DNA of 64,000 nt, taken from the NCBI RefSeq assembly GCF_900089075.1, contig NZ_LT593747.1:62001-126000 (forward strand). The letters are read 5' to 3'. The notes below the pieces were generated by a model, which was not told the DNA's origin, did no database searches, and worked only from the letters and a program-made list of their open reading frames with translations. Position 1 is the stretch's first letter; every line of letters begins with the position of its first letter. The stretch is from Vaginella massiliensis (GTDB lineage: Bacteria; Bacteroidota; Bacteroidia; Flavobacteriales; Weeksellaceae). The translations under genes were made by a program, and so were the position numbers. This document shows positions 1 through 64,000 of this stretch, in pieces.

Positions 1-1
1 T

Positions 2-523
2 TACTTTTCGATCTATATTTCTGAATTAGAGGCTTTACGCAACCTGCAGAATTCTATTTTGATGCCTGTTTGGTTAGCTTTTATAGAAAGAAAAGAGATT
101 GATAACCATGCTAAGTTCCATTTCATTTCCATATCATCAATAATTAAATTTTGGTCAGGGCTATTGAGGTTTTATCCAAATGAAAATGAATTCAATGAAA
201 TAACTGTTTTAAGAATACCAAATGAATTGTTTACAATAATTGACGATAAAATTATTTTTGAAGTAGGTTTAAAAAATATCCATGAAGAACTGTTAAATGA
301 ATATGCAAAATTGAACATTGGTTTGAATCGTGTAATAAAAGATAAAATAAAAGAAACTATTAGAAAAACCAATTGTCTAAAATCAAGAGTGCATCACGAA
401 TTACAATCAGTTGGAGTAAATTATTGTTTTCCGATTGAAGTTTTTCATCACACCCAAAACATGATTGATTTACAAATCATAGAATATACGCCCAAAAAAC
501 CTCTAAAACTATTTGGAGAATAA
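2..523 (+). CDS. Hypothetical protein, 5'-truncated by window edge
   Basis: The reading frame is open from base 2 to the stop at 521-523, so the true start probably lies before the window; the first internal starts are TTG 59 and ATG 62. About 173 residues are visible. They look soluble, with mixed alpha/beta composition, a Lys/Ile/Asn-rich middle and a C-terminus ending KKPLKLFGE. I see no signal peptide, membrane segment or catalytic motif, and I do not recognise the family. It is followed directly by a repeat-like segment (595-654), which is common at the ends of accessory genes. Confidence 0.55.
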   Translation, partial: YFSIYISELEALRNLQNSILMPVWLAFIERKEIDNHAKFHFISISSIIKFWSGLLRFYPNENEFNEITVLRIPNELFTIIDDKIIFEVGLKNIHEELLNEYAKLNIGLNRVIKDKIKETIRKTNCLKSRVHHELQSVGVNYCFPIEVFHHTQNMIDLQIIEYTPKKPLKLFGE

Positions 524-594
524 AAACTTTTGCCAACACCGCCTTGGCAAGCAACGGGCTAAAAGAAAACATGAAGTTGTTGCATTTTTCCCTC

Positions 595-654
595 GCCAAA
601 AACATTCGCTTGCACAATTTTTTTATTATTTTAGTCCAAGCAAATGTTTTTTGC
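595..654. repeat. Inverted-repeat element, copy 1
   Basis: Imperfect inverted repeat: arm 595-612 is nearly complementary to arm 637-654, separated by an AT-rich spacer. The 26 bases at 621-646 recur exactly at 12402-12427, which also sits inside an inverted repeat. The flanking DNA (523-760) has only short, implausible ORFs. It could be a dispersed hairpin repeat or a shared 3' end or terminator of accessory genes. Confidence 0.55.
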
Positions 655-759
655 TTTTTTCGGGGTGGAGTGGAGGTTGGTTTGTTTTATGCTCTGGTAT
701 TTGGCAAGGCGAGAGTCGATAGGTGTATGCTATAAAAACGAACAAAAAGAAAGAAGATA

Positions 760-1284
760 ATGAGAATATCAGTCCCGCTAATTACAATTTTGGCTATAAC
801 ATTTAGTGCTTGTCATTCATCCAATGAAAAGCAAAATCAATCTGTAGCTGATAAAGCAACTCAACAAGCCGAAACTAACGATAATAATCCTGAAGATGAG
901 GTAAACGAATTCGGTTTTACACTCGATGATTATAAAGGTTTTCCCGAGGAAATTTCAGGATGTTCTTGTTATTTTTCGGAGACATCTACAAAATTCAAAA
1001 ATGAAGAATATTTATTTGTGGCTGACTTCGATAGTATTGGTCTTATTTCTATAAACCAAAATATGGAAAAGTTAAAATTGACCTCAACTACCAGAGCGCC
1101 AGATACTTTTGGGGATTATGATCATGTTGATGTTTACAAATCTGAAAATTATACAGTAACGCTTGATGTAAAATACAAAAATTCGACTGGGTATGAAGTA
1201 TGGTGGAACGAAGGAACCATACTCGTTGAAAATAAAGATGGTAAAAAAATATCGAAAAAAATTGTTGGCGAATGTGGATGCTAA
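760..1284 (+). CDS. Hypothetical lipoprotein
   Basis: 174 aa. The N-terminus MRISVPLITILAITFSAC is a lipoprotein signal peptide with Cys18 as the likely lipidated residue. It is followed by an acidic, low-complexity linker (about 19-50) and a small C-terminal domain carrying CSC near residue 65 and CGC at the very end, which could form disulfides. It probably faces the periplasm or cell surface. I do not recognise the domain. The gene stands alone; the next genes downstream are degraded and on the other strand. Confidence 0.75.
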   Translation: MRISVPLITILAITFSACHSSNEKQNQSVADKATQQAETNDNNPEDEVNEFGFTLDDYKGFPEEISGCSCYFSETSTKFKNEEYLFVADFDSIGLISINQNMEKLKLTSTTRAPDTFGDYDHVDVYKSENYTVTLDVKYKNSTGYEVWWNEGTILVENKDGKKISKKIVGECGC

Positions 1285-1381
1285 AAATAAAACCTTAGAA
1301 ATAGTCCCAAAAAAATGACCGCCCTCTGAGTGACAGCCATTTTTCAATTTGAATTATTCAGCCTTGCACTTTGGTAACATT

Positions 1382-1987
1382 TTACTGTCCCAAAGTTTTC
1401 TGTTTGTTTATTACAATAGTTACGCGTCTATTTTTAGCCCTTCCTTCGGGGTCATCACTGCCGTCGGGTTTCGTATTGCTTGCAACTGGCTCTTTGGCGC
1501 CCATTCCAAAAACGGTGTAGTTATAATTTAAACCTTTTGCTTCAAACCAATCCTTCACTGCCTTGGCTCTGTTGAGTGAGCGTTTCTGGTTATAGCTCTC
1601 CGAGCCTTTGGAATCGGTATGTCCGGTGATGCTTATCCCGCCTTTGCCTTTTTCCTTAATCAATTATGCCACCTTTTCTAGCTCCTTACTCGCCTCGGGT
1701 TTTAGGTCAGCTTTATCAAAGTCGAACAAAACATCCGAATTCAGATTGATTTCAATATTAAAGTCAGATGTTTCGCCTGTCAGACTACTTTGGCTTCCCG
1801 TTAGGCTTTCTCCGGGTGAGTAGATTGCTGTTTGGCTGTCAACCTTTTCTACAGAATCTTGCTGATGCACCGTATCCAGAGCGGTAAATGATTCTGTATC
1901 ATTTATTTCGGCTTTAATATGCTCTTTCTTTTCAGAACCGCTGCAAATGAGGATTCCCGAAAGTGTTAATATAAGATACTTTTTTAT
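1382..1987 (-). pseudogene. OmpA-family lipoprotein, broken by stop and lost start
   Basis: The frame encodes a lipoprotein signal (KKYLILTLSGILIC), a linker, then an OmpA C-terminal peptidoglycan-binding domain with SDVLFDFDKADLKPEA and TGHTDSKGSESYNQKRS...RVTIVI. An in-frame TAA cuts the domain just after LEKVA, near 1664; the same frame continues with LIKEKGKGG. At the expected start (1985-1987) the codon is ATA, followed by AAA AAG TAT CTT, as if ATG had been lost; there is no other good start before the signal peptide. Intact homologues anchor the outer membrane to peptidoglycan. Two lesions make a functional product unlikely. It lies 19 bp downstream of another broken lipoprotein gene. 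Confidence 0.8.
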
Positions 1988-2006
1988 TTTAGTGGACGTT
2001 TCGAAA

Positions 2007-2551
2007 TTAACGTGAGACCGGAATGTCTATATCTCCGTAATTTGGTACATTAAGGATGATCGTTTCGGACTCAGCAGACGGAGCAGGGAATTTCACCGTG
2101 CAAACTTTGTTTTCTCTCGGATAAAAATAACGATCGTTAGGACTTACCATATAATTTCCGCTAGCATCTTTCAAAAGTGAAACGATCTTCATTGTTTTAC
2201 TGTCGATCTAGTGAATATCTTTGGTATCTATAGACGAAGGCGATTGTGCGTATGAATTTGATTTGCTGAATGAAAATTCGACCGTGAGCATTTCGCCAAC
2301 CACTTTACATTCCTGAACGTTTAACACCCAATCTCCAACCGTCTTACTGACAACTGATGCGGTAGCTGGAGCAACTTCTTCTGCAGATTGATCCTCTACA
2401 ACAATTGCATTTTCCTCAGGTTCTGCATTGTTTTCAGAAGTTGAAGTGTCCTCTGCAACTACCTCTACTTTCTCATTAACTTTTTTTTCGCACGAAACTG
2501 CAATGTTGCTTAACACATACCAAACAAGCATTGAAATGACTGTTTTTTCAT
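2007..2551 (-). pseudogene. Lipoprotein (DUF4352-like?), frameshift plus nonsense
   Basis: One frame runs from an acidic linker (NNAEPEENAIVVEDQ) into a beta-rich domain (VGDWVLNVQECKVVGEMLTV). It is cut by a TAG near 2211 and then continues in the same frame to IDIPVSR, stopping at 2007. At the 5' end, ATG at 2551 starts AAAAAACAG in the wrong frame; adding one A to the six-A tract (2543-2548) would give MKKTVISMLVWYVL...AVSC, a proper lipoprotein signal that joins the rest of the frame. As it stands, translation could only begin at 2531 without a charged n-region. The domain looks like the extracellular DUF4352 type, but this is a weak assignment. Confidence 0.7.
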
Positions 2552-3032
2552 AATCGTATTTTTGTGAATTTAATTAATAATTTATATGATTAATTACAAG
2601 GTGTTTGCCACGCATAGCACAAGTTTTTATATTTTTTTTTAATAATTTTATAGTTTTAATAATAAACTGCTGGTTTTTGGAAGGATACTTTTTGTTTTTT
2701 TTCTAATGAAATTTTGCAACGTATTTTAGGATTTTATTCAAAAAAAACAGTCAGAATTAACTTCCAAATTTAAAGATTCTGCGCTAAATATGCCCAGAAT
2801 TATCAACCTAAAAAATTGATACGGAGAGTATTAAAATATTTTATTTATAAAAAATGTATTTTACATTTATTTTTATAATAATTTAGCTATTGTGGAAACA
2901 CATCAGATCCGTTCTGGCTAATTGGATCTTTTCGCCCAATATATTTGCTTGGTTGTAAATTTGCAAATCGTTGTGTGTCAAGTTATTTTAACGCAACAAA
3001 GAAATTCAATATTAAAACAATCAAAAAAGAAT
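2552..3032. other. AT-rich intergenic stretch, nothing assignable
   Basis: About 480 bases, very AT-rich with long A and T runs. It separates a minus-strand broken gene from a plus-strand broken gene. I found no ORF with a plausible start, no clear TAnnTTTG promoter and no strong hairpin. Confidence 0.5.
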
Positions 3033-3208
3033 ATGAAACTCAGCGTCGAAATCAAATGGGCAACCTACTTTACGCTAATGATTTTGGCATGGATGCTCTT
3101 GGAAAATTGTGCGGCTTACACGGAAAATATATTGACTATCATTTGTATTTGACCAACTTGTTTGCCATTTCTGCGATTTGGTTTTGGATTTTATTTCAGA
3201 AAGTTTAG
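3033..3208 (+). pseudogene. DUF4199-type membrane protein fragment, frameshifted
   Basis: ATG 3033 begins MKLSVEIKWATYFTLMILAWMLLE, matching the start of DUF4199 membrane proteins. At the A-run 3103-3106 the matching sequence moves to the next frame, giving KLCGLHGKYIDYHLYLTNLF, the expected continuation (GLH...I..H..YTNLFAI). One missing A explains the shift. The frame then stops at 3208 after about 58 residues, whereas family members usually have around 160-180. It is therefore both frameshifted and truncated. Confidence 0.65.
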
Positions 3209-3261
3209 CTAGGCTAGAGGAGTGAAGGGTGCATTTGATTTTTTGCGAAAATAATCATTAA

Positions 3262-3552
3262 AAAACTAACGATAAAACACTTAAAATTTTGGCAACAACA
3301 AACATTTTTTCAATGGGGTCATCTGTACTGATGGGGAGCGATTGCGGCGGAGATTGGTCGCCAACATTCAAGCAAGGAAACAATTTTTCGGTGGCAATTA
3401 CCGCCGACAGCAAAGAAGGCAACGCAATTTTCAATGCACTTGCTGTTGGTGGAATAATTACCATGCCGCTAGACGAAACGTTTTGGGGTGATTACTTTGG
3501 AATGCTGATAGACAAATTTGGTATAAATTGAATGATGAGTCTCAATGAATAA
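3262..3552 (+). pseudogene. VOC/PhnB-like protein, 5'-truncated, Trp codon now TGA
   Basis: The readable part (NIFSMGSSVLMGSDCGGDW...GNNFSVAI...EGNAIFNALAVGG...FWGDYFGMLIDKFGIN) is the C-terminal half of a PhnB/YjdN-type vicinal-oxygen-chelate protein. The N-terminal half is missing: the frame opens only after a stop at 3259. The family normally ends FGINW plus a few residues; here the Trp position is TGA (3529-3531) and the frame then reads MMSLNE before TAA at 3550-3552. That last stop overlaps the start of the next gene, suggesting they were once coupled. Confidence 0.65.
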
Positions 3553-4057
3553 AATGCAATTACATCGTCATTATTTCGGGCTGATGGTTTTGTTGCTTTT
3601 CTTTTCGTGCAATAAAACGCAAGAAATTAAGCAGACCGAATTGAGTTCAAAAGGAAGCGAGGCTAATGTGCCAGAGCAAGAATCGCCAATGATAGGAAAA
3701 GAGCGTTCGCCCGCAGGTAGGAATCAAACAGAACTTGATGGCATCCTCAAGAACGATTTCAACACTCTGAATATTTCAGAAATTCCTCGTGTTTGGGCAA
3801 AACGGTACGATCTGTTACCAGAAAAGTTCAAAAATACCGTGTATATTGGAAAGGATGCTTACGAGGTCAAAAACAATGAAAATGGGGTGGAAGAGCTTAT
3901 AAGAGGATTCCATTGGAGTTGCGGTAATAATGAAAAAATGAATCAATTGGGCGAATTAATTTCCGTAACCCTTGGGTATGATAATCCTGAGCTAAGCTAC
4001 AAGTCAGGAATGGTTTATTTTTATTTTAAACAAGAAGTTTTGAATTGTGCAGATTGA
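3545..4057 (+). CDS. Hypothetical lipoprotein
   Basis: 170 aa. MNKMQLHRHYFGLMVLLLFFSC is a lipoprotein signal peptide with Cys22 as the probable lipidation site. A polar linker of about 35 residues follows, then a globular part with ISEIPRVWAKRYDLLPEKF and a C-terminal YFYFKQEVLNCAD. Two further cysteines (in FHWSCG and at the end) could form a disulfide. I do not recognise the family. Its start lies inside the last codons of the broken VOC-like gene. It appears intact, unlike the four genes before it. Confidence 0.7.
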   Translation: MNKMQLHRHYFGLMVLLLFFSCNKTQEIKQTELSSKGSEANVPEQESPMIGKERSPAGRNQTELDGILKNDFNTLNISEIPRVWAKRYDLLPEKFKNTVYIGKDAYEVKNNENGVEELIRGFHWSCGNNEKMNQLGELISVTLGYDNPELSYKSGMVYFYFKQEVLNCAD

Positions 4058-4220
4058 GATTTAATAGATTTTTAAAAAGATTTTCTATTGCGATTTAAGT
4101 AAGTTTTGTCATCAGATTATCCTTGTAATTTGCTTGATATACAACGTTTGGTTGTTGTTTTTTCAACAAATTAAAAAAGGTTCACACTCCAGACGAATTA
4201 GCAATTAAAAACAAAAAAAA

Positions 4221-4252
4221 AACCTTCGGGGAAATTAGAATCCTCGAAGATT
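4221..4252. terminator. Hairpin with U-tracts on both sides
   Basis: Arm 4221-4232 pairs with 4241-4252 at 11 of 12 positions, counting one G-U pair. A TTTT run follows on the plus strand and a longer T-run (complement of the A-run 4211-4220) follows on the minus strand. It could end the plus-strand lipoprotein transcript and the minus-strand remnant at 4283. Confidence 0.5.
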
Positions 4253-4282
4253 TTAATATCAAAACATTCTCTGTTACGCTTT

Positions 4283-4515
4283 CTAGAAACTCCAAACTTT
4301 ACCATTGAATACAGCGAGGAGTTTCTCTCCTGGTTTATTCACCAAGACCATCATGCCTGGGCTGGGTCTATAACGGATTAGTCAGGTGCGTGTCATTCAA
4401 ATCCATAACCGAAGTAATCACCATTTTTTTGACTGACGAGTATGTCTAGTTTTTACTAAAAAATAAGCGCAATGCCTCGTTATCAACTCTATTTGATTGT
4501 TTTTAAAATGAAAAA
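4283..4515 (-). pseudogene. Degraded C-terminal remnant of unknown protein
   Basis: Reading the minus strand from about 4515, one frame gives an open stretch ending MVITSVMDLNDTHLTNP and then a stop. A single-base shift within CCGTTATAGA joins it to YRPSPGMMVLVNK...LAVFNGKVWSF, which ends at TAG 4283-4285. The end resembles C-terminal tags of flavobacterial surface or tail-fibre-like proteins (GMMVYN...FNGTxW), but this is only a likeness. No start is visible. It sits directly downstream of the DUF417 gene on the same strand. Confidence 0.4.
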
Positions 4516-4546
4516 TAATTTAAAGCATTTGGTATACGACCAAAAA

Positions 4547-5116
4547 TTATCTTCCCAATAATTTACGAGCGTTGTCTGATGCACAAGTCAAGCCGGCTGC
4601 CAGCATGATAACATCTTTCAAAACCAATCTACCTGCTCCAGATAAATATGGAAATCCGTGTTGAGGCGTCGGAAAATCTCCGCCAAGATTCGGGACATAA
4701 ACTTCTGGCGTAGTGATCAAAAAAGACAAGGTGACGATCGACATACCAAAAGTTAGAAGACCGCCTAGCAATCCAATTTTATCATTCCAAATGCCTAAAA
4801 ATGTCAACAGTCCGATCGTTACAATGACCGTTCCTAGACCGTAAGAAAATTTGTAGGTTCCGTTTTCTTTATGCCAATCTATATTTTTTTGCACGGTTTT
4901 CCCTTCGGGATTTTTGTACTCCGCATATTCAGGCGCTTTTTTATACAGAAAGAAAGACATAAAAGGGCTGTTTGCGACAAATGGTATAATTCCGTCTGCC
5001 TCGTACTGAAAAGCTTTTAATCCGCCAATCCAAATCATCACGATTAGGATCGAAATTCTCATCAAATTGATAAAAGAGGATTGGCTATTCGCTAAAAATG
5101 TAATTAGTTTGTTCAT
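4547..5116 (-). CDS. DUF417 family (YkgB/RclC-like) membrane protein
   Basis: 189 aa with four predicted membrane helices. It contains the family signature IGGLKAFQYEADGIIPFVANSPF after the first helix, a loop with KNIDWHKENG, and helices around residues 88-108 and 118-138. The E. coli relative RclC is an inner-membrane protein of the reactive-chlorine response; other members have no known function. Length is usual for the family and the start MNKLITFLANSQSSF is well placed. It appears monocistronic. Confidence 0.85.
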   Translation of the reverse strand: MNKLITFLANSQSSFINLMRISILIVMIWIGGLKAFQYEADGIIPFVANSPFMSFFLYKKAPEYAEYKNPEGKTVQKNIDWHKENGTYKFSYGLGTVIVTIGLLTFLGIWNDKIGLLGGLLTFGMSIVTLSFLITTPEVYVPNLGGDFPTPQHGFPYLSGAGRLVLKDVIMLAAGLTCASDNARKLLGR

Positions 5117-5375
5117 GTTGATTTCAATTATTATTATGCTTTTTATTGATTAGCTCGACCTATTTATTTGCTTTTGTTTCGCTTCCTTATTAAGACTTTC
5201 ACGAACGCTAAATTATTAAAAATTGCTAAAAGTGAAATACATTTGCTATTGAAAATACAAAAATGAAATGCAGAAAAAATTCAATTATTACCTTCGCTTC
5301 AAGTAAAATTTTGTATATTGTTATTTCCGAAAAGGCTTTCGTTAGTTTTGTAAACGTTCAAATATTTTACCGAAG

Positions 5376-6101
5376 GTGTATATGTTCCTATTTTTCAGTA
5401 TAATTTTTATCGGACTAGCATTTTTAGTAAACGAGAAAAATGCTAAGAACCTGCTTGCAGGCTATAACACCATGTCGGAAGAAGAAAGACAAAAATTTGA
5501 TATAAAATCCTACATTCCTTTTTTTCGAAAGTTTCATATTTTTTTAGGAATCTCGTTATTCATCATCTGTTTAGCCATTCACAAACTCGTAAACCCCGAT
5601 TGGAGTTTTATTGTTATGGTAACGTATCCATTACTTGCGTACGTTTTTTTCATTTGGAAAGGCAATCAGTTTTCAAAATCAAGCGATCGGAAACAGAAAC
5701 GAAAAAACAACATCGCCTTGTGGATTGTAATCGTAACTTTTTTGGCAATTTCTGCGATGTTGCACCACAGCATGCAAGATAATACCCTAGAAATTCACCC
5801 AAATACTATTGAGATAAAAGGTGAATATGGAACAAAATTGCAGAAAAACGAGATAAAATCGGTTGAATTGGTAGACAAATTACCCAAAATCACCGCAAAA
5901 ATAAATGGTGTTGCATTGGAGAGCATAAAAAAGGGTTATTTCAAGACCGAAAATGGCGAAAAAGTTAGGCTTTTGCTCAATACACAAAATCCACCTTTTA
6001 TTTACCTCACCACCAACGAAGGGCAAAAAATCTATTATTCTTCCAAAAATAAATCAAATCAACTATTATTTGATGAATTAAAAAATGGGTTGAAAAAATA
6101 A
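5376..6101 (+). CDS. DUF3784/bacterial PH-like membrane protein
   Basis: 241 aa. Helix 1 (about 3-16) is followed by the DUF3784-type motif LLAGYNTMSEEE, two more helices (about 52-68 and 73-91) and a fourth (about 113-130). The C-terminal 100 residues (IEIKGEYGTKL..NEIKSVELVDKLPKI...) look like a bacterial pleckstrin-homology fold on the cytoplasmic side. A shorter protein with a similar last domain is at 15992-16387. Role unknown. It reads away from the DUF417 gene, with a 260-bp gap between them. Confidence 0.65.
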   Translation: MYMFLFFSIIFIGLAFLVNEKNAKNLLAGYNTMSEEERQKFDIKSYIPFFRKFHIFLGISLFIICLAIHKLVNPDWSFIVMVTYPLLAYVFFIWKGNQFSKSSDRKQKRKNNIALWIVIVTFLAISAMLHHSMQDNTLEIHPNTIEIKGEYGTKLQKNEIKSVELVDKLPKITAKINGVALESIKKGYFKTENGEKVRLLLNTQNPPFIYLTTNEGQKIYYSSKNKSNQLLFDELKNGLKK

Positions 6102-6295
6102 TCACATCTACTCAAATTCCTTTCGCATGAGCTGAGGTTTCTCTCGTTTTTAACAGTTGTCAAATGTGTTGAAATAGCTTAAAAACGCATTGTTTCCGAG
6201 TCTATTGGGCAAGCCGAATTTGTTCTTGGTACAATTTTTCCCTATATTTAAAAAAAACTTTAAACACAGTAAAGATAAATTTAAAATCAAACCCT

Positions 6296-7369
6296 ATGGA
6301 GATTAAATTAAAATCACTCAAAAATTTACGTTCAGAAAACAGTATTACCATTATTCTCAATACGCACAGAACCCTTCCAGATAACAAGCAAGATGCACTT
6401 TTATTGAAAAATCTTGTAAAAGAAGCAGAAAATAGACTGTTGGCAGATTTTTCATCGAAAGAAGTAAAAGACTTAATCGAAAAGCTACACACGCTTGCCG
6501 ATTCTATCGACCACAGGCATAATCTAGAAAGCTTGATTTTGTTTGTAAGCCGTGAAATTGCAGAATATGTAAGATTACCAATTCCGGTTGAAAACCGTGT
6601 CGTAATCGACAATACATTCGCAACACGCGATTTGATAAGAGGGATGCATCATCGAGCAAATTATTACGTATTAGTTTTGAGCAAAGACGAAGCGCGTTTA
6701 ATCCAAGCGTCTGAGGATAAGGTCGTAAAAGAGTTTGGAGGTGTTTTCCCATACAAAAACGAGTTGGCTCAGGCTCCTTATAAAGCAGAAGCATCCGATG
6801 CGAGCCGCTTAAGCAATCTTACAGCAGAATTTTTCAATCAAGTAGATAAAGCAGTAAACTACGCAAGAAAAGACAATCCACTACCTGTTTTGGTTGTTTC
6901 TGATGAGCAAAACTACCATGAATATCTAAAAATAGCAGATCAGCCAAATACTATTTTCGAAACCTCTTTGGGTAGAAGTAGACAAACCGAAAAAGACGCA
7001 GCGATCGTAGCCGATGCATGGAAAATTGTGAGAAAACATAACGAGGAGAAAAATAACCAACGCAAAGAAGAATTGTTAAAGGCTGTTTCTTCAAACAAAT
7101 TCTTGAGCGATACCAACGAAATTTATCAGGCGATAAAACAAGGTAAAATGCAAACCTTATTTATAGAACAGGGCTTGTTTCAGCCTGCAGTTATCGAAAA
7201 TGACGAGGTTGTTTTGGTGTCTGATGATCAGCGCAACGATAAAGATGTGATCGACGATATTTATGATGAATTGATTGAGTTGAATATGGATTTTGGTGGA
7301 GATGTGGTATTTCTTCCGAAAGGTGAACTCAAAGACTTCAATGGATTTGCGGGAATCACAAGGTATTAA
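6296..7369 (+). CDS. baeRF family 3 (eRF1-like) protein
   Basis: 357 aa, soluble. The N-terminal block (LKSLKNLRSENSITIILNTHR, LPDNKQDALLLKNLVKEAE) and the middle Y..LVLSKDEARLIQ...FPY match the bacterial archaeo-eukaryotic release-factor family 3. That family is predicted to act on the ribosome (peptidyl-tRNA hydrolysis or rescue), possibly in stress or conflict; this is family inference, not shown. Length is normal and the gene is intact. It is followed by a strong terminator at 7429 and so is probably a single-gene transcript. Confidence 0.8.
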   Translation: MEIKLKSLKNLRSENSITIILNTHRTLPDNKQDALLLKNLVKEAENRLLADFSSKEVKDLIEKLHTLADSIDHRHNLESLILFVSREIAEYVRLPIPVENRVVIDNTFATRDLIRGMHHRANYYVLVLSKDEARLIQASEDKVVKEFGGVFPYKNELAQAPYKAEASDASRLSNLTAEFFNQVDKAVNYARKDNPLPVLVVSDEQNYHEYLKIADQPNTIFETSLGRSRQTEKDAAIVADAWKIVRKHNEEKNNQRKEELLKAVSSNKFLSDTNEIYQAIKQGKMQTLFIEQGLFQPAVIENDEVVLVSDDQRNDKDVIDDIYDELIELNMDFGGDVVFLPKGELKDFNGFAGITRY

Positions 7370-7428
7370 TTCATTTAGCTGAAAAATCGTCATCTGAAAG
7401 TTTAATCATCATAAAATTTAAGTATTAC

Positions 7429-7463
7429 AAAACTGAGTTCGACCTAGCGTCGGACTCAGTTTT
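7429..7463 (+). terminator. Terminator after the baeRF3 gene
   Basis: 15-bp stem 7429-7443/7449-7463 with one mismatch or wobble and a short loop, flanked by A-run and T-run. It is placed about 60 bp after the stop. Confidence 0.8.
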
Positions 7464-7575
7464 ATTAGCTCGATTATTTTTGTAATTGCATTGTTTTTTC
7501 GTTTTTAAATTTCTCAAACCGATTTTATTTTTTATAATTTAGCGCTTTTAGCAATATTTCGGCTTTGTTTTTGTT

Positions 7576-7935
7576 GATGATCCATCGAGATGTTTTTCGT
7601 GGGGGATCGTCTTGAAGACAACCAACACCGAAAGAATGAAAAAATGAAAAGCGATAAGACGATTTTAAACATAAACCGCCACCTGTTTTACAAGGGGACA
7701 AACGATCAAAACAGGGTATTGCGGAGTTTTGTCCCTAGGGGTTCGACTCCCTGTTTGCAGTGGTTGCAAAGCTCTTTTATGAGCCACAAACAGTTATTCT
7801 GTTCAGAAAGTAAAGGGGGAGAACAGAGCAGAAATGCTCAAACCAAAATAGAGTTTGCAAGTCTGGGGATACCGTTTGCTCAAAACGGGCGAACTCAACC
7901 TGACTTCCCTCGGTTTTGGTGTTCTTCCCTTTTTT
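7576..7935 (+). ncRNA. Candidate structured RNA or long structured leader
   Basis: This 360-base segment is dense in complementary arms and richer in GC than its flanks. Seen: 7576-7583/7604-7611; 7695-7702/7728-7735 interleaved with 7709-7716/7749-7756 (a perfect 8+8 bp H-type pseudoknot); 7751-7757/7787-7793 enclosing 7771-7774/7781-7784; 7826-7830/7835-7839 closed by a GAAA tetraloop; 7851-7858/7889-7896 enclosing 7872-7877/7883-7888. A T-arm-like GGGTTCGACTCCC lies at 7738-7751. The 123-codon ORF that crosses it (7590-7961) has no recognisable protein features. It may be an independent RNA or the leader of the SPFH gene at 7967. I cannot match it to tmRNA, RNase P or SRP RNA. Confidence 0.45.
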
Positions 7936-7966
7936 GTTCAACAACAATTAAAACAACATAAAAACA

Positions 7967-8692
7967 ATGGCAATATTCAAAAAAAAATATCAGGTAAAAC
8001 CTAATACCGTCGGTTTTCTTTACCGCGACAATGTTTTCGAGCAAAAACTAAATTCGGGTATTCACGAGATTTGGGATCCGAAAAATAGGACGGAACTCTT
8101 CACCCTTCCCGAAACTTCGAAACTGTTGACCATCACCAATCAAGAGGTGCTGACCAAAGACAATATTGCTTTGCGTTTTTCATTTTATATCCTGTACACC
8201 ATTACAGACGGGCAAACGTTTCTGAGCAAATTTGCACTCGATAGGCCGATTAACGAAATAATCCAAGAAGCCGAACAACGAATTTACACTATCGTGCAGC
8301 GCTATATTCGCAACAAAATTGCCGAGTTGGACAGCGAAACATTGAACGAAAAACGAAATGAACTGACCGATTTCAAGACAGCCGAAATGGAAAAGGAGGT
8401 TTCGGAATTCGGTATAACGATTGAACAAGCGCAGCTTCGAGATTTGACCTTCCCGAGAGCTATTCAAGACTTGTTTGCCAAGCATTTAGAAGCGAAAATC
8501 AGAGCCAAATCCGAGCTAGAAAACGCACGCACAGCAGTTGCCACGGCGCGAGCCTTGAAAAATGCTTCTGAATTGATGAAAGACGATGAAAACATAAAAT
8601 TTTTCCAAATAATCGAAACCATTACCAAAATTGCAGACAAGGGCAAACATACTTTTATGATCGGCGATATCAATCAATTGACCAATAAATAA
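7967..8692 (+). CDS. SPFH/Band 7 domain protein (slipin-like)
   Basis: 241 aa. The SPFH domain occupies about residues 10-170, with QKLNSGIHEIWDP, LTITNQEVLTKDNIALRFSF and the helix EFGITIEQAQLRDLTFPRAI, as in stomatin/slipin proteins. A coiled segment rich in Ala/Arg/Glu follows (about 172-200). Unlike classical slipins it has no N-terminal membrane helix and begins MAIFKKKYQVKPN, so it may associate with membranes only peripherally or through partners. Usual roles are membrane scaffolding. It follows the structured segment 7576-7935, with the ATG 31 bp after it. Confidence 0.8.
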   Translation: MAIFKKKYQVKPNTVGFLYRDNVFEQKLNSGIHEIWDPKNRTELFTLPETSKLLTITNQEVLTKDNIALRFSFYILYTITDGQTFLSKFALDRPINEIIQEAEQRIYTIVQRYIRNKIAELDSETLNEKRNELTDFKTAEMEKEVSEFGITIEQAQLRDLTFPRAIQDLFAKHLEAKIRAKSELENARTAVATARALKNASELMKDDENIKFFQIIETITKIADKGKHTFMIGDINQLTNK

Positions 8693-8983
8693 ATTGCGGT
8701 TGAAGGGGTAATTCTTGTTACTCGTTTCTCTTTATGTGAAAATTATTATCTTATAAAATGTTAAATATCAATAAGTTGTATAAATTTTTGGTAAGATATT
8801 GGATAATTACATAGTTTCAGGAATTGAAAAACGAACAATTTTCATCTTCTTGTAGGATAAAAATCATGTCGTTTGCTGTTCAATTTGTTGAAAAAATGAT
8901 CAAAAAACAATTCGATCAAATAAAAAGGTATAATTATTGTTATTATAGAAACACTAATACTAATTTTAAAAATTTAAGAAAAA

Positions 8984-9481
8984 ATGAAAATGTCTTTTTT
9001 AACTGTGGCTACCATGGTATTGTTTTTAGGAGCAACTTCATGTAACCAAAATAAAACCAATGAAGAAATGTCACAGGAAACACCCGAAATGGTGGAAACA
9101 GCTGACAGTATGGACGTAACAACTGATGTTACCGAGAATTCTGCAGCTACACAAAACGTTATTACTCAAAATGAAGGGAAATATCCACGTGAAGTTGAAT
9201 TATTTGGAGACAACGAAATCGCAAACAGAATAAAAAAATTGGTTGGAGCTGAGTTTGAGGAAATCTCGAAAAATTTTCAGGTAGAAACACCAATCGTGTC
9301 TGAAAATAACGTATACAAATTTTCTGGTTGTCAACAACACAGCTGCCCAAGTTTCCATACAACGGTAGTGTACGATGCCAATAACGACAATTTGAATGTT
9401 ATGGTAGACAAAGACGGTAAAGTACAAAACTTCAACGAAAAGGGAGAAATTACCCTTACCGAAACTCTGAAAATGAAATAA
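8984..9481 (+). CDS. Lipoprotein with Ivy-like lysozyme-inhibitor domain
   Basis: 165 aa. MKMSFLTVATMVLFLGATSC is a lipoprotein signal peptide (Cys20). An acidic Thr/Glu-rich linker runs to about residue 60. The last 100 residues resemble the inhibitor-of-vertebrate-lysozyme fold: an amphipathic helix (NEIANRIKKLVG), then YKFSGCQQHSCPSF, which resembles the Ivy CKPHDC loop that plugs the lysozyme active site, then TTVVYDANNDNLNVMV. Family members protect peptidoglycan from host lysozyme. The loop is not identical, so inhibition is inference. It has its own terminator at 9506. Confidence 0.6.
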   Translation: MKMSFLTVATMVLFLGATSCNQNKTNEEMSQETPEMVETADSMDVTTDVTENSAATQNVITQNEGKYPREVELFGDNEIANRIKKLVGAEFEEISKNFQVETPIVSENNVYKFSGCQQHSCPSFHTTVVYDANNDNLNVMVDKDGKVQNFNEKGEITLTETLKMK

Positions 9482-9505
9482 TTTTTTTCATATTAAAAAC
9501 TTTCG

Positions 9506-9535
9506 AAAGCTTGAGGAAACTCAAGCTTTTTTTTA
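9506..9535 (+). terminator. Terminator after the Ivy-like gene
   Basis: Perfect 10-bp stem 9506-9515/9520-9529 with a GAAA loop followed by eight T. Confidence 0.9.
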
Positions 9536-9621
9536 TTGAAAAATGTATCGACAGAGACATCAAATCATCACAAATTAACATACTGTTAATATTCAAACTG
9601 CGCTTCTATGTAAATAATTCA

Positions 9622-9629
9622 TAAATTTG
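9622..9629 (+). promoter_or_regulatory. Bacteroidota -7 element before 9636
   Basis: TAAATTTG fits TAnnTTTG. The predicted transcription start almost coincides with ATG 9636, so the mRNA would be leaderless or start further in. No clear TTTG -33 element at 18-19 bp. Confidence 0.4.
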
Positions 9630-9635
9630 ATATAG

Positions 9636-10157
9636 ATGGTATATGGAGCAACATTTTTGGCAGCGGTATGCAAATCTGTTTTGGGACTTCCCTTGTTGCT
9701 TGCCTTTGTAGTGGCAGTATCCTTTGTGATTGTGAATGCGATAAGACTAAAAAACGCTGCCGGACAGCGAAGGATCGATTATCAGAAAGAAAAAAAGAAA
9801 TATAAAATGATCTTGGGGTTCGGATCTGGATTTTGGATTTTCTTGATAATGGTTGTCACCTCTAGTATTGGTTTTTCGTTTTTTGTGGGCTATAAGATTT
9901 ACCGCAAGATTGTCGAAAAATACGGTGTCGAAACAGAAGCCGTGGTTTATAAAATCTCGGATACGGGAATGTTGGTCAACTACCAAGAGATCAATAAATA
10001 CCATTTTGTATTTCAACTCCCCGATAATAGCCTGAAAGAAGCCACTTTGCTCGATATTCAAGTTAGTAGAGGCTATGGAACAAACAAGCGGATCGCTATA
10101 AAATACCTGCCGCTTACAGTTGATTTTTATCCAATGATTATTGATGTAAATGATTAA
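9636..10157 (+). CDS. Membrane protein with DUF3592-like domain
   Basis: 173 aa. Two membrane helices (about 10-33 and 63-87) are separated by a basic loop (RRIDYQKEKKKYK). The C-terminal 80 residues (YGVETEAVVYKISDTGML...YHFVFQLPD...RIAIKYLPLTVDFYPM) have the beta-strand pattern of DUF3592 proteins, which end in a 'v.YLP.dp' motif. Function unknown. Its stop overlaps the start of the next gene by 8 bases, so the two are translated from one mRNA. It resembles the domains in the 11249 gene. Confidence 0.6.
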   Translation: MVYGATFLAAVCKSVLGLPLLLAFVVAVSFVIVNAIRLKNAAGQRRIDYQKEKKKYKMILGFGSGFWIFLIMVVTSSIGFSFFVGYKIYRKIVEKYGVETEAVVYKISDTGMLVNYQEINKYHFVFQLPDNSLKEATLLDIQVSRGYGTNKRIAIKYLPLTVDFYPMIIDVND

Positions 10158-10932
10158 GAATATGCAACAGATTGTAAAAATGTTTCTATTGTCGATTGCC
10201 ACTTTCATCCTTCATTCGTGCGACTATGTGAAAGAGGCTTATAACGAAACCTTTAATTATAAAGATAAAAAAGAACGGGAGATAGACCTGAGAGAAATTT
10301 TCGATAAAACGTTTGATCTGGAAAAGGATTACACAAATCGAAATACCGAAAACTACACCAAAGTTCTCAGCGATCTCTACCCAGATTTAGACAGCGCAAA
10401 GGTGAGGGTCGCCGCCGAAATGATTACGAATAGTATGCAGAAAGGGCACTATAGTGGGATTTCTCTACTCTTTCAACCCGATAAGTTGGATGAAATACAG
10501 GCCGAATTATACACTTTTCTAAATGCTGAAAACCTGCTGATGTACGATCCCGTGATTTTTGTAGAGTACGACAGGGTACGGCTGCGACTCCTCAATCCGC
10601 AAAACCCGAAAGAAGCAGACTGGTATTGGTACGAAACCGGAACTGGGAAATGGAGAAAAGAGGATGCCGTGAAAATTTCGAAATCAAAATTAGAAAAAAT
10701 GGAAGAAAACACTTTACCGCTTTCTTCTATCAAGCTGAGTGCCGCTACGAAAGTGATGTATCAGATAATCAGTCATTTAGACGAGCTTGGTTATATAGAA
10801 ATGCCAAATTCGATAACAGCCTATATCAATTCATACAAACATATCTGGACGGTTCAGTTACGGGGCGAAAGGGCAGATTATAGATTAGAAACCGATCTCG
10901 AGGGGAATTTATTGACTTTGGAAAGGTTGTAA
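10150..10932 (+). CDS. Hypothetical lipoprotein
   Basis: 260 aa. Signal MIKNMQQIVKMFLLSIATFILHSC; ATG 10162 (MQQIVKMFLL) is an alternative start giving a more usual signal length. The mature part is charged and helical (KDKKEREIDLREIFDKTFDLEKDY) with a C-terminal sheet-like section (LLMYDPVIFVEYDRVRLRLL..., WTVQLRGERADYRLETD). It is probably a periplasmic or surface protein. I do not recognise the family. It overlaps the DUF3592-like gene upstream and so likely works in the same membrane complex or pathway. Confidence 0.65.
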   Translation: MIKNMQQIVKMFLLSIATFILHSCDYVKEAYNETFNYKDKKEREIDLREIFDKTFDLEKDYTNRNTENYTKVLSDLYPDLDSAKVRVAAEMITNSMQKGHYSGISLLFQPDKLDEIQAELYTFLNAENLLMYDPVIFVEYDRVRLRLLNPQNPKEADWYWYETGTGKWRKEDAVKISKSKLEKMEENTLPLSSIKLSAATKVMYQIISHLDELGYIEMPNSITAYINSYKHIWTVQLRGERADYRLETDLEGNLLTLERL

Positions 10933-10967
10933 TAAGCATCATCACAGCACAGTTGAAAACGAGGGTT

Positions 10968-11071
10968 ATGAGCAAGAATTTCTGGAATTGGTTTGGCGTT
11001 GGCTCTCGTTTTGGCATCCGTGGGTTTGGACACCTTTTGTACTATTATTTTTTTATATCAAAAATGATTAA
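10968..11071 (+). pseudogene. Collapsed paralogue of the 11249 gene
   Basis: ATG 10968 reads MSKNFWNWF, matching MSSKFWQWY at the start of the 11249 gene. About 10 codons in, the next frame reads VWRWLSFWHPWVWTPFVLLF and stops at 11069-11071, matching GWRWLSFFHPWVWIPYTGVIF from residues near 190-210 of that gene. This small relic joins the start and an internal helix of a paralogue, with about 170 codons between them lost, immediately upstream of the intact copy. Confidence 0.6.
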
Positions 11072-11248
11072 AGTGTTGATATGTAGAGCGTTATGAAAAT
11101 CATTAGATGAAATTTTTCAAAGGTTTAATGAAAAAAATTAGTAAAAAAATCATCCTTAGACTAAAAACGCATTTTCTCTCGGATGAATGATCAAAAAAAT
11201 ATTTCAAATAAAATATTAAACAAGCGAAAAATCTAAAAGACAAAGATT

Positions 11249-12166
11249 ATGAGCAGTAAATTTTGGCAATGGTACATTTTGGGTTTCTTCTATATTTTCC
11301 CGCTGTTTTTTTGTTTTGCTGGGGTTTGGAACATGGGACCTTGGCTCGCAACTCTTTCCCTGTTGTTGGGTATTGTGGGATGGATTTGGCTCGTGGTGGA
11401 TCAGTTTCGCCTTTTTTTCAAAAATCCAAACCGTTTGCTCGAGCAGGTGCGCCAATTGCAGCGAAACGGAAAAGTTGTGGATGCGAAAATCAGAAGGGTC
11501 ATTTCGAAAAAACAATCCAAAGACGGAGATGTTTTTACCGAACTCTACGTTTCTTTCCCAAATTTTTCTGGAACCGAAATTTTTACCACTTTCGAGATGT
11601 ATGACAGCAAACCGCACGAAAACAGGTTTGAAGTTGGCAAAACCTTTCCGCTTCGTCTCAATACCTCGCCCAATACTTCGACGCCTTGGGTGATTGGCGA
11701 TGGCGAATATTTCAAAACAAGGTCGGGTTTCCGCTGGCTTTTCCTGTTTTCTATAGTCTATGCAGTGGTGGTATTTATTGTCAATTATTATATTTTCACC
11801 GACGATAACGGCTGGCGTTGGCTTTCTTTTTTTCATCCTTGGGTGTGGATACCCTATACCGGGGTGATTTTTTACAACAGATTTTTGAACAAATTTCTGT
11901 ATGGTGACGACAATGACCAATCGTACAAGCTTTATCTGTACGGATTAGAAACGACGGGGCAGATTACAAAATCCTCGCAAACCGGGCTGTATATCAACGA
12001 ACAGCCGCAAATGAGAATTCAGATCTCCTACACCGATAAAAACGGTAAAACGCATTTTGTAGAAAAAAAGCAAATCGTTATGCTTTCCGACTTGCATAAT
12101 TATCAGGTAGGCGATGTGAAACTGCTTTACCTGCCCGATAACCCTGAGACGATTGAGTTGTTGTAA
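11249..12166 (+). CDS. Four-helix membrane protein with two DUF3592-like domains
   Basis: 305 aa. Helices 1-2 lie at about 8-58, followed by a soluble segment (VRQLQRNGKVVDAKIRRVISKKQ...TELYVSFPN..GTEIFTTFEMYDS) resembling DUF3592. Helices 3-4 (about 162-208) carry the Trp-rich stretch WRWLSFFHPWVWIPY. A second soluble domain ends LHNYQVGDVKLLYLPDNPETIELL. The repeated helix-pair plus beta-domain layout suggests internal duplication. Function unknown. A collapsed relative lies just upstream (10968-11071). Confidence 0.65.
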   Translation: MSSKFWQWYILGFFYIFPLFFCFAGVWNMGPWLATLSLLLGIVGWIWLVVDQFRLFFKNPNRLLEQVRQLQRNGKVVDAKIRRVISKKQSKDGDVFTELYVSFPNFSGTEIFTTFEMYDSKPHENRFEVGKTFPLRLNTSPNTSTPWVIGDGEYFKTRSGFRWLFLFSIVYAVVVFIVNYYIFTDDNGWRWLSFFHPWVWIPYTGVIFYNRFLNKFLYGDDNDQSYKLYLYGLETTGQITKSSQTGLYINEQPQMRIQISYTDKNGKTHFVEKKQIVMLSDLHNYQVGDVKLLYLPDNPETIELL

Positions 12167-12225
12167 AGTTTTGAGTGAAAGTTTCGAGGTGAGAGTTGCT
12201 GACCAAATTGTAATTGTTTTAAAAA

Positions 12226-12318
12226 GAAAATTCGACAGAGCGGATTTATAAAGCTAATCAATCTTGTATCAATCTCAACGGTGCGCAATTGGAAGGAAAT
12301 CCTATTCTGGTCTATTAA
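12226..12318 (+). pseudogene. Possible C-terminal gene remnant
   Basis: Thirty codons in one frame (ENSTERIYKANQSCINLNGA... ending GNPILVY) run to TAA 12316-12318 with no possible start. The composition looks protein-like, but it is short and could be chance. No family recognised. Confidence 0.25.
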
Positions 12319-12385
12319 CTGAAAAAAAAGAACGATATAGAAAAATTATTTAGCTCTGGCTAAACGATAAAACCTCAACACAACC

Positions 12386-12435
12386 CATTCGCTTGAATAG
12401 GTTTTATTATTTTAGTCCAAGCAAATGGTTTTTGC
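12386..12435. repeat. Inverted-repeat element, copy 2
   Basis: Arms 12386-12395 and 12418-12427 are complementary at 9 of 10 positions. The 26 bases at 12402-12427 match copy 1 (621-646) exactly. It sits just downstream of the minus-strand FAD oxidoreductase stop. Confidence 0.55.
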
Positions 12436-12445
12436 CTGATTTTTT

Positions 12446-13651
12446 TTATCTATTAAAACTAAATAATTTCATTCGACTATCTTTTTTTTCTTTAATAATG
12501 TTAGTTAATACCTGAGCAGCAATAGCACTAAACGTTATGCCATTTCCACCATAACCTAAGGCAAAAAGCATACGACTACCAGATTGATAAGGACCAATAA
12601 ATGGCAAACCATCTTTTGTAGAACTAAAAGTACCACACCAAGCCATTTCTGTCTTAAATGAAATACTGGGATATAATCTTTTAAATTTTCTTTCTAGGAA
12701 TTTAATTTTTTCTCTTAAAATAGAATCTCTTTTAATAGGATCTTCAAACATTTCATCTCCTCCTCCAACTATCATGCGATTATCAGTCGTAGTACGTAAA
12801 TATAAATATGGATCATCAGTATTCCACAGCAAACTTCTATTGGGCCATATATTGTCTGGATGAACAGGAGAAGAAATTATAGCGTAGGTAGATAATAAAT
12901 TCATAACTTTTTTGGGTAAAAAGAATTCAGATTCGAAACCAGTTGCAACTATCACATACTTGCAACTGATTTTTTTATTGTTAGCTGTATAAAGCGTATA
13001 ACTATTCTTATTTTCTTTAAAAGATTGAATTTCGGTATGTGTAAACACTTTCAGATTAGATTTTTCGCGATGATATTTCAGTAATCCAGTAGCTGCTGTA
13101 TAAGCATCCATTTGAGCTGAAGTTTCATTATGCAAGGCCGCATAACCCTGAATTTTTTGATAATCCCACAATTGATTTTTATCTAGAAAATCAACAGGAA
13201 GATTGGCTTTTTTACGTGCTTTATACTCTTTATCTAAAAAAGCTAGTCCTTTTTTGGTAGTGGTATAATATATAGTTGGAATTCTTTCAAACTCAGCATC
13301 TACATTTGTTTTTTTTAGAATATTTTCAATATCAGTAATGGACTGTAAACAATATTCAAACGCTTTTATTGCGTTTTGTTCTCCTACTTTTTTTATTAAT
13401 TGATGCAATGGAGTATCAATTTCGTATTGCAACTGTGCAGTACTGGCTGCGCTGCTTCCAGTGGCTAATGTTCGTTTATCTATTACAGCACAAGAAATAC
13501 CTGCTTCACAAAGTTCATGTGCAACCAATGCACCAGTTATTCCTGAACCGATAATCGTAACATCAATTGAAATATTTTTTTCTAAAGGATTAAAAGTATT
13601 ATCTAAAGAACTTTTCAATATCCAATAAGGTAAACCTGAATGTAAATTCAT
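12446..13651 (-). CDS. FAD-dependent oxidoreductase (DAO family)
   Basis: 401 aa. The Rossmann FAD motif IDVTIIGSGITGALVAHEL is at about residues 29-47, followed by the ribose-binding acid in CAVIDKR and TGSSAASTAQLQ. A late motif DGLPFIGP...LFALGYGGNGITFS closes the FAD site. It belongs to the glycine/D-amino-acid oxidase-like family; it lacks the C-terminal Rieske domain found in longer YhfW-type relatives. Substrate unknown. The gene stands alone, with no clear promoter. Codon use looks somewhat more AT-rich than in the housekeeping genes, so recent transfer is possible. Confidence 0.85.
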   Translation of the reverse strand: MNLHSGLPYWILKSSLDNTFNPLEKNISIDVTIIGSGITGALVAHELCEAGISCAVIDKRTLATGSSAASTAQLQYEIDTPLHQLIKKVGEQNAIKAFEYCLQSITDIENILKKTNVDAEFERIPTIYYTTTKKGLAFLDKEYKARKKANLPVDFLDKNQLWDYQKIQGYAALHNETSAQMDAYTAATGLLKYHREKSNLKVFTHTEIQSFKENKNSYTLYTANNKKISCKYVIVATGFESEFFLPKKVMNLLSTYAIISSPVHPDNIWPNRSLLWNTDDPYLYLRTTTDNRMIVGGGDEMFEDPIKRDSILREKIKFLERKFKRLYPSISFKTEMAWCGTFSSTKDGLPFIGPYQSGSRMLFALGYGGNGITFSAIAAQVLTNIIKEKKDSRMKLFSFNR

Positions 13652-13963
13652 TTTTTTATTAAAATTACATAAAAATTTTCACACCAAGAATCAGGTAAAT
13701 GAATGGAAGAGATTTTTCCTTACGGCTCATCTATTTTAGCACCGTGGCTTTCGCTCGGTTGCTGTCAATTCAATGACTCTTGATGTTGGTATAAATTTAA
13801 ACAAAATTTTTACCTATCCAATAGCTAACCAAATTTTATTGGCTTTTTTAGTATTTTTACAAAAGACAATAGTTGGCTCAGTGATAAAGTTTTTTTAGAC
13901 ATGATTCCTTGCCGATTCGTTTTCTGTTCTGTAAAATGTTTCCAATAAACGATTAAAAAAATA
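13652..13963. other. Intergenic stretch between divergent genes
   Basis: 312 bases between the FAD oxidoreductase (minus) and the Mrr-type nuclease (plus). There is a weak imperfect hairpin around 13738-13765. No ORF with a plausible start and no confident promoter were found. Confidence 0.4.
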
Positions 13964-14848
13964 ATGAAATTAGAAATTCCAAAGTTTCACGAAACTTTTG
14001 ACCTAATACTTGCAATCCTCCAAAAACAAGACAACATCTCCAGAGCAAAATTGCGGGAGATAGTCATAGAAAATTTTTTCTCAAATATTCCAAAAGATCT
14101 TTTAGAACAACGGATTAAAAGCGGCGAATTACTGATTCATAATCGCATAAATTGGGGAATATCTTATTTGAAACAAGCAGGTTATCTCATTTACCCAAAA
14201 AGAGGGTTTGTACAATTAACAGAAAAGGGTAAAAATCAGAAAGATAATTTGAATTTGGCAATAATAAAACAAGAAATTGAAAAACTTAATCCTTTTGATA
14301 AAAAAGATAATCATAAACCAATTGTTGATAAAGGTATAAAGGAGGAAACACCCGAAGATTTGATCAACGAAGGTTTTTCTCAAATTGAGAAAGAAGTTAA
14401 AAACGATTTGCTCGAAAAACTCAAATCAATGGATCCGTATTATTTTGAAAAGGTGATTTTGATCCTTTTGAAAAAAATGGGATATGGTGATTTTATCGAA
14501 ACCACTAAATCTGCTGATGGTGGAATTGACGGCATAATAAACGAGGACAAGTTAGGGCTTGATAAAATTTACATTCAAGCAAAAAGATTTACAGAAAACA
14601 AGGTGCGTGAAATAGATATTAGAAATTTTATTGGGGCCATGAGTGGTGATACGAACAAAGGTGTCTTTGTGACCACCTCCCTTTTCGACAAAGCAGGCGA
14701 AGAAAAAGCAAAAAATGCTCACCATAAAATAATCTTAATCGATGGATATAAATTAGTGGACTTGATGCACGAATATAATGTGGGCGTTCAAATAAAATCA
14801 ATTTATGAAATAAAGCAAATCGATGAAGATTTCTTTGTGGAGCAGTAA
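13964..14848 (+). CDS. Mrr-type restriction endonuclease
   Basis: 294 aa. The N-terminal third (about 1-90, GWISYLKQAGYL-like helices ending VQLTEKG) matches the Mrr winged-helix domain. A charged linker leads to the nuclease domain from about residue 150: MDPYYFEKVILILLKKMGYGDF, then SADGGIDGII (catalytic Asp) and IYIQAKR (the QxK form of the PD-(D/E)xK site), then FIGAMSGDTNKGVFVTTS. Mrr proteins are type IV enzymes that cut modified DNA. All catalytic residues are present. No methylase is nearby, as expected for type IV. Confidence 0.9.
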   Translation: MKLEIPKFHETFDLILAILQKQDNISRAKLREIVIENFFSNIPKDLLEQRIKSGELLIHNRINWGISYLKQAGYLIYPKRGFVQLTEKGKNQKDNLNLAIIKQEIEKLNPFDKKDNHKPIVDKGIKEETPEDLINEGFSQIEKEVKNDLLEKLKSMDPYYFEKVILILLKKMGYGDFIETTKSADGGIDGIINEDKLGLDKIYIQAKRFTENKVREIDIRNFIGAMSGDTNKGVFVTTSLFDKAGEEKAKNAHHKIILIDGYKLVDLMHEYNVGVQIKSIYEIKQIDEDFFVEQ

Positions 14849-14921
14849 ATACAAGAACTATTTGTGGCTACAAAAAATTAAAATATGAGACTGAAAAGAA
14901 AAATTATTTAGAATTCTTTAT

Positions 14922-15119
14922 TTGGCGTTAATTGAAATTCGCGCCGAATCAAATGGGAGCAAAAAGATATTTGAGATTTCAAATTTGCTTCACAATTTAC
15001 CTTTAAAACTTTCTAAAGAGCATTGTAATTATGACGATGTATATAATCAGATTTTAGAAGCTTCTAAATCCAATAAAGGATTAAACAAATGGGTCGAATC
15101 GAATATTGGAAAAGATTGA
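14922..15119 (+). CDS. Small hypothetical protein, start uncertain
   Basis: 65 aa from TTG 14922; the frame is open upstream to a stop near 14891, without ATG. The sequence IEIRAESNGSKKIFEISNLLHNLPLKL...NYDDVYNQILEASKSNKGLNKWVESNIGKD looks like a compact helical protein. The lack of a good start could mean it is a 5'-damaged gene. It follows the Mrr gene by 73 bp. Family not recognised. Confidence 0.4.
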   Translation: MALIEIRAESNGSKKIFEISNLLHNLPLKLSKEHCNYDDVYNQILEASKSNKGLNKWVESNIGKD

Positions 15120-15366
15120 CACCACTGATAGCACCACTTTCCCTACAACAAGCCAAAGCCCCAACACAAAATTCACACAAATTAATCCATAAAAATCATT
15201 CATTTTAGACGAATAATAAGTCAAGCGAGAAATCGCTCTTAGACAAAAGAAAAACTTTCGGTCTGCGCTAATCCTCACTGTATTTTGGAACATTACAAAC
15301 CGTGTCAAAAAATACTACAGATTGCTTATCTTAGCAACTAAATGCCTCTAAGCATAAATTGACAAG

Positions 15367-15867
15367 ATGAGCAAACGACCGAAAATAAAAATAGAACTCA
15401 CTACAACCGACAAATTACTTGAAGCTTTGGGCTGGATTGCTGTTCTTGGAATTTGGGTCTTGACCGCAACAAACTACACCAACTTACCCGAAATTATCCC
15501 AACCCATTACAATGCAGCCGGGCAGGCAGACGGTTTTGGCGATAAAGCCAATATTTTATCTTTACCGATTGTTGCAACTGTTCTTTTTGTTGGGATGACA
15601 ATTTTGAACAAGTTTCCTCACGTTTTCAACTATCTGACAGAGATTACCATCGACAATGCACGACAGCAATACACCTATGCGACTAGAATGATGAGGTATC
15701 TAAAGCTCATACTTGTAGTAGTTTTCGGGCTGATTGCTTTACAGACAATCAGACAGGCAGACGGTCAAGAAAAGGAACTCGGCGCTTGGTTTTTGCCGTT
15801 ATTTTTGGGGCTTGTTTTTTTGCCCATCTTCAATTATTTAATTAAATCATCCAAGGCAGAAAAATAA
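15367..15867 (+). CDS. DUF1648 domain membrane protein
   Basis: 166 aa with four helices (about 17-35, 56-76, 104-124, 137-155). The DUF1648 signature LPEIIPTHYNAAGQADGFGDK lies between helices 1 and 2. Members include SdpI-like immunity or signalling proteins and many uncharacterised ones. Length is typical and the start MSKRPKIKIELTT is good. No obvious partner; the next gene is a PH-like membrane protein 124 bp away. Confidence 0.75.
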   Translation: MSKRPKIKIELTTTDKLLEALGWIAVLGIWVLTATNYTNLPEIIPTHYNAAGQADGFGDKANILSLPIVATVLFVGMTILNKFPHVFNYLTEITIDNARQQYTYATRMMRYLKLILVVVFGLIALQTIRQADGQEKELGAWFLPLFLGLVFLPIFNYLIKSSKAEK

Positions 15868-15991
15868 TGACCACAGCTTATCCATCTCGAGTTTGCTGGA
15901 TTTAAAAACAGATTTTTTTGCGATATTTTACGTAAGAATTGTTTAATTTGCGATTTTAACTCAAACCTTATTTTTATAAAAAAATAGCAAG

Positions 15992-16387
15992 ATGAAATTC
16001 AGCTATACGCAAAAAAGATTGTACAGAAACCTTTTTTTTGGAATTTTTTGGTTGGTAATCAGCCTGTATTACTTTTTTGGTGAAAATGAAAATCTAAAAT
16101 TAATGAGTATTCTATTTTCAATTCTTGGCATTGCCTATCTTTTGATTTTTGCTTACGAATACCAACAAAAATATTTTGAGTTTACAGATGATAAAATCAA
16201 ATTGTACACCATACCAAAGAAGGAAATCAAGATAAATGAGATTACCGAAGCCAAATATTTTGCCGAAGATTATGTTTTCAAAACACCAAATCAATCGCTA
16301 ACGATTGTAAAATCACAACTAAATAAAAAACAACTTCCAGAGTTTGAAAGCTTTTTCAATGGTTTAAAGGATACTTTAAAAAAATAA
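15992..16387 (+). CDS. Two-helix membrane protein with PH-like domain
   Basis: 131 aa. Helices at about 12-28 and 38-54 are followed by a cytoplasmic beta domain (YFEFTDDKIKLYTIPKKEIKINEITEAKYF) like bacterial PH domains, similar in layout to the end of the 5376 gene. Function unknown. A terminator follows at 16448. Confidence 0.6.
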   Translation: MKFSYTQKRLYRNLFFGIFWLVISLYYFFGENENLKLMSILFSILGIAYLLIFAYEYQQKYFEFTDDKIKLYTIPKKEIKINEITEAKYFAEDYVFKTPNQSLTIVKSQLNKKQLPEFESFFNGLKDTLKK

Positions 16388-16447
16388 GTGAGTGATGATT
16401 TTATCATAATATGAAAATCCTTCAAACACATGAATTCAAAAAAAAAC

Positions 16448-16478
16448 ACCTTAATCACTTTGGTTAAGGTATTCTTTT
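16448..16478 (+). terminator. Terminator
   Basis: Perfect 7-bp stem 16448-16454/16464-16470 followed by a T-rich tail. Confidence 0.65.
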
Positions 16479-16568
16479 TGCTAGGCAACTTGCTACATCG
16501 GCTTAGAGAATGATAATTTTCTTTCCTTTGTATAAAATATATCGTTTCATTTTACAAAAACAACATAC

Positions 16569-17579
16569 ATGAAAAATTTCTTATTGTCCGTTGCATTTGC
16601 TTCCAGTCTAATCTCGTGTAACAGCGTAAAAGATTTGACTCAAGATCGAGTTGTACAAACTTACGTAGATAAAATAAGTCAAACCGAACTTACCAAGCAG
16701 CTCTACATCGTGGCTGCAGACGAAATGTTGGGGCGTGATGCAGGAAAAGAAGGAGAGGTTTTGGCCCGAAATTATTTGGTGAATTATTATAAGACGATTG
16801 GAATTTCTTCGCCCGATGGCACCGACGAAGGTTATTTTCAGATAATTCCACCCAAAACATTTAGTCGGGTAGAAGGGGAGATGAGAAATGTGATGGCTTT
16901 TGTAAAAGGTGCAGAATTGCCAGACGAGGTGTTGGTCGTAAGTTCGCATTACGATCATGTGGGGGTGAGCGATGGAGAAATTTATAACGGAGCCGACGAC
17001 AATGGTTCTGGTACAGTGGCATTGATGGAAATTGCTCGGGTGGTGAAAGAGGCGCAGAAAAAAGGAAATGCACCCAAAAGGTCAATTTTGTTTTTGCATG
17101 TTTCGGGTGAAGAAAGAGGACTTTTAGGGTCTAAATATTATAGCGACAATCCAATCTTTCCTCTCGCCAACACCATTGCCAATGTCAACATCGATATGAT
17201 AGGGCGTGTAGATGATGAGCATCTTACAGATGAAAATTATGTCTACATTATTGGGTCGAATATGTTGAGCACCGATTTGCACAATACGGTGATGAAGACC
17301 AAAGATTTTGTAAAAGATCTGAAACTCGATGAGCAGTTCAATACCAAAGATGATCCCAATCGTTTCTATTATCGATCAGATCATTACAATTTTGCAAAAC
17401 ACGATATTCCGGCGGTTTTTTACTTCAATGGCGTTCACGAGGATTATCACCGTCCTACCGACACCGCAGAGAAAATCAACTATCCGTTGATGACCAAACG
17501 CGTAAAATCTATCTTCTCTACCGTTTGGTTGTTGGCAAATGCAGATAAGCGTCCGGCGGTAGATAAACCTACAAAGTAA
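16569..17579 (+). CDS. M28 family metallopeptidase, lipoprotein
   Basis: 336 aa. Lipoprotein signal MKNFLLSVAFASSLISC. The M28 zinc site is complete: SSHYDH (His127, catalytic Asp129), GADDNGSG (Asp143), GEERGLLGS (catalytic Glu181 and zinc ligand Glu182), NIDMIGR (Asp), and RSDHYNFA (His). This predicts a cell-envelope aminopeptidase of the leucyl/glutamyl type that trims peptides taken up for nutrition. It converges on the secreted protease at 17681, with a shared terminator hairpin between them. Confidence 0.92.
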   Translation: MKNFLLSVAFASSLISCNSVKDLTQDRVVQTYVDKISQTELTKQLYIVAADEMLGRDAGKEGEVLARNYLVNYYKTIGISSPDGTDEGYFQIIPPKTFSRVEGEMRNVMAFVKGAELPDEVLVVSSHYDHVGVSDGEIYNGADDNGSGTVALMEIARVVKEAQKKGNAPKRSILFLHVSGEERGLLGSKYYSDNPIFPLANTIANVNIDMIGRVDDEHLTDENYVYIIGSNMLSTDLHNTVMKTKDFVKDLKLDEQFNTKDDPNRFYYRSDHYNFAKHDIPAVFYFNGVHEDYHRPTDTAEKINYPLMTKRVKSIFSTVWLLANADKRPAVDKPTK

Positions 17580-17622
17580 GGATTGTATTTTTTGGGTTTA
17601 ATGGATTGTGGTTGAAAAAAAG

Positions 17623-17675
17623 AAGAGGCTGTCTCGTGACACTTGTTTGCCGAAGTGTAGCAGCGACAGCCTCTT
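17623..17675. terminator. Bidirectional terminator between convergent genes
   Basis: Outer stem 17623-17633/17665-17675 is perfect and encloses a second stem (ACACTT/AAGTGT). A-runs and T-runs flank both sides. It serves the M28 gene and the minus-strand protease. Confidence 0.8.
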
Positions 17676-17680
17676 TTAGA

Positions 17681-19906
17681 TTATTTTACCATCACTTTTT
17701 TGGTGATCGATTTTCCTTCATTTGTTTTTAGGGTAACGAAATACGTTCCTTTACCGAAAGATTTCATCGAAATATCTACTTTTCCGTTTGCTTTACCAGC
17801 TTTTAATTTCTGTCCGGTCATCGAAATTATTTCGTATTCATAAGGACCATATTGCGAATTTAGATCCAATGTAATGATATCTTTGGTCGGATTCGGATAA
17901 ATAGCTAAATCCCTAGAAAGTTGATCGTTTATACCTAAAGACGACGTGATTTTGAAATTGGTAGAATCTACTGCTCCAAAACTTGCACCTTGTGCCAATA
18001 CAGTACCTTCTGCAGTTTTTAGTGTATAAGACCCTTGTCCATAAGAACAACAAATTCCATCACCGTATTTATCATAAATCTCGAAACGGTAACAGCCAGA
18101 ATTTTCTAGCGGGATCTCTACCACATGGGTTGTATTGGCTTGCAAAGTTCCGTTTTGTGCAATCACATTATTGTTGCTGTCGAACAATTTCCATGTGGTT
18201 TCAGAAGCAAAGCGGTCTGTTGTCAGGGTTAAGATCACTTTATCTGTATCATGAGCTTCGAGCACTTCATATTCTACAGTTCTCTTGTTGTTGTTCGGAT
18301 TTTCATCCGCATCATAAATCACTTCGGCCGTAAAATTGCCAACCCCAGTAGCTTGCACAGCAGACGGGATTTCGATATCTACCGATTGGTTCGAAGCCAA
18401 ACTTCCGTTCCAAGTAAGTGTTGTAGGATTTTCGCTGTTGAAGTAATAGTTAAGTTTAAACGAACTTACAGCATTGCTTCCACTATTTCTCACTTTTACG
18501 GTGTTGCTCACTTCTCCATCGCATGATGTATTGGTGTTGATGCTCTGTAGTTGTAAATCATTTGCCAATATTTGGAATTGATAATGATCTACCGTGGTTA
18601 CACCAGATTGACTAGGGTCTAACCAATCTTTCAGACGAGTGGCAGCAGATCCACCACCTTCCCACGAAACATTGAAACGCCCATAACCGTCCCATTTACC
18701 ATTACTTTGCGTTCCGTTACAAGCCGCCTGTCCACCATAGAGTTGTCCTACGATCTTACCATTATGATCGAAAAGAGCAGAACCCGAAGAACCACCCTCG
18801 GTCATTCCTAAATCCCAATCCGGAATTTCCCAAACCGCAACATTTTGGCGAATAGTTGCCAATGGCGAAGAATAATATTGTGATATCTTCATGATGTCAC
18901 CATCTGGATGATGCATCCCAGTAACATTTTCTGGTACAGCTCCAGAATTATCCCAACCTGCTAAAACCAGATCCCAATCGAGCGGAATATCATTTTTAAG
19001 TTTCAATAATGCGAAATCAGAAGGGGCATTTTTAGCGATGATCGTTGCACCATTCATGGTATAAATTCTTGGTCCGTCACCACTTGGCGCTGTGGTCGCA
19101 CAATCTGGATTTTCACTTATCCATCTGAATCTGAATGCCCAGTTTGGAGTTTGGCTATTGATACAGTGATTTGCCGTTAAGAAATACGGCGTACCGTCTT
19201 GTGCAGTATTGTTGATCAAGGTTCCAGAACACAATTCTGAAGATGATGATAAGATAAGGGCAACAGCGCGTTTCTGCAATTCGAAATTATCACCAGTCGC
19301 ACAGTTCACGTCTACATTACAGTGCCCAGAAGTGTTGAGTCCTTTGGTCGGATTCATATTTGGGATCGAACGATAACCGTGCACCACTTTCGAAATTACA
19401 AAAGTAGATTGCCCAATTTCTGCCTTAGGCTCGTAGAACTCCACAGTGGCTTTAGAACCGTCTATCAGCCAAGTGTTTACTTGTTTGGTTTTACTGTTTT
19501 CGTTGGCGGTATAATAACCAATGAATTGATTGTTTTCATTGTGCAAATATAATTTTGCATTTGGTGAAAGCTGATATTGATCTAATAAAAAGTTGAGCGT
19601 AATTGCATCTTTAGACTCAATTTGCAGTCGCCAAATACGATCACCGTTTGCCAAGGTTGTCCACGTACCATGCGTTTTTGGTGAATAATTTACATCGAAT
19701 TCTTTACCAAATCGGAATGGTTTTATAATTCGTTCTTCATTTTCTTTATCTTCTTTTTTGAGTTTTTCAACATCGAAAGAAGGCATTGTGATAGTTTCAA
19801 CAACTTGATTTACATTGTTTTGCTTACTGTAAATTATTCCTTGATCGGTGACCTGAGCAAAAGCCAGACCAGAGAATAAGAGCAATGAAATAAAAAGTTT
19901 TTTCAT
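17681..19906 (-). CDS. Secreted lysyl-endopeptidase-like serine protease with T9SS domain
   Basis: 741 aa. Signal peptide about 1-17 (LLLFSGLAFA), pro-region to about 190, then a trypsin-fold domain close to Achromobacter Lys-C: SGHCNVDVNC start, triad His247 (YFLTANHC), Asp297 (PSDFALLKL), Ser374 (EGGSSGSAL), and YGRFNVSW..GG. The WDGYGR Asp aligns with the Lys-specificity Asp of Lys-C (SDQYGR), but the following-loop His of Lys-C (LHGG) is Tyr here (LYGG). Two beta domains follow (CARDB-like, about 455-550; about 560-655), then a type A T9SS sorting domain (LAIYPNPTKD...GTYFVTLKT...KKVMVK). It is exported through Sec, then T9SS, and probably degrades host or environmental protein together with the neighbouring peptidases. 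Confidence 0.92.
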   Translation of the reverse strand: MKKLFISLLLFSGLAFAQVTDQGIIYSKQNNVNQVVETITMPSFDVEKLKKEDKENEERIIKPFRFGKEFDVNYSPKTHGTWTTLANGDRIWRLQIESKDAITLNFLLDQYQLSPNAKLYLHNENNQFIGYYTANENSKTKQVNTWLIDGSKATVEFYEPKAEIGQSTFVISKVVHGYRSIPNMNPTKGLNTSGHCNVDVNCATGDNFELQKRAVALILSSSSELCSGTLINNTAQDGTPYFLTANHCINSQTPNWAFRFRWISENPDCATTAPSGDGPRIYTMNGATIIAKNAPSDFALLKLKNDIPLDWDLVLAGWDNSGAVPENVTGMHHPDGDIMKISQYYSSPLATIRQNVAVWEIPDWDLGMTEGGSSGSALFDHNGKIVGQLYGGQAACNGTQSNGKWDGYGRFNVSWEGGGSAATRLKDWLDPSQSGVTTVDHYQFQILANDLQLQSINTNTSCDGEVSNTVKVRNSGSNAVSSFKLNYYFNSENPTTLTWNGSLASNQSVDIEIPSAVQATGVGNFTAEVIYDADENPNNNKRTVEYEVLEAHDTDKVILTLTTDRFASETTWKLFDSNNNVIAQNGTLQANTTHVVEIPLENSGCYRFEIYDKYGDGICCSYGQGSYTLKTAEGTVLAQGASFGAVDSTNFKITSSLGINDQLSRDLAIYPNPTKDIITLDLNSQYGPYEYEIISMTGQKLKAGKANGKVDISMKSFGKGTYFVTLKTNEGKSITKKVMVK

Positions 19907-19961
19907 GTGTAATTGATTTATTAAATGTTAATTTTGCACAAGTTAAGAAAAATATCTTTAG

Positions 19962-19969
19962 TAATTTTG
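19962..19969 (+). promoter_or_regulatory. -7 element of pepD
   Basis: TAATTTTG matches TAnnTTTG, 20 bp before ATG 19989. A TTTG at 19933-19936 is too far for a standard -33. Confidence 0.45.
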
Positions 19970-19988
19970 AAGCGCTAAAATAGAAAAA

Positions 19989-21437
19989 ATGTCTGAAATA
20001 CTTAATTTACAACCTTCGTTGTTGTGGAAAAATTTTTATAATCTCAATCAAAACCCTAGACCATCCAAAAAAGAAGAAAAAGTAAGAGCTTTTGTAATCG
20101 AATTTGCCAAAAATCTTAACCTCGAAGTCAAGACCGATGAGGTGGGAAATGTTTTGGTGTGCAAACCAGCTACCCCCGGCATGGAAAATCGCAAAAAAGT
20201 AGTGCTCCAATCGCATTTGGATATGGTTACGCAAAAAAACAACGACCTAGATTTCGACTTCGATACCCAAGCCATCCAAATGTATGTAGACAATGGTTTT
20301 GTAAAAGGCAAAGGAACGACTTTGGGCGCAGATAATGGAATTGGTGTTGCCGCGATTATGGCAATTTTAGAGTCAAAAGATATTCCGCATCCTGCAATAG
20401 AGGCATTTTTTACCATTGACGAAGAAACAGGCATGACTGGTGCTTTGGGATTGAAACCCAATTTTCTTTCGGGCGATATTTTGTTGAATTTGGATACCGA
20501 AGAAGATGACGAACTTGATATTGGATGTGCAGGCGGAGTCGATGTTACCGCTACCAAAACCTATCAAACTGTCTCGCTCGATGGTGTTGCTTATCAGTTG
20601 TATGTGAAAGGTTTACAAGGTGGACATTCTGGTATGCAGATTCACGAAGGCTTGGGAAATGCCAACAAAATTTTGGCACGCTTACTCAGCGTTGCTACCG
20701 CTTATAAGTTGCAAATTGCCGAGGTAGAAAGTGGCGGTTTACGAAATGCTATCCCGCGCGAAGGTTGGGTAAAATTTGTCATTGAAAAAGAGGCGAAAAA
20801 CAATTTCGAAAATCAGATTCAGATCATAATTTCCGACATCAAAACAGAGTTCGAGAGCTTAGAACCTAAATTAGAAATATCGCTAGAAGAGATTGCTACT
20901 TTAGAAGAAGGGATGAATGTAGACGATTCTAAGATTTTGGTTCAGGTATTGAACAGTGCTTTCAATGGCGTTTTTCGGATGAGTCCAGATGTAGAAGGCT
21001 TGGTCGAAACATCGAATAATGTAGCCAAAGTTGAGGTGAAAAATGGAGAAATCAAGATCCTTAATCTCACCAGATCTTCTGTCGAAAGCGGAAAAGAATA
21101 TTTGTGTGAGGTGCTGAAAGCTAGTTTCGAATTGGGGAATTTCAGCGTTGAATTTTCTGGCTCATATCCGGGTTGGAAGGCAAATCCTCATTCAGAAATC
21201 TTAGCGTTGATGAAGCAGATATATACACAAAAATTTCACCATCAACCTCGTGTAGTCGCTTGTCATGCTGGTTTGGAGTGTGGGATTATTGGGCGCAACT
21301 ATCCTGGATTGGATATGATTTCTTTCGGACCGAATATCTCGGGAGCGCATTCGCCAGATGAAAAAGTTGAAATAAAATCGGTTGAGAAATTTTGGGATTA
21401 TTTGTTGGAGGTTTTAACGCAAATTCCTGTTAAATAA
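19989..21437 (+). CDS. pepD: Aminoacyl-histidine dipeptidase PepD (M20)
   Basis: 482 aa, full length. M20C zinc motifs: LQSHLDMVTQK (His, Asp), TTLGADNGIGVAA (Asp bridging the metals), TIDEETGMTGALGL (catalytic Glu-Glu), LLNLDTEEDDEL (Asp) and the C-terminal SFGPNISGAHSPDE (His). It is a cytoplasmic dipeptidase that splits Xaa-His and other dipeptides. It is divergent from the secreted protease 82 bp away, so the two could complement each other in protein utilisation. A strong terminator follows. Confidence 0.95.
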   Translation: MSEILNLQPSLLWKNFYNLNQNPRPSKKEEKVRAFVIEFAKNLNLEVKTDEVGNVLVCKPATPGMENRKKVVLQSHLDMVTQKNNDLDFDFDTQAIQMYVDNGFVKGKGTTLGADNGIGVAAIMAILESKDIPHPAIEAFFTIDEETGMTGALGLKPNFLSGDILLNLDTEEDDELDIGCAGGVDVTATKTYQTVSLDGVAYQLYVKGLQGGHSGMQIHEGLGNANKILARLLSVATAYKLQIAEVESGGLRNAIPREGWVKFVIEKEAKNNFENQIQIIISDIKTEFESLEPKLEISLEEIATLEEGMNVDDSKILVQVLNSAFNGVFRMSPDVEGLVETSNNVAKVEVKNGEIKILNLTRSSVESGKEYLCEVLKASFELGNFSVEFSGSYPGWKANPHSEILALMKQIYTQKFHHQPRVVACHAGLECGIIGRNYPGLDMISFGPNISGAHSPDEKVEIKSVEKFWDYLLEVLTQIPVK

Positions 21438-21460
21438 GTACTTAAATAAGAAATAAATCA

Positions 21461-21494
21461 AAAAAATCGGTTCCATCTGGAACCGATTTTTTTG
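21461..21494 (+). terminator. Terminator of pepD
   Basis: Perfect stem 21461-21474 with 21479-21492, loop ATCT, ending in T7. Confidence 0.92.
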
Positions 21495-21517
21495 ATTTGA
21501 TAACGCTTATTAATCTA

Positions 21518-21658
21518 TTAATTCAAAAACAAAAGGATGTTTTCGGGTAATGATTCATTTTTTATCGCTTTCACCGACTTGGAGAAAGATAATAATGATT
21601 GAATGGTAGACTCTTTCGGATTCAAAACTTTAGGAGAAAATGTAGATTTCTTATTCAT
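21518..21658 (-). CDS. 46-aa small protein downstream of the sigma factor
   Basis: ATG 21658 to TAA 21518: MNKKSTFSPKVLNPKESTI...FSKSVKAIKN...ENILLFLN. It starts 66 bp after the sigma-factor stop on the same strand. The basic, amphipathic composition and clean start and stop suggest a real small protein. I recall similar short proteins next to sigma factors in flavobacteria, but this is memory, not a search. It could be an anti-sigma modulator; no motif proves it. Confidence 0.6.
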   Translation of the reverse strand: MNKKSTFSPKVLNPKESTIQSLLSFSKSVKAIKNESLPENILLFLN

Positions 21659-21723
21659 TCGCGTTAAATTAAAATTATTACACTTAGAACGAATACATCT
21701 TGTTGTTATTGTTTCTCCTATTC

Positions 21724-22317
21724 TTAATCTAATGTTAAAATTAATTGATTTTCATGAATTAACTTTCTCAGGTTGATCAAAGCATACCGCATTCTCCCCA
21801 AAGCCGTGTTGATGCTTACATTGGTTTCTTCGGCTATTTCCTTGAAACTGAGATCTCTAAAAATTCTCAGCACCAAAACTTCTCGCTGATCTTCTGGTAA
21901 AAACGCTAACAATTCTACAATATCGTGATTGATCTGCTCTTTGATTAACTTGGTTTCAGAACATTCGTCCATTTGTCCAAGGAAATCGAAAATATTGTAG
22001 TCCTCAGAATAAGAATTGCTTTCGCTTATTTTGGGCATTTTTTTGGTCGAACGAAAATAATCGATCGTCAGATTGTGTGCAATACGCAAAACCCACGGTA
22101 AAAATTTTCCTTCTTCATTGTATCGCCCTCCCTTCAATGTCAAAATCACTTTGACAATCGTGTCTTGGAAAATGTCTTCTGCAAGATCGCGATCCAAAAC
22201 TTTTGCATAAATACTACTAAAAACTTTCGTTTTGTATTTATTGATAAGGCGTTCCAAAGCCTCTTCGTTGCCCGATACATAGGCACCGATAAGTGTAGAG
22301 TCATCTTCGTACATCAT
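21724..22317 (-). CDS. ECF-type RNA polymerase sigma factor
   Basis: 197 aa. Region 2: YKTKVFSSIYAKVLDRDLAEDIFQDTIVKV and FLPWVLRIAHNLTIDYFR. Region 4: LPEDQREVLVLRIFRDLSFKEIAEETNVSINTALGRMRYALINLRK, with its helix-turn-helix. There is no region 1 or 3, so it is a group IV factor. No membrane anti-sigma gene is adjacent; the next same-strand ORF encodes only 46 aa. Target genes unknown. Confidence 0.92.
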   Translation of the reverse strand: MMYEDDSTLIGAYVSGNEEALERLINKYKTKVFSSIYAKVLDRDLAEDIFQDTIVKVILTLKGGRYNEEGKFLPWVLRIAHNLTIDYFRSTKKMPKISESNSYSEDYNIFDFLGQMDECSETKLIKEQINHDIVELLAFLPEDQREVLVLRIFRDLSFKEIAEETNVSINTALGRMRYALINLRKLIHENQLILTLD

Positions 22318-22445
22318 GTCTATTTTCTTTGTGCAAACACTAGGTTTTATGTCGATAGAATAGATGTTTTAGTCGATAAGCTTTGGTTTTTGAGTTAAAT
22401 GTTAAACAAATATAAAAACTTATTTAATAAAATGTGATTATTTAA

Positions 22446-22474
22446 CAAAAATGCAGACGAAATTTCGTCTGCAT
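22446..22474 (-). terminator. Terminator of the gapA operon
   Basis: Near-perfect palindrome 22451-22474; reading the minus strand, it is followed by TTTTTG. It lies 26 bp after the gapA stop. Confidence 0.8.
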
Positions 22475-22499
22475 CTAGAAAGGTTAATTTTTTTGAGGA

Positions 22500-24532
<2,033 letters not shown>

Positions 24533-24560
24533 TTACAACCGAGTAAATTTAATCATATTT

Positions 24561-25199
24561 TTAATTTTCATCATCCTCATATACCGGAATTAACATTCCC
24601 GAAGCAAAATCTCGTTGCAGAATCGCTTCTATGAAGTAGTCTTCTCGCGTTTTTTTCGGATTGTAGGTTTGTTTTAGACTCACATTGTACGCTCCGCCAG
24701 CGGTATTCCAAATAAAAGCATTTACGCCACCTCTCAGATTTTTGATGATGTCGAAGGCGGTTTGGTCTGTTTCGCGATAGATGAGTTTGGTTAAAATTTG
24801 CCCACGAGAGGTGGTTAAATTTTTGAGTTTATGCTCGAATTTGTCTGCCAAGGCTTTTTGTTGTTTTTTGATGAATTGTCGTTTGTCTCGACCTCTGTCA
24901 AGTTTCGTAATCGAATCTGTTACATAATCGTATTCTCTCACCGCAACACGCACATAGGGCCATACGTCTCGAACTCTTTGCCGGAGCCAGAAATAATATT
25001 TCTTTTCTAAATCCGTCTTCAAGTTGAGTGAATAAATTTCAGAAGGTTTGAGGTTGATGGTATCATTGAAATCAAAATCGTGAATGCTTTCAGAATTGGC
25101 AATGCTATCTTGCTTTATCCCTAAATCAATCCCAAAAATTTGGGCACGACTCCAAGCAAAACCAATTAGAAAAAAAATGATAATGTAAATCCTCTTCAT
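24561..25199 (-). CDS. DUF4294 protein, exported
   Basis: 212 aa from ATG 25199, giving the clean signal MKRIYIIIFFLIGFAWSRAQ. The upstream ATG 25214 is possible, but an AATCTTTG near-consensus -7 element (25217-25224) lies right against it. The DUF4294 body includes YYFWLRQRVRDVWPYVRVA and LTKLIYRETDQTAFDIIKNLRGG, ending ILQRDFASGMLIPVYEDDEN. Periplasmic; function unknown but common in flavobacteria. It is the first gene of the pfkA-gapA operon. Confidence 0.8.
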   Translation of the reverse strand: MKRIYIIIFFLIGFAWSRAQIFGIDLGIKQDSIANSESIHDFDFNDTINLKPSEIYSLNLKTDLEKKYYFWLRQRVRDVWPYVRVAVREYDYVTDSITKLDRGRDKRQFIKKQQKALADKFEHKLKNLTTSRGQILTKLIYRETDQTAFDIIKNLRGGVNAFIWNTAGGAYNVSLKQTYNPKKTREDYFIEAILQRDFASGMLIPVYEDDEN

Positions 25200-25236
25200 A
25201 ACGGCATTCTTCATACAAAGATTGTTCCTATTTTAT

Positions 25237-25244
25237 TACATTTG
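25237..25244 (+). promoter_or_regulatory. -7 element of the M42 peptidase gene
   Basis: TACATTTG matches TAnnTTTG, 17 bp before ATG 25262. No good -33 seen. Confidence 0.5.
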
Positions 25245-25261
25245 TATTAAAATTTTAAACA

Positions 25262-26353
25262 ATGGAAATTAATCGTCTGTTCGATGAAAAATCAATGATT
25301 TTTTTAGAAAAATATTTAAATACGGCTTCGCCAACAGGATTCGAAAAAGCGGGTCAAAAAGTTTGGATAGACTACATTCGACCTTTCGTAGACGAGGTGA
25401 AAACAGATAATTACGGAACAGCCTATGGCGTTATCAACCCCGAAGCAACCTACAAAGTGGTGATCGAAGCTCATGCTGATGAAATATCGTGGTTTGTAAA
25501 TTACATTTCAGACGACGGACTGTTATACGTGGTGCGAAACGGTGGTTCTGATCATATGATTGCGCCATCGAAAGTGGTGAATATTCATACCAAAAATGGT
25601 TTTGTGAAAGGCGTGTTCGGATGGCCAGCAATTCACTTACGTGAAGCTGGAAAAGAAGATGCACCAAAGCAAGATAAACTCTGGATCGATTGCGGTTGCG
25701 TTTCTAAACAAGAAGTTTTGGATTTGGGGATTCATGTAGGAAGTGTGATTACCTATCCAGATGAATTTTTTACCCTCAACGACCGTTATTTTGTTTGCCG
25801 AGCGATCGATAACCGAATGGGAGGATTCATGATTGCCGAAGTTGCACGCAAATTGTTTGAGAACAACGATAAACTGGATTTCGGGCTGTACATCACCAAC
25901 GCCGTGCAAGAAGAAGTAGGACTGAGAGGAGCCGAAATGATTACCCAAACCATAAAACCAGACGTGGCAATCATTACCGATGTTACCCACGATACCACCA
26001 CGCCCATGATTACCAAATCCAAAGAAGGCGAACAAAAATGCGGCGATGGTCCAGTAATTACCTACGCACCCGCAGTACAAAACAATCTACGCGATTTGAT
26101 TATCGATACGGCAACGCAACACAATATTCCATTTCAACGGGCAGCGAGCTCTCGAGTGACGGGGACTGACACCGACGCCTTTGCCTACAGCAATGGTGGT
26201 GTACCATCGGCATTGATTTCTTTGCCATTGCGCTATATGCACACCACAGTAGAAATGGTGCATCAGGCCGATGTGAAAAACATCATCGATTTGATGTATG
26301 AAACAGTAAAAACACTAAAATCGGGGCAGAGTTTCAAGTATTTTGATTTTTAA
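25262..26353 (+). CDS. M42 family aminopeptidase
   Basis: 363 aa. Zinc-site motifs: VIEAHADEISW (His, Asp), FVCRAIDNRMGG (bridging Asp), NAVQEEVGLRGAEM (catalytic Glu-Glu), AIITDVTHDTT (Asp) and the late RYMHTTVEMVHQAD (His). This is a glutamyl-aminopeptidase/PepA-like tetrahedral peptidase that trims oligopeptides in the cytoplasm. It is intact and followed by the TsaC-like gene 84 bp on. Confidence 0.93.
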   Translation: MEINRLFDEKSMIFLEKYLNTASPTGFEKAGQKVWIDYIRPFVDEVKTDNYGTAYGVINPEATYKVVIEAHADEISWFVNYISDDGLLYVVRNGGSDHMIAPSKVVNIHTKNGFVKGVFGWPAIHLREAGKEDAPKQDKLWIDCGCVSKQEVLDLGIHVGSVITYPDEFFTLNDRYFVCRAIDNRMGGFMIAEVARKLFENNDKLDFGLYITNAVQEEVGLRGAEMITQTIKPDVAIITDVTHDTTTPMITKSKEGEQKCGDGPVITYAPAVQNNLRDLIIDTATQHNIPFQRAASSRVTGTDTDAFAYSNGGVPSALISLPLRYMHTTVEMVHQADVKNIIDLMYETVKTLKSGQSFKYFDF

Positions 26354-26437
26354 AAAAAATCAATTTTAAATCGAATAATTTCTTTTTTGGAAACATTATT
26401 GATACTAAATTAAACAAAAATATAATCCCACACCATC

Positions 26438-27061
26438 ATGGCACGAATCATTCGCATACATCCAGACAATCCGCAAGAGAAAGCAATCGATCAGGTTGTT
26501 GAGGTCTTGAAAAATGGCGGGTTAGTGATCTATCCTTCTGACACCGTTTACGGTTTGGGTTGCGATATCACCAACTATAAGGCAATGGAAAATCTTGCAC
26601 GAATAAAAGGAGTGAAGCTCGACAAAGCTCAATTCTCGATTGTATGCAATGATTTGAGTCATCTCTCGAATTTTACTCGTCCCATCGACAATGCTACCTT
26701 CAAGATTTTGAAACGTGCCTTACCCGGACCTTTTACTTTCGTATTGCCCGCTTCAGGAAATTTACCTTTGGCGTACAAAGGCAAAAAAACGGTTGGAATT
26801 CGGGTGCCCGACCATCTGGTTCCGCGCATGATTGTAGAGAAATTGGGCAATCCGATCGCGTCGACTTCAATCTACGACGAAGACGAAATCATCGAATACA
26901 CCACCGACCCAGAACTGATTGCCGAAAAATGGAATCATCTGGTAGAGGTAGTGGTCGACAGTGGATATGGAAACAATGTGGCGTCTACGGTTGTTGATCT
27001 GAGCGATGGCGAAATAACAGTTCTGCGTGAAGGAAAAGGTGAAATTGACGAATTTTTATAA
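26438..27061 (+). CDS. Sua5/YciO/YrdC family protein (TsaC-like)
   Basis: 207 aa. The YrdC fold is shown by NGGLVIYPSDTVYGLGCD, KIRKRA-like motif KRALPGPFTFVLPAS, KTVGIRVPDH and IASTSIYDED. Members make threonylcarbamoyl-AMP for tRNA t6A37. This size and the missing C-terminal Sua5 domain fit TsaC or the less-characterised YciO branch, so I give no symbol. It is 10 bp upstream of yaaA and likely cotranscribed. Confidence 0.88.
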   Translation: MARIIRIHPDNPQEKAIDQVVEVLKNGGLVIYPSDTVYGLGCDITNYKAMENLARIKGVKLDKAQFSIVCNDLSHLSNFTRPIDNATFKILKRALPGPFTFVLPASGNLPLAYKGKKTVGIRVPDHLVPRMIVEKLGNPIASTSIYDEDEIIEYTTDPELIAEKWNHLVEVVVDSGYGNNVASTVVDLSDGEITVLREGKGEIDEFL

Positions 27062-27071
27062 TTTTTTTTGA

Positions 27072-27830
27072 ATGAAATTATTTATTTCTCCAGCAAAATT
27101 GATGGATTTGAAACATGAAACCAGCTGGAATAAAAATACAAAACCTCAATTTTTAGAGATTTCTAATCAAATTATGGATGTCTTAAAAGACTTCAAACCC
27201 AACGATTTGAAGAGTTTGATGAAAGTTTCGTCTGAAATCGCCGAACTCAATGTTGAACGAAATATGCATTGGAACGACCACCCGAAAGCAAAAGATAGTT
27301 TGAATGCTATTTTGGCTTTCAAAGGCGAGGTGTATCGCGGAATTGCAGCCGAAGAATTGTCGGACCAAGCGAAAGAATACCTCAATGCCAATTTGTTTAT
27401 TCTATCGGGTTTGTATGGTATTTTGCGTCCGTCAGATCGCATCATGCCGTATCGTTTAGAAATGGGGACTAAACTTGCCGTGCAACATCATAAAAATCTT
27501 TATGAATTGTGGAAAGAAAATCTCACCGAATACATCAATTCGAAAACCAAAAAAAATGAGATTTTACTCAATTTGGCGAGTAACGAATACATCAAATCAA
27601 TTGATCGTAAACTGTTGAAAGGTAAATTGATAGAGGTCGATTTTTTGGATTACAAAAACGGAGATTTGAAAAAGATTATGATGTATTTCAAACATGCGCG
27701 GGGTGAGATGGCACGTTGGATTGCCGAAAACAACATTCAAACCTTAGAAGAACTGCAATCATTCGACGGGATGGGGTATCGATACGACTCTCAAATGTCT
27801 GACGAGCAGAAACTTACCTTTACACGATAA
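27072..27830 (+). CDS. yaaA: Peroxide stress protein YaaA (DUF328)
   Basis: 252 aa. Signature MKLFISPAKLMD at the start, then FKGEVYRGIAAEEL, LFILSGLYGILRPSDRIMPYRLEMGTK and the late FFKHARGEMARW-like YFKHARGEMARW, YDSQMSDEQKLTF. The E. coli protein limits intracellular iron and damage during H2O2 stress. It is intact. It lies 9 bp before the broken phosphoesterase/barrel gene. Confidence 0.95.
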   Translation: MKLFISPAKLMDLKHETSWNKNTKPQFLEISNQIMDVLKDFKPNDLKSLMKVSSEIAELNVERNMHWNDHPKAKDSLNAILAFKGEVYRGIAAEELSDQAKEYLNANLFILSGLYGILRPSDRIMPYRLEMGTKLAVQHHKNLYELWKENLTEYINSKTKKNEILLNLASNEYIKSIDRKLLKGKLIEVDFLDYKNGDLKKIMMYFKHARGEMARWIAENNIQTLEELQSFDGMGYRYDSQMSDEQKLTFTR

Positions 27831-27839
27831 GCAACAGCT

Positions 27840-30800
27840 ATGAAAAATCGAAAAAATCAACTATCTGTTTTCAAAACGCGTAGCATTCCTTTATTGACCA
27901 CTTTTCTGATTTCATCCTGTGCCACTTATTCCGTACAAAAAGGAAAAGATGCGACAACAATCGTCCAACCACAAAATCGAGGCTTAATTCAATCGTTTTA
28001 TCTGTTTGGCGATACCGAAAAATTAGAATCAAATGCAGAGCGAGTGGCAAGCGTTGAGAAAATTCTTGCGCAACATCCTGCGCAAGCATCAGTAATTTGG
28101 TTGGGAAACAATGCGGATGTTTCGTTACTAAGCAAGCTAAAAAAAACGTCTGAAATTCCATTTTACATCACCAATGGTGATAAGGAATGGCAAGAAGGAT
28201 TAGAAAATTTACAACAAATTACCCAGCAATATCAGCAGACAAAGCTTCATGTTTTATCGTCGAATTATTGCGGAATAGAGCCTATTGAGCTCAACGAAAA
28301 CTTGGTTTTATTGTCGATCGATAGCCAATGGTTTTTAGAGGGTTGGGAAAAGAATCCGAATGCCAATGCCGATTGCCCAATACAGACTCGAGAATTGTTT
28401 TTCAAAGAGTTCGAAAACCAGTTGAATGTCTATGAAAACCGAACCGTTTTGTTGGTTATGCATCATCCGATTTTATCTAATGGTAAATTTGGTGGGCAAT
28501 TCTCGCTCAAAGATCAACTCTTTCCTTTCGAACCGCCGGTGCCGTTGCCTGTAATTGGTTCTGCATTAAATTTGGTGCGAGCAACTTCGGGCATCAGCAA
28601 CCAAGATTTAAACAATCATTTTTACCGAGATTTGCGTCAGCGTTTTTCAACTTTGCTTGCCAATAGAGAGAATGTTGTGGTGGTTTCGTCTCACGAGAAT
28701 AGCTTACAATATGTACAGCAAAATGGCGTGAAATAAATCATAAGCGGATCCCTCAACAAGCATAAAGAAGCAAAGGCGAGTGGGCGACACGTTTTTTCTT
28801 TTGGTGGGAATGGTTTTGCGAAGTTGAACGTTTTTGCAGACGGAAGTTCTGATGTCGAGTTTTATCGTATCGATGATTTAGACACGCCCATACATCGCCA
28901 ACAAATCACACCTAAACGAAAAGAATATTTAGCCAAAGTTTACGATCAGTCCATTCCGAAAGCGCATTCATCCTCAATTTACGAAAAAGATAAAACCGAG
29001 AAATCGAAAACTTACCGGAGTTTTTTTGGTGAGCATTATCGGGCAATTTATGGTGAAAATGTGAAGGCGAATACGCTCGATTTAGAAAAACACCAACTTT
29101 CTACAATTAGCGAAAAAGAAGATTTACAATTCAACAGTTTGAAATTGAAGAACCTTGCTGGAGAAGAATTTTCGATGATTCCGGTAAAAAAGAATCCCAC
29201 GCAATTGATTCAGAAATTGGCGTATAAGAACGATTATGTTGCTCAGGAGTTCGAGAACACGTTTACGCAAAAATTTTTGCAAGATTTTCAAACCACGCAA
29301 CATCCATTTTATCCCTTGTCAATTTCAGAATTTACAAAGGACAAAAAAATCAATCAGCTCGCCTCCAACTTGTTCTACATTCCAAAACAAGAGGCGCTCA
29401 AAGAATACAACGACGACTTTGGAGACGAGCTCTACCTCGTGCAACAATTGCCCAAATCATCAGACCGCAACCATTCTTACCTCACCACAGAAGAAATGCT
29501 GGCAGCGATTGTACAATCGAAACACCATCGGGTCGATCGAGCGCAATATATACGCCTGCGGTTGCTCGATATGTTGGTTGGCGATTGGAATAGGAACGAA
29601 TCGCAATGGTTGTGGCAAGTAAAAGTTGAAGGGCAGGATACCATTTATACGCCATACAGTGCTACTCGCGAATTTGCCTTTCCGAAGTACGATGGAGCAT
29701 TTTTTTGGTTTTTGATGAAATTGATTCCTTTCCGGCACATGGAAAGTTATAGCGAATCAATCAGTAATATAAAATGGTTCAATAAAATAGCCTATCCATT
29801 AGACTTGGCGATTTTAGAAAATTCGACCGAAGAAGAATGGACAACTCAGGCTGAATATTTACAGCAAGAGTTCAATCGGACTGATTTCGAAAAAGCTTTT
29901 GATATTCTTCCCAATCAAAACAAATCGGATGATGCCACGATTATCGACAATCTGATGAAGCGCAAAGCCGAATTGGTAACCTACGCAAAAAATTATCACC
30001 AAGTACTCGATGAGTTGGTAATCTTGAAAGGAAGCAATCTTGCCGAACGATTTACGATCGATCGCTATTCGAATGGGAAAACCAAAATTGTGATAGCCGA
30101 TCGTGCGACCAATGAAATGCTTTACGAGGGAGATTTTGATCACAAAAAAACAAAAGAAATTCGCCTGTACGGATTGAATGGTGATGATGAATTTATAGAA
30201 CAAGGCGAAGCGAAAAATCGTATTCTTGTGCGTGTAATTGGTGGATTGGGACAAGATGGATATCAGATTTCGAATTACCATAAATTGAAGTTGTACGAAA
30301 ATTTAGACAACAAAGGGATAGGCGATCAATACAAATATGATGATTATGAGCTCAATACCTACGATTATAAAAATCCGAAATACAATACCCTTGCAACCTT
30401 GCCAAATGTAGGTTATAACCCAGACGATGGAGTAAAATTGGGAATCATCACCAATTATACCATAAACGGATTCGATCGTAAACCATTCTCTCGTCGTCAT
30501 CAATTACAGTTCAATTATTTCTTTGCTACAGACGCGATAGAAGCCAAATACAAAGGCACCTTCGTAAAACTGATTGGGAAATGGAATGTTGATCTCAATG
30601 CAGCCTATACCAGTCCTACATTCAGCCGTAATTATTTTGGGATGGGTAATGAAACGCAAAACCATCAAAAAGATTTGGGAATGGATTTCAACAGGGTGCG
30701 ATTGCAACAAATTTCATTTGGACCGTCTTTTTATCGAATTTTCAAGAATGAAGGACGATTAGATTTGTTTGCCAATTACAATCATCATCAAATCGAGCAT

Positions 30801-31424
30801 AATTTAGATCGTATTGTAGCCTCAGATCCATCGGTTAATCCTGCTGTTTTCGATGGTCAGCAATTTGGCGAACTCGGAGCGAGTTATTTGTTCAGAAATT
30901 ACGACAATCAATCGTTGCCGACCCTGGGCATGACTGTCTATTTGTTGGCAAAATGGGTCAATAATTTAGAAGATTTTGATCGCAATCATCAATACACCGA
31001 AGCCAACATAGGTTTTACTCATAAGTTAACCCACAACGGGCGACTTACGATTGCTTCCATGGTAAAAGGTAAAGCGCTATTTGGCGACGATTATGAGTTT
31101 TTTCAGGCAACGTACTTGGGTGGCGATCAGGATATGAGAGGATACCGATTGGGAAGATTTTCTGGTGAGAAAGCCTTTTTGCACACCACCGATTTGCGTC
31201 TCAACTTGGTTCGACTCAGAACTTTTGTGCCTTTGCGTCTTGGCGTTTTTGCAGGATATGATTATGGAAGAATCTGGATGAAAAACGAAAACTCAGAGCA
31301 ATGGCATCACTCGATGGGAGGCGGAATTTGGATAAACGGAGCCAAAACCATTACCGGAACGCTTTCTTATTTCAAAGGAGAAGAGCCAGGACGTGTGGTT
31401 TTCGGACTGAATTTTGGGTTTTAA
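27840..31424 (+). pseudogene. Phosphoesterase-like/outer-membrane barrel gene split by TAA
   Basis: One frame runs from ATG 27840 to 31424 (about 1194 codons), interrupted only by TAA 28734-28736 within NGVK*IISGS, where relatives have Gln. Part 1: lipoprotein signal (LLTTFLISSC), then a calcineurin-like domain whose metal motifs are eroded: GNNADV for GDNxY, TNGDKEW for PGNHDW, SSHENS for SGHEH; only MHHP remains. Part 2: linker, then a BamA/ShlB-type surface-antigen barrel (PTLGMTVYLLAKW, QDMRGYRLGRFSGEKA, FGLNFGF). A restart at TTG 28824 would lack an export signal. It could be a recent null mutation, readthrough or a sequence error. Confidence 0.8.
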
Positions 31425-31443
31425 GTTTGCTCATCAATAATCG

Positions 31444-31477
31444 AAAAAGGCTGACACTCATTCCGTCAGCCTTTTTT
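31444..31477. terminator. Bidirectional terminator, barrel gene/tex
   Basis: Stem 31444-31455 with 31465-31476, about 12 bp, A-run before and T-run after. It lies between convergent stops. Confidence 0.85.
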
Positions 31478-31478
31478 A

Positions 31479-33608
31479 TTAATCAATCAAACTGAGTTGA
31501 AACTTTCTGTTTGCCAAATCTATTCCGATCACCGTCGCCATTACTTCTTGGTTGAGGTGAACTTTGGTGCTGATGTCGGTGATGAATTCTTCTGCAATTT
31601 TAGAAACATGAATCAACCCATTTTCTTTGATGCCAATATTCACGAAACAACCAAAATTGGTAATATTCTGAATAATTCCAGGAATTTTAGCGCCGATTTT
31701 CAGGTCTTCTAATTTGGTTATCGTCGGATCAAAAGAAAAAACTTTAGACGCTTTGCGCGGATCCAATCCGGGTTTCTCGAGTTCTTTAATCAAATCGTTC
31801 AAATACAATTCGCCAATCTCATCGGTTTTATACTTTTCCAACTTTATTTTTTGCAGGTTTTCTACATTTCCAATGAGATCTTCCGGTTTTAACCCCAAGT
31901 CTTTCGCCATTTTCTGAACAATTGCATAACTTTCTGGATGCACCGCCGAATTGTCTAAAATTTCTTCGCCATCTATAATCCGTAAAAAAGCCGATGATTG
32001 CTCGAATGCTTTCTGACCAAATCGAGGAACTTTTAATAAGGCTTTCCGATTTCTGAAAGGACCATTCGCCGTTCGGTATTCGATGATGTTTTGAGCCAAT
32101 TTTTCTCCGATTCCGGCAGTATATCGAAGCAAATAAGGGCTTGCCGTGTTCAAATTTACCCCAACTTTGTTTACACAAAACTCTACCACATGATCCAATT
32201 TGTTTTTGAGTAAGGTCTGATTGACATCGTGTTGATATTGCCCTACGCCAATAGATTTTGGATCTATTTTGACCAGTTCTGCTAGCGGATCTGCCAATCG
32301 TCTGCCAATAGAAACAGCGCCGCGTACCGTGAAATCTTTGTCTGGGAACTCTTCTCGTGCAATACTCGAGGCAGAATAAACCGATGCTCCAGATTCGTTC
32401 ACCACAAAAACATGCACGGGTTTATCGAATCGCATTTGTTGGATGAACTGTTCGGTTTCTCGCGATGCTGTGCCGTTGCCAATTGCAATAGCCTCGATTT
32501 GATAGGCGTTGATGAGCGATCTTATTTTTTTGGATGCATTTGCTTTTTCGTTTCGAGGTTGGTGCGGATAAATGTTTTCGTTGTGCAACAATTGTCCGTT
32601 TTCGTCGAGGCAAACCACTTTACAACCCGATCGAAATCCAGGGTCGATCGCCAAAATTCTTTTTTCGCCCAAGGGTCTAGCCAGTAACAATTGTTCCAAA
32701 TTTTTTGCAAAAACTTCGATCGACTGTTGGTCTGCTTTTTCTTTGGCTTGTTGCAAAATTTCTTGCGAAATAGAAGGTTCTAAATATTTTTTATAAGCTT
32801 CGGAGATACATTTTTGTAAAAAATCTACAAGCGTTGGCTCCGTGGTTTTTACGATTCGTTGCGCTATGATTTTCAAAGCTTCCTCTTTGTCAACCTTCAA
32901 TTTGGTTTTCAAAATACCTTCGGATTCTCCTCTCAAAATTGCCAATAACCGATGAGCCGGAATTCTTTTTATTGCTTCAGCAAAATCAAAATAATTTTTA
33001 AACTTGGCTGCGTTTTCGTCTTCGCTTTTAGATTTTACCAATTTGCTTTCCAACATTCCCTGATGAAAAAAGAGTTTTCGCAATTGATTTCGTACGCCTT
33101 CATTTTCAGAAATCCATTCGCAAATGATGTGTTGAGTTCCTGTCAAAACCTCCTTACTGCTAGCCAATTTTTCATGGCAGTAATTTTTGGCAAGTTGTTC
33201 CAAATCGTGGATGTTTTGCTGTTTCATGATGATTTTCGCAAGCGGTTCCAAACCCAATTCTCGGGCTGTGGCAGCCAAGGTTTTCTTTTTACGCTTGTAG
33301 GGTAAATAGAGGTCTTCGAGTTTTTGCAAATCAAAGGTTTGCTCTATTGTGTCTTTCAGCTCGCTGCTCAAGGCGTTTTGCTGTTCGATGCTTTCCAGGA
33401 TACTTTTTTTTCGAGCCAGTATTTTCTCATAAGCTTCTTGTTGTTTTTTTATTTCGAACAATTGTATTTCGTCTAGATTGGCGGTGCTGTCTTTACGGTA
33501 ACGGGCGATAAAAGGGATTGTAGCGCCGTCTTGAAACAGTTCGAGGGCTTTTTCGATCGAATGTTCGGGAACGTTTAAGCATTGTTGAATATAAGCGACA
33601 ATGGTCAT
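31479..33608 (-). CDS. tex: Tex-family RNA-binding transcription accessory protein
   Basis: 709 aa. Tex N-terminal domain (ATIPFIARYRKDSTANLDE), the RNase H-like YqgF domain (ILAIDPGFRSGCKVVCLDENG, AIAIGNGTASRETEQF), helix-hairpin-helix units (LNTASPYLLRYTAGIGEKLA) and a C-terminal S1 domain (GAKIPGIIQNITNFGCFVNIG...GLIHVSKIAEEFI). It binds RNA and nucleic-acid/transcription complexes. Full length and intact; single gene. Confidence 0.95.
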   Translation of the reverse strand: MTIVAYIQQCLNVPEHSIEKALELFQDGATIPFIARYRKDSTANLDEIQLFEIKKQQEAYEKILARKKSILESIEQQNALSSELKDTIEQTFDLQKLEDLYLPYKRKKKTLAATARELGLEPLAKIIMKQQNIHDLEQLAKNYCHEKLASSKEVLTGTQHIICEWISENEGVRNQLRKLFFHQGMLESKLVKSKSEDENAAKFKNYFDFAEAIKRIPAHRLLAILRGESEGILKTKLKVDKEEALKIIAQRIVKTTEPTLVDFLQKCISEAYKKYLEPSISQEILQQAKEKADQQSIEVFAKNLEQLLLARPLGEKRILAIDPGFRSGCKVVCLDENGQLLHNENIYPHQPRNEKANASKKIRSLINAYQIEAIAIGNGTASRETEQFIQQMRFDKPVHVFVVNESGASVYSASSIAREEFPDKDFTVRGAVSIGRRLADPLAELVKIDPKSIGVGQYQHDVNQTLLKNKLDHVVEFCVNKVGVNLNTASPYLLRYTAGIGEKLAQNIIEYRTANGPFRNRKALLKVPRFGQKAFEQSSAFLRIIDGEEILDNSAVHPESYAIVQKMAKDLGLKPEDLIGNVENLQKIKLEKYKTDEIGELYLNDLIKELEKPGLDPRKASKVFSFDPTITKLEDLKIGAKIPGIIQNITNFGCFVNIGIKENGLIHVSKIAEEFITDISTKVHLNQEVMATVIGIDLANRKFQLSLID

Positions 33609-33809
33609 ACTGTTTTTATTTTATTTATAATTATAGATTGATTATAGTGTAGAATGTTCAAATTTATAAAATGGTTGTTGTGTATTGTTTTGAAATTTTA
33701 AAAAATAATTAAAAATATTTTAAATTATAAAAATTAATTGTATATTAGCACTAGGTAGTAGAGAGTTAGATTGGTTTTTTAATGTTAAAGTTTAAAAAGT
33801 AAATCTATC

Positions 33810-33841
33810 TGGGCCTTAGCAAAGCTAAGGCCCATTTTTTT
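33810..33841 (+). terminator. Orphan terminator between divergent tex and thioesterase genes
   Basis: GGGCCTTAG (33811-33819) pairs perfectly with 33825-33833, loop CAAAG, followed by T7. It is directional on the plus strand: there is no T-run on the minus side. No annotated gene precedes it on the plus strand, since tex reads away. So a short plus-strand transcript from within about 33610-33800 probably ends here; I see no certain promoter for it. Confidence 0.75.
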
Positions 33842-33848
33842 ATCTTTG
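33841..33848 (+). promoter_or_regulatory. -7 element of the thioesterase gene
   Basis: TATCTTTG is the exact consensus. It overlaps the last T of the preceding terminator and lies 21 bp before ATG 33870, so translation starts at 33870, not at the in-frame TTG 33846. Confidence 0.7.
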
Positions 33849-33869
33849 TTTAGCAAAATTAATGTAAAC

Positions 33870-34301
33870 ATGGGTAGAATAAAAGTTGATCTGGCAAAGA
33901 ATCCTATTTTTCAGACCGAAATTCCGGTTCGTATTACCGATCTCAACTATGGAAATCATTTAGCAAACGATCGTTTATTGGGTATTTTACACGAAGCGAG
34001 AATTCAATTTCTTGAGTCACTAGGTTATAGTGAAATGGATTTGGCTGGGGTAGGTGTGATTATGGCAGACGTGGCAATCGAGTACAAAGCTCAGGCATTC
34101 TATGGTGATCAATTGTGTATAAAAATCGGGGTGATGGACGTTTCGAGGGTTAGTTTCGATTTGACTTACGAAGTGAGTAAATCTCAAGAAACTGTTTTGG
34201 TTGCCAAAGCAAAGAGCGGAATTGTCACTTTTGACTATCATAATAATAAAGTGGTCGAAGTCCCAACAGCTTTTTTAGAAAGGCTTAGCGAAATTTCGTA
34301 G
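33870..34301 (+). CDS. Acyl-CoA thioesterase (4HBT/YbgC-like)
   Basis: 143 aa from ATG 33870. The hotdog motif is TDLNYGNHLANDRLLGILHEARIQFL (Asn/Gly/His plus long central helix), then GVIMADVAIEYKAQAFYGDQLCI. It hydrolyses acyl-CoA or related thioesters; substrate unknown. The start was set by the -7 element at 33841. The RsmB-like gene follows immediately but has its own -7 element. Confidence 0.85.
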   Translation: MGRIKVDLAKNPIFQTEIPVRITDLNYGNHLANDRLLGILHEARIQFLESLGYSEMDLAGVGVIMADVAIEYKAQAFYGDQLCIKIGVMDVSRVSFDLTYEVSKSQETVLVAKAKSGIVTFDYHNNKVVEVPTAFLERLSEIS

Positions 34302-34308
34302 ATGTTTT

Positions 34309-34316
34309 TACCTTTG
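34309..34316 (+). promoter_or_regulatory. -7 element of the RsmB-like gene
   Basis: TACCTTTG, ending 6 bp before ATG 34323. It argues against the earlier ATG at 34302 and suggests a very short or absent leader. Confidence 0.55.
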
Positions 34317-34322
34317 CAGCGT

Positions 34323-35534
34323 ATGAAAATTTTACCATTTAGAAATCTTTTTGTCGGAATTGTCGACACTTTAAATCAAATCTTTTTCGAAGGCAAATAT
34401 GCAGACCGAGAGGTAGAAAAAACCTTGAAATCGAATAGATCTTGGGGAGCAAGAGATCGCGCATTCATAGCCGAAACCGTTTACGATCTAGTGCGTTGGA
34501 AGCGTTTGGTAGAAGGAGCCATGAGCAGACCTTTGTCGCCCGATACCCTTTGGGAATTTGTAGGAACTTGGTTCGCCATGAATCTTGCCGAAGAGCAGCA
34601 CCTTCCGCAATGGGAAGAATTTCGCCAAATCTATCCTAAAGAAATTTTGAAGCGTTTACACAATTCGTCAAGCAATCCGGCTGTGGCACAATCGTTTCCA
34701 GATTGGCTCTATGCTTTGGGTGAGAAAGAATTGGGGCAACAATGGTTGCAAGAAGTAGAAGCGCTCAACCAACAAGCGCCAACCATCATACGCGTGAATA
34801 CGTTGAAAATCGATCGAAAGTCTTTGCAAAAATTATTGAAAGAACGCAGAATTAAAACCAAAATTTTATCCAAATTTCCTTACGCCTTAGCACTGGAAGA
34901 AAAAACCAATATTTTCCGTACCGATGAATTCCAGAACGGATTGTTCGAAGTGCAAGACGTTGGTTCGCAATTGATTGCTCCTTTTTTGCGCGTAGAGCCT
35001 GGTATGCGAGTGGTAGATGCCTGTGCCGGAGCAGGAGGTAAAACCTTGCATTTGGCTGCACTTATGCAAAACAAAGGACAGATTATTGCGATGGATTTGT
35101 ACGAATGGAAGTTGAAAGAACTCAAAAAAAGAGCCCGACGAAATGATGTACAAAATGTGCAAACCAAAGTCATCGAGTCTAAAACTATAAAACGTCTAGA
35201 TAGCACGGTCGATCGTCTGTTGATCGATGCACCTTGTAGTGGTTTGGGCGTATTAAAGCGAAATCCAGATACCAAATGGAAGTTGCAACCCGAATTTTTG
35301 GATAATATTCGTGCCGAACAAGCCAAAATTCTCAACGACTATTCTCGAATGCTGAAAAAAGGCGGTCTGATGGTTTATGCAACTTGTTCTATTCTGCCTT
35401 CGGAAAATCAGGAACAAGTCGAAAAATTTTTGGCAAATCATCCCAATTTTACACTTATTCAAGAAAAACAATATTTTCCGTCGCAATATGGGTATGATGG
35501 ATTTTATATGGCGCTGATGGAAAGAGTAGAATAA
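34323..35534 (+). CDS. RsmB/NOP-family RNA (cytosine-5) methyltransferase
   Basis: 403 aa from ATG 34323 (ATG 34302 would add 7 residues but overlaps the promoter element). An N-terminal NusB-like helical part (GARDRAFIAETVYDLVRWK) is followed by the methyltransferase domain: VDACAGAGGKTLHLAALM (SAM), DAPCSGLGVLKRNPDTKW and YATCSILPSENQEQV with the two catalytic cysteines. It modifies rRNA or tRNA m5C; the exact site is not deducible. Confidence 0.92.
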   Translation: MKILPFRNLFVGIVDTLNQIFFEGKYADREVEKTLKSNRSWGARDRAFIAETVYDLVRWKRLVEGAMSRPLSPDTLWEFVGTWFAMNLAEEQHLPQWEEFRQIYPKEILKRLHNSSSNPAVAQSFPDWLYALGEKELGQQWLQEVEALNQQAPTIIRVNTLKIDRKSLQKLLKERRIKTKILSKFPYALALEEKTNIFRTDEFQNGLFEVQDVGSQLIAPFLRVEPGMRVVDACAGAGGKTLHLAALMQNKGQIIAMDLYEWKLKELKKRARRNDVQNVQTKVIESKTIKRLDSTVDRLLIDAPCSGLGVLKRNPDTKWKLQPEFLDNIRAEQAKILNDYSRMLKKGGLMVYATCSILPSENQEQVEKFLANHPNFTLIQEKQYFPSQYGYDGFYMALMERVE

Positions 35535-35557
35535 AAAATGATGAAACCCTTTCAGGT

Positions 35558-36475
35558 TTATTTCAGTTTGATTTTCATTAGATTCTGAGGCAAAATTGTA
35601 TGCTCGAAAACCGTTTTAGCTTCGTCCAACAAAACCCTGTAGTCTGAATAGCGATTCGAGAAATGACCCAAAATGAGTTGTTTTGCATTGGCTTCTTTTG
35701 CAATTTGTGCAGCTTCTAAGGAGGTCGAATGCCCAGTGAAATCGGCGAGTTCTTTCAGTTCGTGTAGAAAGGTACTTTCGTGGTACAACAAATCTACATT
35801 TTTTATAATGGGAATAATGTCGGGTTTGTACCGGGTGTCTGAGCAATAGGCATAGCTGAAGCTTCGAGCTCCGTCAAATGTGAGATATTCGTTTGGAATC
35901 ACTTTGCCAGAAGACAAGACAAAATCCTTCCCTTTCTTTAGATTATGGTAATCACAAATTTCAATTTCAGGAAATTCGTTGATAGCATCGGTATTCAAGC
36001 GTCTCAATTTTTCTTTTTCTACAAACAAATAGCCGTTGGTGTAAATGCGATGATCGAGCGGTATGGTGCTCACTCTTACTTTGTCGTCTTCGAAAATAAT
36101 CTGGGATTGATTACCTTCTAGTTCGTTAAAAATAATGGGGTAACCATGATAAGCTCCAGACAGTCGCAGTTGAACTTCTATGAATTCTTTTATTCCTTTC
36201 GGACCATGTATCGTAACGGGTGTTTTTCTACCCAAAAGTTGCAAAGAAGATAAAAATCCTATCAAACCAAAAACATGATCACCATGCAGATGCGATATGA
36301 AAATGGTGTTGATTTTATTGAATTTTGCTTTTGCTCTTCGCAATTGCACCTGTGTGCCCTCGCCGCAATCGATCAAGAAATAGCGTTCTTCGATATTGAG
36401 CAATTGGGCGCTCGGATGCGAGTTTGCCGTAGGTAAAGCAGAATTGAAACCTAATATGGTGAGTTCTAATGCCAA
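35558..36475 (-). CDS. rnz: Ribonuclease Z
   Basis: 305 aa. Metallo-beta-lactamase motif FISHLHGDHVFGL, substrate-side GEGTQVQLRRAKAKFNKI at the N-terminus, then YCSDTRY, LYHESTFLHE, TGHSTSLEAAQIAKEA and LGHFSNRYSD. It cuts tRNA precursors at the 3' end, and the encoded tRNAs in this window lack CCA, so they need this processing. Last gene of the rlmH-CPBP-rdgB-rnz operon, 6 bp after rdgB. Confidence 0.95.
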   Translation of the reverse strand: MALELTILGFNSALPTANSHPSAQLLNIEERYFLIDCGEGTQVQLRRAKAKFNKINTIFISHLHGDHVFGLIGFLSSLQLLGRKTPVTIHGPKGIKEFIEVQLRLSGAYHGYPIIFNELEGNQSQIIFEDDKVRVSTIPLDHRIYTNGYLFVEKEKLRRLNTDAINEFPEIEICDYHNLKKGKDFVLSSGKVIPNEYLTFDGARSFSYAYCSDTRYKPDIIPIIKNVDLLYHESTFLHELKELADFTGHSTSLEAAQIAKEANAKQLILGHFSNRYSDYRVLLDEAKTVFEHTILPQNLMKIKLK

Positions 36476-36481
36476 AATGAG

Positions 36482-37048
36482 TTAACTTAAAAATTCGATC
36501 AATTGTTGCGTTGCCAAATAGCGATGACTAATGTTGTTTTTTTCGTCTGCCGACATTTCGGCAAAGGTTTTATCGTAGCCTTCTGGTACAAAAATCGGGT
36601 CGTAGCCAAATCCGTCGGTTCCTCTAATTTCTTTGGTAATATTACCCCAAACTTTCCCTTCGAAAAAGTGAGCTTTGCCATCAAATATCAGACAAATCAC
36701 TGTTATAAAATAAGCTTTTCTATGCTCTTCGTTTTCGAGTTTCTTCAGAACCTTGGCAATGTTGTCGAGACTGTTTCCTGTGCCAGCGTAGCGAGCCGAG
36801 AAAATTCCGGGTTCGCCGTTTAGCGCTTCTATGACCAAGCCAGAGTCGTCTGCAAAAACATTTCGGTTGATTTTTTCTGAAATCGATTTTGCTTTAATAT
36901 AGGCATTTTCATCAAATGTTTTACCCGATTCCTCAATATCTTCATGGAAATCAATATCGGTCAGCGATTGGATGAGTACTCGACCTTTTAGCATTTGTTG
37001 TAATTCATCCACCTTGTGTTGATTATGCGTTGCAAAAATTAATTCCAT
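36482..37048 (-). CDS. rdgB: XTP/dITP diphosphatase (RdgB/HAM1)
   Basis: 188 aa from ATG 37048, giving MELIFATHNQHKVDELQQML; the longer 37108 start lies inside the previous gene. Motifs: FATHNQHK (NTP binding), FADDSGLVIEALNGEPGIFSARYAG (catalytic Asp) and GFGYDPIFVPEG. It removes ITP/XTP from the nucleotide pool. It overlaps the CPBP gene by 10 bases, indicating translational coupling. Confidence 0.95.
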   Translation of the reverse strand: MELIFATHNQHKVDELQQMLKGRVLIQSLTDIDFHEDIEESGKTFDENAYIKAKSISEKINRNVFADDSGLVIEALNGEPGIFSARYAGTGNSLDNIAKVLKKLENEEHRKAYFITVICLIFDGKAHFFEGKVWGNITKEIRGTDGFGYDPIFVPEGYDKTFAEMSADEKNNISHRYLATQQLIEFLS

Positions 37049-37860
37049 TGTCGATTTGGTGTTTTTTTGTATAAATAATATCCGGCTGCCAAGCTCAAGA
37101 CCAAACAAGCCATGATGAGACTAGTAGCAGAAGGATCGAAAATATTCTCTTCGATAGTTTGATATTTTAGCATCAGAACAAAAGAAATCGTATTGTTGAT
37201 GGCGTGTAAAAGAATGCACAAGAGGAGCGATTGCGTTCTGTAATAGACGTAGCCAAACACAGCGCCCAAAATTCCGGCTCCGATAAATTGCCATGGATTG
37301 AGGTGAGCTGCACCAAAGATGAGTCCGCTAAGCACGATTGCAACCCAAGGATTGCTCCCGTTTTTCAACATGCCACGCAAGATAAAACCTCTGAAAATAA
37401 TCTCTTCGAAGATGGGAGCTAAAATGCAAACGGTGAGAAATGCAGCGATTTTATAATCCATCATCATCCCGAAACTTTCGGTAAATTGTTGATACAAATC
37501 TTTCAGAAACGGGATGTCTGTCGGAATTTTACTGGTTGTAAATTCTGCAAATGGCAAGGCTAAAATATAGATGAGAAAACCTAACAAATAATTGCGAATG
37601 CTGGTCGGATGAAAAATCCAAGACTTAATTTCTTCTGTGCTAACTTTGAACCAAGCTTTCAACAATAAAATGCACGCCACTGTGCTGGCAAAAAAAGCCA
37701 AAGGAAGTAAAACATGATACAATGGCGCATAGAAAAAGCCTGGTAAAGCGACCAATCCTTGTACCAATTGTATGGTGAATGTAATTGCAAACCCTACCAA
37801 AATAGCATAGATGGGGGTGAATTGCAGCGAAGTTTTGTCGGATAGTTTCAAATTATTCAT
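37039..37860 (-). CDS. CPBP-family intramembrane metalloprotease (CAAX-like)
   Basis: 273 aa with about seven membrane helices. Abi/CPBP motifs are intact: APIFEEIIFRGFILRG (EExxxR), FGAAHLNPWQF (FxxxH) and LLHAINNTISF (HxxxN). These are intramembrane proteases like Rce1; substrates unknown here. It overlaps both rlmH upstream (8 bases) and rdgB downstream (10 bases). Confidence 0.9.
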   Translation of the reverse strand: MNNLKLSDKTSLQFTPIYAILVGFAITFTIQLVQGLVALPGFFYAPLYHVLLPLAFFASTVACILLLKAWFKVSTEEIKSWIFHPTSIRNYLLGFLIYILALPFAEFTTSKIPTDIPFLKDLYQQFTESFGMMMDYKIAAFLTVCILAPIFEEIIFRGFILRGMLKNGSNPWVAIVLSGLIFGAAHLNPWQFIGAGILGAVFGYVYYRTQSLLLCILLHAINNTISFVLMLKYQTIEENIFDPSATSLIMACLVLSLAAGYYLYKKTPNRQWN

Positions 37861-38326
37861 GGTGATATGGTTTGCCTTGTAAGATAGTGAATGCTCTATA
37901 AATTTGTTCGGTAAGAAACAATCTTACCATTTGGTGCGTGAATGTCATTTGCGACAGCGAGAGTTTTCGGTTGCAACGTTGGTACAACTTTTCGTCGAAA
38001 CCATAAGGTCCTCCGATAACGAAAACCACATTTTTCAATCCTTGATTCATATACGATTGCAGGTCTTGTGCAAAAAGTTTAGAACTCGCTTGTTTGCCAC
38101 GCTCATCTAGAAGAATTACAAAATCTGTGGGCGCAATTTTTTGTAAAATCAGTTCTGCTTCTTTCGCTTTTTGTTGATTTTCTAATAGGTTTTTGCGGTT
38201 TTTTGGATCAGGAATTTCGTGACGTTGATAATTGATGTAATTCGGAAAACGCCCTTCGTACTTCCTCAACAAGGTCTCGATAGGTTCTTCGTCTGTTTTT
38301 CCAATGCAAATCGTCGTGATATTCAT
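37853..38326 (-). CDS. rlmH: 23S rRNA pseudouridine-1915 N3-methyltransferase
   Basis: 157 aa, the standard size. SPOUT motifs FVIGGPYGFDEKLYQRCNRKLSLSQMTFTHQMVRLFL and the terminal EQIYRAFTILQGKPYHHE are diagnostic. It methylates the 23S helix-69 pseudouridine as a dimer. First gene of a four-gene overlapping operon. Confidence 0.97.
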   Translation of the reverse strand: MNITTICIGKTDEEPIETLLRKYEGRFPNYINYQRHEIPDPKNRKNLLENQQKAKEAELILQKIAPTDFVILLDERGKQASSKLFAQDLQSYMNQGLKNVVFVIGGPYGFDEKLYQRCNRKLSLSQMTFTHQMVRLFLTEQIYRAFTILQGKPYHHE

Positions 38327-38355
38327 AGAAATAATCTATACTTTAGCAAAAAAAA

Positions 38356-39339
38356 TTGTGCTTGGTAAATTTAAAAGAAATATTACGAATATCCACATTT
38401 ATCGATTGGACGAAGCGTATTCGTTTGGCAAAATTTTCGAATATCAGCGTGTATGATCTGCTCAAAGTATTTTGGATTCGCGTGATGAAGGGAAATTTTC
38501 CAGTACGTTCGAGTGCTATTTCGTGGACTTTATTTTTTAGTATTTTTCCCTTTATTCTCTTCCTTTTCACTCTCATGCCAAAAATTCCGCATTACGAGGA
38601 GTTGAAATTTCTACTGTTCGAGCAGTTTTTACCCCAAGTATTACCGCGATCTGTAAGTCAAGAAGTGATCAATTTCATCGGCGAGATTACTTCGAATCAA
38701 GAAAAACGCCGCGTAAATTGGTGGTTCATGATTATGACGATTTTTCTTTCGTCCAATGGCGTTCAAGGCATCATCAATGGTTTCAATGTGAGTTATCAAG
38801 ATGTTTTCATCAAACGTAACAATAACACCCAACGTCTGATTTCTCTGGCGCTTACCATTTTGTTTTCGATATTTATCATTTTACAATTAACTCTATTGTA
38901 TTACACGGGAGTGATTTGGAAGTATTTGGCACAAACCGATTTCTTTTTCGATTTGTCTAAAAGTTCGAGGCTGATCAATGTGCTCAGTGCCATTATCTTT
39001 TATTTCGCATCGATGTGTATGCTTTATCATTATGGCCCGAATTCCAAAAAATCGAGCTCAACTGTTGTTCCGGGTGCGGTGCTTGCGACGATTCTATTTT
39101 TAGCCACCTTGTTTCTGTTCAATATTTACCTCAAATATTTCAATAATGTTGATTTGCTTTACGGTTCTTTGGGATTGGTGATGTTGGTGATGTTTTTTAT
39201 CTATGTAAACGTCTTGATCATGTTGGTTGGATATGAATTGAATATGTCGCTAACTTATGCCAAAGATTACGATAAAATGAGCCAAATGCAACGGAAAAAT
39301 TTTATAGAAATTGAAAGTTTTCTCGATGCTAAGGATTGA
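38356..39339 (+). CDS. YihY/BrkB-family inner membrane protein
   Basis: 327 aa with six helices; the family core is RSSAISWTLFFSIFPFILFLFTLMPKIP, then MIMTIFLSSNGVQGIINGFN and YGSLGLVMLVMFFIYVNVLIMLVGYELN. The N-terminus has no ATG before residue 44; starts TTG 38356 or TTG 38362 are needed to keep the conserved NISVYDLLKVFWIRVMKG region. Function in transport or envelope biology is uncertain. Its 3' end overlaps the ion-channel gene by 11 bases (convergent). Confidence 0.85.
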   Translation: MCLVNLKEILRISTFIDWTKRIRLAKFSNISVYDLLKVFWIRVMKGNFPVRSSAISWTLFFSIFPFILFLFTLMPKIPHYEELKFLLFEQFLPQVLPRSVSQEVINFIGEITSNQEKRRVNWWFMIMTIFLSSNGVQGIINGFNVSYQDVFIKRNNNTQRLISLALTILFSIFIILQLTLLYYTGVIWKYLAQTDFFFDLSKSSRLINVLSAIIFYFASMCMLYHYGPNSKKSSSTVVPGAVLATILFLATLFLFNIYLKYFNNVDLLYGSLGLVMLVMFFIYVNVLIMLVGYELNMSLTYAKDYDKMSQMQRKNFIEIESFLDAKD

Positions 39340-40195
39340 GTAAATGTCCGCAAGTTTTACAATATCGTGCATTATCCAAATGATAATTGTCGTTGCAATA
39401 TTGGCATACATCGGTGTTGGTAGGGATGTTGTCTTGTTTCGAAGCGTTTACCATTTCGCTAGAGATTATTCCGGCAGGCACCGCAATTATCCCATACCCC
39501 AATATCATAATGATCGAAGCTAAAAATCGTCCGAAACCCGTGACAGGAGCTATATCTCCAAATCCAACCGTCGTCATAGTCACAATAGCCCAATAAATGC
39601 TGATAGGTATACTGGTGAAGCCCGATTCTGGATGATCTTTTTCTACCATATACATGATGGCACCAATGACCACAACTACCAAGCAGATAAATGATAAAAA
39701 CACAATGATGCGATCTTTACTTTGTTTCAGTCCAAGAATCAAAATGTTGCGATTTTTGGTGAGCCCCGAAAGATTGAAGATTCTAATAATGCGAAACAAT
39801 CGTAAAATTCTAATGCTGGATAAGTATTTACTATTCGGAAAGAAAATGCCGAAATAGAATGGTAAAATAGAAAGCAAATCAACAATTCCATAAAAGCTAA
39901 AAACATATCGCCAAGGTTTTTGTAAACAGTAAATCCGCAAAAAATACTCTACAGTAAACAGCATGACAACAATCCATTCGGCAATTACCAAAAAATCATG
40001 ATAGCGAGAGTTGAAAGAAGGCACAGACTCTAGCACAATAAGCGCTACACTGAATAAGATGACCAACAACAACGAGATGTCGAACAGTTTTCCGTACGGG
40101 GTGTTGGCTTCGAAGATGATATCGAAAATCTTCATTTTTAGTTTTCGTTTTTCATCTTTGTCTAATTTTTTCCATGGGAAAACCTTCGGATTCAT
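39329..40195 (-). CDS. Voltage-gated K+ channel-like protein with zinc ribbon
   Basis: 288 aa. Six-helix ion transporter with S4 voltage-sensor arginines (IRILRLFRIIRIF), pore YWAIVTMTTVGFGDIAPVTG (TVGFGD selectivity filter) and S6 IMILGYGIIAVPAGI. The C-terminus carries CQYCNDNYHLDNARYCKTCGH, a CxxC...CxxC zinc ribbon. K+ selectivity follows from the filter; the role of the ribbon is not known. Confidence 0.92.
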   Translation of the reverse strand: MNPKVFPWKKLDKDEKRKLKMKIFDIIFEANTPYGKLFDISLLLVILFSVALIVLESVPSFNSRYHDFLVIAEWIVVMLFTVEYFLRIYCLQKPWRYVFSFYGIVDLLSILPFYFGIFFPNSKYLSSIRILRLFRIIRIFNLSGLTKNRNILILGLKQSKDRIIVFLSFICLVVVVIGAIMYMVEKDHPESGFTSIPISIYWAIVTMTTVGFGDIAPVTGFGRFLASIIMILGYGIIAVPAGIISSEMVNASKQDNIPTNTDVCQYCNDNYHLDNARYCKTCGHLLNP

Positions 40196-40240
40196 AAATT
40201 TCTTTTCTTAAGTTATCGCTAAATTAGAAAAAAAAACAAC

Positions 40241-41131
40241 ATGAAGATTTTAGTTTCTGGTGGCACTGGATTTATTGGAAAATCATTGGTAGAAAAGCTA
40301 CGCGCATTAGATCATCAAGTGAATGTCTTGCAACGAGATCAAGAAAGCGAACAATTTTTTTGGAACGCAAACAAAGGCTTTATCGACCCAACTGTTTTTC
40401 GAGGTGTAGAAGCCATAGTGCACCTTGCTGGAGCACCGATTACAAAACCTTGGACCAGCAATTACAAAAAGTTAATTTATGATAGCCGCATCAAAACTGC
40501 CGATTTGCTTTTTGCGTATGCTCAACAATATGCGCCAGAGCTCAAGACCTTTGTTTCGGCATCTGGTATTTCTATTTATGGTAATCAAATCACCAATCGA
40601 AGATTGCAAGAAGAAGACAAGGCAGGAACAGATTTTCTGAGTGAAATAACCGTAAATTGGGAAAAGGCAGCAGACCAATTTTCATCGCTCAAGGCGCGTG
40701 TGGTAAAAATTAGAACGCCACTGGTACTAAGTAATCGAGGAGGATCTTTCCCAAAAATGAGTTTTCCATTTCGTCTTGGCTTGGGAACTAATCTTGGGAA
40801 TGGAAACAATTTTATTCCTTGGGTGCATTTAGAAGACCTTACCGCAATCTATGTCGCCGCGTTGTTCAACGATCGTTACCATGGTGCTATCAATGCCGTT
40901 GCCGATGAGCAAGTTACCCAAGCAGAAATTAATAAATTACTCGCAGAAACTTTGGACAAACCTTTTTTCTTGCCAAATATTCCGAAATGGATGGTCGAAA
41001 AATTCTTGGGCGAACGCAGTAGTTTGGTGTTGAATAGTGTTTTGGCAAACAATATGAAATTGAAAAAATTGGGGTATGAATTCGAGTATTCTAAACTGCA
41101 AGATGCTTTGAATCAGATTGTTGAAAAGTAA
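40241..41131 (+). CDS. TIGR01777-family NAD(P)-binding epimerase-like protein
   Basis: 296 aa. MKILVSGGTGFIGKSLVEKLR is the Rossmann start; VEAIVHLAGAPI, FVSASGISIYGN (short-chain Tyr) and a C-terminal DUF1731 domain (FFLPNIPKWMVEKFLGERSSLVLNS) define the YfcH/SulA-like family. Function uncertain. Terminator immediately after the stop. Confidence 0.9.
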   Translation: MKILVSGGTGFIGKSLVEKLRALDHQVNVLQRDQESEQFFWNANKGFIDPTVFRGVEAIVHLAGAPITKPWTSNYKKLIYDSRIKTADLLFAYAQQYAPELKTFVSASGISIYGNQITNRRLQEEDKAGTDFLSEITVNWEKAADQFSSLKARVVKIRTPLVLSNRGGSFPKMSFPFRLGLGTNLGNGNNFIPWVHLEDLTAIYVAALFNDRYHGAINAVADEQVTQAEINKLLAETLDKPFFLPNIPKWMVEKFLGERSSLVLNSVLANNMKLKKLGYEFEYSKLQDALNQIVEK

Positions 41132-41161
41132 AAAAGGATTAAAATGAATTAATCCTTTTTC
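41131..41161. terminator. Bidirectional terminator
   Basis: Stem AAAAAGGATTAA 41132-41143 with 41149-41160; A-run and T-run on opposite sides. It ends the TIGR01777 gene and could end a minus-strand transcript from the small ORF at 41184. Confidence 0.75.
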
Positions 41162-41183
41162 AGTTTTTCCTCTATTGTGTTAA

Positions 41184-41249
41184 TTAAGAAGCCATACTAA
41201 ATGCTTTAGCAATGATTTCTGAACGTAAAAGTATACATTTTTTTTGCAT
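41184..41249 (-). CDS. Possible 21-aa micro-ORF
   Basis: ATG 41249 reads MQKKCILLRSEIIAKAFSMAS and stops at 41184, just upstream (minus strand) of the 41131-41161 terminator. It may mark a short independent minus-strand transcript. There is no convincing promoter; it could be chance. Confidence 0.25.
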   Translation of the reverse strand: MQKKCILLRSEIIAKAFSMAS

Positions 41250-41492
41250 TTCCTAATATAAAATACAAAAAAATGTTAATTAACAGTAAATAAACTTGTT
41301 TTTAATAAAAATAGCCAGCCTTTTTTTCTATTTTAAAAAAAAATATTTGGAATATTTTATAGCATATTAACGTTGAGTTTACTAACCTTTTTGCAAATAA
41401 ACTTATTTTTAGTCAACCAAGATTTTTCGTACACCACAAATCTTCAGAAGTGTGATGATAAACTTTTTAATTCTGAAAAAATTAATCAAAAA
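41250..41492. other. AT-rich gap
   Basis: AT-rich sequence between the TIGR01777 region and the DUF3857-type pseudogene; no feature I can support apart from the micro-ORF beside it. Confidence 0.4.
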
Positions 41493-43069
41493 ATGAAAAC
41501 AATTCTATTGTTTTTTGTCTTTTTCTTTTCTACACTTCAAGCCCAAAATTATAATTTTCGCTGGGGAATTATTTCCGATCAAGAATTTACGTTGACTGAA
41601 GTAAATTTCGATCTCATGCTTCTGCCGTAATCTTGTACGAAAAAGGCTTGATGAGCATCAGCAATCAGCATTATTCGCTTCTTGTAAAAAGACAAATAAA
41701 AATCTTGAATGCAATCGGACTGTATCAAGCCAATGTGAAATTGAATATTACCATCATCATCGTGCAAAATCCATTTCGCAACTGAAAGCTAGATTATATT
41801 CTCATATGGAAAAAAACATCCAGACAAAACTTGGGCTGTACAAGATATTCCGAGCATCGATAAGATAAAGTGTTTGTACAATCAGACAGATCAGTTAGAA
41901 AGTTTGCGTTTACATGCAAAAGGATATATCGGATATAAAAACGATTTTTATGGTAAAGAAACCGAATACAAAACCTTGTTCGACACTTGGCCAAATCTGA
42001 TAAGAGAATACAAAAAAAGCTTAGAAACTTATAAATCCTCAGTCGTAGCAAAAAGTATTATGCAGAAAATTGCAAACGGAAACGATGAAAAAGAAACCTT
42101 GCAGTATGTATTGTTGTATTTTAGAGATAATTTTTCTTGGGATAAATTCTTGAGTATTTCACCCGAAAAAACCTTCGAACAGTTGATGATCGACAAATCT
42201 GGAAATCAAGCAGACCTCAATTTATCGCTTCATGAAGCTCTTGCTGCTAAAGACATTCAGGCTAGCTTGGTGTTGTTTAGTCCAAGACAGTACGCTTGGG
42301 TTTTGTTTAATTATCCCTATAGAAAACAATTCAAATCGATGAACAATTTTGTGATGCTAAAAAATGGCGAAAACACATTGATAGAAGACAGCAGAATTAG
42401 TTATACGATGTTTTATTTTGCGCCAATAGAAAAATACAACCAACGTTTTTTAGTGGTAAACAACGAAAGCGATTCTCCTTTTCTGACTACAAAACAGACT
42501 CTTTCTGAGCTCAATGTGCGATAAGATTATAAAAAAAGGTAGAAAAAAATCTTTGTACCCAAAATTTTACATTCTGTGGCCATATGAAAAATGATTGGAT
42601 TGCAGCGCATTCTACCAATTTCAATGCCGATACACATTTTCTGACCGAGCTACAATAGCGAGAAGCCAGTGGCAATACTCGATTAATCTATAAATCGACC
42701 AGCAATTTTTCTACGCCAAATAAAATTTATAATCCTCTTCGAAAATTATTAGAAAATTATGTTTTTCATGGTGACAAACGTTATCAGGATATAGAATTTC
42801 AGTTTCCTTATTTTGTAAATTACGAAATGTATATTGACTTAGAACCCAACGAAAAAGTAAATTTACAACAGGTAAAAAAAGAAATTTCGTCTCCGGTTGG
42901 ATTAAAGTACTTTCAGAATGGAATCATAAACAACGACAAACTTATCCTTACCTACCAATTGCTGATTCCCGAGGGATTGATAGAAGCAAAAAAAACTAAA
43001 GAAATAAAATCGTTTTTCGATGAACTGTTGCAAATAAAAAACCAAATCGTAGAAATAGAGCGTCAATAA
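41493..43069 (+). pseudogene. DUF3857/transglutaminase-like exported protein, heavily degraded
   Basis: ATG 41493 gives a signal peptide (MKTILLFFVFFFSTLQAQ) and NYNFRWGIISDQEFTLTE, the usual beginning of DUF3857 proteins. A shift near 41615 moves the match to ASAVILYEKGLMSISNQHYSLLVK; another before 41830 leads to DKTWAVQDIPSIDK and the transglutaminase-like section (ALAAKDIQASLVLFSPRQY) up to the stop at 42524. A further segment with an internal TAG near 42657 (FLTELQ*REASGN) ends at 43069. At least three frame breaks and missing pieces (family members are near 600 aa or more) show long-standing decay. Confidence 0.7.
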
Positions 43070-43070
43070 A

Positions 43071-44051
43071 TCAGACCACCATCAAATTGCAACCTCTCAC
43101 ATCGGCATGGTCGAATCTACCCATAATCTCGAAAGTTTGAGGCGATAGTTTTCGACCCAAATCATCGGTTGCGATAAAGCTACAAGAATGAAAATTTGCC
43201 AAATCTATTACGTTGACACCGCCTGTTTTTCCTTGTTCTACAAATGTGAGCGGATCTTCGGTTTCGCGTATGAGGATGTGCATCCAGTTTGGCGATTCGA
43301 AAACGCCTTTTTCTCTCAAATAGGCTTGCGAGAGCAATTCTGTCATCCCGTATTCAGAATGAATGTGCTTCGTGCCAAAACCTTTTTTTAGAATAGTATG
43401 CAATTCGGTTCGGGTGATTTCTTTTTTTCTACCTTTCATTCCGCCCGTTTCCATGACAATGGTTTGCGACAGTTGCATTGGATAATGCGCTACAAAATCC
43501 AACAATGCAAAAGAAACGCCGATGAGAATGGCTTTTTTACCCGCTTTTTCGCACGCCAACAAATCGGTGTGCAGTTGTTGATGATTGTACAAATAAAATC
43601 CACCAAAAGAAGTGTCCGATTCTTCTAACCAATAGGCGACCATATCGATGAGCGACGAACCTTCTCGCTCCAAATACGAGGGTAATAAAGCAAAAATACA
43701 ATAGTCAGACAAATCGCCATAGAAATGCCTGAAACACGCCGAAAGGCTATGATGATACAGCGCCAAATCGGCAACCAAATGTTGACTGGTGTTTTGCCCT
43801 GTGGTCCCCGAACTGCTGAAAATTTTTTCGGGTTTGCATTGATTTTCGATAATAGGATATTGTTTGAAAAATCGGATAGGTAAAAAAGGAATTTCCTCTA
43901 AGCGCTTAACCTTTTTCGAGTCTACTTTCATCAATTCTACAAAATCTCTGTACACCGAAACGTGTTCAGCCTGATGCCTGAAAACAGCTAATGCCACTTC
44001 CTGAAATTCAGAAAAATTTTTTATATCGAAAACAGAATAAGGATCTACCAT
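43071..44051 (-). CDS. LuxE/PaaK-like acyltransferase
   Basis: 326 aa from ATG 44051 (MVDPYSVFDIKNF); five extra residues upstream would overlap the promoter. Motifs: IFSSSGTTGQNTSQH (adenylate-forming P-loop type), FALLPSYLEREGSSL and HIHSEYGMTELLSQAY. LuxE-like proteins activate acyl groups as acyl-AMP; in flavobacteria the acceptor is unknown. It lies 18 bp from the Na/Pi cotransporter stop upstream, but with its own -7 element. Confidence 0.88.
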   Translation of the reverse strand: MVDPYSVFDIKNFSEFQEVALAVFRHQAEHVSVYRDFVELMKVDSKKVKRLEEIPFLPIRFFKQYPIIENQCKPEKIFSSSGTTGQNTSQHLVADLALYHHSLSACFRHFYGDLSDYCIFALLPSYLEREGSSLIDMVAYWLEESDTSFGGFYLYNHQQLHTDLLACEKAGKKAILIGVSFALLDFVAHYPMQLSQTIVMETGGMKGRKKEITRTELHTILKKGFGTKHIHSEYGMTELLSQAYLREKGVFESPNWMHILIRETEDPLTFVEQGKTGGVNVIDLANFHSCSFIATDDLGRKLSPQTFEIMGRFDHADVRGCNLMVV

Positions 44052-44055
44052 TCTG

Positions 44056-44063
44056 CAAAGGTA
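44056..44063 (-). promoter_or_regulatory. -7 element of the LuxE-like gene
   Basis: Minus strand TACCTTTG, 4 bp before ATG 44051; sets the start and suggests a leaderless or near-leaderless mRNA. Confidence 0.6.
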
Positions 44064-44069
44064 CAAAAC

Positions 44070-45710
44070 TTAGTTTTTGCTCAGCGTCATGTTTGCTTTG
44101 TAAATATGGTCGCCTATGAGTTCGTAGTTTTGTATCAGTTCTTTGTAGTATAAAGCGCTCAGCGTTGCCAGTTTATCTTTTTCTATGGTTTTGATCAGGT
44201 CGGCCTCTGCCAATTTGTATTGTTGATTTATTCTATGCTCGATTTCGCGAGGTTTTTCCAAATCTATTTCGTCTTTAGACGAACTCAGGTTTTGGTACAA
44301 AAAAGAAATTGCCAAATTGAGTTCTTGTTGCATCAAAGACATATGCGCACGAAGATTTGGCGTGATGAAACTGTTGCTATTTCTTCGCTTGTTGTGGATT
44401 GCCGTCATCTTTATCGCAATATCACTGATGCTTTCTAGGTGATGACAAATAACCAAAAGCTGGTTGATTCTAATCGCTTTGCTTTCATTGATTTCGAGAT
44501 TGTAAATCTTCATCAGAAAAGAGGTGATTTCTTCTTCGACCTGGTCGCTTTCGTTCTCCAAATGCAATACCCGTTGTTTTAGAATTTTAAATTTTCCCTC
44601 ATCGCTTTCGGTAATCATCCTACCCAATATTTGGATGGTGCGTCTGCTTATCGCCGCTAATCTTAGAATGTTTTTCGTAGCTTCGTTGAGGTACAAATTG
44701 GCATTATGACCAAATGCCGCCAGCAAGAAATTCATCTTATCCAATCGTTTGCTTTCTTGCGTTTTGATTTGTTTCTTTTCGAAATATTCACTTATCGGAT
44801 TTAGAAAAAGCAAAGCGATAATTGCCGTTACCACATTGATTATCGTATCGAAAGTGATGAGTAAGATATGTGAATTGGCAATATATTGTTGTAAAAAGGA
44901 AATGATAAAAGGGACTAAAAAAAAGAAAAGCAATGCACTAAATACATTGAAACAAGTGTGAAAATTAGCCACAATTCTTGTCGATTTGTTCCCCACAAAT
45001 GATGCCAACTGCGCGGTGAAAGTGGTGCCGATATTTGCCCCCAAAATCATCATAGCAGCCAATTCAAGAGGCAAGCCTTTGGTTACCAACAAGACCGAAA
45101 TGGCGATCGAAGCAGATGAAAAATGCACCACCAAGGTGAGGAGTAAACCAATCACAATAAACAATAAATAGCGGGCATACAGCCAAGAAGATTGACTATT
45201 TAATAAGTCTTGTATAAAATGAAAATCGGCAATGTCTGGCAGGAAAGTTTTTAGAAAATACAAGGCAAAGAAAATCATCGTAAAACCAATCATGGTTTCA
45301 CCTATCAGCCTTCTATTTCGCTGGTAAGATACATAAAGCGGAACCGCCACAATAAGCAATGGCAAAGCAATATACAACAACTGAAATTGCAGCCCAACGA
45401 GAATCAACCACAAGGTAAGTGTTGTGCCTACATTGGCGCCGATTATCAAACCGAAAGCTTTCCTTAGGTTGATGAAACCAGCATTCACAAAACTTAGCAC
45501 AAAAATACTTGCCGCAGAAGAAGACTGTATAGAGGTAGTGAACACAGTTCCCGTGAGAAAAGTGGTGAAATTGTTGCGCGTGAGATTATTGATCGTATGT
45601 TGAAAACCTTCACCAGAAATCGCTTGCAGGTTATCGCTCACCATTTTCATCGCGTAGATAAAAAGAGCAATAGCACCCAAAGCTTGAAGTATGATGAGGA
45701 GTATATGCAT
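44070..45710 (-). CDS. Na/Pi cotransporter family protein (NptA-like) with PhoU-like tail
   Basis: 546 aa. Two Na/Pi repeats, with TTSIQSSSAASIFVLSFVNAG and LILGANIGTTFTAQLA (QSSSA and GANIGTT motifs) across eight or so helices to about residue 310. The C-terminal 230 residues (LRLAAISRRTIQIL..., HLESISDIAIKMTA, LIGDHIYKANMTLS) are PhoU-like helical bundles. It imports phosphate, or regulates phosphate or cyclic-di-AMP-linked uptake as in YjbB-type proteins. Confidence 0.92.
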   Translation of the reverse strand: MHILLIILQALGAIALFIYAMKMVSDNLQAISGEGFQHTINNLTRNNFTTFLTGTVFTTSIQSSSAASIFVLSFVNAGFINLRKAFGLIIGANVGTTLTLWLILVGLQFQLLYIALPLLIVAVPLYVSYQRNRRLIGETMIGFTMIFFALYFLKTFLPDIADFHFIQDLLNSQSSWLYARYLLFIVIGLLLTLVVHFSSASIAISVLLVTKGLPLELAAMMILGANIGTTFTAQLASFVGNKSTRIVANFHTCFNVFSALLFFFLVPFIISFLQQYIANSHILLITFDTIINVVTAIIALLFLNPISEYFEKKQIKTQESKRLDKMNFLLAAFGHNANLYLNEATKNILRLAAISRRTIQILGRMITESDEGKFKILKQRVLHLENESDQVEEEITSFLMKIYNLEINESKAIRINQLLVICHHLESISDIAIKMTAIHNKRRNSNSFITPNLRAHMSLMQQELNLAISFLYQNLSSSKDEIDLEKPREIEHRINQQYKLAEADLIKTIEKDKLATLSALYYKELIQNYELIGDHIYKANMTLSKN

Positions 45711-45727
45711 ATTGATATTAAGTCGAA

Positions 45728-45735
45728 CAAAAATA
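45728..45735 (-). promoter_or_regulatory. -7 element of the Na/Pi gene
   Basis: Minus strand TATTTTTG, 17 bp before ATG 45710. Confidence 0.45.
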
Positions 45736-45945
45736 AGTTGAACAATGTAAATTCTATGTTAACCTTTGTTTCAGTTAAAAGCCAATTTTTTTTTGTTTGA
45801 TAAATGTTTGATTATCAAATTTTAGAATCAAAAACCAGAAAATAGTCCAAAAAAAGTCATTCAACAATTTGCGAGATTCAAATTTACGTTCTAATATTGC
45901 ACCACGAAAAACGGGAAGTTTTTTTGAAAACCATACTTTGAATAC

Positions 45946-46019
45946 GCCGATGTAGCTCAGCTGGCTAGAGCAGCTGATTTGTAATCAGCAGGTCGTGGGT
46001 TCGAGTCCCTCTATCGGCT
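45946..46019 (+). tRNA. tRNA-Thr (TGT)
   Basis: 74-nt cloverleaf: 7-bp acceptor GCCGATG/TATCGGC with a terminal G-U, D-arm, anticodon loop TTTGTAA (TGT), T-arm GTGGG TTCGAGT CCCTC. CCA is not encoded. A near-copy is at 46139. Confidence 0.97.
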
Positions 46020-46048
46020 CAATTTTTTCAAGGTACAATCGTTTTTCT

Positions 46049-46131
46049 GGGGAGATACTCAAGCGGCCAACGAGGACGGACTGTAAATCCGTTGGTTTTC
46101 ACCTTCGCAGGTTCGAATCCTGCTCTCCCCA
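46049..46131 (+). tRNA. tRNA-Tyr (GTA)
   Basis: 83-nt type II tRNA with long variable arm. Acceptor GGGGAGA/TCTCCCC, anticodon loop CTGTAAA (GTA), T-arm GCAGG TTCGAAT CCTGC. CCA not encoded. Confidence 0.97.
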
Positions 46132-46138
46132 CTTTTTT

Positions 46139-46212
46139 GCCGATGTAGCTCAGCTGGCTAGAGCAGCTGATTTGTAATCAGCAGGTCGTGGGTTCGAGTC
46201 CCTCCATCGGCT
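46139..46212 (+). tRNA. tRNA-Thr (TGT), second copy
   Basis: Identical to the 45946 copy except for the base at acceptor position 66, where C replaces T and restores a G-C pair. Part of a Thr-Tyr-Thr cluster. Confidence 0.97.
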
Positions 46213-46224
46213 CCATTTTTTTCC

Positions 46225-46259
46225 AAAGTCTTTCGTTTTATTATGGAAGACTTTTTTTA
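46225..46259. terminator. Terminator, tRNA cluster/mtnN
   Basis: Stem 46225-46234 with 46245-46254 (one wobble), T-run after. It lies between the convergent tRNA cluster and mtnN. Confidence 0.7.
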
Positions 46260-47021
46260 TTATAATTTTCTTGCTCGAATTATTTCTTCTACGATGCCCT
46301 TGCTGTATGCTCTGCCGATATGCTGTATGAAGCGCATAAAATTCACGCTCGAGTGCTCGTCGGCATCATCCGAAATGCTTCGGATTACCACGCATGGTAC
46401 ACCAAATTCGTAACAAACCTGCGCGACAGCAGCGCCTTCCATCTCAACACAAAGTATAGCTGATAGGCGTTGATTCAATTGTGCTTTTTTCTGATTGGTC
46501 GAAAAAAATAAATCACCAGAACCAATCAATCCGACATGAACTGTGGGCAGATGAAGCTTGAATTCTTCGATTTCTTGATCACTGAAAATTTTTTGATTTA
46601 AAACTTTTTGGGCAGCTTTTTCACTACAATTCAATAATTTTTGGTCTGCTTCGAAAAAAGTTTTACCCAACAAAGGAATTTCGTGTCTTGGCATGAGAGG
46701 TTCGGCATTCATGTCGTGCTGTACTAGCTGATTTGCAATCACTATATCTCCAATTTTTACCTTAGAATCGATACCGCCCGCGACCCCTGTAAAAATCACT
46801 TCGCTTACGGCAAAGTGTAAAATGAGCGTAGAAACAGTGGCTGCCGCCGCAACTTTTCCTATTCTAGAAAACACCACGACGACTTCTTGTTGATGGATGG
46901 TTCCGCAATAAAAGGTACGTTTGCCAAGTCTTACTTCGGTTTTATTTTCGATTAGTGGTAAAATATAATCGATTTCTTCGGGCAAAGCGCCCATGATTCC
47001 GATGCGTTTTTGATTTCTCAT
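46260..47021 (-). CDS. mtnN: 5'-methylthioadenosine/S-adenosylhomocysteine nucleosidase
   Basis: 253 aa. Motifs KRIGIMGALPEEIDYI, VIFTGVAGGIDSKVKIGDIVIA, CVEMEGAAVAQVCYEFGVP and VIRSISDDADEHSSVNF (catalytic Glu in the first and Asp in the last). It releases adenine from MTA and SAH in methionine salvage. Its ATG overlaps the stop of a 31-codon ORF (ATGA), so it is translationally coupled to it. Confidence 0.95.
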   Translation of the reverse strand: MRNQKRIGIMGALPEEIDYILPLIENKTEVRLGKRTFYCGTIHQQEVVVVFSRIGKVAAAATVSTLILHFAVSEVIFTGVAGGIDSKVKIGDIVIANQLVQHDMNAEPLMPRHEIPLLGKTFFEADQKLLNCSEKAAQKVLNQKIFSDQEIEEFKLHLPTVHVGLIGSGDLFFSTNQKKAQLNQRLSAILCVEMEGAAVAQVCYEFGVPCVVIRSISDDADEHSSVNFMRFIQHIGRAYSKGIVEEIIRARKL

Positions 47022-47113
47022 TTCTTGTATTTAGAGTACATGCAATAGACTTCGTATGCCAAGATGAATGGCAACGAGATTACGATTAGTAAATCATTTA
47101 GAATTCGTCTCAT
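47018..47113 (-). CDS. 31-aa small membrane protein coupled to mtnN
   Basis: ATG 47113: MRRILNDLLIVISLPFILAY then EVYCMYSKYKK, stop TGA 47018-47020. One hydrophobic helix (about 7-19) with positive ends: a typical single-pass small protein. A consensus -7 element lies 4 bp before the ATG, and its stop shares bases with the mtnN start. It may be a functional micro-protein or a translational leader for mtnN. Confidence 0.65.
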   Translation of the reverse strand: MRRILNDLLIVISLPFILAYEVYCMYSKYKK

Positions 47114-47117
47114 TCGG

Positions 47118-47125
47118 CAAAGATA
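47118..47125 (-). promoter_or_regulatory. -7 element of the micro-ORF/mtnN operon
   Basis: Minus strand TATCTTTG, exact consensus. No good -33 at the usual distance. Confidence 0.65.
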
Positions 47126-47204
47126 GGTGAACAGAATTTGATTATTGAAATAATTTTGTTTTTTAGAAAAAATGCGATCTCGCAGATTTACGATCTATGA
47201 AAAG

Positions 47205-47247
47205 AAAAAAGCGTAACAAATTTAAAATTAAATTGTTACGCTTTTTT
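47205..47247 (-). terminator. Terminator of tRNA-Ser
   Basis: Perfect 15-bp stem 47205-47219/47233-47247 immediately after the tRNA 3' end on the minus strand. Confidence 0.85.
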
Positions 47248-47249
47248 TG

Positions 47250-47334
47250 CGGAGAGAGAGGGATTCGAACCCCCGGAGGTGTGACCCTCAACGGTTTTCA
47301 AGACCGCCGCATTCGACCACTCTGCCATCTCTCC
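47250..47334 (-). tRNA. tRNA-Ser (TGA)
   Basis: 85-nt type II tRNA. Acceptor GGAGAGA/TCTCTCC, discriminator G, anticodon loop CTTGAAA (TGA), long variable arm, T-arm GGGGG TTCGAAT CCCTC. CCA not encoded. Confidence 0.97.
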
Positions 47335-47476
47335 AGACGCAATCTATTGCGTGATTGCGACTGCAAATATAGAAGATTAGATGACATATTTGCAAATACT
47401 TTTTTAAAGTTTTTTACGAAATACATCTTATTGATTCGTTGTCAGTGAGATAAATTATCTTTTGACAGCATAATTT

Positions 47477-48529
47477 TTATTTTCTATAATTTCTGATGAG
47501 GAATTTCAGTCCCATTTCCAAAATTTCGCCCATCGATTGACATGCGTTGAAGCTGGTTTCGTGCGTGAATTTCAGCAAAGCTGTTTTCAGTTGTACTACG
47601 TTTTCGGTTGGCGCAATTTCATCTTTTTTCATTACCTCCATCAAATCTGTAAAATGGCGTTGACTGTTGAGTAGCCGTTTGGTGAGCAAGGAGCGTACTT
47701 CGCGTTGATACTGTAAAATAGAACTATTTTTGAGTTTTTCGTATACCAAATCGACCATCACACGATTTTCTTTGAAATATTGCGGACGATAAATTTTTAA
47801 GTTGCCCTCGTAGCATTGCTGATCAAAATCGATTGGTCTGATGCGGTAAATAACCTGATTGTAGTCGTGTATCGGAATTACGACATAGTTGTACGATCGC
47901 ATATCTCCCAATAAGCCCAAAAAACAGCGTTCGTTGAATTTTACGAACTCTTTCGCCAATTGTGATTTCTCGAGTTCGGAACAATTTTCTAAATGTTTTT
48001 CGATGAATAAGTCGCCTGGGATGCCCAAAATATGCTCTTCGATCAGCGTATCTTTATAAATCAAAAAATTGATGCGATGCGGCGATAACAAATCTTCCAG
48101 CTCCAGCCCATAAATACGCGATGCATCAGCTTTTTTTACATAATAATTGGTATAATTATCGTTCAGTATGTTTCGCACTTTTATCCGAAAAGGTCTCGAA
48201 TTGCCGAATGTGCAATATTCTATGCTGTCGACCGTGAGAAATGGCAGGTTTTCTTCATCACCATCCGAATGCAACAAATTGTAGATTCTTTTCAGATTAT
48301 CTTCGATTTCCCAACGCTCATGTTCGGCATAAAAGACGCTCAGCCACAAGGTGTCTTTCCCGTCAATATCCTCAACATGTGTATAGTCGGTAAAGCGCAA
48401 CAAATCTTCGTATTCTAATGCAATCTCGGTAAGGCGTTGATATTTTTCGAGATAATCGTGCAGAAAGGGTTGAATAGGATAAATGGGCTTTCTGAATTCG
48501 ATTTTTACGTCTTTTCTAAAAGGATTCAT
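47477..48529 (-). CDS. Conserved hypothetical with kinase-like catalytic motifs
   Basis: 350 aa, soluble. I do not recognise a named family. Around residues 205-240, FLGLLGDMRSYNYVVIPI and YRIRPIDFDQQC resemble the catalytic loop (GDxRxxN) and metal-binding DFD of protein- or aminoglycoside-kinase-fold phosphotransferases. A preceding HILGIPGDLFIEKHL may line the nucleotide site. It could phosphorylate a small molecule or protein. It is followed on the upstream side by VF530, 14 bp away, and is probably cotranscribed with it. Confidence 0.6.
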   Translation of the reverse strand: MNPFRKDVKIEFRKPIYPIQPFLHDYLEKYQRLTEIALEYEDLLRFTDYTHVEDIDGKDTLWLSVFYAEHERWEIEDNLKRIYNLLHSDGDEENLPFLTVDSIEYCTFGNSRPFRIKVRNILNDNYTNYYVKKADASRIYGLELEDLLSPHRINFLIYKDTLIEEHILGIPGDLFIEKHLENCSELEKSQLAKEFVKFNERCFLGLLGDMRSYNYVVIPIHDYNQVIYRIRPIDFDQQCYEGNLKIYRPQYFKENRVMVDLVYEKLKNSSILQYQREVRSLLTKRLLNSQRHFTDLMEVMKKDEIAPTENVVQLKTALLKFTHETSFNACQSMGEILEMGLKFLIRNYRK

Positions 48530-48543
48530 AGCAGGGCGAAGTT

Positions 48544-48810
48544 CTATTTTTTTTGTTTTTTGATGATCGTAAGGTATAAATTTTCTACTTTTTCTCTAGC
48601 CCAAGGAGTCCTTCTCAGGAATTTTAAAGACGAATTAAGGCTAGGATCATGCGTAAAACAACGAATGTTGATTTGCTCGCCAAGCCCTTCGAATCCGCCA
48701 TAATACAAGACCAACTCTTCGATGATGTCGACCAACTTTTTACCATGTAACGGATCATTAGAATGTTCTTCCACAGCTTTTTTTTTGTAAAAATAAGTTT
48801 TTCGTTTCAT
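48544..48810 (-). CDS. VF530/DUF2132 family small protein
   Basis: 88 aa from ATG 48810 (MKRKTYFYKKKAVEEHSN); the 17 extra residues of the longer frame are not typical. Signature NDPLHGKKLVDIIEELVLYYGGFEGLGEQI, IRCFTHDPSLNSSLKFLRRTPWAREKVE. VF530 proteins are small helical DNA-binding-like proteins with unproven function. Confidence 0.88.
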   Translation of the reverse strand: MKRKTYFYKKKAVEEHSNDPLHGKKLVDIIEELVLYYGGFEGLGEQINIRCFTHDPSLNSSLKFLRRTPWAREKVENLYLTIIKKQKK

Positions 48811-48929
48811 ATCTTGCGATAAAGTATAGGATTTAGAAAAAGTTTTTAAAGAGAGACACACATTGTCGTGATTATCCTGTATTTTTGATTTTTATTGCAA
48901 AAAGAAATCGTTTTACCATAATTGTACCC

Positions 48930-50135
48930 ATGAAAATTCTTCACACTGCAGATTGGCATTTAGGAAAAAAATTAGACCACTATACTCGTATAGAAGAGCA
49001 GATAGAGGTTTTGGACGAAATGGTATCCATTGCTGAGGAGCACGCTGTAGATATCGTGCTTGTTGCAGGTGATTTGTTCGATACTTTTCATCCCAGCACC
49101 GAAGCGGTTGATTTATTTTACAAAACTCTAAAACGATTGACAAAAAATGGCAAACGCCCTGTGATCGCAATTGCAGGCAACCACGATTCGCCAAGTTTTA
49201 TCGATGCGCCAGATCCGCTTGCACGCGAATGTGGCATTTTCCTGATTGGTTATCCGCAGGCGAAAGTTTTGCCAATAACTTTAGAAGACTTTAAGATTAC
49301 TCGTTCAGAAGTGGGTTTTATAGAATTGAAATTGCATTCTTACGATTATCCTTTTCGGTTGATTCATACACCTTATGCCAACGAACTGCGGTTGAAACAA
49401 TACTTTGGTGAGGAAAAAGAGCAAGGGCTCAATCAAGTGTTGGCTTCTCATTGGGGACAGCTGGCTCATGATTTTTGCGATTCTAATGGAGTGAATGTTT
49501 TGATGACGCACTTGTATATGAATAGTCGAGGAGCTGATTTGCTAGACGAACCAGAAGGTGAAAAACCATTGAAAATTGGGAATGCCGATTTGGTGTTTGC
49601 CGATGCTATTCCGCAAGCGATACAATATACGGCATTGGGGCATTTGCATGCTTATAACAATATTGGGTCTGATGAAAAACCTGTTGTTTATTCGTCATCT
49701 ATTTTACCGTATAGTTTTAGCGAAGCTGGTCAAGAAAAATTTGTGAATATAGTGGAACTCGAACCCAATCAACCCATAAGTCAAACTGCAATTCGTTTAC
49801 GTTCTGGTAAAAAGTTAGCTCGCAAATCTTTCACAAAAATCGAAGATGCCGTAAATTGGTTGAGTAGCAACCCCGATGTTTTGGTCGAACTTACCATAGA
49901 ATCATCAACCTATCTTACCGCAGAAGAACGTAAAATGCTTTATCAAAATCATGACGGAATTGTTTATTTGATACCCAAAGTACAAAACGATATTATTGCA
50001 CCCAACGTTACCCAAACCATCAATTTGGATCAGGATATACGAGATCTTTTCAGAGATTATTTCAAATCCAAACATCAACAAGAACCCAACAGTGAGCTCA
50101 TGCAGTTGTTCGACGAAATCAATCGTCTCGATTGA
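48930..50135 (+). CDS. sbcD: Exonuclease SbcD (Mre11-like)
   Basis: 401 aa from ATG 48930, giving MKILHTADWHLGKKLD. Metallophosphoesterase motifs: TADWHLG, LVAGDLFDTFHPS, IAGNHDSP (catalytic His), MTHLYM and TALGHLHAY. It is the nuclease partner of SbcC in hairpin and DNA-end processing. Unusually, asnA lies antisense between sbcD and sbcC, so the pair is not one operon here. A TATTTTTG at 48880-48887 is a possible -7. Confidence 0.95.
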   Translation: MKILHTADWHLGKKLDHYTRIEEQIEVLDEMVSIAEEHAVDIVLVAGDLFDTFHPSTEAVDLFYKTLKRLTKNGKRPVIAIAGNHDSPSFIDAPDPLARECGIFLIGYPQAKVLPITLEDFKITRSEVGFIELKLHSYDYPFRLIHTPYANELRLKQYFGEEKEQGLNQVLASHWGQLAHDFCDSNGVNVLMTHLYMNSRGADLLDEPEGEKPLKIGNADLVFADAIPQAIQYTALGHLHAYNNIGSDEKPVVYSSSILPYSFSEAGQEKFVNIVELEPNQPISQTAIRLRSGKKLARKSFTKIEDAVNWLSSNPDVLVELTIESSTYLTAEERKMLYQNHDGIVYLIPKVQNDIIAPNVTQTINLDQDIRDLFRDYFKSKHQQEPNSELMQLFDEINRLD

Positions 50136-51134
50136 TTACAGGAGTTGTATCCCGTGCTGTTGCAATTCTGTTTTTAGATTTTCGTCCCAAACACTCGACT
50201 GCACTTCGCCCACATGCTTTTTCTGTAAAAAGAACATGCAAAGTCTAGATTGTCCAATGCCACCGCCAATACTGTAAGGTAAGGATTCTGCCAAAATTTG
50301 TTGATGATAATGAAGCGATGATTTGTCTTCTTCGGCACGAATTTTCAGTTGCTTTTCCAAGGCAATTTTATCTACTCGAATTCCCATCGAAGACAATTCG
50401 ATACTGTGTCCCACAACTGGACTCCACACGATGAAATCACCGTTCAGTCCGTTGCCTATTTCGGTTGCGGTACTCCAATCGTCATAGTCGGCAGCTCTTC
50501 CGTCATGAGCTTTTCCACAAGAAAGTTCACCTCCAATGCCAATGATGAATACGGCGCCAAATTCTCTCGCAATCGCGTGTTCTCGTTCTTTTGCGGTAAG
50601 TGTAGGATATTTTTGATACAAGTCTTCTGCGGTAATAAAATGGATGCGCTCGGGCAATAATAGCGATGCTATAATGTTTTCTTGCAACAGCTGCGATTCT
50701 GTTTCTTTAAGGGCAGAAAATATTTTTTCGACCGTTGTTTTCAAAAAAGCTATCGTTCGGTCTTTTTTGGTGATGTGCATTTCCCAATCCCATTGGTCCA
50801 CATAGATCGAGTGCAAGGGTGAATAATCTTCGTCTGGTCTTAGCGCATGCATATCGGTAAGGATTCCTTCGTGTACCCGAATTTCGTATTCTTTCAGTTT
50901 TATTCTTTTCCATTTGGCAAGCGAGTGTACAATTACAGCTTGTGCATCTTGCAGTGCTTTCACTTTGAACTTTAATGGTCTTTCTAATCCATTCAGGTCG
51001 TCATTAATTCCCGTCCCATCCATTACCATAAGAGGCGATGAAATTTTGTGCAGTTGCAAAGCTTTTCTCAGTTTTTGTTGAAAAATGTTTTTGATTTCTT
51101 CAATTTTTCGTTCTGTTTGTAGTTTCGTTTCCAT
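50136..51134 (-). CDS. asnA: Aspartate-ammonia ligase (asparagine synthetase A)
   Basis: 332 aa. AsnA hallmarks: MVMDGTGINDDLNG near the start, AVIVHSLAKWKR, YDSPLHSIYVDQWDWE-like SPLHSIYVDQWDWEMHI, IGGELSCGKAHDGRAADYDDW and GGGIGQSRLCMFFL (class II aaRS-like ATP site). It makes Asn from Asp, ammonia and ATP. Its stop abuts the sbcD stop. Expression is probably controlled by the Asn-rich leader ORF and terminator at 51160-51360. Confidence 0.97.
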   Translation of the reverse strand: METKLQTERKIEEIKNIFQQKLRKALQLHKISSPLMVMDGTGINDDLNGLERPLKFKVKALQDAQAVIVHSLAKWKRIKLKEYEIRVHEGILTDMHALRPDEDYSPLHSIYVDQWDWEMHITKKDRTIAFLKTTVEKIFSALKETESQLLQENIIASLLLPERIHFITAEDLYQKYPTLTAKEREHAIAREFGAVFIIGIGGELSCGKAHDGRAADYDDWSTATEIGNGLNGDFIVWSPVVGHSIELSSMGIRVDKIALEKQLKIRAEEDKSSLHYHQQILAESLPYSIGGGIGQSRLCMFFLQKKHVGEVQSSVWDENLKTELQQHGIQLL

Positions 51135-51159
51135 ATGTTTAGCGATTTTTTTTAATAAA

Positions 51160-51188
51160 AAAAGCTTCTCAAAAGTTGAGAAGCTTGG
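51160..51188 (-). terminator. Attenuator-type terminator before asnA
   Basis: Perfect 11-bp hairpin: 51176-51186 pairs with 51162-51172, triloop, followed on the minus strand by T7. It lies about 26 bp before the asnA ATG and downstream of the Asn-rich leader ORF, so it would cut transcription before asnA. The 5' arm (51178-51183 plus 51185-51186) can instead pair with the leader at 51235-51242, with one bulged G. Confidence 0.85.
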
Positions 51189-51218
51189 GAAATTTGTTGT
51201 ACAATATATTTTATAATG

Positions 51219-51305
51219 CTATACTTTGGTCCATAACTTCTCTGTTCGAATCTGGTTAGAATTCAAATTATTATTAGAAAAATTATTTACCGCAGTATAT
51301 TTCAT
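51219..51305 (-). CDS. asnA leader peptide, Asn-rich, 28 aa
   Basis: ATG 51305 to TAG 51219: MKYTAVNNFSNNNLNSNQ then IRTEKLWTKV. Seven of 28 codons are Asn (positions 7, 8, 11, 12, 13, 15, 17), clustered before the possible antiterminator arm (codons 22-24). A consensus promoter lies 26 bp upstream and an intrinsic terminator plus asnA lie downstream. Inferred role: ribosome stalling at Asn codons when charged tRNA-Asn is low allows read-through into asnA. Not shown experimentally here. Confidence 0.8.
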   Translation of the reverse strand: MKYTAVNNFSNNNLNSNQIRTEKLWTKV

Positions 51306-51330
51306 GTTTTCCTGATGGTTTTCGTTCTCA

Positions 51331-51360
51331 CAAATATAAAAAAATATTTTACACATCAAA
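51331..51360 (-). promoter_or_regulatory. Promoter of the asnA leader
   Basis: Minus strand: -33 TTTG (51357-51360), 18-bp spacer, -7 TATATTTG (51331-51338). Full Bacteroidota consensus. Confidence 0.8.
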
Positions 51361-51410
51361 ACAATCTTTTGGCGTCTGAATAATTTTAATAAATTCAATT
51401 CGATTATCGT

Positions 51411-51418
51411 TAATTTTG
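51411..51418 (+). promoter_or_regulatory. -7 element of sbcC
   Basis: TAATTTTG, 29 bp before ATG 51447. Confidence 0.4.
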
Positions 51419-51446
51419 TTGTCCTAATTTTAATCGCTTTGTTACT

Positions 51447-54400
51447 ATGATTCCTGTAAAACTCACGTTAGAAGGCTTGTATTCTTATCAAGAACGTCAA
51501 ACTATTGATTTTTCTGATCTAATTGATGCCGGATTGTTTGGGATTTTTGGAACCGTAGGTTCAGGGAAATCATCAATTTTAGAAGCGATCAGTTTTGCTT
51601 TGTACGGTGAAATCGAACGACTAAATTCCAAAGAGCGAAGGGCTTACAATATGATGAATTTGAAGTCGAACCGCTCTTATATCGAATTTGATTTCTATAA
51701 TTTCGAAGACCGACTTTTTCGTGCTACAAAAGAATTCAAACGGAATTCTAAACGGTATGATGATGTCGGTACGGTAACTTCTAATCTATACGAGTTCAAG
51801 GATAATAAATGGTTTCCGCTAGAGAGCGTAAATATCGAACCGATTATTGGGCTAAGTTACACAAACTTCAAACGTACAATCATCATTCCGCAAGGGCAAT
51901 TCAAAGAGTTTTTAGAATTGAGCGAGACCAATCGAACAACAATGTTGAAAGAAATTTTCAACCTCGATCGTTACGATTTGCAAGAACGAGCTGCAACTTT
52001 AGTGAAAGAAAATTCGGCCCAAATCAACCAAATGGAAGGGAAGTTGCAGGGTTTTGAAGCGATTAACGAAGAAGTAATTGAAAATCAAAAAAATCAATTG
52101 GCGCAAATACTCGAAGAATGGCAAAAAGCAAAGTCAAAGGTTGAGGAAGCTCAAGAAAAATTTCAACATTTAAAATTGATAAAGGCTGATTTTCAATTGT
52201 TAGCGTCCAAAGAAGCCGAATTTGAAAAGCTGACCGAAAAGAAACGATTTGTAGACGAACAAGAGCAAATATTAAAAGAATTCGAACAGCTACAATCGCT
52301 TTTTTCTCATGATTTGAGGTTGCAGAAAAAATTGACTCAAGCTATTTCTGCCCAGCAAAAACTTATCGAAAAAGAAACCAAAACTGCAGAAATTTTAATT
52401 CAAAAACTGACTGCCCTTACAGCAAAAAAAGAACAATTGCAACAAGAATATGCGACCTTGGAAGATCGCAAAATCGAAGTTCGGGATTTAGAATTTTTAG
52501 TGAAAATCGTAGAAAATCAGGCAACATCGAAAGATTTGGAAGTTCGGGTAAAAAACGGTTTGAAAGAGGTAGAACAGGTAGAAAATGCTAAAAATAAAAT
52601 CACTCAAAAAATCGTAGCGTTAGAAACTGAAATTGAGGCATTTAATAGCAGCTTGATTGATGATGAATTGTTGATGAAAATAGAAAAATGGTTTCTGGAA
52701 TTGAAAACTCTACAAAGCGAACAATCGAAAATAAACGATTCAATTCGCCAGAATTCCGAGCAAATTTCTGCAATCAGCGCAACGTTGAGATCCGAAAATA
52801 TTAATTTATCGGATTTTGATTTTCAGTCGAAACAAAAATTTGATTTGCTCAACGATCAAGAAAAAAAATTATCGCGCGAAAGGCAACAATTGTCCATACA
52901 AGAAAAATTGTCGACCTATGCTCAGAATCTGCACAACGGCGAGGCTTGTCCGCTTTGCGGTTCTACAGAACATCCCAACATTGTGCATATAGAAGATGTT
53001 ACGAATGCGCTGACGACAATTGAAGAAAAATTGAATGCGGTCAAATCAGCTCGTGAACACGAACATCAAATCAAAACAAAAGTAGAGCAATTTCGTTCGC
53101 AATTGCAAATTTTTGAAGAGCAGTTGCAAAAAGATAAACAACAACTTTCGATCATTGAAAACAAGGCAAAAGAACACCAAAAAGCCTTCGAATGGACGAT
53201 TGTTGAGCCAAATGAAAGTCTTTTTTCGAAACTCAAACAAGAGAATTTGAGTAAGAAAAACCACTTGAAAAAGCTTCAGAATGAATTGAAAAATGAGCGA
53301 GAAGTCTTGCAAAAAGCTATAGAAAATGTAGATAAATACAAACATTATGTAGAAAAATTTCAATCGCAATTGCAGGTTTTAATATCGCAAATTGAACTCA
53401 ATCGAACGTATCTCAAACGCTTAGATTTCGAAGAGTTTGTACAAAAAACTCAAGAAGAACTAATACAAATACATCAAAATAGCATAGAAAAGATACAGAA
53501 ATTGGAGCAAGAATACGAAGCTTGTAACCAAGAATTAATCGAGATTACGCCAAAAATTTCTTCTCAAACAACGCTCTTGACAACAGCTAAAAATCGTTTA
53601 GACGAATTGAAAACGGAGTCTGATGAATTGCAGCAAAGATTTTTAGCCAACATGCAAGCGCATCAAAAATCGAGTATGGAAGAAATCGAAAAGGTTTTAA
53701 CTAAAACCTTGAATGTAAGTGAAATGAAAAAAGAAATACAACAGTTTACCATTCAGTTTTCTGCTTTACAATTACAGCTGACCGAGTTGAAATCGAAGTT
53801 GAAAGCAGTTGTGTATGATGAAGAATCCTATCTTTTGGCCGAAAAACAACTTACCGAAAACGAAGAATCGTTGAACATTTTTACAGAGAAAAAAGCAACC
53901 CTCTCGTCAGAAATTTCTCGACTTTCAACCGAATTCGAGAAGAAAAAAAATCTAATACTCGAATTCGAAAAACTGCAAAAAAGACAAGAAAACTTGAGGC
54001 TGATGAGCAACTTATTCAAAGGAGCAGGTTTTGTGAGGTATGTCTCGTTGATTTTTCTACGGCAATTGTGCGACAACGCCAATGTTCGTTTTCATCGAAT
54101 GACCCGCAATCAATTGAGCTTGCAGGTAAACGACAAAGGAGATTTCGAAATCATCGATTATTTGAACGAAGGGCGTGCTAGAAGCGTAAAAACCTTGTCG
54201 GGCGGACAGGCTTTTCAGGCGTCGTTGAGTTTGGCTTTGGCGCTTGCAGAAAGTGTGCAATCGCAGGTAAAATCATCCAAAAACTTTTTCTTTATAGACG
54301 AAGGTTTTGGGACGCAAGATGCCGATGCGGTGAATGTAGTTTTCGAGACTTTGATGAGTTTGCAAAAAGACCAAAGAATTGTGGGTATTATCTCGCACGT

Positions 54401-54482
54401 TGAAGAGTTGAAAGAACGCATTCCTAAAGCACTCACGATAACGAAAGACGAACAAAAAGGTAGTTTTATCAATATAGTATAA
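51447..54482 (+). CDS. sbcC: SMC-family ATPase SbcC (Rad50-like)
   Basis: 1011 aa. N-terminal Walker A FGTVGSGKSSILEAISFALYG, long coiled coils broken by the zinc hook GEACPLCGSTEHP (about residue 505), C-terminal signature VKTLSGGQAFQASLSLALALAES and Walker B FFFIDEGFGTQD. With SbcD it forms the DNA-end and hairpin nuclease. Intact. A 40-codon ORF follows, then a terminator. Confidence 0.96.
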   Translation: MIPVKLTLEGLYSYQERQTIDFSDLIDAGLFGIFGTVGSGKSSILEAISFALYGEIERLNSKERRAYNMMNLKSNRSYIEFDFYNFEDRLFRATKEFKRNSKRYDDVGTVTSNLYEFKDNKWFPLESVNIEPIIGLSYTNFKRTIIIPQGQFKEFLELSETNRTTMLKEIFNLDRYDLQERAATLVKENSAQINQMEGKLQGFEAINEEVIENQKNQLAQILEEWQKAKSKVEEAQEKFQHLKLIKADFQLLASKEAEFEKLTEKKRFVDEQEQILKEFEQLQSLFSHDLRLQKKLTQAISAQQKLIEKETKTAEILIQKLTALTAKKEQLQQEYATLEDRKIEVRDLEFLVKIVENQATSKDLEVRVKNGLKEVEQVENAKNKITQKIVALETEIEAFNSSLIDDELLMKIEKWFLELKTLQSEQSKINDSIRQNSEQISAISATLRSENINLSDFDFQSKQKFDLLNDQEKKLSRERQQLSIQEKLSTYAQNLHNGEACPLCGSTEHPNIVHIEDVTNALTTIEEKLNAVKSAREHEHQIKTKVEQFRSQLQIFEEQLQKDKQQLSIIENKAKEHQKAFEWTIVEPNESLFSKLKQENLSKKNHLKKLQNELKNEREVLQKAIENVDKYKHYVEKFQSQLQVLISQIELNRTYLKRLDFEEFVQKTQEELIQIHQNSIEKIQKLEQEYEACNQELIEITPKISSQTTLLTTAKNRLDELKTESDELQQRFLANMQAHQKSSMEEIEKVLTKTLNVSEMKKEIQQFTIQFSALQLQLTELKSKLKAVVYDEESYLLAEKQLTENEESLNIFTEKKATLSSEISRLSTEFEKKKNLILEFEKLQKRQENLRLMSNLFKGAGFVRYVSLIFLRQLCDNANVRFHRMTRNQLSLQVNDKGDFEIIDYLNEGRARSVKTLSGGQAFQASLSLALALAESVQSQVKSSKNFFFIDEGFGTQDADAVNVVFETLMSLQKDQRIVGIISHVEELKERIPKALTITKDEQKGSFINIV

Positions 54483-54538
54483 AAGATTTTGGCATGATAC
54501 TTGGATTGTTCTATGCAATACCATAAAACTCGAAAAAT

Positions 54539-54661
54539 ATGAACATCCAGATTAGCAACCAGAATTTAGTTCAAATGATGATGAACACTGGTGAAAAGGT
54601 AAAAATAGAAGAATATTTGAGCGCGCTCATGGAGCGAGTGAAAATAGAAACTCAAGCATAA
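54539..54661 (+). CDS. 40-aa small protein after sbcC
   Basis: ATG 54539: MNIQISNQNLVQMMMNTGEKV..., ending VKIETQA, TAA at 54659-54661 and merging with the terminator. Gln/Asn/Met-rich start and a predicted helix (KIEEYLSALMERVKIE). The placement, 57 bp after sbcC and right before a terminator, suggests a real cotranscribed small protein. Function unknown. Confidence 0.5.
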   Translation: MNIQISNQNLVQMMMNTGEKVKIEEYLSALMERVKIETQA

Positions 54662-54697
54662 AAAAATCCTCAGTGCGTCGACTGAGGATTTTTTTTG
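54661..54697. terminator. Terminator, sbcC unit/phnA
   Basis: Perfect 14-bp stem 54661-54674/54681-54694, six-base loop, T-run. It lies between convergent genes. Confidence 0.9.
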
Positions 54698-54708
54698 AAA
54701 TTTATTTT

Positions 54709-55281
54709 TTATAATTGTTTCTTTACAAATTTTGTTAAGATTACAATTGTTTGTCCGTCAACTTTTCCTTCAATTTGCTCGTGGTTGTCATGTACTAAGC
54801 GAATATTGCGTACAGCCGTCCCGATTTTTGCATTGAGCGAAGAGCCTTTCACATCCAAATCTTTGATCAAAGTTACGGTATCGCCCGAGACCAAAATATT
54901 GCCGTTCGAATCTTTGTGTAATTCGCCACCCTCGTCTTTGCCAGCCTTTGCCCATTCTAGCGTATTGTCGTCCAGATACAACATATCCAAAGCCTCGCTT
55001 GCCCAAGCTTCATTTTGTAAGCGGTTGAGCAATCGCCAAGCAACTACTTGTACGGCTGGAACTTCGCTCCACATGGCAGTTGGCAAAATCCTTTCCCAGA
55101 AATTGGCATCCATTTCTGCTCGACGCTCGATTTGCGCTTTGCATTTTTCTGCAATATAAATACAACGATTCGGATCGTTGGCTGCATTTGGTTGCACTTC
55201 GTAAACTGATAAATCTTCGGTAGAACCGCTCAATTCGCATTTGTTGCCACTTCGTTGTTTCAATTGATCTTCTAATTTCAT
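54709..55281 (-). CDS. PhnA-domain protein
   Basis: 190 aa. N-terminal GNKCELSGSTEDLSVYEV (the zinc-ribbon region of PhnA proteins, with reduced cysteines), a helical middle, and the PhnA C-terminal domain DSNGNILVSGDTVTLIKDLDVKGSS followed by GTAVRNIRL. PhnA is not the phosphonoacetate hydrolase; its function is unclear. Single gene. Confidence 0.85.
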   Translation of the reverse strand: MKLEDQLKQRSGNKCELSGSTEDLSVYEVQPNAANDPNRCIYIAEKCKAQIERRAEMDANFWERILPTAMWSEVPAVQVVAWRLLNRLQNEAWASEALDMLYLDDNTLEWAKAGKDEGGELHKDSNGNILVSGDTVTLIKDLDVKGSSLNAKIGTAVRNIRLVHDNHEQIEGKVDGQTIVILTKFVKKQL

Positions 55282-55489
55282 TCTAAATTTTTTCCTAAAA
55301 TTAACAAAACCTTTTCAGATAGGCGAAGTTTCGGCATGCCAAATATTGCTTTTCTATTTTTGATTATTAATTATACTTGTCATCATTTGTAAATATTTCA
55401 CAAATCTGCCATTGATTCACCGATTTTAAAGCTCAATAAAAGTTCCAACCCAAAAGAATTTTCTATATTCGTCATATAAAATTACAAAA

Positions 55490-56332
55490 ATGCAAGTCAG
55501 AAAAAACTCGGGAGAATTGGTTCCTTTTGATATCAAAAGTCTGAAAAAATCTCTTACTCGATCAGGAGCAAATTCTATTGAAGTTGAGCAGGTTTTAGAC
55601 GGTATAAACAAGGAGTTGTATAATGGGATGACCACCAAAGAATTGTACCAAAAAGCGTTTGAGGGACTGAAGAAGTTTCGCTCGTCTTACGCTGCTCGTT
55701 ACAGTCTGAAGCGTGCCGTAAAAGACTTGGGACCAGAAGGTTATTTTTTCGAAAAATGGATTGCCAAACTTTTTAAAGAACAGGGTTTCGAAACAACTAC
55801 TGGCATCACTGTTCAAGGTACCGCTGTAACCCACGAGATTGATGTGGTTGCTTGCAACGGAAAGGATTTAATTTTTTGCGAATGCAAATTCCGTAACGAT
55901 ATCGATGCCAAAATCAGTGTTACAACGCCCATGTACATTCTTTCTCGATTGAAAGATGTGATGGATAATCCTTACGAATTTTTCGGTTTGCGCATGAAGC
56001 CAACCAAAGGTTTTTTGGTGACCAATGCCTATCTCACCGCAGATTCTATAGCATTTTCTGAGCATTATGGGATAGACCTTATCTCGTGGAATTACCCCGA
56101 AGAGCATAGTATCAAGTTTTTGGTAGATCGCAGTGCGCTGTATCCGCTCACTTGTCTCACGGTGCTCACACCCGAACAAGAAAAGCATATCATGGAAAAA
56201 GGAATAATTTTGGTAAAAGAATTGGTCGCGCAACCAGAAGTTCTACAATCGCTTGATTTAGATCAAAAAACAAGAACGCAAGTTTTGAAAGAAGCCGAAG
56301 ATTTGCTCGATGTTTCTTGTCTTACATGCTAA
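55490..56332 (+). CDS. ATP-cone/Mrr-like nuclease fusion protein
   Basis: 280 aa. Residues 1-90 form an ATP-cone domain (MQVRKNSGELVPFDIKSLKKSL, YAARYSLKRAVKDLGP) like the allosteric region of ribonucleotide reductases and NrdR. Then comes an Mrr-like PD-(D/E)xK nuclease domain: EIDVVACNGKDLIFCECKFR (catalytic Asp and ExK) at about 112-132. A helical tail ends SLDLDQKTRTQVLKEAEDLL. It suggests a nuclease gated by nucleotide level; function untested. It could belong to DNA repair or defence. Confidence 0.85.
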   Translation: MQVRKNSGELVPFDIKSLKKSLTRSGANSIEVEQVLDGINKELYNGMTTKELYQKAFEGLKKFRSSYAARYSLKRAVKDLGPEGYFFEKWIAKLFKEQGFETTTGITVQGTAVTHEIDVVACNGKDLIFCECKFRNDIDAKISVTTPMYILSRLKDVMDNPYEFFGLRMKPTKGFLVTNAYLTADSIAFSEHYGIDLISWNYPEEHSIKFLVDRSALYPLTCLTVLTPEQEKHIMEKGIILVKELVAQPEVLQSLDLDQKTRTQVLKEAEDLLDVSCLTC

Positions 56333-56339
56333 CATTACC

Positions 56340-56801
56340 TTATTTGAAAATCTCGAAACTGTCTTGATGATCGACCCAAAAACTATCGAGGTTGAGCATA
56401 TGCTCTTTAAAAAAACGAATGATGCTTGGCCAATCGCTTTCTCTGAAAACACTCACGTTTTCTAACCGTAGCCTGATGGTTGAAATCGGTTTGCCTTCTG
56501 GTGTAAAGTCCTTTTTAGACCAAATCCAATCCTCACCCAAATAAGAGTTGAGCACTAGGTTGTATTCTTCCAATTGATCCCAAATCATTTCTTGGAAATC
56601 TGGATCTGGATGGGCAATAGTAATGCTGACCTCTGCGTGCTTGTTCTCGACATTTGTTTTGAAATATATGCCTTTGACACCCGTGTTGTAATTGATCCAA
56701 TTGACGCGCTCGCCATTTGCATTAGGATGCAATTTCATAAAAGAACCGTAAGCAGTCCAAAATTCTTTTTTAATCTTTGTAGCTTCTTCTTTCGAGAACA
56801 A
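56340..56801 (-). CDS. DUF4268 domain protein
   Basis: 153 aa. Starts at TTG 56801 (FSKEEATKIKKEFWTAYG); no ATG exists upstream before the -7 element. DUF4268 features KGIYFKTNVENKHAEVSI and a long helical C-terminus (SIIRFFKEHMLNLDSFW). Function unknown; often found as a stand-alone or nuclease-associated domain. It converges on the ATP-cone nuclease, 8 bp apart. Confidence 0.8.
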   Translation of the reverse strand: MFSKEEATKIKKEFWTAYGSFMKLHPNANGERVNWINYNTGVKGIYFKTNVENKHAEVSITIAHPDPDFQEMIWDQLEEYNLVLNSYLGEDWIWSKKDFTPEGKPISTIRLRLENVSVFRESDWPSIIRFFKEHMLNLDSFWVDHQDSFEIFK

Positions 56802-56817
56802 AATATAATGTTTTTTA

Positions 56818-56825
56818 CAAATTTA
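56818..56825 (-). promoter_or_regulatory. -7 element of the DUF4268 gene
   Basis: Minus strand TAAATTTG, 16 bp before the TTG start at 56801; supports TTG use. Confidence 0.5.
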
Positions 56826-56871
56826 GTATTTATTTAAGAAATGCATCAAAAGCTATACAAGTTGAATATCT

Positions 56872-56879
56872 TAAATTTG
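56872..56879 (+). promoter_or_regulatory. -7 element of the TlpA-like gene
   Basis: TAAATTTG, 19 bp before ATG 56898; supports that start over 56841. Confidence 0.5.
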
Positions 56880-56897
56880 AATCAGATACTTTTTAAA

Positions 56898-57365
56898 ATG
56901 AAGAAAATAATCTTTACCATTGGAATGTTGCTGAGTTTCGTGCTGAATGCACAGCAGGTAAAAACGGTGAAATACGAAGCCTTGCCAGAACATTTTAATC
57001 AGAATGATAAACTTACGGTGGTGAATTTTTGGGCGACTTGGTGTGGTCCATGTGTGAATGAAATTCCGTATTTTGTACAGGCAAACGAACGGTTCAAAGA
57101 TCAGGTGAATTTTGTGTATGTATCCCTCGATCAGGCCAAACAATTGCAAAAAGTAGAAGCGTTTGCCAAAAATCAAGACATGACTGGAACATTGTTGTTG
57201 TTGGATGATGCAAAACGCATGAACGAATGGATTCCGGCAATTCATAAGGGATGGCAAGGAAACATCCCGATTACCGTTTTTTACAAAAATGGCGAAAAAC
57301 TTCATTTCCATGGTGAAGAAATCGACCAACAAAGATTAATCGAAAAAATAGAACAATTAAAATAA
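56898..57365 (+). CDS. Exported thioredoxin-like protein (TlpA type)
   Basis: 155 aa from ATG 56898: signal MKKIIFTIGMLLSFVLNAQ, then thioredoxin fold with active site FWATWCGPCVNEIPYF (CxxC), DQAKQLQKVEAF and cis-Pro region GNIPITVFY. Periplasmic thiol oxidoreductase. A second exported thioredoxin-fold gene follows 7 bp later, so they are likely one operon. Confidence 0.9.
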   Translation: MKKIIFTIGMLLSFVLNAQQVKTVKYEALPEHFNQNDKLTVVNFWATWCGPCVNEIPYFVQANERFKDQVNFVYVSLDQAKQLQKVEAFAKNQDMTGTLLLLDDAKRMNEWIPAIHKGWQGNIPITVFYKNGEKLHFHGEEIDQQRLIEKIEQLK

Positions 57366-57372
57366 TGCCACC

Positions 57373-57969
57373 ATGAGAAATTTAGGATTTGCAGTACTAT
57401 TCTTTTTATTGCAATTTACTGTTCAGGCACAATACAAAGTAGGAGATGTGGCAACAGATTTCAGACTGAAAAATATCGACAATACCAGCGTTTCGTTGAG
57501 CGATTTCAAAGAAGCAAAAGGCTTTATTGTGGTGTTTACCTGTAACCATTGCCCTTATGCAAAGGCATACGAAAACCGAATCATTGCGCTCGATAAGCAA
57601 TTCAAAAAAGCAGGATATCCGGTCATCGCGATCAATCCGAACGATCCAGAAGTTCAGCCAGAAGACGGATTCGAGGAAATGAAAATTCGAGCAAAAGAAA
57701 AAGGATTTACCTTTCCGTATTTGTTAGACGAAGGTCAGAAAATTTTCCCACAATATGGAGCGCTCAAAACGCCTCATGTTTACCTGCTGCAAAAACAAGC
57801 AAAAGGCAATGTGGTGAAATACATTGGTGCGATTGATGACAACTACGAAAAAGAGAACGAAGTGTCTGTAAAATATGTAGAAAATGCGGTGAACGCCCTT
57901 TTGCAAGATAAAGCTATCGAAACCGAAAATACGCTCGCCATTGGATGTACCATAAAAGTAAAAAAATAA
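57373..57969 (+). CDS. Exported thioredoxin-family (AhpC/TSA-like) protein
   Basis: 198 aa. Signal MRNLGFAVLFFLLQFTVQAQ; redoxin features YKVGDVATDFRLKNIDN, active site FTCNHCPYAKAYENR (CxxC) and FPQYGALKTPHVYLL. It probably reduces disulfides or peroxides in the periplasm. Cotranscribed with the TlpA-like gene; terminator follows. Confidence 0.9.
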   Translation: MRNLGFAVLFFLLQFTVQAQYKVGDVATDFRLKNIDNTSVSLSDFKEAKGFIVVFTCNHCPYAKAYENRIIALDKQFKKAGYPVIAINPNDPEVQPEDGFEEMKIRAKEKGFTFPYLLDEGQKIFPQYGALKTPHVYLLQKQAKGNVVKYIGAIDDNYEKENEVSVKYVENAVNALLQDKAIETENTLAIGCTIKVKK

Positions 57970-57987
57970 AAACTAAAAAATCAACAC

Positions 57988-58024
57988 ACAAAAGCATCCA
58001 AACGATTTGGATGCTTTTGTTTTT
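57988..58024 (+). terminator. Terminator of the thioredoxin operon
   Basis: Perfect 15-bp stem 57988-58002/58006-58020, triloop, then T-run. Confidence 0.9.
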
Positions 58025-58064
58025 TCTTGTAAGTTTATCTCATGACAATTAAAAAATATTAGCA

Positions 58065-58523
58065 ATGAGAAAAAAAATATATAATCGTAAAGATGTAATC
58101 GAACATTTAATCAACCTGAAAAGAGAAGAAATAAAAGGCTTGGAAGAATCGTATAAAATTTATGCAGAAAGTGCAGATTTAGACGAAGATTCAAGTTTAG
58201 AATTAGACGACTTTGCCCAACAAACCTTATCTACAGAGTCGGCAAGAAATCTTCAGTTGAGAATCGACGCCGAGCGAGAAAAACTAAATCAATTCATCAA
58301 TCTTCGACCAGAATTGGTCAACGAAATCACAGAAGGCAATGTGGTGCTTACAGACAAGGTGAATTTTGTGATCGGCATGGCATTCAAAGATTTCGAGTGG
58401 GAGGGAAAACGATTTGTCGGAATCAGTACCAAAGCCCCTATTTTCGAAGCTTTGGTAGGCAAACGAGCAGGCGATCAAGTGCAATTCCATGATATTGTCT
58501 ATAACATCGAACAAATATTATAA
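58065..58523 (+). CDS. GreA/GreB C-terminal-like protein
   Basis: 152 aa. N-terminal helical region with acidic patch (LDEDSSLELDDFAQQ) and a C-terminal FKBP-like domain (ITEGNVVLTDKVNFVIGMAF, APIFEALVGKRAGDQVQF, IVYNIEQIL) matching Gre/Rnk-type proteins. It may bind RNA polymerase. It lacks the classic GreA coiled-coil tip length. The stop is 3 bp before the MBL gene. Confidence 0.75.
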   Translation: MRKKIYNRKDVIEHLINLKREEIKGLEESYKIYAESADLDEDSSLELDDFAQQTLSTESARNLQLRIDAEREKLNQFINLRPELVNEITEGNVVLTDKVNFVIGMAFKDFEWEGKRFVGISTKAPIFEALVGKRAGDQVQFHDIVYNIEQIL

Positions 58524-58526
58524 ACA

Positions 58527-59426
58527 ATGAACAAAATACATGTTGTTGATCTACACTTCTTAGGAGAAAAACATGCCATAGGCGCGTTTCTAATCGAGTC
58601 GAAGGTCGGCCCAATTCTCATCGAAACTGGTCCCGAAACCACCTATGAAATGCTCTGTAAAGGAGTAGAGGCAAAGGGTTTCAAAATACAAGATATTCAA
58701 CATGTTTTATTGACACACATCCACTTCGATCACGCTGGAGCTGCATGGAAGTTGGCACAGCACGGCGCCACAATCTATGTGCATCCTGTGGGCTTGCCTC
58801 ATCTTGCAAATCCAGAAAAATTATGGAATTCGGCTGCCTTAATTTATGGCGATCAGATGGATTGCTTGTGGGGAGCGATGAAACCAATTCCAGAAAAACA
58901 GTTGGTCGGAGTGGACGATGGCGAAGAATTGGATTTTGACGATGTGAAAATCAACGTGCTTTACACGCCTGGACACGCCGTGCATCACAACGCATACCAG
59001 TACGAAGATGTAATTTTTACTGGCGATGTTGCAGGGGTGAAAATAGGCGATGGGCCAGTAGTCGCTCCTTGTCCGCCACCTGATATCAACATAGAACTTT
59101 GGAAATCTTCTATCGAGAAAATAAGAAATGCAAAGCCTCGAATGCTCTACCTTACGCATTTTTCCGAGCAACTCAATCCCGATTTATTGTTATCCGAATT
59201 GAGCATGACATTGGACAAATGGGCGAGTTTTATCAAGCCGTTTTATGATCGTCAAACTCCTGCAGATCAAATTGTTCCAGTATTTATGGAGTTTGTTCAG
59301 AATGATTTACGGTCGAAAGGATTGGACGAACACGACATTCAAGTTTACGAATACGCTAACCCAAGTTGGATGTCGGTAAACGGATTGCTGAGGTATTGGA
59401 AACTCAAAGATCAAGGACGTCTATAA
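58527..59426 (+). CDS. MBL-fold metallo-hydrolase
   Basis: 299 aa. Zinc motifs LLTHIHFDHAGAAW (HxHxDH), VLYTPGHAVHHNAY, FTGDVAGV and YLTHFSEQL. It resembles the broad MBL hydrolase group; substrate unknown. Cotranscribed with the GreA-like gene. Confidence 0.88.
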   Translation: MNKIHVVDLHFLGEKHAIGAFLIESKVGPILIETGPETTYEMLCKGVEAKGFKIQDIQHVLLTHIHFDHAGAAWKLAQHGATIYVHPVGLPHLANPEKLWNSAALIYGDQMDCLWGAMKPIPEKQLVGVDDGEELDFDDVKINVLYTPGHAVHHNAYQYEDVIFTGDVAGVKIGDGPVVAPCPPPDINIELWKSSIEKIRNAKPRMLYLTHFSEQLNPDLLLSELSMTLDKWASFIKPFYDRQTPADQIVPVFMEFVQNDLRSKGLDEHDIQVYEYANPSWMSVNGLLRYWKLKDQGRL

Positions 59427-59432
59427 AAAATT

Positions 59433-59462
59433 AAAGCTGTTCATTTCGAACAGCTTTGTTGT
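59433..59462. terminator. Bidirectional terminator
   Basis: Perfect 10-bp stem 59433-59442/59448-59457. It lies between convergent MBL and nitronate monooxygenase genes. Confidence 0.8.
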
Positions 59463-60403
59463 TAAATATCCATCAGCCTATTTTTCGCTTGTTGATATTC
59501 TTTCAAAAGATTATCAAAAACCTGATCTACCGATAAGATTTCTTTAATCAACGAACTTACTTGTCCGATTTCCAATTCACCTTCTTCCAAATCTCCTTCA
59601 AACATTCCGCGTTTTGCTCTTCTTTTACCGAGTAACGCAACCAATTCATCTTTGGTCGCACCGTTTTCGTAGGCCTGTTGCACCTCTTCGAAGAATTTAT
59701 TTTTGATGAGTCTTACTGGGGCAAGTTCCTTTAGGGTCAAAAGAGTGTCACCCTCATTCGCTTTTACGATTTCATTTTTGAATAAATCATGAGCTGAAGA
59801 CTCAAAAGTAGCGGCAAAGCGAGACCCAATCTGCACTCCATCTGCACCTAAAGCCAGCGCTGCAGCTATTTGTGAACCATGTCCAATGCCACCAGCAGCA
59901 ATTACTGGGATGTCAATATTTTGTACAACATTGGGTATGAGGCACAAAGTGGTAGTTTCTTCTCTACCATTATGTCCGCCAGCTTCAAAACCTTCTGCAA
60001 CAACAGCGTCTACGCCAGCCTCCTGAGATTTCAAGGCAAATTTTGCACTACTCACGACATGAGCTACTTTTATTCCTTCAGTTTTCAGGTGTTGAGTCCA
60101 GGTTTTTGGATTTCCAGCTGATGTGAAAACGATTTTGACTCCTTCTTGTATGATGATTTCCATGATTTCTTCTATATTCGGATAAAGCATCGGTACATTC
60201 ACGCCAAAAGGCTTGTCGGTTGCTTGCTTGCATTTTTGGATATGCTCTCGCAATGTGTTAGGATACATACTTCCCGCTCCGATAAGTCCCAATCCACCCC
60301 GATTTGATACGGCTGAGGCGAGCTTCCAACCCGAATTCCAAATCATTCCTCCCTGTACTATCGGGTATTTTATCTTAAATAATGCTGTGATTCTTGTATT
60401 CAT
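59462..60403 (-). CDS. Nitronate monooxygenase
   Basis: 313 aa TIM-barrel flavoprotein of the 2-nitropropane dioxygenase family: YPIVQGGMIWNSG (FMN), KPFGVNVPMLYP, VAEGFEAGGHNGREE, IAAGGIGHGSQIAAALALGADGVQIGSRF (phosphate loop). It oxidises nitronates, often detoxifying propionate-3-nitronate. Single gene. Confidence 0.93.
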   Translation of the reverse strand: MNTRITALFKIKYPIVQGGMIWNSGWKLASAVSNRGGLGLIGAGSMYPNTLREHIQKCKQATDKPFGVNVPMLYPNIEEIMEIIIQEGVKIVFTSAGNPKTWTQHLKTEGIKVAHVVSSAKFALKSQEAGVDAVVAEGFEAGGHNGREETTTLCLIPNVVQNIDIPVIAAGGIGHGSQIAAALALGADGVQIGSRFAATFESSAHDLFKNEIVKANEGDTLLTLKELAPVRLIKNKFFEEVQQAYENGATKDELVALLGKRRAKRGMFEGDLEEGELEIGQVSSLIKEILSVDQVFDNLLKEYQQAKNRLMDI

Positions 60404-60572
60404 TTTGTTAAATTAGTTCGTTAAAAATACTCATTTTTATTTATTTCGAAATAGCCTTATTGGGGTCGAAATATGACAGTTTGACTTTGGCAAATTTTTT
60501 GATAGTGACAGCCAAAGAGTATGAAAGATTTTTAATTGAAATATTTAACCGAATTTTATAAACAGAAAATAT

Positions 60573-60794
60573 ATGTATTGGACGTTAGAATTAGCATCGT
60601 ATCTGAGTGATGCGCCTTGGCCAGCAACAAAAGACGAATTGATCGATTATGCCATTCGTACTGGAGCTCCTTTGGAAGTTGTAGAAAACCTTCAATCTAT
60701 TGAAGATGAGGGAGATTCTTATGAGAGCATCGAAGAGATTTGGCCAGATTATCCAACGGATGATGATTTCCTTTGGAACGAAGATGAGTATTAA
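60573..60794 (+). CDS. DUF2795 domain protein
   Basis: 73 aa, very acidic C-terminus (SYESIEEIWPDYPTDDDFLWNEDEY). MYWTLELASYLSDAPWPATKDELIDYAIRTGAP is the DUF2795 domain. Function unknown; highly conserved among flavobacteria as far as I recall. Followed by its own terminator, then secA with its own promoter. Confidence 0.75.
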   Translation: MYWTLELASYLSDAPWPATKDELIDYAIRTGAPLEVVENLQSIEDEGDSYESIEEIWPDYPTDDDFLWNEDEY

Positions 60795-60800
60795 AATGTG

Positions 60801-60824
60801 AAAAGCCCAAGAAAGGGCTTTTTT
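60801..60824 (+). terminator. Terminator before secA
   Basis: 8-bp stem 60801-60808 with 60815-60822, then T-run. Confidence 0.75.
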
Positions 60825-60850
60825 CTATCATAATATTGCCTGAATTTTCA

Positions 60851-60879
60851 TTGAACTTTAAAGGTTTAATGTATATTTG
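60851..60879 (+). promoter_or_regulatory. secA promoter
   Basis: -33 TTG (60851-60853), 18-bp spacer, -7 TATATTTG (60872-60879). The 5' leader to ATG 60925 is about 40 bases. Confidence 0.75.
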
Positions 60880-60924
60880 TCACGCATAAAAAGTGGGTGA
60901 TTTGCCCAAAATACAATAGAGAAT

Positions 60925-63900
60925 ATGAGTATATTAGACAAAATACTGAAAGGTTTTCTTGGCGATAAGAATGCAAAAGACGTAAAAGAATTACAAAAAT
61001 ATGTCGATCGTGCAAATGCAACTTACGAATCGTTGAAAACCTTGAGTCATGACGAATTGAGAAACAAAACGGTTGAATTCAAAAATAAAATACAAGAAGC
61101 TACTGCCGATTACAGAGCTCAAATAGAACAGCTAAAAAAAGAGGTTGAAGAGATCGAAGATTTTGATCAGAAAGAAGTTCTCTACAACAAAATAGATGAA
61201 ATCAACAAACAATCTTATAAAGTAGAAGAAAAAGTTCTTGCCGAAATCTTACCAGAAGCATTCGCTGTAATGCGAGATACTGGTCGTCGATTTTCAGAAA
61301 ACAAAGAGATTGTGGTATCGCTTACAGAATTCGATAAGCAGGTTGCTTCAAGAAAAACCAACGTGCAAATTGACGAAGCTAACGGCAAGTCGATCTGGAG
61401 CAACACTTGGGATGCAGCTGGTAAATTGGTGACTTGGGACATGATCCATTATGATGTGCAATTCATTGGTGGGGCTGCCTTACACTTAGGTCGAATTGCA
61501 GAGATGCAAACGGGTGAAGGTAAAACCTTGGTGGCAACCCTACCCGTATACCTGAATGCGCTTACTGGTCGCGGTGTTCACTTGGTTACCGTAAACGATT
61601 ATTTAGCAAAACGTGACTCGGCTTGGATGGCTCCAATTTTTGAATTTCATGGTTTGAGTATTGACTGTATCGACAACCATCAGCCCAATTCAGAAGGTAG
61701 AAGAAATGCTTACCGTTGCGACATTGTCTATGGTACCAACAATGAATTTGGTTTCGACTATTTGCGCGATAATATGGCATCTACGCCAGACGCCCTTGTG
61801 CAACGCGAGCTCAATTTTGCCATTGTCGATGAGGTCGATTCGGTTTTGATCGATGATGCTCGTACTCCATTGATTATCTCTGGACCCGTTCCGCAAGGAG
61901 ATCGTCATGAATTTGATGTATTGAAACCAAAAATCGAAAGATTATACCATATCCAACGCGAAGAATTAGGAAAAACCCTGAACGAAGCAAAAAAATTATT
62001 TGCAGAAGGAAATTTGAAAGACGGTGGTTACAAATTATTCCAAGTTTATAGAGGATTACCAAAATACAAACCTTTGATCAAATTCTTGTCACAAGAAGGG
62101 GTAAGAGCACAATTACAAAAGACAGAAGGGCATTTCATTGCCGATAATAATCGCGAAATGCACAAAGTAGATAAGCATCTGTATTTTGCAATTGATGAAA
62201 AAAATAATCAGTCTGACCTGACAGATAAAGGAATTGAATACCTATCTAAAGGAATGGAGGACGATCAATTCTTCATCTTGCCAGATGTTTCGACCGAGTT
62301 GGCAAAAATCGAAAATTCTGGTTTGTCGAAAGAAGAAATCGTATTGAAAAAAGAGGAATTCTTCCGAAATTATTCAATCAAATCAGAACGCATTCATTCA
62401 TTAAACCAATTATTAAAAGCCTATACCTTATTCGAAAAAGACATCGAATATGTGGTCATGGACGGTGAGGTGAAGATCGTTGACGAACAAACTGGGCGCA
62501 TCATGGACGGTCGCCGTTATTCAGACGGATTACACCAAGCATTAGAAGCCAAGGAGAATGTGAAAATCGAAGCTGCAACCCAAACTTTTGCAACCATTAC
62601 CTTGCAAAACTATTTCCGTATGTACAACAAACTGGCTGGGATGACAGGTACTGCCGAGACAGAAGCGGGAGAGTTTTGGGAAATTTATAAATTGGATGTT
62701 GTGTCGATTCCGACCAATCGCCCAATTGCTCGTCAAGACAAAAACGATTTGGTTTTCAAAACCAATCGAGAAAAATATAAAGCAGTTATCGAAGAAATAG
62801 AGCGATTAGCAAAAGTAGATAATCGGCCTGTATTGGTTGGTACTACCAATGTAGAGGTGTCCGAATTGCTTTCTAAAGCCTTAAAATTAAGAGGAATTCC
62901 TCACAATGTATTGAATGCTAAATTGCACAAAAAAGAAGCCGATATCGTGTCAGAAGCTGGTCGCCCAGGAACTGTAACCATTGCCACAAATATGGCGGGA
63001 CGTGGTACCGACATCAAACTCACCGATGAAGTGAAAAACCATGGCGGTTTGGCAATCATTGGTACAGAGCGTCACGACTCTCGACGTGTAGACCGTCAGT
63101 TACGAGGGCGGGCAGGGCGTCAAGGCGATCCAGGTTCATCGCAATTCTTCGTATCTTTAGAAGATCCATTGATGCGATTGTTCGGGTCTGAAAGAATTGC
63201 CAAATTGATGGACCGTATGGGGCATAAAGAAGGCGAAGTCATCGAGCATTCGATGATTACAAAATCTATCGAGCGTGCCCAGAAAAAAGTAGAAGAAAAC
63301 AACTTTGGTATCCGTAAACGCTTATTAGAGTACGACGATGTCATGAACAAACAGCGAGAAGTGATTTATAAACGTCGTAAAAATGCCTTATTTGGCGAAC
63401 GATTAGGTGTCGACATTGCCAATATGATTTACGATGTTGCAGCAGCTGTTGTGCGCGAAAACAAAGACATGGAGAGCTATGCCGATTTCGAGTTGGATTT
63501 GATTAAATACTTCACCATGGGAAGTCCGGTGACTGAGGATGAATTCAAATCGATGAACGTTCGCAACCTGACAGACAAAGTTTACGAAGCAGCATTATTA
63601 GACTACAAAAATCGTAAAGACTACTTAATGGATACTGCTTATCCTGTGATTGCAAATGTGTACGAAAATCAAGGGAATATTTTCTCTAGAATTCAGGTGC
63701 CGTTTACCGATGGTCTTCGCACGATTACGATTTTGACAGACCTCAAAGAATCTTATGAGTCTCATTGCAAATCATTGATTCGTGATTTTGAGAAAAATAT
63801 AGTTTTGAGCCTGATCGATGAAAATTGGAAAGAGCACTTGCGCGATGTGGATGATCTGAGAAGAACATCACAAAATGCAACCTACGAGCAAAAAGACCCG

Positions 63901-64000
63901 TTGGTAGTTTACAAACAAGAATCGTTCTATATCTTCCAAAGAATGTTGGATACGCTGAACAAAGAAGTGGTTTCGTTCTTGTTCAAAGGCGAGTTGCCAC
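60925..64000 (+). CDS. secA: Preprotein translocase SecA, 3'-truncated by window edge
   Basis: First 1025 codons, open to the window end. Motifs: [18 protein letters not shown] (Walker A), [49 protein letters not shown] (Walker B), [30 protein letters not shown] and [30 protein letters not shown] (helicase VI). It is the ATPase motor that pushes signal-peptide proteins through SecYEG. Insertion of about 65 residues near 340-410 compared with E. coli is usual in Bacteroidota SecA. Intact in the visible part. Confidence 0.98.

Follow-up and report, generated by a model that had tools for sequence, protein, structure and literature searches.

An asparagine-codon leader upstream of asnA in Vaginella massiliensis and its relatives is a probable ribosome-mediated attenuator

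Introduction

Why should a gene for asparagine synthesis be preceded by a short reading frame rich in asparagine codons and, behind it, an intrinsic terminator? The question arises in a 64,000-nt stretch of DNA from Vaginella massiliensis (GCF_900089075.1, NZ_LT593747.1, positions 62,001-126,000), which we call the window and whose positions serve as coordinates throughout. An earlier note on this DNA had proposed that low charged tRNA-Asn stalls a ribosome on the leader, frees an antiterminator, and turns asnA on, a proposal for which comparative sequence evidence now gives good support. In a 2010 survey, leader peptides were confined to Proteobacteria and Actinobacteria, to which that survey added Firmicutes (PMC2965389), and PMC4833913 cites comparative work on attenuation by Lopatovskaya and colleagues. 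We find that the asnA leader is, to judge by its sequence, real and intact, very probably an asparagine-specific ribosome-mediated attenuator and part of a conserved Bacteroidota set.

Results

The asnA Leader and Its Parts

The leader occupies a 312-nt intergenic region between a divergent sbcC-like gene (51447-54482, plus strand) and asnA (50136-51134, minus strand). Direct reading of the minus strand gives, in order, a Bacteroidota promoter, a 28-codon Asn-rich ORF, an antiterminator arm, a terminator, and asnA itself, the controlled gene, which encodes a 332-aa aspartate--ammonia ligase identified with the NCBIfam equivalog model TIGR00669 (387 bits; cut-off, 292.8). The promoter is of the Bacteroidota sigma-A type (51331-51360, minus strand) and has the TTTG-N18-TATATTTG form claimed for it in the earlier note, with TTTG at 51360-51357, the N18 spacer, and TATATTTG at 51338-51331; the −7 consensus in flavobacteria is given as TAnnTTTG in PMC9723704.

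The leader ORF (51219-51305, minus strand; MKYTAVNNFSNNNLNSNQIRTEKLWTKV) has Asn-rich counterparts upstream of asnA in other Bacteroidota. Its seven Asn codons stand at codons 7, 8, 11, 12, 13, 15, and 17 (51255-51287, minus strand), where Asn codons align in 26 leaders, and five of them fall within codons 7-13, exactly as had been noticed earlier. A longer in-frame ORF is also present, with an ATG upstream of the −7 element, so that 51305 is the first usable leader ATG. The intrinsic terminator (51155-51186, minus strand), a covarying hairpin in relatives, consists of a perfect 11-bp stem (51186-51162) and a U-run and lies about 27 nt before the asnA ATG at 51134, again in agreement with the earlier description, every factual statement of which stands. 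Since the sbcC-like neighbor is divergent, this terminator cannot be that of a minus-strand gene lying upstream. Three further minus-strand segments define the pairings discussed below: region 1 (51276-51286; the Asn7-Ser10 codons), which pairs with region 2 in the minimum free energy (MFE) fold without a ribosome; region 2 (51233-51243), the antiterminator arm recognized by duplex and covariation analysis, which lies within the leader ORF and has the core GAGAAGTT at 51242-51235; and region 3 (51176-51186), the terminator 5' arm, which the pairing analyses place in both antiterminator and terminator.

Chance Expectation and Uniqueness Within the Genome

An 11-bp terminator appeared in 0 of 1,500 dinucleotide shuffles of the intergenic region, and an Asn-run ORF of this kind occurs a single time across the whole 64-kb window. 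We pooled 400 kb of the same genome with the window to obtain a 464-kb background holding 382 genes, 39 of which have a terminator within 450 nt upstream; among these 382 genes, asnA alone has an Asn-rich ORF ahead of a terminator. The same genome carries a normal AsnRS gene (asnS) and an asnB-like gene, and no Asn leader was found before either.

The leader is AT-rich and strongly structured, folding far better than its own shuffles (z −4.6, MFE fold), as might be expected of an RNA-only or protein-bound switch (a riboswitch, a T-box, or the target of an RNA-binding regulator) in which the Asn codons are incidental to A+T-rich sequence. We consider such a switch very unlikely: the leader matches no Rfam family at gathering thresholds, the T-box included; dinucleotide shuffling of the 312-nt region yields an ORF with 5 or more Asn among 7 codons in just 15 of 20,000 trials; Asn codons are kept in dozens of divergent leaders; and leaders of the same layout bear other codons that fit other pathways. 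Elsewhere in the window, a SAM-I/IV riboswitch lies at 13702-13791 (minus strand; 48.6 bits).

Distribution of the Leader Among asnA Relatives

The asnA gene is patchy in Bacteroidota, with 7 convincing matches among 59 relatives and 18 among 323 genomes within the family; a single-protein scan of genome contigs yielded just four relatives, all without a leader. We speak below of a comparison set of 98 distinct asnA loci assembled from several searches. The arrangement that the earlier note had predicted for relatives, namely an Asn run, an antiterminator, and a terminator upstream of asnA, is borne out there: 40 of the 98 loci, divergent in sequence, carry an Asn-rich leader ORF with a terminator behind it (for example, MILRSNNFSANNNLNNSIRSGRLLH, MRHFRNNLQNNNSNNNLIRDWKAIAPLEN, and MYQSLNNNNANNNLNRAFDSKGLYIVYDLS), and two more added by eye (L098 and L107) bring the count to 42. 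All 42 leader-bearing asnA fall within one subclade of 64 in a maximum-likelihood tree built from the 98 proteins, where the window asnA is sister to that of a genome from another family (G1280). Presence and absence of the leader require five state changes on this tree, and we favor one gain and several losses, a reading that the tree does not settle.

The leader is missing from 56 of the 98 loci, among them those of an entire genus in the same family. These leaderless loci mostly belong to other asnA subclades or have promoter-like sequence near the gene, and the leaderless genes inspected inside the subclade mostly have promoter-like sequence near the start codon. Terminators upstream of leaderless asnA were considered as attenuators and rejected in most cases because promoter-like sequence lies downstream of them. 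Two loci (L034 and L036) have tandem Asn-rich leaders, each with its terminator, before a single asnA. In the second leader of L034 (MKQRQTNNNNKSPPGPDFKSLI), the stop codon abuts the second terminator, and a ribosome at that stop would block the hairpin, opposite to the usual logic.

Loss or degeneration of the leader in several asnA lineages raises the question whether the window terminator is simply a constitutive damper, with asnA controlled at its promoter or uncontrolled and the leader in decay. The one same-genus relative fetched (L003) would fit such decay, having the Asn ORF and terminator and no detectable antiterminator. The window elements, however, are all intact, and the window antiterminator has the strongest z-score of the 40 leaders, so that we regard decay at this locus as extremely improbable and an intact attenuator as the preferred reading.

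Alternative Pairings and Covariation

Region 2, which the earlier note had flagged at 51235-51242 as a possible antiterminator arm for the terminator 5' arm, pairs with that arm at −14.4 kcal/mol (z −5.1), and 0 of 100 shuffles do as well. Nearly all leaders share this pairing, which begins at about codon 20-21 and has a mean z of −3.1, the exceptions being L003 and L097. A third helix, region 1:2, which joins the first Asn codons to the antiterminator arm, has a mean z of −2.6 over 39 loci and a z of −2.9 in the window.

We aligned 26 leader sequences and asked how the two competing helices vary. The antiterminator helix is paired in 92.3% of cells, with 9 double-change cells, and the terminator helix in 87.3%, with 12; the alignment is automatic, and slips of one column in a few rows lower these counts. 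None of 500 shuffles matches either helix in percentage paired, double-change cells, or covariation score. Kinship among the sequences persists in these shuffles, but all three measures drop when either helix is displaced by one to three columns. Both mutually exclusive helices thus show compensatory changes, and the parts of the leader, their conservation, and the covariation of its two exclusive helices can be read from the comparison of sequences itself.

The antiterminator arm GGAAGGCT is read in the frame GRLL in some species and WKA in others, so that what is conserved is the RNA and not the peptide. This bears on a further explanation, suggested by a translated-looking ORF with its own promoter and its own terminator: that the ORF encodes a functional small protein, or that the transcript is a small RNA, merely ending in a terminator before asnA. 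Conservation limited to the Asn codons and the antiterminator RNA, within a peptide that otherwise varies, makes this a reading to which we give almost no credence, and complementarity of the ORF RNA to the terminator would serve no role under it.

Modeled RNA States and a Proposed Mechanism

Folded at equilibrium, the complete window leader invariably adopts the terminator, even with a masked ribosome, and shows no switch; the mechanism must therefore be kinetic. Because attenuation is decided during RNA synthesis, we folded the nascent transcript up to the terminator loop with the ribosome footprint masked, taking the footprint size and a temperature of 30 °C as assumptions. In this model, the window 2:3 pairing stands at 0.00 in the absence of a ribosome, at 0.73 when the A site is on Asn codons 7-15, and at 0.01 for a ribosome at the stop codon; the corresponding means over 40 loci are 0.50, 0.80, and 0.27, and some relatives have high modeled 2:3 pairing without a ribosome or at the stop codon. 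The geometry is that of an attenuator, in that a ribosome on the Asn codons frees the antiterminator and one at the stop covers it, and the modeling supports three RNA states (no ribosome, stalled, and at the stop). A mask at codon 2 likewise opens the antiterminator (mean 0.77), and Asn specificity consequently rests on codon content and not on the fold: as modeled, the fold indicates the positions at which stalling would be effective and says nothing about which codons cause the stall.

We infer ribosome stalling, termination in vivo, and a response to Asn as follows. Transcription would start just past 51331. With ample Asn-tRNA, the ribosome would pass the Asn codons to the stop and cover region 2 (codons 21-25), whereupon the 3:4 terminator would form and transcription would stop before asnA. 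With Asn-tRNA scarce, the ribosome would stall at Asn codons 7-15 and melt region 1; region 2, now free, would engage the 5' arm of the terminator (2:3) while the 3' arm is still to be transcribed, and the polymerase would enter asnA. In the absence of translation, 1:2 would form, with termination by default. We hold it very likely that a ribosome-mediated transcription attenuator couples asnA expression to charged tRNA-Asn in this way.

The Same Layout Before Other Pathways

We built a covariance model (R2) on the asnA leader and ran it over 248 genomes of the phylum; its E-values are rough, and one ilvD and the remaining downstream genes were checked with family models. Among its top full-length matches outside asnA are leaders whose codons fit the downstream gene: ilvD, in nine genomes of family f38, is preceded by Val/Ile-rich leaders, cysH by one with Met/Cys codons, ilvA by an Ile leader, the O-acetylhomoserine sulfhydrylase gene metY by a Met leader, and hisG by a His leader. 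Other matches have no clear fit between codons and gene. The ilvD leader (MLSTVISLVIIRVIGI...) is conserved, with an antiterminator-like element and a terminator, at L142-L145, L147, L149, L153, L154, and L156. Leaders such as MNLKVNKMFCAISVSTEAGLSIA, followed by a terminator and with no obvious regulatory codon, occur at L150, L159, and L167.

In the genome of the window itself, outside the window, ilvE-ilvD is preceded by two Ile-rich leaders in tandem, MYNSIIISSIIITGVISQSGKE and MNLYNNTIIISIIIINSPP, and behind each lies a terminator-like hairpin (L169, G000:C9:771639-771929); these putative leaders are an internal positive control for leader-peptide attenuation in Vaginella massiliensis. 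One could picture the Bacteroidota attenuators as a single chassis of common descent (a leader ORF, a GGAAGGCT-type arm in its 3' end, and a complementary terminator) in which the regulatory codons alone are swapped, as Asn for asnA, Ile/Val for ilvD, His for hisG, and Met/Cys for sulfur genes, in tandem in places. We put this forward tentatively and on balance lean against it; the terminator sequence shared among leaders of different pathways may reflect convergence.

Discussion

An Asn-codon leader and a terminator in the same layout in dozens of relatives indicate that asparagine shortage is most likely sensed by ribosome stalling. The mechanism class is classical; the amino acid, the gene, and the breadth appear to be new. 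The earlier note was aware of no such leader described for asnA, which holds within the literature we searched: we found no earlier report of an Asn leader for asnA in the searchable open-access literature. In Flavobacterium psychrophilum, leader-peptide attenuation is described as likely before amino-acid biosynthesis operons, with structured 5' elements before pheA, hisG, and others (PMC9723704); those leaders belong to the same phylum and the same kind of control, and the main text of that paper makes no mention of asnA or asparagine.

With the asnA leader, the list of amino acids and genes subject to leader-peptide attenuation would grow by asparagine and asnA, and this form of control would be placed firmly in Bacteroidota. 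The leader further implies, for a phylum whose translation initiation is unusual, a coupling of transcription and translation tight enough to permit attenuation, and it puts dozens of natural leader variants on hand for testing attenuation.

Other bacteria control asparagine genes by different means. In Firmicutes, T-boxes on asn genes let uncharged tRNA-Asn switch these genes on; the logic is the same, whereas the T-box RNA binds tRNA directly and the asnA leader is translatable and has no Rfam match. In Escherichia coli, asnA is controlled by AsnC, a DNA-binding regulator; the target gene is the same, and the control proposed here would reside in an RNA leader. The closest mechanistic precedent lies in the enterobacterial trp, his, ilv, leu, thr, and phe attenuators, each with a leader ORF enriched in codons for the end product, 1:2, 2:3, and 3:4 pairings, and an intrinsic terminator. 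The asnA leader resembles these in its codon-rich ORF, its alternative pairings, and its terminator before the structural gene, and differs from them in its amino acid and gene (asparagine and asnA), in an antiterminator arm inside the ORF, in its Bacteroidota promoter, and in serving a single gene, not an operon.
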